This document shows positions 1-20,534 of a DNA stretch of 20,534 nt, piece after piece. The notes below the pieces were generated by a model, which saw nothing but the letters and a program-made list of their open reading frames with translations, was not told the DNA's origin and ran no database searches. Where the stretch lies: the IMG/VR virus record IMGVR_UViG_3300009151_008366, positions 1 to 20,534 of that record; one strand, 5' to 3'. The position numbers were made by a program, and so were the translations under genes. This DNA comes from a virus. How positions within the stretch are numbered: position 1 is the stretch's first letter; each line of letters starts with the position of its first letter.

Positions 1-1311
1 CAATTTGTGAATTTTGCCATTCATTAGTCTCAAAGAAACTTGTTCTCCTGCTTTATAATCTCCCTCGACTACTTTGCCGAGTTTAGTTTCTGGTGAAATA
101 TTGAGAGTAATAATTGTATTTGGATACAACGAGTTTACGTCAAAACTCACAATTGCTTTTTGAATTCCCTTTTCAGGATCTCGAACTAATCCTCCTTCAT
201 AAGACTCTCGATCCATTTTATTAGGAAACGTCGGAATAATATAACCTTGTTTTGAAGCTTGAATGGCTACTGCTCCAGTTACAATAGAAACTTTACCAAG
301 AGCTGCTTCGAAGTTTGTACAACCTTTATAAGAAAGCATTCGAGCAATTTCAAGAAACTTGAGTTTCTCTTCAAGTTTAACCAGAAGATGAACGTCTTGA
401 ATATTATAATCAACAAACAGTTTCCAGTCCGTGTGAGCTAGTTCTCCTAGACTAACTGCGTTGTAAGCAATCTTACCTTCGCCAAGCTCAAGCTCTGAAA
501 TATAATTGAGACTAAACGATTCCTTTTCCCCAGGAGAAAAAGTTTTATACAGATCCATATAGTCAATTAAAGAAATTCCATTAATTGACCAAATAGTTGT
601 CTCCTTTCCCATATCCGTAAAAACTTTACGGGATCTAACCACACTTACAGGAGAAAGCTGATTAATGAAGTCATCTCCAAACAACCTCATGAATCGGTTA
701 ATAATATAAGGAAAATCAAACCCACTACTGTTCCAACCGGAAGCAATGTCTGGATAATCAGACTTCCAGAAATCTACAAATTGTAGAACCAAATCCTGTT
801 CATCTTTGCATCGATGGTATATGCAATTTGGAATAGTTGGAGTGTATTGTTCCCGCAATCCCCACGTGTGAGTAGCTTTTGTTAGCGTGTCATAAATTGT
901 AATGAGATTGATTGGTACTGCAGCTTTTTCTGGAACAGGAAAATGTCCTGGATCACAGGTCGTATCTACTTCAATATCTAGCAAGAATATTTTAAGAGGA
1001 AACTGAGAAAACTCAGGATTTCCATTTTGATCCTTGAACATATCAATTAAAAATTGTTGTTCTGGACTAAGATTGTGAAACAATCGATTATTAGAAGTTC
1101 CTGTTACAAACTTTCTCCGTTCAATACTATTTTTAAACGTTTTTTTAAGTAAAGATGTTTTAAAAATAGATGTAGCGTCAGCAGCATCCTCCTTTTCGAG
1201 ATATAAGTATGGTCTGAAATTAATTTCAGTGTCTATTCTGTCTCCATCTGCAGACCATGTGCGCAAAAATATGGATTCATTGAACGGATTATATGTGGCA
1301 GCACGATACAT
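1..1311 (-). CDS. 43: Family B replicative DNA polymerase (T4 gp43-like), N-terminal 437 residues; C-terminus lies outside the window
   Basis: Replicative polymerase with 3'-5' proofreading. The open frame runs from an ATG at 1311 to the window edge and gives 437 residues, about half of the roughly 900 of T4 gp43. Visible motifs are Exo I (DIE, residues 112-114), Exo II (GWNSSGFDFPY, 192-202, with D199), Exo III (YNIQDVHLL, 302-310, with D306), the YxGG linker (YEGG, 371-374) and polymerase motif A (SFDVNSLYPNTI, 389-400, with catalytic D391), followed by NISPET as in T4. Motif C and the thumb are missing only because the window ends. The start is 15 bases after the stop of the upstream glycosyltransferase gene. 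An AAAGGA lies upstream but rather far from the ATG. In T4 the clamp, clamp-loader and regA genes precede gene 43; here glycosyltransferases do. Family and role are certain; the start is very likely. Confidence 0.96.
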   Translation of the reverse strand, partial: MYRAATYNPFNESIFLRTWSADGDRIDTEINFRPYLYLEKEDAADATSIFKTSLLKKTFKNSIERRKFVTGTSNNRLFHNLSPEQQFLIDMFKDQNGNPEFSQFPLKIFLLDIEVDTTCDPGHFPVPEKAAVPINLITIYDTLTKATHTWGLREQYTPTIPNCIYHRCKDEQDLVLQFVDFWKSDYPDIASGWNSSGFDFPYIINRFMRLFGDDFINQLSPVSVVRSRKVFTDMGKETTIWSINGISLIDYMDLYKTFSPGEKESFSLNYISELELGEGKIAYNAVSLGELAHTDWKLFVDYNIQDVHLLVKLEEKLKFLEIARMLSYKGCTNFEAALGKVSIVTGAVAIQASKQGYIIPTFPNKMDRESYEGGLVRDPEKGIQKAIVSFDVNSLYPNTIITLNISPETKLGKVVEGDYKAGEQVSLRLMNGKIHKL

Positions 1312-1326
1312 TGCCTATATATTCCT

Positions 1327-2571
1327 TTATGTTTTTGGACAAATCAAGCTAAATATTTGATCTTTAGAACCAAACGGAGTGAAGTATATTTCGTAGTGCT
1401 TCATTAGATTGTGTTCGTGATCTAACCAAAACTTTTCAGCATGAGCTCGAGCTTTTTTACATTGCTCTGCATAAGTGCTTTGATTTTTGAGAGTTGTTTT
1501 CAAACAATCAATAAATTCATCTCCAGTTTTATATTTTAAGAAAGCATCTTTGTATGTAACCATATCTGGGCAAGCACAAGGCATTCCAATTGCTCCAGCT
1601 TCAATTAATTTGATATTGCTCTTACAACGATTAAAATTGTTATCTTGTAGAGCAGCAAACGTCATTTGAGCTCCAGAGTTTGCCATAGTTTCTGCAAAAT
1701 CTGGCAACTGAACCCATGGAAAGAATTTTATATGCCCACTTTCAATATAAGGTTTTAATGGCAAAGGATGAGAACCATAAAAATGCCATTCAAACTCTGT
1801 GCGTGTTTTAATAATATGATTTACTACTGCTGCAAAATCATCTTGTTGGTTAACTTTGTTTAATACATCAACATGAGTACCAGAAGCAAATATAGCAATG
1901 ACTGGTTTCTTTTTATTCTTTTCGTATTTTTTAATCAAGTCTCCAAGATTGTAATAGCGATCAAACCACCATTTCATTAAATAGTTTGGAACTACGGTAA
2001 CGTTTTTATTACCTGACTTTTCAATCATGTAGTCTTTAAAATAATCACACGTAACCACAATTTCGTCCATAGTGGATAAAATTTCTTTAATAGAATTTTG
2101 AATTTCGTTTGATGTAAATGCTCCTCTGTTACGATTGTACATAGGAATGTCTTCCGCAAAGATAACATCGTCTACTTCATAAATTAACTTAGTCTTAGTC
2201 TGTTTAGATAATTCTTTTAATCCCTTAACAAATTCTTTTTGTTGAGGAGTGGCCTGCCGTTGAAATTTAATTGCTTGAACTGTTCCATAAAATCTAGGAT
2301 CTAAGATCATTGCAGTAGATTCTACAACTACCGCTTTTTGATATAAATTTAATAAAAAGTTTGGAGCCATACAGCGATAGTAGCCACAACCTCCATAATC
2401 AGCAAGATAATTTAAAGCTCGCTTTAATCCTTCTCCTGGCACTGCTGGAGGAGGTACAGCTGGAGACGAAGAAGTTTGTTGTTGGGCATATTGTGGAGAC
2501 GGGACACCAATTGGCATACCTAAAGGAGCTCCTGGAAGATTTTTGATACCAATCTGAACGGATGTTGTCAT
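1327..2571 (-). CDS. GT-B glycosyltransferase with a proline/glutamine-rich N-terminal extension
   Basis: 414 residues. Residues 1-48 are low complexity, rich in Pro, Gln, Ser and Ala, and precede the folded part. The rest reads as a GT-B, GT4-like transferase: a GGCGYYRC stretch (60-67), YEVDDV (131-136), the VVPN segment at the end of the first Rossmann half (193-196), and a C-terminal donor-binding region CKSNIKLIEAGAIGMPC (316-332) whose E-x-x-A-x-G-x-P layout is typical of the nucleotide-sugar site. It should transfer a sugar from a nucleotide donor; neither donor nor acceptor can be read from the sequence. No signal peptide or membrane segment is seen, so it probably acts in the cytoplasm of the infected cell. 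It lies between the GT60-like gene and the polymerase, on the same strand. No Shine-Dalgarno sequence precedes the ATG. The low-complexity N-terminus could be a flexible tether. Confidence 0.85.
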   Translation of the reverse strand: MTTSVQIGIKNLPGAPLGMPIGVPSPQYAQQQTSSSPAVPPPAVPGEGLKRALNYLADYGGCGYYRCMAPNFLLNLYQKAVVVESTAMILDPRFYGTVQAIKFQRQATPQQKEFVKGLKELSKQTKTKLIYEVDDVIFAEDIPMYNRNRGAFTSNEIQNSIKEILSTMDEIVVTCDYFKDYMIEKSGNKNVTVVPNYLMKWWFDRYYNLGDLIKKYEKNKKKPVIAIFASGTHVDVLNKVNQQDDFAAVVNHIIKTRTEFEWHFYGSHPLPLKPYIESGHIKFFPWVQLPDFAETMANSGAQMTFAALQDNNFNRCKSNIKLIEAGAIGMPCACPDMVTYKDAFLKYKTGDEFIDCLKTTLKNQSTYAEQCKKARAHAEKFWLDHEHNLMKHYEIYFTPFGSKDQIFSLICPKT

Positions 2572-2601
2572 GCTTGTAATTAGAAGAATCTTTATTAAAG
2601 T

Positions 2602-3579
2602 CTAGTTGAGGAATAATTTTTCAAACTCTTCTTCTGTAGAAAAACTTGGATTTGGAGGATTTAAATTGTTTAAAGTGTGTTTTTGAGCAGCTCTATGTTT
2701 GAAAGATATTCCTGCATATTTTTCGTAATCCGTTAGAGTCCTAACTGGACCAAATCCGTATTCTTTAAAATCAATTTCTTCTGTAATACCATCCATTTTG
2801 AATAAAATTCTGTTTCGTTTGTGACAATTGTCGTTTTTAATCCACCATTGCTTATCGTCATCCCATTGTTTAATTCTGTTGTTTCTTGTATATTCGTGCC
2901 AAGCAACTACTTTATTAGGATGAAACAAGTCATATCCCCATGTAAAAGATCTTACTGCTAAAGAAATTTCTTCTCCATGAAAGTAATATTCGGGATCATA
3001 GGGAACTTCTTTACAAAATTGGCCAGAAGTAAAACAAAAATGCGCAGAAAAGAAACGAGCTGGAATAGGTTCAGCTAATTCTTTAGGATCCGTAACATAA
3101 GCGGGCATAAAAAATACTGCTCCTTCAGGAATAAATTTATCAAAATTCATTTTCCATGGATTTTTAACTCTTTCTGCAGGATCGTTTTGAGGATTATAAC
3201 TAGGAATATAACTAGTTATTAGAGGTTTTTTGTGACCTTTTAATTGAAGAGATTTGTACATTTCTATTAATGTAATATCCCAATCTTTAGCAAATCTGTG
3301 ATGACTATCTAACATCAATGTAAATTCTTCTCCATCATATTTTTGTTGAATCAAACTGCGAGCCCAACACGCTCCTTTGCTTTCATTAAAAGGAATGTCT
3401 ATAATTTTGAATGCAGGATTGTTCAAATATTTTGTTAATGTTTCTTCTGGTCCGTGTTGCCAAGCAACACAAAAAATTAAATTTTCTGAATGAGATGCAT
3501 TATTAATACAACTATCCAACGTTGGAATTAATTCTGGATCTCTATAAGAGGCTATTTGTACAAATATTTTGTCTTTCAT
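2602..3579 (-). CDS. GT60-type GlcNAc-transferase-like glycosyltransferase
   Basis: 325 residues resembling the GlcNAc glycosyltransferase family (Pfam GlcNAc; CAZy GT60), best known for the enzyme that puts GlcNAc on hydroxyproline of Skp1. Family marks are the N-terminal IASYRDPEL (9-17), SKGACWARSLIQQ (67-79), and DSHHRF (91-96), which supplies the D-x-H metal site; HGEE follows in the second half. It is a GT-A fold enzyme, predicted cytosolic, with donor probably UDP-GlcNAc by family but unproven here. The start ATG directly follows the gp46-like stop (TGA then TATG), so the two are translationally coupled and there is no room for a Shine-Dalgarno sequence. The acceptor is unknown; a virion protein or a surface glycan are the main options. 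Confidence 0.85.
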   Translation of the reverse strand: MKDKIFVQIASYRDPELIPTLDSCINNASHSENLIFCVAWQHGPEETLTKYLNNPAFKIIDIPFNESKGACWARSLIQQKYDGEEFTLMLDSHHRFAKDWDITLIEMYKSLQLKGHKKPLITSYIPSYNPQNDPAERVKNPWKMNFDKFIPEGAVFFMPAYVTDPKELAEPIPARFFSAHFCFTSGQFCKEVPYDPEYYFHGEEISLAVRSFTWGYDLFHPNKVVAWHEYTRNNRIKQWDDDKQWWIKNDNCHKRNRILFKMDGITEEIDFKEYGFGPVRTLTDYEKYAGISFKHRAAQKHTLNNLNPPNPSFSTEEEFEKLFLN

Positions 3580-3580
3580 A

Positions 3581-5377
3581 TCAGGAATTGCTAATAGTGG
3601 ATATGCCGTTTCTTTTTATTATATGAATAGTATGTTCTGCTTTAGTTGTCACTTCCGGACCTCTATGTGTAATAATATAGCAAGATTCATTGTTTTCAGT
3701 AAATCTTTCGCGGAGCACTTTAAGAGTCAAAGATACCCCTTTGTCGTCTAATGAGGAGTCCAGCAATTCATCATAGAATACTGTGCTAAAATTTATATCA
3801 CCCTGCAACCGACGGATATCAGCAAAAGCAAAAAGGCAAGCCAGGTCAATTCGCTTGCGTTCTCCACCAGAAAAATTAAAATACGATTTTGGTTGGGCGT
3901 TTTCATCTATAATTTCTTCATCAAAAAACTCATTAAATTGACATAAACAATTAGCTTCTAATTTTTTAAGATAATAAGCAATTCTGGAGTTAAGAATTGT
4001 TAAAATTTTCTTAACAATAAACGATTTAATACCTTCTTCTGAAATGACAAATTTAACTGTCTCTAATATATTAAGCTCGTTGTTAAGTTTATCTACATCA
4101 GCTTTAGAATCTTCTACAAACGTTTTTAGGGTAGATATTTTACCTTTAAGCTCATTGTTTTGTTCAGTATTAACAACAAACATATCTTCCTCAACTTCTT
4201 TAAGATTTTTTTCTAAATGGTCAATACTAACTTGATATGTTTTGTTATTTCCAATATCCTCTTTAACAGCAAGAGTATTAACTAGAATTGTGTCTAGTTG
4301 TTCTTTTAGTTTTTTAAATTTGTCATTGATCTTATCAAGCACATTTGCATATTGGAGTTCTTCTTCGATAAATTTAGCAATTTTGCTGTTATGTTCTTGT
4401 ATAGATCTAGAAGCATGCTCTACGTGCTCTTCAGAATAATCTCTTTTGCATGTGGGGCATTTATCTTTTGTGTTTTGTAATTGAGTTAATTGTTTTGTTT
4501 CGAAAACAATATCCGATTTTAATTGATTAATTTTGCTCTTTACTTGATCTTCTTTTTTTCTGAGCTCAGGATATTGGGATTCAATTTTTTGTTGTTCTTC
4601 TTTTAGTTCCTCTAAAGTAACTTTAGGTTCTACAATTTTATTTGCAAGAATTTTAATATCTCTGATTAAATTGCCTTGCTTTTCTCGAAGCTTGTTTATT
4701 TTTTCTTGTTTTAGATTCTCATAGTTGTCAAATTGGGATTGATTAAATTCAAGTTCCGTTTGAGCTCTTTCAAATAAAACGTATTTAGTTTCATAATCTT
4801 TTTTGACTGAAGAATAGTTATCTCTTGCTCTTAATACCATTTCAGTAAAAATTTCCAACCCAAGAACGCTTTCAATAAATTTGCGTTTGTCTGTTTTAGG
4901 CAGAGCCATAAACGGCAATGCTGTATTTACGGACATAATTACAGAATTTTGAAACACCGTAGCAGGAGTATGAATAATTTCTTGAATTAATGCGTTTGTC
5001 TTAGCTAAAGTTGATCTAGTAATATCTTGATCATTTTTTAGAAGCGTGCATTTAGACGGATTCAACATCCGAATAATTTTATAAGAATCTGTAGTATTAT
5101 TTGATGTTAGATCAAACTCCAAAGATACTTCACACCGTTTTTTTGTTATGCTATTTTGAATATGATCTTTAGAAATTTCTCTAAGAGTTGTTCCATATAA
5201 GGAATAATAGAGTAACTCTAGAGTGCTTGACTTTCCAGACCCATTTTTAGAATCTTCTTTATCTAAATTTGTTCCTATAATAGCATTTACTCCGGGACGC
5301 AGATCTACGCGAACTGGAGTATCTCCAAATGATAAAAAGTTTTTGCCTTCTAAGGCTTTAAATGTAACAAAGCGCAT
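3581..5377 (-). CDS. 46: Recombination nuclease ATPase subunit, SbcC/Rad50-like (T4 gp46)
   Basis: 598 residues, slightly longer than T4 gp46. This is the ABC-type ATPase partner of the gp47 nuclease, which resects DNA ends for recombination-dependent replication and helps degrade host DNA. Seen: Walker A in a glycine-rich loop ending NGSGKSS (45-51), a long charged coiled coil, the zinc-hook CPTC (307-310), the second coil, the ABC signature SGGERKR (503-509), Walker B ending YDE (535-537), the D-loop LDSSLD (539-544) and an H-loop THR (570-572). All elements are intact. The gp47-like partner is encoded at 10228-11292, separated by six sugar- and methyl-transfer genes, whereas in T4 genes 47 and 46 are nearly adjacent. 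It starts 43 bases after the methyltransferase stop. An AGG occurs upstream but no clear Shine-Dalgarno sequence. Confidence 0.96.
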   Translation of the reverse strand: MRFVTFKALEGKNFLSFGDTPVRVDLRPGVNAIIGTNLDKEDSKNGSGKSSTLELLYYSLYGTTLREISKDHIQNSITKKRCEVSLEFDLTSNNTTDSYKIIRMLNPSKCTLLKNDQDITRSTLAKTNALIQEIIHTPATVFQNSVIMSVNTALPFMALPKTDKRKFIESVLGLEIFTEMVLRARDNYSSVKKDYETKYVLFERAQTELEFNQSQFDNYENLKQEKINKLREKQGNLIRDIKILANKIVEPKVTLEELKEEQQKIESQYPELRKKEDQVKSKINQLKSDIVFETKQLTQLQNTKDKCPTCKRDYSEEHVEHASRSIQEHNSKIAKFIEEELQYANVLDKINDKFKKLKEQLDTILVNTLAVKEDIGNNKTYQVSIDHLEKNLKEVEEDMFVVNTEQNNELKGKISTLKTFVEDSKADVDKLNNELNILETVKFVISEEGIKSFIVKKILTILNSRIAYYLKKLEANCLCQFNEFFDEEIIDENAQPKSYFNFSGGERKRIDLACLFAFADIRRLQGDINFSTVFYDELLDSSLDDKGVSLTLKVLRERFTENNESCYIITHRGPEVTTKAEHTIHIIKRNGISTISNS

Positions 5378-5420
5378 TTAAGCCTGACTATATACTACAA
5401 CAGAAATTCATCAACTAGTT

Positions 5421-5999
5421 TTAAGCAAATGTGCTCAGAAATTTATCCACACTAATTACATTCATTAAGTTAGTTTTGTGTTTTTCGTAGTAGTAATACG
5501 TTTTAGCAACATTTAACGGAACCGCATCATATACGGTTTGAAGTAGGGGCTCTGTTTTAATGACTCCACATCCACAGTCAGTATCTACTACACAAATATT
5601 TAATTCAGGGTTATTATAACGAAGATCTATTATAGATCTATACGTAGTTCCGTTCCAACATACTTGAATGAATTCTTCACAATGAGGGAGACAATCATGT
5701 ACAACAATAGAGCCTCCTTTATTAAGGATTTTAATAGAATTTAAAATGTCTTTAGTAGATTGTTCTTCAAGGTGAAGACCATCTACAAACACGATGTCAA
5801 AAGTTTTTGTATTTTGAGCAAAAAAATCATCAGAGGTCATTTCGTGAGTAAGTCCATCATAACATTTTTGAGGATCTACACATTCTTTATAGTCTATTAC
5901 AATTTGTTTAAAGCAATCTCCAAATTGAGTTCCAATCTCAAGATATGTCTTATAATTGTGTGTTTTAATGAGATGATTAATAATGTCAAAGCGTTTCAT
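5421..5999 (-). CDS. SAM-dependent methyltransferase, class I (Methyltransf_24-like)
   Basis: 192 residues with a compact Rossmann methyltransferase core. Motif I is LEIGTQFGD (20-28), the SAM-binding glycine loop. FDIVFVDGLH (67-76) and GGSIVVHD (95-102) match the Methyltransf_24 group, many members of which modify sugars or secondary metabolites. The C-terminus contains CGCG and is otherwise featureless. The start overlaps the end of the upstream CgeB-like gene by 14 bases, so the two are probably translated together. Placed among glycosyltransferases, it most likely methylates a sugar or a small glycan made by its neighbours, a guess from context. DNA, RNA or protein as substrate cannot be excluded; no DNA methyltransferase catalytic motif (DPPY or PC) is seen. 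Confidence 0.8.
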   Translation of the reverse strand: MKRFDIINHLIKTHNYKTYLEIGTQFGDCFKQIVIDYKECVDPQKCYDGLTHEMTSDDFFAQNTKTFDIVFVDGLHLEEQSTKDILNSIKILNKGGSIVVHDCLPHCEEFIQVCWNGTTYRSIIDLRYNNPELNICVVDTDCGCGVIKTEPLLQTVYDAVPLNVAKTYYYYEKHKTNLMNVISVDKFLSTFA

Positions 6000-6849
6000 A
6001 GGAAATAATTGTGTTTATAAAATAATTAGCAAGAGCTTTTGTTGTGTTGTTATTTAGGACATGTTCTTCTACTTTATCAATTAAATCTGTATATACTTTT
6101 TCTGCAGAAGTTTTGCCAATTTGTTCTAGAACAGATATACAAAGTTGTTTTGGAAAAGATTGCATGGTAAGCTCTGGGCATTTTTCTAAATTTAAAAAAT
6201 ACGGAAGACACCCATTTGCTAAAATTTCGTAATGTCTCATGCAATCCCAGCCAGCTTTTTTTAAAGTTGTTCCAAACCGAGCTTCGCTATAATCTTTATA
6301 ATAATCTAGTTCATTATTGTAAATGTATGTACTTTTATCTAAAGGAGTAATGTGTGCAAAATTTTTAGTTTTATTTTTATTAAAATTTACCTTTGTTGTA
6401 GGTATAGCAAAAGAAATAGGAAACATTCTATTATATTTGGAAATTAATTCTCTTTTAAAATAAAGAATTCCCAAATTAAATGAAGGATGAATATTAATTT
6501 CATCCTCTCCATCAACAGCAATTACTTTATTTGGAGAATAATATTTTAAAATTTCATTAATATAGTCATTGCATCGCCAAATTGATCCGTATACAATTAA
6601 ATTAAAGTATTTGTTTTTTATTTTTGATGTAATATCTGTTCTGTCTACATCTAAATCAGGCAACACGCGTGTTACCGACATTCCCATTCCGTAGAGTTTT
6701 TTAGCAGCCTGTTCATCATACGTAACGTAGTTGTGAGATTGTTTATTGTAATCCACTACATCTGCTCCAAACAATTCTTTAAGTCCAATAAGCAAACAAT
6801 CATTTTGATAATCTACGTGATCTCCTTTAGTAATATATAAAATTTTCAT
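5986..6849 (-). CDS. CgeB/exostosin-like putative glycosyltransferase
   Basis: 287 residues. The start resembles a GT-B Rossmann half (MKILYITKG). AVDGED (111-116) lies in the middle, and the C-terminal half has the stretch ARFGTTLKKAGWD (190-202) followed by RHYEILANGCLPYF (205-218), a pattern I associate with CgeB and exostosin-type transferases, where the E and the G-x-x-P loop line the donor site. Donor and acceptor are unknown. It overlaps the methyltransferase start by 14 bases and follows the only sizeable gap in this operon (6850-6933). The bases before the ATG are almost entirely A and T with no Shine-Dalgarno sequence. The family call is moderate: it could be an enzymatically degenerate glycan-binding relative. 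Confidence 0.65.
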   Translation of the reverse strand: MKILYITKGDHVDYQNDCLLIGLKELFGADVVDYNKQSHNYVTYDEQAAKKLYGMGMSVTRVLPDLDVDRTDITSKIKNKYFNLIVYGSIWRCNDYINEILKYYSPNKVIAVDGEDEINIHPSFNLGILYFKRELISKYNRMFPISFAIPTTKVNFNKNKTKNFAHITPLDKSTYIYNNELDYYKDYSEARFGTTLKKAGWDCMRHYEILANGCLPYFLNLEKCPELTMQSFPKQLCISVLEQIGKTSAEKVYTDLIDKVEEHVLNNNTTKALANYFINTIISYETL

Positions 6850-6933
6850 AATAATTTTAAAATTTTTTTAATTCTATGTTATGCGGTGTGTTTAGCTGAT
6901 GTAATAGAAGTTGGACTTAAAATTGCTGCATTT
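6850..6933. other. 84-base intergenic gap inside the minus-strand operon
   Basis: The largest gap between 1 and 13646. It holds no complete gene. On the minus strand, in a frame different from the preceding glycosyltransferase, it can be read as a short protein-like tail ending SPTSITSAKHTA and a TAA stop, without an ATG. The part next to the downstream gene (6850-6875) is nearly pure A/T and could hold a promoter or an A/T-rich translation initiation region. No late promoter box (NATAAATA) is present. Confidence 0.4.
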
Positions 6934-7878
6934 TTACGATAAGAAAATTTTATTAAAACGTTCCATAACAATTTCCGGAGTATATTCTTGTACTAAACTT
7001 TTATATGTTCCAGCTTCTTGTTTGGTTAATTTAAGGTCTTTTAATAATTCTAGTAAACTATTAAAATCGTTGTACCAAAATCCTTTATCTTTCATCATAG
7101 ATATATGATTTTGATCTAAGCCGTCCTTCCAACTAATGACTGGTTTATCGTGAAACAAAAATTCACTGATTGCTAATCCAAAACTTTCCCCGTGACTTCT
7201 AGCATGAATCATATAATCACATGTATTAATAAAATTAGATTTATGCTGTAGATTGTATGTCCCTTCTACAAAAATAATATTTGAATGAGAAGGACCAAAC
7301 TGTCTAGTATTCATAAACAAAAATATTAAATCTGGTCTAACTTCCAATGCTTTATATATTGCTTTATGAACAAACGGCAAATCAAATTCATTGAATCCTC
7401 CATGTCTTCCTATTACAATTGAATCTGAAGAAATGTTTAATTTGTCTCTAAAGTGTTTGGTTGGAGATGGCATATTAACAATGTGCGGAACATATGCTCC
7501 AGCCATGTTTAGTTTACTAGCTAACCATTCCGAAATGTAGCAATACACGTCTCCGTGTACGTCTTTATGCTGAAAGACAACGTGTATTAAATTTCTAATA
7601 CCAGGAACAAGTTTGCCATCTCTATCTCCAGCTTTTGGATAGTATATATGGGTTATGTTTTTTTCTTTTATAAAGGAAAAACAATCTTCAAATTTATTGT
7701 ATAGAAAAACTTCAAACCTATCCTTAAATTTTTGAAGTGTTTCTAAATTATTGTTTCCATCAGAAATAATGTATGACTTATTGCCCAAGATTGTCTCGTT
7801 GTATACGGCATAATCATAAAGAGCGACTTCTGTTCCTCTTATGCCTAATTGATTTGAATGAAATGCTATATTTTTCAT
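6934..7878 (-). CDS. GT-B glycosyltransferase, GT4-like
   Basis: 314 residues. The N-terminus (HSNQLGIRGTEVALYDYA, 7-24) is the usual first strand and glycine loop of GT4 enzymes. The C-terminal domain has GRHGGFNEFD (157-166) and the donor-site region ARSHGESFGLAISEF (226-240), with the E-S-F-G-x-x-x-x-E pattern of GT4 transferases, then KPVISW (245-250). It is somewhat short for a bacterial GT4 but both domains are there. It is predicted to be cytosolic, with unknown donor and acceptor. The start overlaps the end of the upstream GT2 gene by four bases (ATGA), a sign of translational coupling. It is the last of four glycosyltransferase genes in an uninterrupted overlapping run. Confidence 0.85.
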   Translation of the reverse strand: MKNIAFHSNQLGIRGTEVALYDYAVYNETILGNKSYIISDGNNNLETLQKFKDRFEVFLYNKFEDCFSFIKEKNITHIYYPKAGDRDGKLVPGIRNLIHVVFQHKDVHGDVYCYISEWLASKLNMAGAYVPHIVNMPSPTKHFRDKLNISSDSIVIGRHGGFNEFDLPFVHKAIYKALEVRPDLIFLFMNTRQFGPSHSNIIFVEGTYNLQHKSNFINTCDYMIHARSHGESFGLAISEFLFHDKPVISWKDGLDQNHISMMKDKGFWYNDFNSLLELLKDLKLTKQEAGTYKSLVQEYTPEIVMERFNKIFLS

Positions 7879-8624
7879 TTGTATTCTTTAAATTTTCTAT
7901 ATCCTCCAGATTTAAAAGGCTCTTTGTTCCATTTATTTAGTAACAAATCTCCTTGTTCATTCATATTTTTAGAAGTGTATTTTAACCGCTCTTCAGCATA
8001 AGCATTAGATTGGCCAGATTGATGAGCTATACAAGCTCCTGTATGAACTCCGTGATTAAATCCACATCTTTCTAAAGACATAATATAATCATTATCCTGA
8101 TAAAAGAAGTAAAAAGTTTCATCTAAATAACCTATAGTGTTAAATATAGATCTTCTGCATGCAAATGAACACCCAAACATGTGAAGAGAAACTTCGCTGC
8201 CATAATAAAGTTTGTTTTCAGAAGGAAGATACAATTTGCTATGCCTGTGCCAGTTTCTATCAACAGGGGAAATAGAGTGTACATTCAAATTAGAATTAAA
8301 TTCATTAAGAATTGTTTGTAAGCAATTAGGTTCAACAATTAAATCATTATTTGGTCCAAATACAAATTCTGCTTCACATTTAGCTAAAGCAATATTATAA
8401 AATTTGTTATAATTAAATTGCTTATTGGGTTTAATAACCTCCACTTTAGGTTGATCATAACAGCCCTCAAAATCTGAATTAGTTTCAACTACAAAAATTT
8501 TATTAATAATATCATCAGCCGTATTAATATAAGAATTAATGCAATTTTTTGTTACATTGAATGTTTTATTATCAACAACTAAAGATAAAACAATGATATC
8601 AAATTTGTTATTTAAATTGGTCAT
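7875..8624 (-). CDS. GT2-like glycosyltransferase (GT-A fold)
   Basis: 249 residues. It begins with a GT-A Rossmann strand (FDIIVLSLVV, 8-17). The site where a DxD motif is expected reads GPNNDL (90-95), so the metal-binding motif is N-N-D. The acceptor-side part has GCSFACRRSIF (151-161) followed by LDETFYFFYQDNDY (167-180), the typical GT2 catalytic stretch with E and D, and a late histidine (AHQSGQ). The fold call is good; donor and acceptor are unknown. It overlaps the upstream gene by 17 bases and the downstream gene by four, so the cassette is tightly packed. No Shine-Dalgarno sequence precedes the ATG. Confidence 0.83.
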   Translation of the reverse strand: MTNLNNKFDIIVLSLVVDNKTFNVTKNCINSYINTADDIINKIFVVETNSDFEGCYDQPKVEVIKPNKQFNYNKFYNIALAKCEAEFVFGPNNDLIVEPNCLQTILNEFNSNLNVHSISPVDRNWHRHSKLYLPSENKLYYGSEVSLHMFGCSFACRRSIFNTIGYLDETFYFFYQDNDYIMSLERCGFNHGVHTGACIAHQSGQSNAYAEERLKYTSKNMNEQGDLLLNKWNKEPFKSGGYRKFKEYK

Positions 8625-9384
8625 ACAAAAACGTCTCTAATGGTTTGATTACATCATATTGATGGAGAACATAAGGTTCTCTGTTATTAATTGTTACTTT
8701 GTCCTTATCTAAAGTCACTACAGAATTTTCAAAATGAGCTAAATTAGCTATTTCTAAATTGTTCAATATATTATATCTAATTTTATCAAAATATATTACT
8801 TTGTTTAAGGAAGCTTGATCAATATTTTGATAATTGCCAATTCGGGAAATAATTTGTGTCATATCGGCACACATTTCTTTAAGTAACGCCGTAGCTCCAG
8901 CTAGTTCTCCTAAAATACTTCCGCCATTTAGTATTTCGTATTTTTTTAACAAATTATATACATCAGAATTATAACATAAATTAATCCAAGTAGTATTAGT
9001 TCGACAGTTAGATATTAAAAAATTTTCACTAGTTACATACGGTTTTGAATCTATTATTAATTTAAATAGATTTTTTTGAAAACAAAGATCTGTAAAGTCA
9101 CACAAATACACTTTTGAACTTTTACAATAATGTTTACAATACAAATAAAAGAAAATAACCTTTAAAGTATAAGGAGAAATTGTAACATCTACGTTGAATT
9201 GTTTAGCTATTTCATCAGATTCAATAATATTGACATCATTTGTTTTTAAAAAGTCTATTAATTCTGGACTCAAATTTGAGCTGATAATTGTTAGTTTATC
9301 ACAAAATCTCCTAGCACTTTTTACAAAAACCTTAATACCACTGTTTAATTTATATCCTTTTCCAAAAGTAATAATTTCGTTCAT
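8608..9384 (-). CDS. Putative GT-A glycosyltransferase of unassigned family
   Basis: 258 residues. The pattern KVYLCDFTDLCF (91-102) looks like the end of a GT-A Rossmann sheet with a D-x-x-D metal motif (D96, D99). NGGSILGE (153-160) and NIDQASLN (187-194) match the acceptor and nucleotide loops of GT8- and GT77-like enzymes. I cannot place it in a named family with confidence. A short purine-rich stretch (AAGAAAGAAAAGAAA) precedes the ATG. The start overlaps the preceding GT2 gene by four bases. Context strongly favours a sugar transferase working with its neighbours. Confidence 0.68.
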   Translation of the reverse strand: MNEIITFGKGYKLNSGIKVFVKSARRFCDKLTIISSNLSPELIDFLKTNDVNIIESDEIAKQFNVDVTISPYTLKVIFFYLYCKHYCKSSKVYLCDFTDLCFQKNLFKLIIDSKPYVTSENFLISNCRTNTTWINLCYNSDVYNLLKKYEILNGGSILGELAGATALLKEMCADMTQIISRIGNYQNIDQASLNKVIYFDKIRYNILNNLEIANLAHFENSVVTLDKDKVTINNREPYVLHQYDVIKPLETFLYDQFK

Positions 9385-10235
9385 TTTCTTTTCTTTCTTA
9401 ATTCTTTAAGGATTTGTACTACTTGATCTTCTGTATGAAGAGGGGGTTGGTTTGGATAATAACCATGTTTTTTCTTGTAAATTTCTCTACCAACAGCTAC
9501 CTTTTTCATCCACTCCGTCTTGTCTTTAGCAATAGAAGAATTTTCAATTGCTCCTGGAGCTTCTTCAATTAGTTCGTGACTATTTGCTAAATCAGCAAAC
9601 CACCAAAAAGGAGGATGGTATCCAGCTTTAATAATATAATTTGTGCTAGACACGTGCTCCCAACAATTGTCAAAATCCTCGCACATATAACCTAAACCTT
9701 GTTCTAGCAACGTTTTTGTAAAAAAAGAAAACATTGCTACCGTGTGCTCATACAGAGCAATCTTGCACGTTTTATAATCTACAATTAATTTTGGATTTGG
9801 TTCTGATTTTTCGTCCAGCAAATGTCTGTTGTGTAAATCAAAATTTTTAATAGTTTGTTTGCGATTAAAAGGAGATCCTGGACCATAGTTAAAATGATGA
9901 ATTCCACTGACCTTATAAGCTTCTACGTATTTCTGAAAAATTGACTCATCTTTAATAACCATATCATCTTCAATAATAAAAATATAATCACAATTTTGAT
10001 TAAGAAGATGCTTCATTGCTCTATTTTTAGATTTAGCTACTCCCTGATTAGTTTCATTTTGAAGCCATATACCAAAAGATAAAGAAAATTCTTCAATAGG
10101 TTTTCCGTCGTTTACTACAACCAATTCGTTAATAACATCTCTGCAGGGATCTAAACTTTTTAAGAGGCCCTGTAAATAAGGAAGTCTTTCATGCGTAACA
10201 ATACCAACGCCTATTTTTTCTTGCTTTTTACTCAT
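9381..10235 (-). CDS. GT2 glycosyltransferase
   Basis: 284 residues with a clear GT-A, GT2 layout: GVGIVTHERLPYL (9-21), the nucleotide strand ending VVNDG (40-44), NQGVAKSKNRAM (63-74), the metal motif EDD (89-91), and a C-terminal acceptor region with CEDFDNCWEH and a later HELIEEAPG. It should be a cytosolic inverting transferase using a nucleotide sugar; the sugar is not evident. The C-terminus is basic (LRKKRK). The start overlaps the gp47-like gene end by eight bases, so this is the point where the glycosyltransferase run joins the recombination genes. No Shine-Dalgarno sequence is present. Confidence 0.87.
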   Translation of the reverse strand: MSKKQEKIGVGIVTHERLPYLQGLLKSLDPCRDVINELVVVNDGKPIEEFSLSFGIWLQNETNQGVAKSKNRAMKHLLNQNCDYIFIIEDDMVIKDESIFQKYVEAYKVSGIHHFNYGPGSPFNRKQTIKNFDLHNRHLLDEKSEPNPKLIVDYKTCKIALYEHTVAMFSFFTKTLLEQGLGYMCEDFDNCWEHVSSTNYIIKAGYHPPFWWFADLANSHELIEEAPGAIENSSIAKDKTEWMKKVAVGREIYKKKHGYYPNQPPLHTEDQVVQILKELRKKRK

Positions 10236-11292
10236 ATGATGTTTGACATAGCTTATACAATTCTAAACATTTGTCAAGTACTTCCTTTTTTGTAGCTCGG
10301 GTTTCTACGTGTTCTACAAATTCTTGAAATGCTGTCTCAATATCAATTGATAATTTTTTAACATCGTTAGTACTAGTCTGAGCAGCATCTAATATATTAA
10401 ATTCAGTTCTACACTGCAAAGGATTATATTGAGTCAATTTAGACACAAGTAAGTCGAGAGTCAGAGCATCCAATTTAGTATCAACATATATACTAATAAT
10501 ATTGTCTTTGATAATTGCTGGAAGATCTTTGTATTGTTTCTGAATAAGTTCAGAAATTTTCAAGCGATAGTGTTTAGGAGTGACGGTGTTTTCAACAAAC
10601 TTGATGTTATTTAAATTATCTAAATCTATAATAGATACTCCTTTTAATTGACCTCGGTCTCCAAAGTCCATTTCGTAAGGAGCTCCAGTATATAATATAT
10701 ATTTGTTATCATACATTCTGCAATCTCTAGTATGAAAATGTCCAGTAACAATTGCATCAGCTTTTTCTAATAAAGAAGAAGGAGACTCTCCATGTTCGCA
10801 AATTCTGTTTGCTGTCATTTTAAAATTAATAATGTCAAAATGCCCTACTAACATATCAACTTTTTTTAACTCCTTCACGTTAGTTTTCCATGGACAAAAT
10901 GTTATTAACTTTTCTCCAGCTTTAATAGTAGTTGGAGTCGTGTAAACAAATATATTATCTCGCGCAAGAATTTCTACGGAATTTACTTCAACAGTAGAAG
11001 ATAAAAAAGCATCATGATTGCCTGGAAGTATATGAATTTGATAATCTTTAAGAATGTCAAAAAATCTTTTAGCCGCATGAAGTGTATTGACTCCTATTTC
11101 GTGTCTGTCATGAAATACATCACCAGCAAAAAAGATAGTATCTAATTTGTTATCTATCATTACAGAGTTAATCCACGATGCAACATCAATACAAATGTTG
11201 TGCCACGTTTGGGAATTTTGATGAACTCCCAAATGTAAATCAGAAAAAAATAATACTTTATTGTTTTTAGGATTAATCTGCAATTGAATCAT
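10228..11292 (-). CDS. 47: Recombination nuclease subunit, SbcD/Mre11-like (T4 gp47)
   Basis: 354 residues from the chosen ATG, close to the T4 gp47 length. It is a metal-dependent phosphoesterase that works with gp46 in processing DNA ends. Mre11 motifs in order: DLHLG (18-22), GDVFHD (57-62), GNHD (91-94), GHFD (150-153) and GHFHTR (184-189). All metal ligands are present. An open frame extends upstream to an ATG at 11322, but those ten extra residues lie before the first strand of the fold; the start at 11292 puts the N-terminus at MIQLQINPKN and leaves a 20-base overlap with the sigma factor gene. The two genes must be translated from overlapping frames, which suggests coupling. The C-terminal 150 residues are the capping and gp46-binding part, without recognised motifs. 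Confidence 0.95.
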   Translation of the reverse strand: MIQLQINPKNNKVLFFSDLHLGVHQNSQTWHNICIDVASWINSVMIDNKLDTIFFAGDVFHDRHEIGVNTLHAAKRFFDILKDYQIHILPGNHDAFLSSTVEVNSVEILARDNIFVYTTPTTIKAGEKLITFCPWKTNVKELKKVDMLVGHFDIINFKMTANRICEHGESPSSLLEKADAIVTGHFHTRDCRMYDNKYILYTGAPYEMDFGDRGQLKGVSIIDLDNLNNIKFVENTVTPKHYRLKISELIQKQYKDLPAIIKDNIISIYVDTKLDALTLDLLVSKLTQYNPLQCRTEFNILDAAQTSTNDVKKLSIDIETAFQEFVEHVETRATKKEVLDKCLELYKLCQTSYE

Positions 11293-11764
11293 GTTGATTA
11301 GAATCATCGTTTGAATAACCAATTATATTTTTTCTTGCAGGAATATAACCACTACATACATTGTCTTCGTATATCTCTTGTTGATATCGCTTTAGTGTAT
11401 CAAAATCTTTTTTTGATTTTTTAATACAATTTTGAAAAGCATGATAAGCCACTTTTGTAAAATATGAAAATGGATTGTAACCTTCTCCACATTTAAACCT
11501 CTTTCTCCTCAGAGCAGTCATCATTTTAACAATAGCATCTCCTTGCATTTCAGTCTTAAAGCTGTATGAATAAAAATTTCTAGCAAGACCCAGGCGCACA
11601 GCAATCATTTGTATCATTTCAGCTAACTTGTCCGATATAGTATCTGTATTTGAGGCGTAATATTCAATTATTAGAGTCTCCATTTCAATTGGATCAATAT
11701 ACACGTCTTTTAACTCTTCTTTGGTTCTTCTAACTCTTTTTTGAGGATTTGTACTCTCAGTCAT
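11273..11764 (-). CDS. 55: Late transcription sigma factor, T4 gp55-like
   Basis: 163 residues, near the 185 of T4 gp55. gp55 is a small sigma-family protein that directs host RNA polymerase to late promoters with the box TATAAATA and needs no -35 element. The central block (residues 57-125) aligns with gp55 region 2: RLGLARNFYSYSFKTEM, then MMTALRRKRF, YNPFSYFTKVAYHAFQ and NCIKKSKKD, matching the T4 order of F-x-x-Y-x-x-x-W/F-K-x-E-M, G-I-x-A, N-P-x-A-Y-x-x-x-x-x-x-x-A-F and I-K-K. The N-terminus is basic and the C-terminus acidic. Its presence gives meaning to the five NATAAATA boxes in the right half of the window. It ends 20 bases inside the gp47-like gene. Confidence 0.9.
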   Translation of the reverse strand: MTESTNPQKRVRRTKEELKDVYIDPIEMETLIIEYYASNTDTISDKLAEMIQMIAVRLGLARNFYSYSFKTEMQGDAIVKMMTALRRKRFKCGEGYNPFSYFTKVAYHAFQNCIKKSKKDFDTLKRYQQEIYEDNVCSGYIPARKNIIGYSNDDSNQHDSIAD

Positions 11765-11790
11765 ATGTTGTTCATTATATTTGTATTAGT

Positions 11791-13233
11791 TTATTTTTCA
11801 ACAAGCTTTGTTGTAGATAGTGGTATATTTTCAGATTGATATAATTTTTTTCTTTCCTCGTAATGTTTGTATCCGTAAGTTAAACACACATCTGCAATGT
11901 CAAATATAGTTGCAATCTCTTTTGTATGATGTAAACGTAAACTTCTCCCAATTGATTGGATGATCTTAATACGGGCTTTTCCAATAGAAGCAAAAACGAT
12001 ATTATGAAGATTCTTAATAGAAATACCAGTCGAAAAAATATTTGATATTGCAATGCATACAACGTTTGTAGATTCTTCCATAATTTCTTTCATTTTTTCT
12101 CGTTCTTCAACTTCAACAGAACCTTGAATAAAATAAACTTGTTTGTCCGTATAAGATTTAAAATATTGCAAGAGATACTCTCCGTGAACAATGCGATCAA
12201 CTAGTACCAAAGTGTTAGTTTTTAATTTATTGACTATTTTAGCCATAACGGAATTTCTATACTCGTTAGTATGAAGCCATTCAGTCTCTTCGGTGTATCC
12301 CGCAGTAGGTTCGGCCATAGAGGGTCTGGTAAACTCCGGAATATTTTTATATTCTATTTCGAGTCCAACCACCTTAACATTAGAAATAAATTTGTCTTGT
12401 CTTAAATCTATAGAAAGTTTTTCATAAATTACTGGTCCAAAAATTCTATTAATAGACCATTTATCAAAATTGTTCTCAGGTAAAGAGCCAGTAAACCCAA
12501 ATTTATGTTTAGCTTTTAATCCTTTAACAAGCTTAGCTATTTTATCTGCGGTTGAAATTTTGTGGACTTCGTCGCATACAACTACATTAAATTTATCAAG
12601 TACAGAAATATTTTGAGTTTTAGAAAGCAAAATTTGATTATTTGCAATTACAATTGAGGTAGATTGATATTCATGACTTCCCGTCCATCTCGAAATGAGA
12701 TTAGATTCAATTCCATATTCTATAAAATCTTTATACGTCTGCTCTACGAGTTGAATGTTTGGTACTAAAATTAGCACGTTATACTTTTTCTGCAAAACTA
12801 CAGTGGAAGCAATTAAAGCAATAGTAAGAGTTTTGCCAGCTGAAGTGGGTAGAACAATTACTCCATAGCCGTTAAGAAGAGCTTTTGTAGCAGAATCTAA
12901 TTGATAATCCCTAGGTGTAAGACTCAGCTGCTCGGGTTCAATAGCTATACGACCAGGAAATAACCTATCATTTAGTTCCTTATTAATTTTAATCTGTAAA
13001 GAAGGAAAGTTGAAAAGAATATTATCACATATAACTTTAAAAAAAGGAGCGTCAAAATGTCCTTTGTTTGTAATAGCATATTTTCGAACGGGCATGTTAG
13101 ATCTACCTGTTCGACGCCGCATAAAAACAAGAGCTTTATCTTCAACAGAAAACAGCTCTCTAATCTGATTTAAATATTCAGAAACAATTTGTGGTTTTCT
13201 TGCCACAGTATCATAAACAAACTCAACAATCAT
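11791..13233 (-). CDS. uvsW: DNA/RNA helicase UvsW-like (superfamily 2)
   Basis: 480 residues, about the size of T4 UvsW. UvsW unwinds R-loops and branched DNA and in T4 switches replication from origin to recombination-dependent start. Motifs: an N-terminal domain of about 100 residues before the helicase core, a Q-like PRDYQ (107-111), Walker A LPTSAGKT (128-135), motif Ia LILVPNIQ (154-161), motif II DEVH (221-224), motif III TGS (248-250) and motif VI QSIGRSLRLH (426-435). Nothing is missing. The ATG overlaps the stop of the uvsY-like gene (TAATG), so the pair is coupled as in the T4 uvsY-uvsW area. No Shine-Dalgarno sequence. Confidence 0.95.
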   Translation of the reverse strand: MIVEFVYDTVARKPQIVSEYLNQIRELFSVEDKALVFMRRRTGRSNMPVRKYAITNKGHFDAPFFKVICDNILFNFPSLQIKINKELNDRLFPGRIAIEPEQLSLTPRDYQLDSATKALLNGYGVIVLPTSAGKTLTIALIASTVVLQKKYNVLILVPNIQLVEQTYKDFIEYGIESNLISRWTGSHEYQSTSIVIANNQILLSKTQNISVLDKFNVVVCDEVHKISTADKIAKLVKGLKAKHKFGFTGSLPENNFDKWSINRIFGPVIYEKLSIDLRQDKFISNVKVVGLEIEYKNIPEFTRPSMAEPTAGYTEETEWLHTNEYRNSVMAKIVNKLKTNTLVLVDRIVHGEYLLQYFKSYTDKQVYFIQGSVEVEEREKMKEIMEESTNVVCIAISNIFSTGISIKNLHNIVFASIGKARIKIIQSIGRSLRLHHTKEIATIFDIADVCLTYGYKHYEERKKLYQSENIPLSTTKLVEK

Positions 13234-13646
13234 TAGGTAGTTTCTAAAGTTATAATTTTAGTAAGATTATTCATACCATATTGGGTATCTCTTAAATTGG
13301 CTTCCACTTTAGAAAGGTATTCAACAAGAAGTTCGTTGTTGGTAATTTCCTCCTCTATTTTTTGCATTATTTCGTGCTGAGAAATTGAATCAGCAATTGT
13401 TTTTGGACTTAATCCAATTGGAGATTCATGTTCAAGTTTAACTCTTAGAGCCTTATTTGCTTTTTCTTTTGTTTTTTTAAGTTTATTAATTTGCTGTTTA
13501 TGAAACATAAGCCGTCCCACCCAATAATGACGAACGGAAGGTAAAGACATTTGAGCATCTTTCATATTAAGTTCATCAATTTTAAGAAACTCTTCTATCT
13601 TTTGATGATACTCTTGAAATAGATCTATAGAAGTCTTTTCACTCAT
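13233..13646 (-). CDS. uvsY: Probable UvsY-like recombination mediator
   Basis: 137 residues, the same length as T4 UvsY, entirely helical and highly charged. UvsY loads the UvsX recombinase onto gp32-coated single strands. The match is weak in sequence: a helical N-terminus, KKTKEKANKALRVK (57-70) in the basic middle, and a C-terminal helix (LLVEYLSKVEANLRDTQYGMNNLTKI) that resembles the UvsY end. The stronger arguments are the identical length, predicted coiled helices and position directly before uvsW, as in T4. It is the first gene of the long minus-strand operon and follows the GC-rich untranslated region. The start ATG sits in AAACAATGAG without a Shine-Dalgarno sequence. It could instead be an unrelated small coiled-coil protein. 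Confidence 0.6.
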   Translation of the reverse strand: MSEKTSIDLFQEYHQKIEEFLKIDELNMKDAQMSLPSVRHYWVGRLMFHKQQINKLKKTKEKANKALRVKLEHESPIGLSPKTIADSISQHEIMQKIEEEITNNELLVEYLSKVEANLRDTQYGMNNLTKIITLETT

Positions 13647-14045
13647 TGTTTAAACATAATACTCTATAAAAGAAAAAGATCTACTCAAAATTTCCCCTTT
13701 ATAAGCTCTTTAAAGTACTTCCGGAAATTCAGATCGAAGGAGGGAGGTCCCCCATTATTGGGAAAACCTCCGATCTTTGATATTCCGTATAAAACGAGTC
13801 TCAGTCGGGTTAACAAGCTTCAAAAAATCCTATGATTAATATGCCCCCTCGGTTGTCCTATAAGGGCTGGCTTGAGCGGTCCTGGTAGAATACCAGACAA
13901 CGGTCACGTAATTAACGCACTTCGAGAAATGTTGTTGATTTATGAATCCCAGGCCCTGTTTATCTATCTTACTACTAAGCCCCGCTATGACGCTTTGGGT
14001 GGGTCTACCTGTGATGTATTAAATGTCTTTTATAAATCATTTTTG
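13647..14045. other. 399-base gene-free region, GC-rich, palindromic and strongly foldable
   Basis: No convincing gene. Direct count: 140 of the 300 bases from 13721 to 14020 are G or C, against 14 of 60 in 13621-13680. A long hairpin pairs AGATCG (13731-13736) with CGATCT (13771-13776), continues with GAGG/CCTC and ends in a small hairpin CCCA-TTAT-TGGG (13751-13762). A second hairpin is CTGGTA-GAA-TACCAG (13882-13896), enclosed by GTTGT (13852-13856) pairing with ACAAC (13897-13901). CCCT/AGGG pairing is possible at 13846-13866. No poly-T tract follows any hairpin on either strand. The region directly precedes the uvsY-like gene on the minus strand, so it would be the leader of a 13 kb operon, a separate RNA or a replication origin. 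T4 has an origin at uvsY, which makes the last option worth noting. I recognise no known RNA family. Confidence 0.55.
13708..13726. repeat. Three overlapping perfect 8-base palindromes
   Basis: CTTTAAAG (13708-13715), AAGTACTT (13713-13720) and TTCCGGAA (13719-13726) run one into the next, about 60-80 bases upstream of the uvsY-like start and just before the long hairpin at 13731-13776. Such a row could be a set of dimeric protein binding sites or part of an origin. Palindromic 8-mers occur by chance, but three abutting ones are unusual. Confidence 0.5.
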
Positions 14046-14459
14046 TCAACTAACAATCCGATTGTTTATGTTGCCTTTTTGTCCTCCGAGATAAACCATC
14101 AATTGTTTGTAAGATTTAATGGCCTGTTCAATTTCAGGATGTGAGGCTTTTAAAGCAGCAATATCAGCCTGTCCTAATTTTTGAATATCTGCTTCAAATT
14201 CAGCAATTTCTGCTTTTGCTTTTTCCAGAAAGCTATTAAAAATGGATTTTTGTTGAGATTTGGCATAAGCCTGGCCAGCTGTTTGCCCTGAAGGAGTAAT
14301 ACCAGCTCCAAACTTATTAGCAACGCCCGTAGCTGTATTTTGAATGCCTTGCTTGAGTCCAGCCTTAATTCCAGATGCCTGTCCCTTTAAACGATCCCAA
14401 ATTCCTTCATTTACCTCATCATAAGCTGATTCTAATAAAAGTTGATCCTTATTCTTCAT
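14046..14459 (-). CDS. Small late structural-type protein with capsid-targeting-like leader
   Basis: 137 residues of unknown function. The first ten residues (MKNKDQLLLE) end in L-L-E, fitting the (Leu/Ile)-x-Glu site of the T4-type prohead protease. A Gly/Ala/Gln-rich segment follows (about 26-75), then a helical, charged C-terminal half (FLEKAKAEIAEFEADIQK) likely to form a coiled coil. The gene has its own late promoter box 6 bases before the ATG and stands back to back with the plus-strand gene at 14502. It ends beside the GC-rich untranslated region. A packaged internal or core protein is the best guess. Confidence 0.7.
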   Translation of the reverse strand: MKNKDQLLLESAYDEVNEGIWDRLKGQASGIKAGLKQGIQNTATGVANKFGAGITPSGQTAGQAYAKSQQKSIFNSFLEKAKAEIAEFEADIQKLGQADIAALKASHPEIEQAIKSYKQLMVYLGGQKGNINNRIVS

Positions 14460-14465
14460 GGAATT

Positions 14466-14473
14466 TATTTATC
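14466..14473 (-). promoter_or_regulatory. T4-like late promoter box for the gene at 14046-14459
   Basis: On the minus strand the box reads GATAAATA, seven of eight bases matching T4 TATAAATA. Six bases separate it from the ATG at 14459. Using the T4 spacing, transcription would start at about the base before the start codon, giving a leaderless message. It forms a divergent pair with the box at 14489. Confidence 0.7.
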
Positions 14474-14488
14474 AAATTTCTTTTTTTT

Positions 14489-14496
14489 ATTAAATA
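14489..14496 (+). promoter_or_regulatory. T4-like late promoter box for the genes at 14502-15892
   Basis: ATTAAATA, six of eight matches to TATAAATA, with the core TAAATA intact and exactly five bases before the ATG at 14502. A T-rich tract (14480-14488) lies just upstream. The spacing equals that at 17417, 19896 and 19932, which is why I call it despite the weaker match. Confidence 0.62.
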
Positions 14497-14501
14497 ATTA
14501 C

Positions 14502-14717
14502 ATGGAGTTTCAAAAATTAGTTGAACGAGTTCTTAAAGAAGACGTAGTTGCAGGAGGAGCAGGTTCTGTTTTTGGTTCAAACGTAGGAGCTACAGCAACA
14601 ACGTTTAGCGGAGATACGTATGCTCCTGGAGACACTAGAACTCCAAAAAGTTTATATGGAGGAGTGCTTACTCGAGGGGGTTTGAAAAAACGTAAAGGAT
14701 ATAGAAAGAAATATTAA
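14502..14717 (+). CDS. Small basic late protein with capsid-targeting-like leader
   Basis: 71 residues from the ATG at 14502; an open frame extends further upstream but crosses the promoter and lacks similarity. Residues 1-13 (MEFQKLVERVLKE) match the leader of the next gene at 9 of 13 positions and end in L-K-E, a predicted prohead protease site. After the cut the protein is Gly/Ala/Thr-rich (DVVAGGAGSVFGSNVGA), then GDTYAPGDTRTPKSLYGG, then a strongly basic tail (KKRKGYRKKY). The basic end suggests binding to packaged DNA. It has its own late box five bases before the ATG. Confidence 0.78.
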   Translation: MEFQKLVERVLKEDVVAGGAGSVFGSNVGATATTFSGDTYAPGDTRTPKSLYGGVLTRGGLKKRKGYRKKY

Positions 14718-14725
14718 TTATTTTT

Positions 14726-15055
14726 ATGGAATTTCAAGAATTGGTAGAGTTAGTTATACAAGAAAATACCACAGAAACATCCCTCAAAGGAAAGTCTTCT
14801 GGTCATACCGTACTAGGAGGATTGGTAACTAATACAGGTAAGTTTAACACCATTTCCCATCATTCTAATCAACATGGAGATCATTGGGGACACAATAGAG
14901 CGAGTCATGTAAATTATAGTCACCATGAACCCCACGATGATATGTCTCAACACAAACCTCATCAAAACAAAATGGGAAAACATACAAGAGGCAATTCTTT
15001 AAAATCTTCTCGGACCAGTAAAGGTTACAAATCAAAATTTAGTAAAAAACGCTAA
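14726..15055 (+). CDS. Histidine-rich basic late protein, paralogue leader of the preceding gene
   Basis: 109 residues. The leader MEFQELVELVIQE (1-13) is nearly the same as that of the gene at 14502 and ends in I-Q-E. The mature part is unrelated: 13 histidines, mostly between residues 45 and 87 in pairs such as HH and GDHWGH, followed by a Ser/Lys/Arg tail (TSKGYKSKFSKKR). The His-rich part could bind metal ions; the tail could bind DNA. It has no late box of its own and lies 8 bases after the preceding stop, so it is presumably cotranscribed. I do not recognise the family. Confidence 0.75.
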   Translation: MEFQELVELVIQENTTETSLKGKSSGHTVLGGLVTNTGKFNTISHHSNQHGDHWGHNRASHVNYSHHEPHDDMSQHKPHQNKMGKHTRGNSLKSSRTSKGYKSKFSKKR

Positions 15056-15056
15056 C

Positions 15057-15476
15057 ATGGACTTAGGACACTGGCAATTGATAAATGGACTAGAATATAA
15101 AGAAGAGGCATTTGGTTTTGTTTATGAGATCATTAACAACGCGTTAACGGAACCCAAGAGATACATAGGAAAGAAACAGTGTGTTGCTAGAATTAAACGC
15201 AAACCCTTAAAAGGTAAAACTCGAAACAGAATAGATCAAAAACAATCTGACTGGAAAACATATACTGGATCTTCAAAAGAGCTTAATGAAGATATTGCCA
15301 AGTACGGAAAAGAAAACTTTAGCTTTATGATTTTAGAGTGGTGTAATTCTAAATTTGAGCTAGGATATAAAGAAATAAAGCTACAACTGCTAAACGACGT
15401 ACTTTTAAAAGAGTGTTACTATAACGGAATTGTAAACTGTCGCCTTGGCCGTCCTCCTAAGAATTTTAAATTATGA
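15057..15476 (+). CDS. GIY-YIG-type putative endonuclease
   Basis: 139 residues. GIY-YIG core: FVYEI (21-25) and YIGKK (36-40), then DWKTYTGSS (65-73), YGKENFSFMILEWC (83-96) and a glutamate in LLKECYYN (117-123) in the place of the catalytic Glu. A basic loop (KRKPLKGKTRNRIDQKQ, 47-63) interrupts the core. No DNA-binding repeat domain follows, unlike free-standing homing endonucleases, so it may be a phage nuclease with a house role, for example in DNA packaging or repair. Its ATG is one base after the previous stop. The next gene overlaps its stop by ATGA. The active role is not proven. Confidence 0.75.
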   Translation: MDLGHWQLINGLEYKEEAFGFVYEIINNALTEPKRYIGKKQCVARIKRKPLKGKTRNRIDQKQSDWKTYTGSSKELNEDIAKYGKENFSFMILEWCNSKFELGYKEIKLQLLNDVLLKECYYNGIVNCRLGRPPKNFKL

Positions 15477-15892
15477 CAAAAGTGTTTCCAAAGTCTAGAA
15501 TTTGTGTAATTGATATTTATCCCTCTTTTGAAAAAGGGCTGAAACTAGCTACGGATTTTGCTTTAAAGCATAGTATACATTTAAATAGTGCTGACGGAAG
15601 AAGAATTATTCTGAGCTTTTGCTTAAAAAGCATAGAAGCTACATACAGCACAACTCAGAGTACCTTTCCAAAAGTACTCTGTATGTCCAAAAAATCTATA
15701 AATCAAAAAGTTGGTAACTTTATTGATAACTATTTTGCAGGCATAATGGAATACGTTCCAATGCCTTATTGTGGCAAATTTGATTTGAGTTCTCCAGATC
15801 TGGAAACTGCTGCTGAAAACAGTTTAAAGAAACAGAAAACTCAAAAAAAATTTACTAACCTTATTTCAAGGCTAAAGATTAAGCCTAACTAA
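15473..15892 (+). CDS. Protein of unknown function
   Basis: 139 residues, not recognised. It starts in the ATGA overlap with the GIY-YIG gene and is the last gene of the plus-strand late run. The first half contains KSRICVIDIYPSFEKGLKLATDF and a DGRRIIL segment; the C-terminus is basic (KKQKTQKKFTN and LKIKPN). There are no clear membrane segments or metal motifs. Its stop TAA overlaps, tail to tail, the TAG that ends the reading frame at 15889-16077 on the other strand. Position suggests a virion assembly or packaging factor, but nothing in the sequence tells which. Confidence 0.7.
   Translation: MTKVFPKSRICVIDIYPSFEKGLKLATDFALKHSIHLNSADGRRIILSFCLKSIEATYSTTQSTFPKVLCMSKKSINQKVGNFIDNYFAGIMEYVPMPYCGKFDLSSPDLETAAENSLKKQKTQKKFTNLISRLKIKPN
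15869..15886. other. Short hairpin at a tail-to-tail gene junction
   Basis: AGGCT (15869-15873) pairs with AGCCT (15882-15886) around an eight-base loop, just inside the end of the plus-strand gene and just after the minus-strand stop at 15889. It could help end transcription from both sides, but no run of T follows on either strand, so it is only a weak candidate. Confidence 0.25.
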
Positions 15893-16077
15893 AACGGTTG
15901 TTCTTCTCCGTCTAGTACTACATTTGATGGATCAATTAGAGTTCCATCTTCTTCTCCGTAACCGTTTCCATTGTCTTTGATGTAGAGCCTCATTTGAGGA
16001 ATCCACATATCCGGAGGTCCTTCAAGACGAATTACGGCAGGACAATCTTCTTTTGGAAAAAATGCCCCTGTGTTTTT
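15889..16077 (-). pseudogene. In-frame tail of the P-loop ATPase gene, cut off by one TAA
   Basis: Directly after the TAA at 16078-16080 the same frame stays open for 62 codons and ends with TAG (15889-15891). It encodes FFPKEDCPAVIRLEG, then MRLYIKDNGNGYGEED and ends GEEQPF. The codon use resembles the neighbours and its end abuts the convergent gene exactly, as expected for real coding DNA. Phage ATPases of this type, as I remember them, carry such a C-terminal part (D-x-P-A-x-I-x-x-x-G and L-Y-x-x-x-x-G-x-x-x-G-E-E). It has no good start of its own; the first ATG is at codon 24. I read it as the detached C-terminus of the upstream gene, through a substitution creating TAA or through readthrough. 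Confidence 0.65.
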
Positions 16078-16560
16078 TTAATAAGATTCTACCAAAGAAT
16101 CAAAGATATTATCAATCTCTTCTCTAAAAACAGGATCTAATTCTCTTCCTTCTTTTGCTGTAATAGGAATTTCTTTTCGAGCTGGCACATAAAAAATTAC
16201 ATCAATATATTTCAATGAAATAGCAGCAATGTCTTTGCAATCAATAATGAATTCTGTTGTAAATCCAGTAGTATCTTTTGCATAATGCCAAAGCGAATAA
16301 GCAATGTTATCTACAGTACATCTATCAAGAATAATATGCTTATTATCTGAAGCTGTAGCTAGCTGAACTTCATCTACTAGAGCATTAAGAATTGCTTTCT
16401 GAGAAGTTTTGTCTCCTTCTTTATTGATATTAAGATTTTGTTCCTTAATAATATCTCTATATGTTTTTTCTGGCCTTTTATACATAGGCCAGGCTTTAAT
16501 GAACTCTTCAATAAGAGTAGACTTACCGGTGTTTTGGGCTCCAATTAGGGCAATGCGCAT
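16078..16560 (-). CDS. NadR-like P-loop ATPase/kinase, probably truncated
   Basis: 160 residues. Walker A is GAQNTGKST (7-15). LDRCTVDNIAYSLW (about 78-91) supplies the DR motif of NadR and thymidylate-kinase-like enzymes, and the lid-like region has GRELDPVFREEIDNIF (about 138-153). It should phosphorylate a nucleotide, nucleoside or related small molecule; the substrate cannot be read. The frame is interrupted by TAA after SLVESY, and a further 62 codons follow in the same frame, so a full protein would be 223 residues. A run of seven A (16073-16079) makes up the end of the stop and the bases after it; slippage there could not remove the stop. It lies 34 bases after queE and has no Shine-Dalgarno sequence. 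Confidence 0.8.
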   Translation of the reverse strand: MRIALIGAQNTGKSTLIEEFIKAWPMYKRPEKTYRDIIKEQNLNINKEGDKTSQKAILNALVDEVQLATASDNKHIILDRCTVDNIAYSLWHYAKDTTGFTTEFIIDCKDIAAISLKYIDVIFYVPARKEIPITAKEGRELDPVFREEIDNIFDSLVESY

Positions 16561-16594
16561 AAAATATAATTAAAACAAATTTAGAATATATCAA

Positions 16595-17353
16595 CTAAAC
16601 AGACAGCGCTTTGTCCCAAATTAGCAAGTGTAATCGAGGACTAAAGTTAACATGCATTGCCTTTGCATATTCCACTACAGCAGGAGCTCTTTGAATATGT
16701 TCTTCTCTAGATCCACAGCAAGGCATGAACCAAATGCGGTTAAGAGGAACATTAATTCCATTTGTATCTTTTACATACTTTCTCCAAATTTCATCAATAT
16801 CTTCTGAACTGGTGATAACAAATTTAAAACCAGAGTTATGTTCAACATGCCACTTAAGGACTTCTGGCTTATATGTCTTATCTTCAGGATCTCCATTAGT
16901 GGTCAATTTTGGAGACGTAGTGAATGTAGCATTAAATTCTGTTACCCAACGCTCATCTGGCATAAGAGTTGCATTTGTTTCAAAATCAATTCTAGGAAGA
17001 AATCCGTAATGAATTACAAAAGCTTCTATAAACTTAATAAGTTGCTTTTGGCTAACAAAAGGTTCTCCTCCCGTTAGCTTAAAAATTGTGTTATTCTTGA
17101 GGTGATAAATGTAATTATTTTTTTCCATTAACTGAAAAATTTCAGCAAATGTCATTTTGTTTTTTACTGACCAAGAAATATAAGAATCACATCCATTAGG
17201 ACTATCTACAGAAGCAAAATTTTTACAGCTCAAATTACACATAGACATCCTCATGAAGACGGAAGGCTGTCCTACGTATTCTCCTTCCCCTTCAATAGTT
17301 AGGAAGAGGAAATCATTACTAAGAAATAGATGTTCATTATTAATATCAGTCAT
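16595..17353 (-). CDS. queE: 7-carboxy-7-deazaguanine synthase-like radical SAM enzyme QueE
   Basis: 252 residues. QueE converts 6-carboxytetrahydropterin (the QueD product) to 7-carboxy-7-deazaguanine, the ring contraction step towards preQ0. Seen: TIEGEGEYVGQPSVFMRMSMCNL, the QueE N-terminal signature (from 19), a cysteine region with C39, C43 and C55, the glycine motif LTGGEP (93-98), and a later TTSPKL. The first two cysteines have the radical SAM C-x3-C spacing, but the expected third position (46) is Phe and the next cysteine is at 55. This differs from the standard C-x3-C-x2-C. I think related phage proteins share the layout, so it may still bind an Fe-S cluster. Upstream are A/T-rich bases without a Shine-Dalgarno sequence; a homing endonuclease gene separates it from queD. 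Confidence 0.88.
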   Translation of the reverse strand: MTDINNEHLFLSNDFLFLTIEGEGEYVGQPSVFMRMSMCNLSCKNFASVDSPNGCDSYISWSVKNKMTFAEIFQLMEKNNYIYHLKNNTIFKLTGGEPFVSQKQLIKFIEAFVIHYGFLPRIDFETNATLMPDERWVTEFNATFTTSPKLTTNGDPEDKTYKPEVLKWHVEHNSGFKFVITSSEDIDEIWRKYVKDTNGINVPLNRIWFMPCCGSREEHIQRAPAVVEYAKAMHVNFSPRLHLLIWDKALSV

Positions 17354-17416
17354 AATTTAAATCACTTTACTGTAAAATGCAAAAAATACAACATCAAAAC
17401 AAAAATATACATTTAA

Positions 17417-17424
17417 GATAAATA
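17417..17424 (+). promoter_or_regulatory. T4-like late promoter box for the homing endonuclease
   Basis: GATAAATA, seven of eight matches to TATAAATA, five bases before the ATG at 17430. It lies in the 76-base divergent gap between queE and the endonuclease gene. Late control of a homing endonuclease has a known parallel in T4 I-TevI, whose gene has a late promoter. Confidence 0.7.
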
Positions 17425-17429
17425 ATAAT

Positions 17430-18089
17430 ATGACATGTAACGCTTTTGTGTATTTATGGTACGATTCCTTTGCTAAAAGATTTTATGTAGGTTCACATGC
17501 TGGCTCTGAAAATGATGGATATGTATGCTCGAGTAAAGTAATGCTTAGAGCTTACAAAAAACGTCCCAATTGTTTTAAACGTAGAATTTTAAAACGTTGT
17601 TCTAGACATGAACAACATACATGGGAGCAGTATTATTTAAATATGATAAAAGATTCTGAACTTTTTTATAAGAATAAAAAATATTACAACATTAAAAGAA
17701 TTGCTGCAGGAGGAGATACAACAGCAAATTTACCAAATCGAGAAGAAGTGATTAAACGTAGATATGGCAAAAAGCACAGCGATGCTGTTAAATTAGCAAT
17801 TAAAAATAGAACTAAAGAAAAGAAAAACCTCCACAAAGAAAGGCATTATAGGTCATTAATGTCTACATTAAAAGATCCTTCTTATACTAACTATCAAGAC
17901 AAACCATACAATGTATTTGTAAATGGAATTTTTTATAAAACATATAAGAATAAAAAACAGCACGCTGAAGAAATTGGTTGCAGTTTAGTTACTATTGTTA
18001 AATTCATTAAACAACGACAATGGATCATCAAACAAAAACGTAGCCATCCTTTTAATGTTGGGGACATGCTTACGTTTGAGTTTGTTTAA
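17430..18089 (+). CDS. GIY-YIG homing endonuclease with NUMOD-type DNA-binding repeats
   Basis: 219 residues. The nuclease domain begins FVYLWYD (6-12) and RFYVGSH (17-23), the GIY-YIG pair, followed by FKRRILKRC with the conserved Arg and TWEQYYL with the catalytic Glu. GKKHSDAVKLAIKNR has the look of a NUMOD3 minor-groove helix, and a C-terminal part (VFVNGIFYKTYKNKKQHAEEIGCSLVTIVKFI) resembles the IENR1/NUMOD1 helix-turn-helix module. It is a free-standing mobile endonuclease gene: alone on the plus strand between queE and queD, with its own late box. It probably cuts the same gap in related phages that lack it. The frame is intact. Confidence 0.88.
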   Translation: MTCNAFVYLWYDSFAKRFYVGSHAGSENDGYVCSSKVMLRAYKKRPNCFKRRILKRCSRHEQHTWEQYYLNMIKDSELFYKNKKYYNIKRIAAGGDTTANLPNREEVIKRRYGKKHSDAVKLAIKNRTKEKKNLHKERHYRSLMSTLKDPSYTNYQDKPYNVFVNGIFYKTYKNKKQHAEEIGCSLVTIVKFIKQRQWIIKQKRSHPFNVGDMLTFEFV

Positions 18090-18133
18090 GAGGGGAATGA
18101 TTAAATTTTATCTGCTCCTACAAAACATTGGCA

Positions 18134-18577
18134 TCATTCTTCATACGTAGCGCTGTTTTCTAAATGTTCCCAAACTTCTACTTTTTCAATCCAACAGCGA
18201 TCTCCGTAGTTATCAGCTAGAAATTTTTTTGCTGCATTGAAACACCATTCTGCCGTTTTTTCAATTCCTACTCCTTCTTTCATTATTCTTAAATCACAAC
18301 CTCCAGCTGTATTAAGTTCTTCAAACATTCCTCTCAAAGGATCATCAGCTGCAATGCAAAGAGTGTGATCAAATTGATCTTGTAAAATTTTTTTAAGACC
18401 TTTCAATCCTCCAAAATCTACAGCCCAATTTTTTTCATCTAATTCAGAACAACCAAACCAGAATTTAGCTTTAAGTTGATATCCATGAATTTTAGAACAA
18501 TGAGAATGTTTGGCTTTCCATTGACGAAAAGCACAAGAACCAAGTTCAATAATTTTTGTTGAAATATATGTACCCAT
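18134..18577 (-). CDS. queD: 6-carboxytetrahydropterin synthase-like protein QueD
   Basis: 147 residues of the PTPS/QueD family. QueD turns dihydroneopterin triphosphate into 6-carboxytetrahydropterin, which QueE uses. Seen: KHSHCSKIHGY (23-33) with the putative catalytic Cys27, WAVDFGGLK (51-59), DHT (70-72) with the Asp-His pair, GVGIEKTAEW (102-111) in place of the usual PT-x-E-N, and a final EVWEH (134-138). The zinc motif normally reads C-x3-H-G-H; here the second His is Tyr33, and H24 or H26 must supply another ligand. I think other phage QueD proteins share HGY. It starts one base after the stop of the 34-residue basic gene. Confidence 0.88.
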   Translation of the reverse strand: MGTYISTKIIELGSCAFRQWKAKHSHCSKIHGYQLKAKFWFGCSELDEKNWAVDFGGLKGLKKILQDQFDHTLCIAADDPLRGMFEELNTAGGCDLRIMKEGVGIEKTAEWCFNAAKKFLADNYGDRCWIEKVEVWEHLENSATYEE

Positions 18578-18578
18578 G

Positions 18579-18683
18579 TTACTTTTTACGTGGCTTAATT
18601 GTCTTAGTAATAGTTACCGTTTTACGAATGGTTACGTTTCCGCTCTTTACTGTTTTTACGTTGCGTTTAGTTAATTTTGACAT
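18579..18683 (-). CDS. 34-residue basic microprotein
   Basis: ATG at 18683, TAA ending at 18579. 34 residues, about a third of them Lys or Arg, with an alternating Thr/Val/Ile-Lys pattern (VTIRKTVTITKTIKPRKK, 17-34) and no acidic residue. It fits exactly between two genes: its ATG lies three bases after the stop of the unknown gene at 18687, and its stop is one base before the queD ATG. This tight packing is the main support. It might bind nucleic acid or a host protein. No Shine-Dalgarno sequence is seen and no family is recognised. Confidence 0.6.
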   Translation of the reverse strand: MSKLTKRNVKTVKSGNVTIRKTVTITKTIKPRKK

Positions 18684-18686
18684 ATG

Positions 18687-18968
18687 TTAGATTTGATTAA
18701 ACGAAATAATTTCTAGATTATCAATAAATTCCCTCAGAACGTCCAAAGACAGAGAATCTTCATAGTTATCTTCTTTCAAAAACTGAATATCGTCAAGCTT
18801 AATCTCTGGACTAACTTGCTTTAAATCTTTAGCTAGATTAAACAGCTCTTTTTGATATTCTTCGTTTGTTGTAGAAACAATATTGACGGAACAAGAAAAT
18901 AAGAGGCCAGAAATAATAGTGGCCAATTGCTTTTCAGTTAGATTGATGGTTATGTTTTGTGTAGACAT
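18687..18968 (-). CDS. Small acidic protein of unknown function
   Basis: 93 residues, not recognised. Its start is MSTQNITINLTEKQLATIISG; the rest is acidic and helical (EEYQKELFNLAKDLKQ and LREFIDNLEII). The region just before the ATG, 18969-18992, folds into a hairpin whose stem abuts the start codon. It lies in the minus-strand run between the tandem zinc-motif gene and the microprotein. There is no late box. A small regulatory or inhibitor protein is possible, but nothing shows it. Confidence 0.65.
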   Translation of the reverse strand: MSTQNITINLTEKQLATIISGLLFSCSVNIVSTTNEEYQKELFNLAKDLKQVSPEIKLDDIQFLKEDNYEDSLSLDVLREFIDNLEIISFNQI

Positions 18969-18992
18969 ACGGAAAGCTTACTTTGCTTCCGT
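18969..18992 (-). promoter_or_regulatory. Hairpin abutting the start codon of the gene at 18687-18968
   Basis: On the minus strand ACGGAAGC pairs with GCTTTCCGT, eight base pairs with one bulged base and a seven-base loop. The stem ends at the base before the ATG. It begins 6 bases after the preceding stop. It could slow translation, protect an mRNA end or reduce readthrough; no T-run follows, so it is unlikely to be a simple terminator. Confidence 0.45.
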
Positions 18993-18998
18993 TATATG

Positions 18999-19619
18999 TC
19001 AAGCTTGTATGAGCTTTTTTACATCCTCTAATGGCAGTCCGTCTTGTTGAGCTTCGTCTAATGTTTTGTATAGCTCATTAATAATGGTATCTACTTTATC
19101 TTGATACATCAAAACTTTTTTATAATGCTCAATATTTTCATTAATAGGAACAGATAGTTTTTCTAAAGAATTACCAGCATCCATTAATTCCGTTTTAGCT
19201 CCAAGATATTTTTTAAGTTTTAAGATAGTTCGAGTAAATGATGAATAAGCTATTTGTTCTTGTTCTGTAATTGGATTTTTAATCTTATTTCCTCGTTCAT
19301 CAATTATTCCCAACTCATAGCACTGAAAATCTTTATATTCTTTTTTAAGTTCTTTTAATAATATTGTATTATCTAAAAAACTTTGTACAGATTCTTTATA
19401 CATATTATTATATACTCCTCCGTGGATATGTAAATTGCTAGTTGGATTTAACTTACATCCTTTGCCATAATCAGGAGACCCACAATAAGAGCATTTTGTA
19501 GAATCGTCCGGATGAAAATGTACTCCATGCGGTCCGTAACGGCAACCTTTACCGTGATCTGTTGAACCGCAAAACGTGCATCGGTTTTGTTGGGTTTTAT
19601 TTTTGTTGGTTGGCTGCAT
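18999..19619 (-). CDS. Protein with two tandem zinc-binding CCCH-type motifs and a helical C-terminus
   Basis: 206 residues. Two copies of one motif lie 29 residues apart: C14-C17-C26-H34-H36 and C43-C46-C55-H64-H66. Both contain CGS, YGKGC or HGKGC and end H-x-H, so each probably binds one zinc ion. From about residue 70 the protein is helical and charged, ending in a coiled segment (MYQDKVDTIINELYKTLDEAQ). Similar double motifs occur, as I recall, in unnamed proteins of other large phages. The start overlaps the upstream Pro/Gln-rich gene by 23 bases in another frame. Role unknown; nucleic acid binding or virion assembly are plausible. Confidence 0.75.
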   Translation of the reverse strand: MQPTNKNKTQQNRCTFCGSTDHGKGCRYGPHGVHFHPDDSTKCSYCGSPDYGKGCKLNPTSNLHIHGGVYNNMYKESVQSFLDNTILLKELKKEYKDFQCYELGIIDERGNKIKNPITEQEQIAYSSFTRTILKLKKYLGAKTELMDAGNSLEKLSVPINENIEHYKKVLMYQDKVDTIINELYKTLDEAQQDGLPLEDVKKLIQA

Positions 19620-19890
19620 TTTGCTGTTGAGCTGTCAATAGTTGCTGCAAAGCTGTAATTGCTTTTATGTGGTCTTGGTTATTAGCAGCATGTTTTGTTA
19701 AAGTTTCAAACGCCTTTGCTAATTCTGGATCCGGTTGCTGAGGTTGTCCAGACTGATTGGGTTGAGCGGGCTGCTGGCCGGGAACGGGAGTTGCTGCAGG
19801 AGTTCCTGGTTGAGCTGGCTGTCCTTGAGTAGGAGCTGTTACCATTTCTTTGAGAATACCTTTACAAATTGCATCAAATGTCTTCGTCAT
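19597..19890 (-). CDS. Pro/Gln-rich late protein with capsid-targeting-like leader
   Basis: 97 residues from the ATG at 19890. A longer open frame begins at 20025, but it would cross the promoter palindrome and the divergent gene, while this ATG lies five bases after a late box. The leader MTKTFDAICKGILKE (1-15) ends in L-K-E, a predicted prohead protease site. Residues 17-55 are Pro, Gln, Gly and Ala-rich linker, then a short helix and a Gln/Ala-rich tail (LLTAQQQNAANQQK). It is likely a flexible packaged or capsid protein. The downstream tandem zinc-motif gene starts 23 bases before its stop. Confidence 0.75.
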   Translation of the reverse strand: MTKTFDAICKGILKEMVTAPTQGQPAQPGTPAATPVPGQQPAQPNQSGQPQQPDPELAKAFETLTKHAANNQDHIKAITALQQLLTAQQQNAANQQK

Positions 19891-19895
19891 ACTCT

Positions 19896-19903
19896 TATTT
19901 ATG
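19896..19903 (-). promoter_or_regulatory. T4-like late promoter box for the gene at 19597-19890
   Basis: CATAAATA on the minus strand, seven of eight matches to the T4 late box, five bases before the ATG at 19890. T4 spacing places the transcript start at the A of the ATG, so the message would be leaderless. Confidence 0.78.
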
Positions 19904-19931
19904 GTTTCTTTTGAATTTCTCTGCTTAAAAC

Positions 19932-19939
19932 CATAAATA
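19932..19939 (+). promoter_or_regulatory. T4-like late promoter box for the gene starting at 19945
   Basis: CATAAATA, seven of eight matches, five bases before the ATG at 19945. It is the mirror image of the box at 19896-19903, with identical flanking AAAC upstream. Confidence 0.78.
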
Positions 19940-19944
19940 ACATT

Positions 19945-20534
19945 ATGATTGATTTTGAATGTATTGTTGAAAATATTTTGACAGAAGCTGAAACTACTGA
20001 GTCTAATCCTGTTTCCAATCAACAAACCCAGCAGCCGTCTAATCCTACCGAAGAAAACAAAAACGAGGACAAAAACAAAGATAAAGACGAAGTTGTGGGG
20101 AACGCTATATCAAATTTTTTAATTAATGATCCTTCTAATCCATACAATAAATTGATGTCAATTTGGACAAAGAGCTTTGGGCCCAAAGGATATACTATGT
20201 GTACAAAAGACGAGTTAAATTCTATATGTTATCAAGTCTCTTATGGATCAACTCGAGGTACAAAAGCAGCTGAAAATTTTCCCAGAATTGAAAGCAATTA
20301 TCCTTTGTTGGATCTTTGTTCCCAATTACATCAACAAGCGTTTAAAGGAAAGACTAAACCAGATTTTACGTTAGCGGTTAAAATTGTCGACAGTTTTATT
20401 AAAAAACTACAAATTCAAATTGATAAAAACAAAGGCAACATGAAACCTATGGATTATGTTGCGTCAGATCCATGGGCCCAGAGTGTAAAACAATCAGCCC
20501 TAGCTAAAGTGCAAGGAGAATTAGGAAAATTGAG
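19945..20534 (+). CDS. Late structural-type protein with capsid-targeting-like leader, C-terminus outside the window
   Basis: The first 196 residues of a protein that runs off the window. MIDFECIVENILTE (1-14) ends in L-T-E, a predicted prohead protease site. A Pro/Gln/Glu/Lys-rich linker follows (about 15-48, with KNEDKNKDKDE), then a folded helical part containing DPSNPYNKLMSIWTKSFG and, later, DYVASDPWAQS. Leader, linker and late promoter all resemble those of its divergent partner at 19597. I do not recognise the folded part. A virion or core protein is likely. Confidence 0.8.
   Translation, partial: MIDFECIVENILTEAETTESNPVSNQQTQQPSNPTEENKNEDKNKDKDEVVGNAISNFLINDPSNPYNKLMSIWTKSFGPKGYTMCTKDELNSICYQVSYGSTRGTKAAENFPRIESNYPLLDLCSQLHQQAFKGKTKPDFTLAVKIVDSFIKKLQIQIDKNKGNMKPMDYVASDPWAQSVKQSALAKVQGELGKL

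Follow-up and report, generated by a model that had tools for sequence, protein, structure and literature searches.

Late Boxes in the Window

The window, meaning here the whole 20.5-kb stretch of DNA that was analysed (20,534 nucleotides), is an IMG/VR virus record of a T4-like phage with 32% G+C. Its minus strand carries the genes to the left of 14459, and from 14459 rightwards lie five genes with a late box upstream. A gp46-like nuclease and homing-endonuclease-like genes are also encoded in the window, together with the following features.

11273..11764, minus strand: gp55-like late sigma (phrog_234 'late sigma transcription factor', E 1.8e-17), presumed to be the reader of the late boxes
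11791-13233, minus strand: UvsW homolog
14466..14473, minus strand: late box GATAAATA, spacer AATTCC, 6 bases to the ATG of 14459(-)
14489..14496, plus strand: late box ATTAAATA, spacer ATTAC, 5 bases to the ATG of 14502(+)
17417..17424, plus strand: late box GATAAATA, spacer ATAAT, 5 bases to the ATG of 17430(+), a homing-endonuclease-like gene (phrog_314)
19896..19903, minus strand: late box CATAAATA, spacer AGAGT, 5 bases to the ATG of 19890(-)
19932..19939, plus strand: late box CATAAATA, spacer ACATT, 5 bases to the ATG of 19945(+)
2577..2584, minus strand: weak late-box variant CTAATTA, 5 bases to the ATG of 2571(-)
14713..14720, plus strand: weak late-box variant TTAATTA, 5 bases to the ATG of 14726(+)
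16567..16574, minus strand: weak late-box variant TTAATTA, 6 bases to the ATG of 16560(-)

A sequence-only reading of this DNA had placed five boxes before five gene starts and a gp55-like sigma in the same window. The match to phrog_234 confirmed the sigma gene and all five boxes are present in the sequence, but two spacers had been swapped: 14459(-) has 6 bases rather than 5 and 19945(+) has 5 rather than 6, while the other three are 5 as claimed. The statement that no box precedes the other genes holds for the strict word but not for the weak variants, which stand before 14726(+), 2571(-) and 16560(-). In relatives these variants likewise peak at 5-6 bases, and the orthologs of 2571(-) in four related records and contigs (G006, L031, L007 and G012) have strict boxes at a spacing of 5 or 6. 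The spacing is also 5 in the L006 ortholog of 19890(-) and in the L027 and L035 orthologs of 19945(+).

The word [AT]TAAATA occurs at most 40 bases upstream of 5 of the 28 gene starts in a hand-made list for the window, in all five cases at a spacing of 5 or 6. Under a first-order Markov null, 0.125 occurrences were expected at these 28 starts, and five were reached in none of 20,000 simulations. A placement test on the five boxes gave P ~3e-11.

Divergent late-gene pairs with starts 26-54 bases apart were observed in the window (14459/14502 and 19890/19945) and in the Pelagibacter phage HTVC008M (18916/18943); each gene of a pair has its own abutted box, on opposite strands.

Spacing Is Conserved in Related Genomes

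Using the gp55 of the window as a query, we found 33 loci in viral contigs, most of them 76-84% identical. They mark a large clade of uncultured T4-like phages. The promoter of 14502 could be followed through the window and 20 relatives, whose proteins are 48-80% identical: in 21 of 21 copies, the spacer between [AT]TAA[AGT]TA and the same ATG is exactly 5 bases long. The letters of the spacer vary, whereas five of the seven columns of the box do not. No box at 5-6 bases was seen for the orthologs of 15057 and 15473, the genes downstream, which fits a single operon headed by 14502.

Eleven related records were taken whole or nearly so, with mechanical gene calls. In G001 (217 kb), ATAAATA stands 5-6 bases before an ATG 22 times, against a mean of 2.05 for permuted words; the highest permuted word reached 9 and can overlap the box in register. 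G004 and the more distant G002 each have 14 such occurrences (permuted-word means of 0.65 and 1.55, respectively), and in all three genomes ATAAATA is almost absent at 21-40 bases. The peak in G005 is mainly due to TTAAATA. No spacing peak was seen in G007 and no boxes in G013.

We then ranked all 7-mers at all spacings de novo, with no motif assumed. Among 1,322 distinct starts, ATAAATA at spacing 5 was the top position-enriched 7-mer, occurring at 44 starts against a background of 0.58; the same peak was seen for its variants TTAAATA, CTAAATA, ATAAGTA and TTAATTA. The degenerate box [ACGT]TAA[AGT]TA was found 3, 10, 5, 3 and 5 times at spacings 0-4 (26 in all, near background), 137 times at spacing 5 and 77 times at spacing 6, which gives the distribution a sharp lower edge. 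Counts at spacings 7-10 were 34, 20, 28 and 11, and between 15 and 30 each spacing had about 4. These pooled counts include orthologs and are thus non-independent, a problem from which the single-genome counts are free.

Comparison with Cultured Phages

The T4-type late promoters of T4, KVP40 and the cyanophages (the gp55/gp33/gp45 system) have in common with those described here the NATAAATA box, a gp55-like sigma and structural genes downstream. They differ in spacing. Boxes in T4 and the cyanophages are mostly 12-40 bases from the start codon, with room for a leader and a Shine-Dalgarno (SD) sequence, whereas those of the clade lie at 5-10 bases with a peak at 5. The same program placed T4 boxes 12-35 bases from the ATG, with none at 5-10; the boxes of Syn9 and P-SSM2 fall mostly at 20-39 bases and those of CP30A and KVP40 mostly at 17-43. 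A plain pattern scan of 14 cultured phages was set aside in favour of these gene-aware counts, because it takes no account of genes and overstates the spacing-5 matches in T4 and CP30A.

The cultured marine phage HTVC008M has eight ATAAATA words at exactly 5 bases, plus CTAAATA variants. In the stretch checked, its deposited annotation has the spacing-5 ATG at 7 of 7 such genes (deposited starts 6280, 7562, 11972, 16007(-), 18916(-), 18943 and 19456). Its proteins are distantly related to those of the clade, and its spacing-5 genes lie in a genome where 45% of genes bear a strict SD, so that abutted promoters mark a subset of genes. HTVC008M is therefore a cleaner case for a separate late mode. 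Rhizobium phage RHph_I1_18 is mixed, with four boxes at 5-6 bases and ten at 21-40.

Megablast of the window's right half found no match among cultured phages, and the TerL of G001 is at most 37% identical to those of the cultured phages listed. In a host search of GTDB genomes, gp55 gave no match and TerL gave matches of 27-42% in mixed MAGs.

Predicted Transcription Start and Shine-Dalgarno Sequences

In T4, transcription starts about one helical turn downstream of the late TATA box (PMC2988020). If the box spans -13 to -6, +1 falls on the sixth base past it, and this base is a purine at 20 of 26 boxes in T4 and 39 of 48 in the cyanophages (a C at 1 and 0 boxes, respectively). At spacing 5 in the clade it is the A of the ATG. 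Just before the ATG, 68 of 80 strict spacing-5 cases have a pyrimidine, versus 520 of 941 unboxed genes (P 6e-8). Judging from base composition, the spacing-5 genes would thus have the usual start pattern of a pyrimidine at -1 and a purine at +1. Genes with spacings 6-10 likewise often have a pyrimidine before the ATG. At spacing 6 the A of the ATG is one base further on, the seventh, and the sixth is mostly a pyrimidine; a start displaced by one base could still fall on this A. Purines make up 80% and 75% of the sixth bases at spacings 7 and 8, respectively, which predicts leaders of 2-3 nt. The +1 signature is weak over clade boxes with spacings of 8-30 (30 purines out of 53).

Strict SD sequences precede 4-8% of clade genes, compared with a shuffled expectation of 3-5%, versus 55% of T4 genes and 45% of HTVC008M genes. 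None was seen before boxed genes. At spacing 5 the start codon is ATG in 61 cases and GTG or TTG in 3, and in this preference for AUG, as in the lack of an SD, the boxed genes resemble known leaderless mRNAs. Since SD sequences are scarce at all genes of the clade, their lack does not distinguish late genes there.

Genes behind the Boxes

In the relatives, boxes at 5-10 bases precede, among other genes, homologs of gp13, gp15, gp18 (sheath), gp19 (tube) and gp20 (portal). Three hallmarks of T4-type late promoters are found together: an 8-bp box (TATAAATA/NATAAATA), a gp55-family sigma and a box before virion genes. Not all late genes would be leaderless, as boxes at 7-10 bases predict leaders of 1-5 nt. 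The box of the prohead protease gene gp21 lies at 13-15 bases, and the major capsid gene is located within an operon after other head genes and has a longer leader, with SD-like words (AGGAGG in G002, the weaker AAAGGA/AAGGA in G004 and G001).

The genome-wide count of box-to-ATG spacing that the sequence-only reading had suggested as a check agrees with it, as the 5-6 base peak is sharp in relatives and absent from T4. Its proposal that promoter and start codon form one leaderless unit is supported by this peak but needs narrowing, given the late genes with predicted leaders. The predicted lack of SD sequences at late genes was likewise correct, as they are rare there, but they are rare at all genes of the clade.

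Small proteins with an N-terminus like MEFQKLVERVLKED are often encoded by boxed late genes (14502, 14726, 19890(-) and 19945 in the window, and many in G001). A crude pattern for this N-terminus was found in 22 of 155 boxed genes versus 19 of 669 other genes. The N-terminus resembles the capsid-targeting sequence of T4.

Leaderless Late mRNAs as the Probable Explanation

Leaderless late mRNA made from abutted gp55 promoters is the best explanation of these data, and we consider it probable. The boxes would act as T4-type late promoters for host RNA polymerase equipped with the phage gp55 sigma, and +1 would be the A of the start codon (spacers of 5 and 6) or a position 1-5 bases before it (spacers of 7-10). 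These genes would be expressed late. Their mRNAs would start with AUG or very close to it, and ribosomes able to recognise a 5'-terminal AUG would translate them as leaderless messages. As almost no gene in the lineage has an SD, a late leader would lack a ribosome-binding signal anyway. A second, leadered promoter is possible upstream of any boxed gene.

The main rival is that the boxes are late promoters at which polymerase starts at least one base off the T4 position, giving ultra-short leaders or starts within the spacer. The tail of boxes at 7-10 bases and the purines at the sixth base at spacings 7 and 8 would suit such leaders; for the main peak, however, the hard edge at 5, the pyrimidine at -1 and the A of the ATG at +1 fit a leader of zero length, and we regard this rival as unlikely. 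Much less plausible is a role of the box as an A/U-rich translation enhancer or standby element in longer mRNAs from other promoters. Another ribosome signal would be useful in a clade that lacks SD sequences at all genes, but the same word is the late promoter of T4 and the cyanophages, where it lies 12-40 bases upstream, and a gp55 gene is present. Moreover, no such peak is seen for permuted A/T words of the same composition, and the genes inside the 14502 operon have no box.

The starts were called mechanically from sequence, and the annotated ATGs might be wrong, with true starts downstream and normal leaders. We consider this highly improbable, as N-termini are conserved from the ATG in the 21 copies of 14502, the deposited HTVC008M annotation has spacing-5 ATGs at the seven genes checked, and with the same caller the T4 boxes fall at normal distances. 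Chance would be helped by the A+T-rich DNA of the window (only 32% G+C), yet it can practically be dismissed, being refuted by the simulations, the permuted words, the 7-mer ranking, the 21/21 conservation and the spacing edge.

Leaderless mRNAs are known from mycobacteria and archaea, where, as in the clade, the promoter core lies a few bases before the ATG, AUG is nearly always the start codon and an SD is missing; the mRNA of lambda cI is a further example. The layout in the clade differs in being tied to a phage sigma and to one class of viral genes, with a leaderless status that is predicted. This architecture of a T4-type late promoter is new, as a search of the available literature for leaderless T4-type late mRNAs found no earlier description. 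T4, a textbook case of phage gene control, has late boxes with enough room behind them for a leader and a ribosome-binding site. If abutted gp55 promoters do yield leaderless mRNAs, leaders are dispensable for much of virion production. The fixed signature of box, 5-6 bases and ATG would also offer a way to recognise late genes in phages that have not been cultured. In a survey of pelagimyophages, the prediction of late promoters failed (PMC7029224), which abutted promoters might explain.

Ribosomal Protein bS21

The largest relatives and HTVC008M encode the ribosomal protein bS21.

G001:216525-216686, bS21
G002:134233-134376, bS21
G003:182325-182483, bS21
G006:10290-10451, bS21
HTVC008M:91237-91392, bS21

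No bS21 was found in the six T4-like phages tested (T4, Syn9, P-SSM2, KVP40, CP30A and RHph_I1_18) or in the other clade records, most of which are fragments. RHph_I1_18 thus has partial abutment without bS21. The co-occurrence of bS21 with abutted promoters is suggestive only, as it concerns few genomes and the counts ignore phylogeny. In freshwater large phages, which likewise carry bS21, one study found the protein's gene transcribed with late structural genes and proposed that bS21 favours phage mRNAs late in infection; the sections consulted propose no leaderless mechanism (PMC9723584). One could speculate about a coupled switch, in which gp55 polymerase would make leaderless mRNAs and phage bS21 would alter the host 30S subunit to prefer a 5'-terminal AUG, although we find this rather doubtful. 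Phages with abutted promoters would offer a concrete test bed for the role of phage bS21.

A Conserved Non-Coding Element and Other Observations

A non-coding element of ~340 nt adjoins the 14502 ortholog and is 70-94% identical in more than 20 related contigs.

Window 13690-14050: conserved non-coding element
L013:7665-8049, L006:7691-8028 and others: the same element in related contigs

No Rfam family matched the element. Its consensus fold has 50 pairs, 16 of them with compensatory changes, and both strands fold better than shuffled columns. Judged by this modelling, it looks like an undescribed structured phage RNA. G001 also encodes a tmRNA with a tag ending in ELAA and a tRNA cluster (L055:4603-5036, L055:1105-7047).
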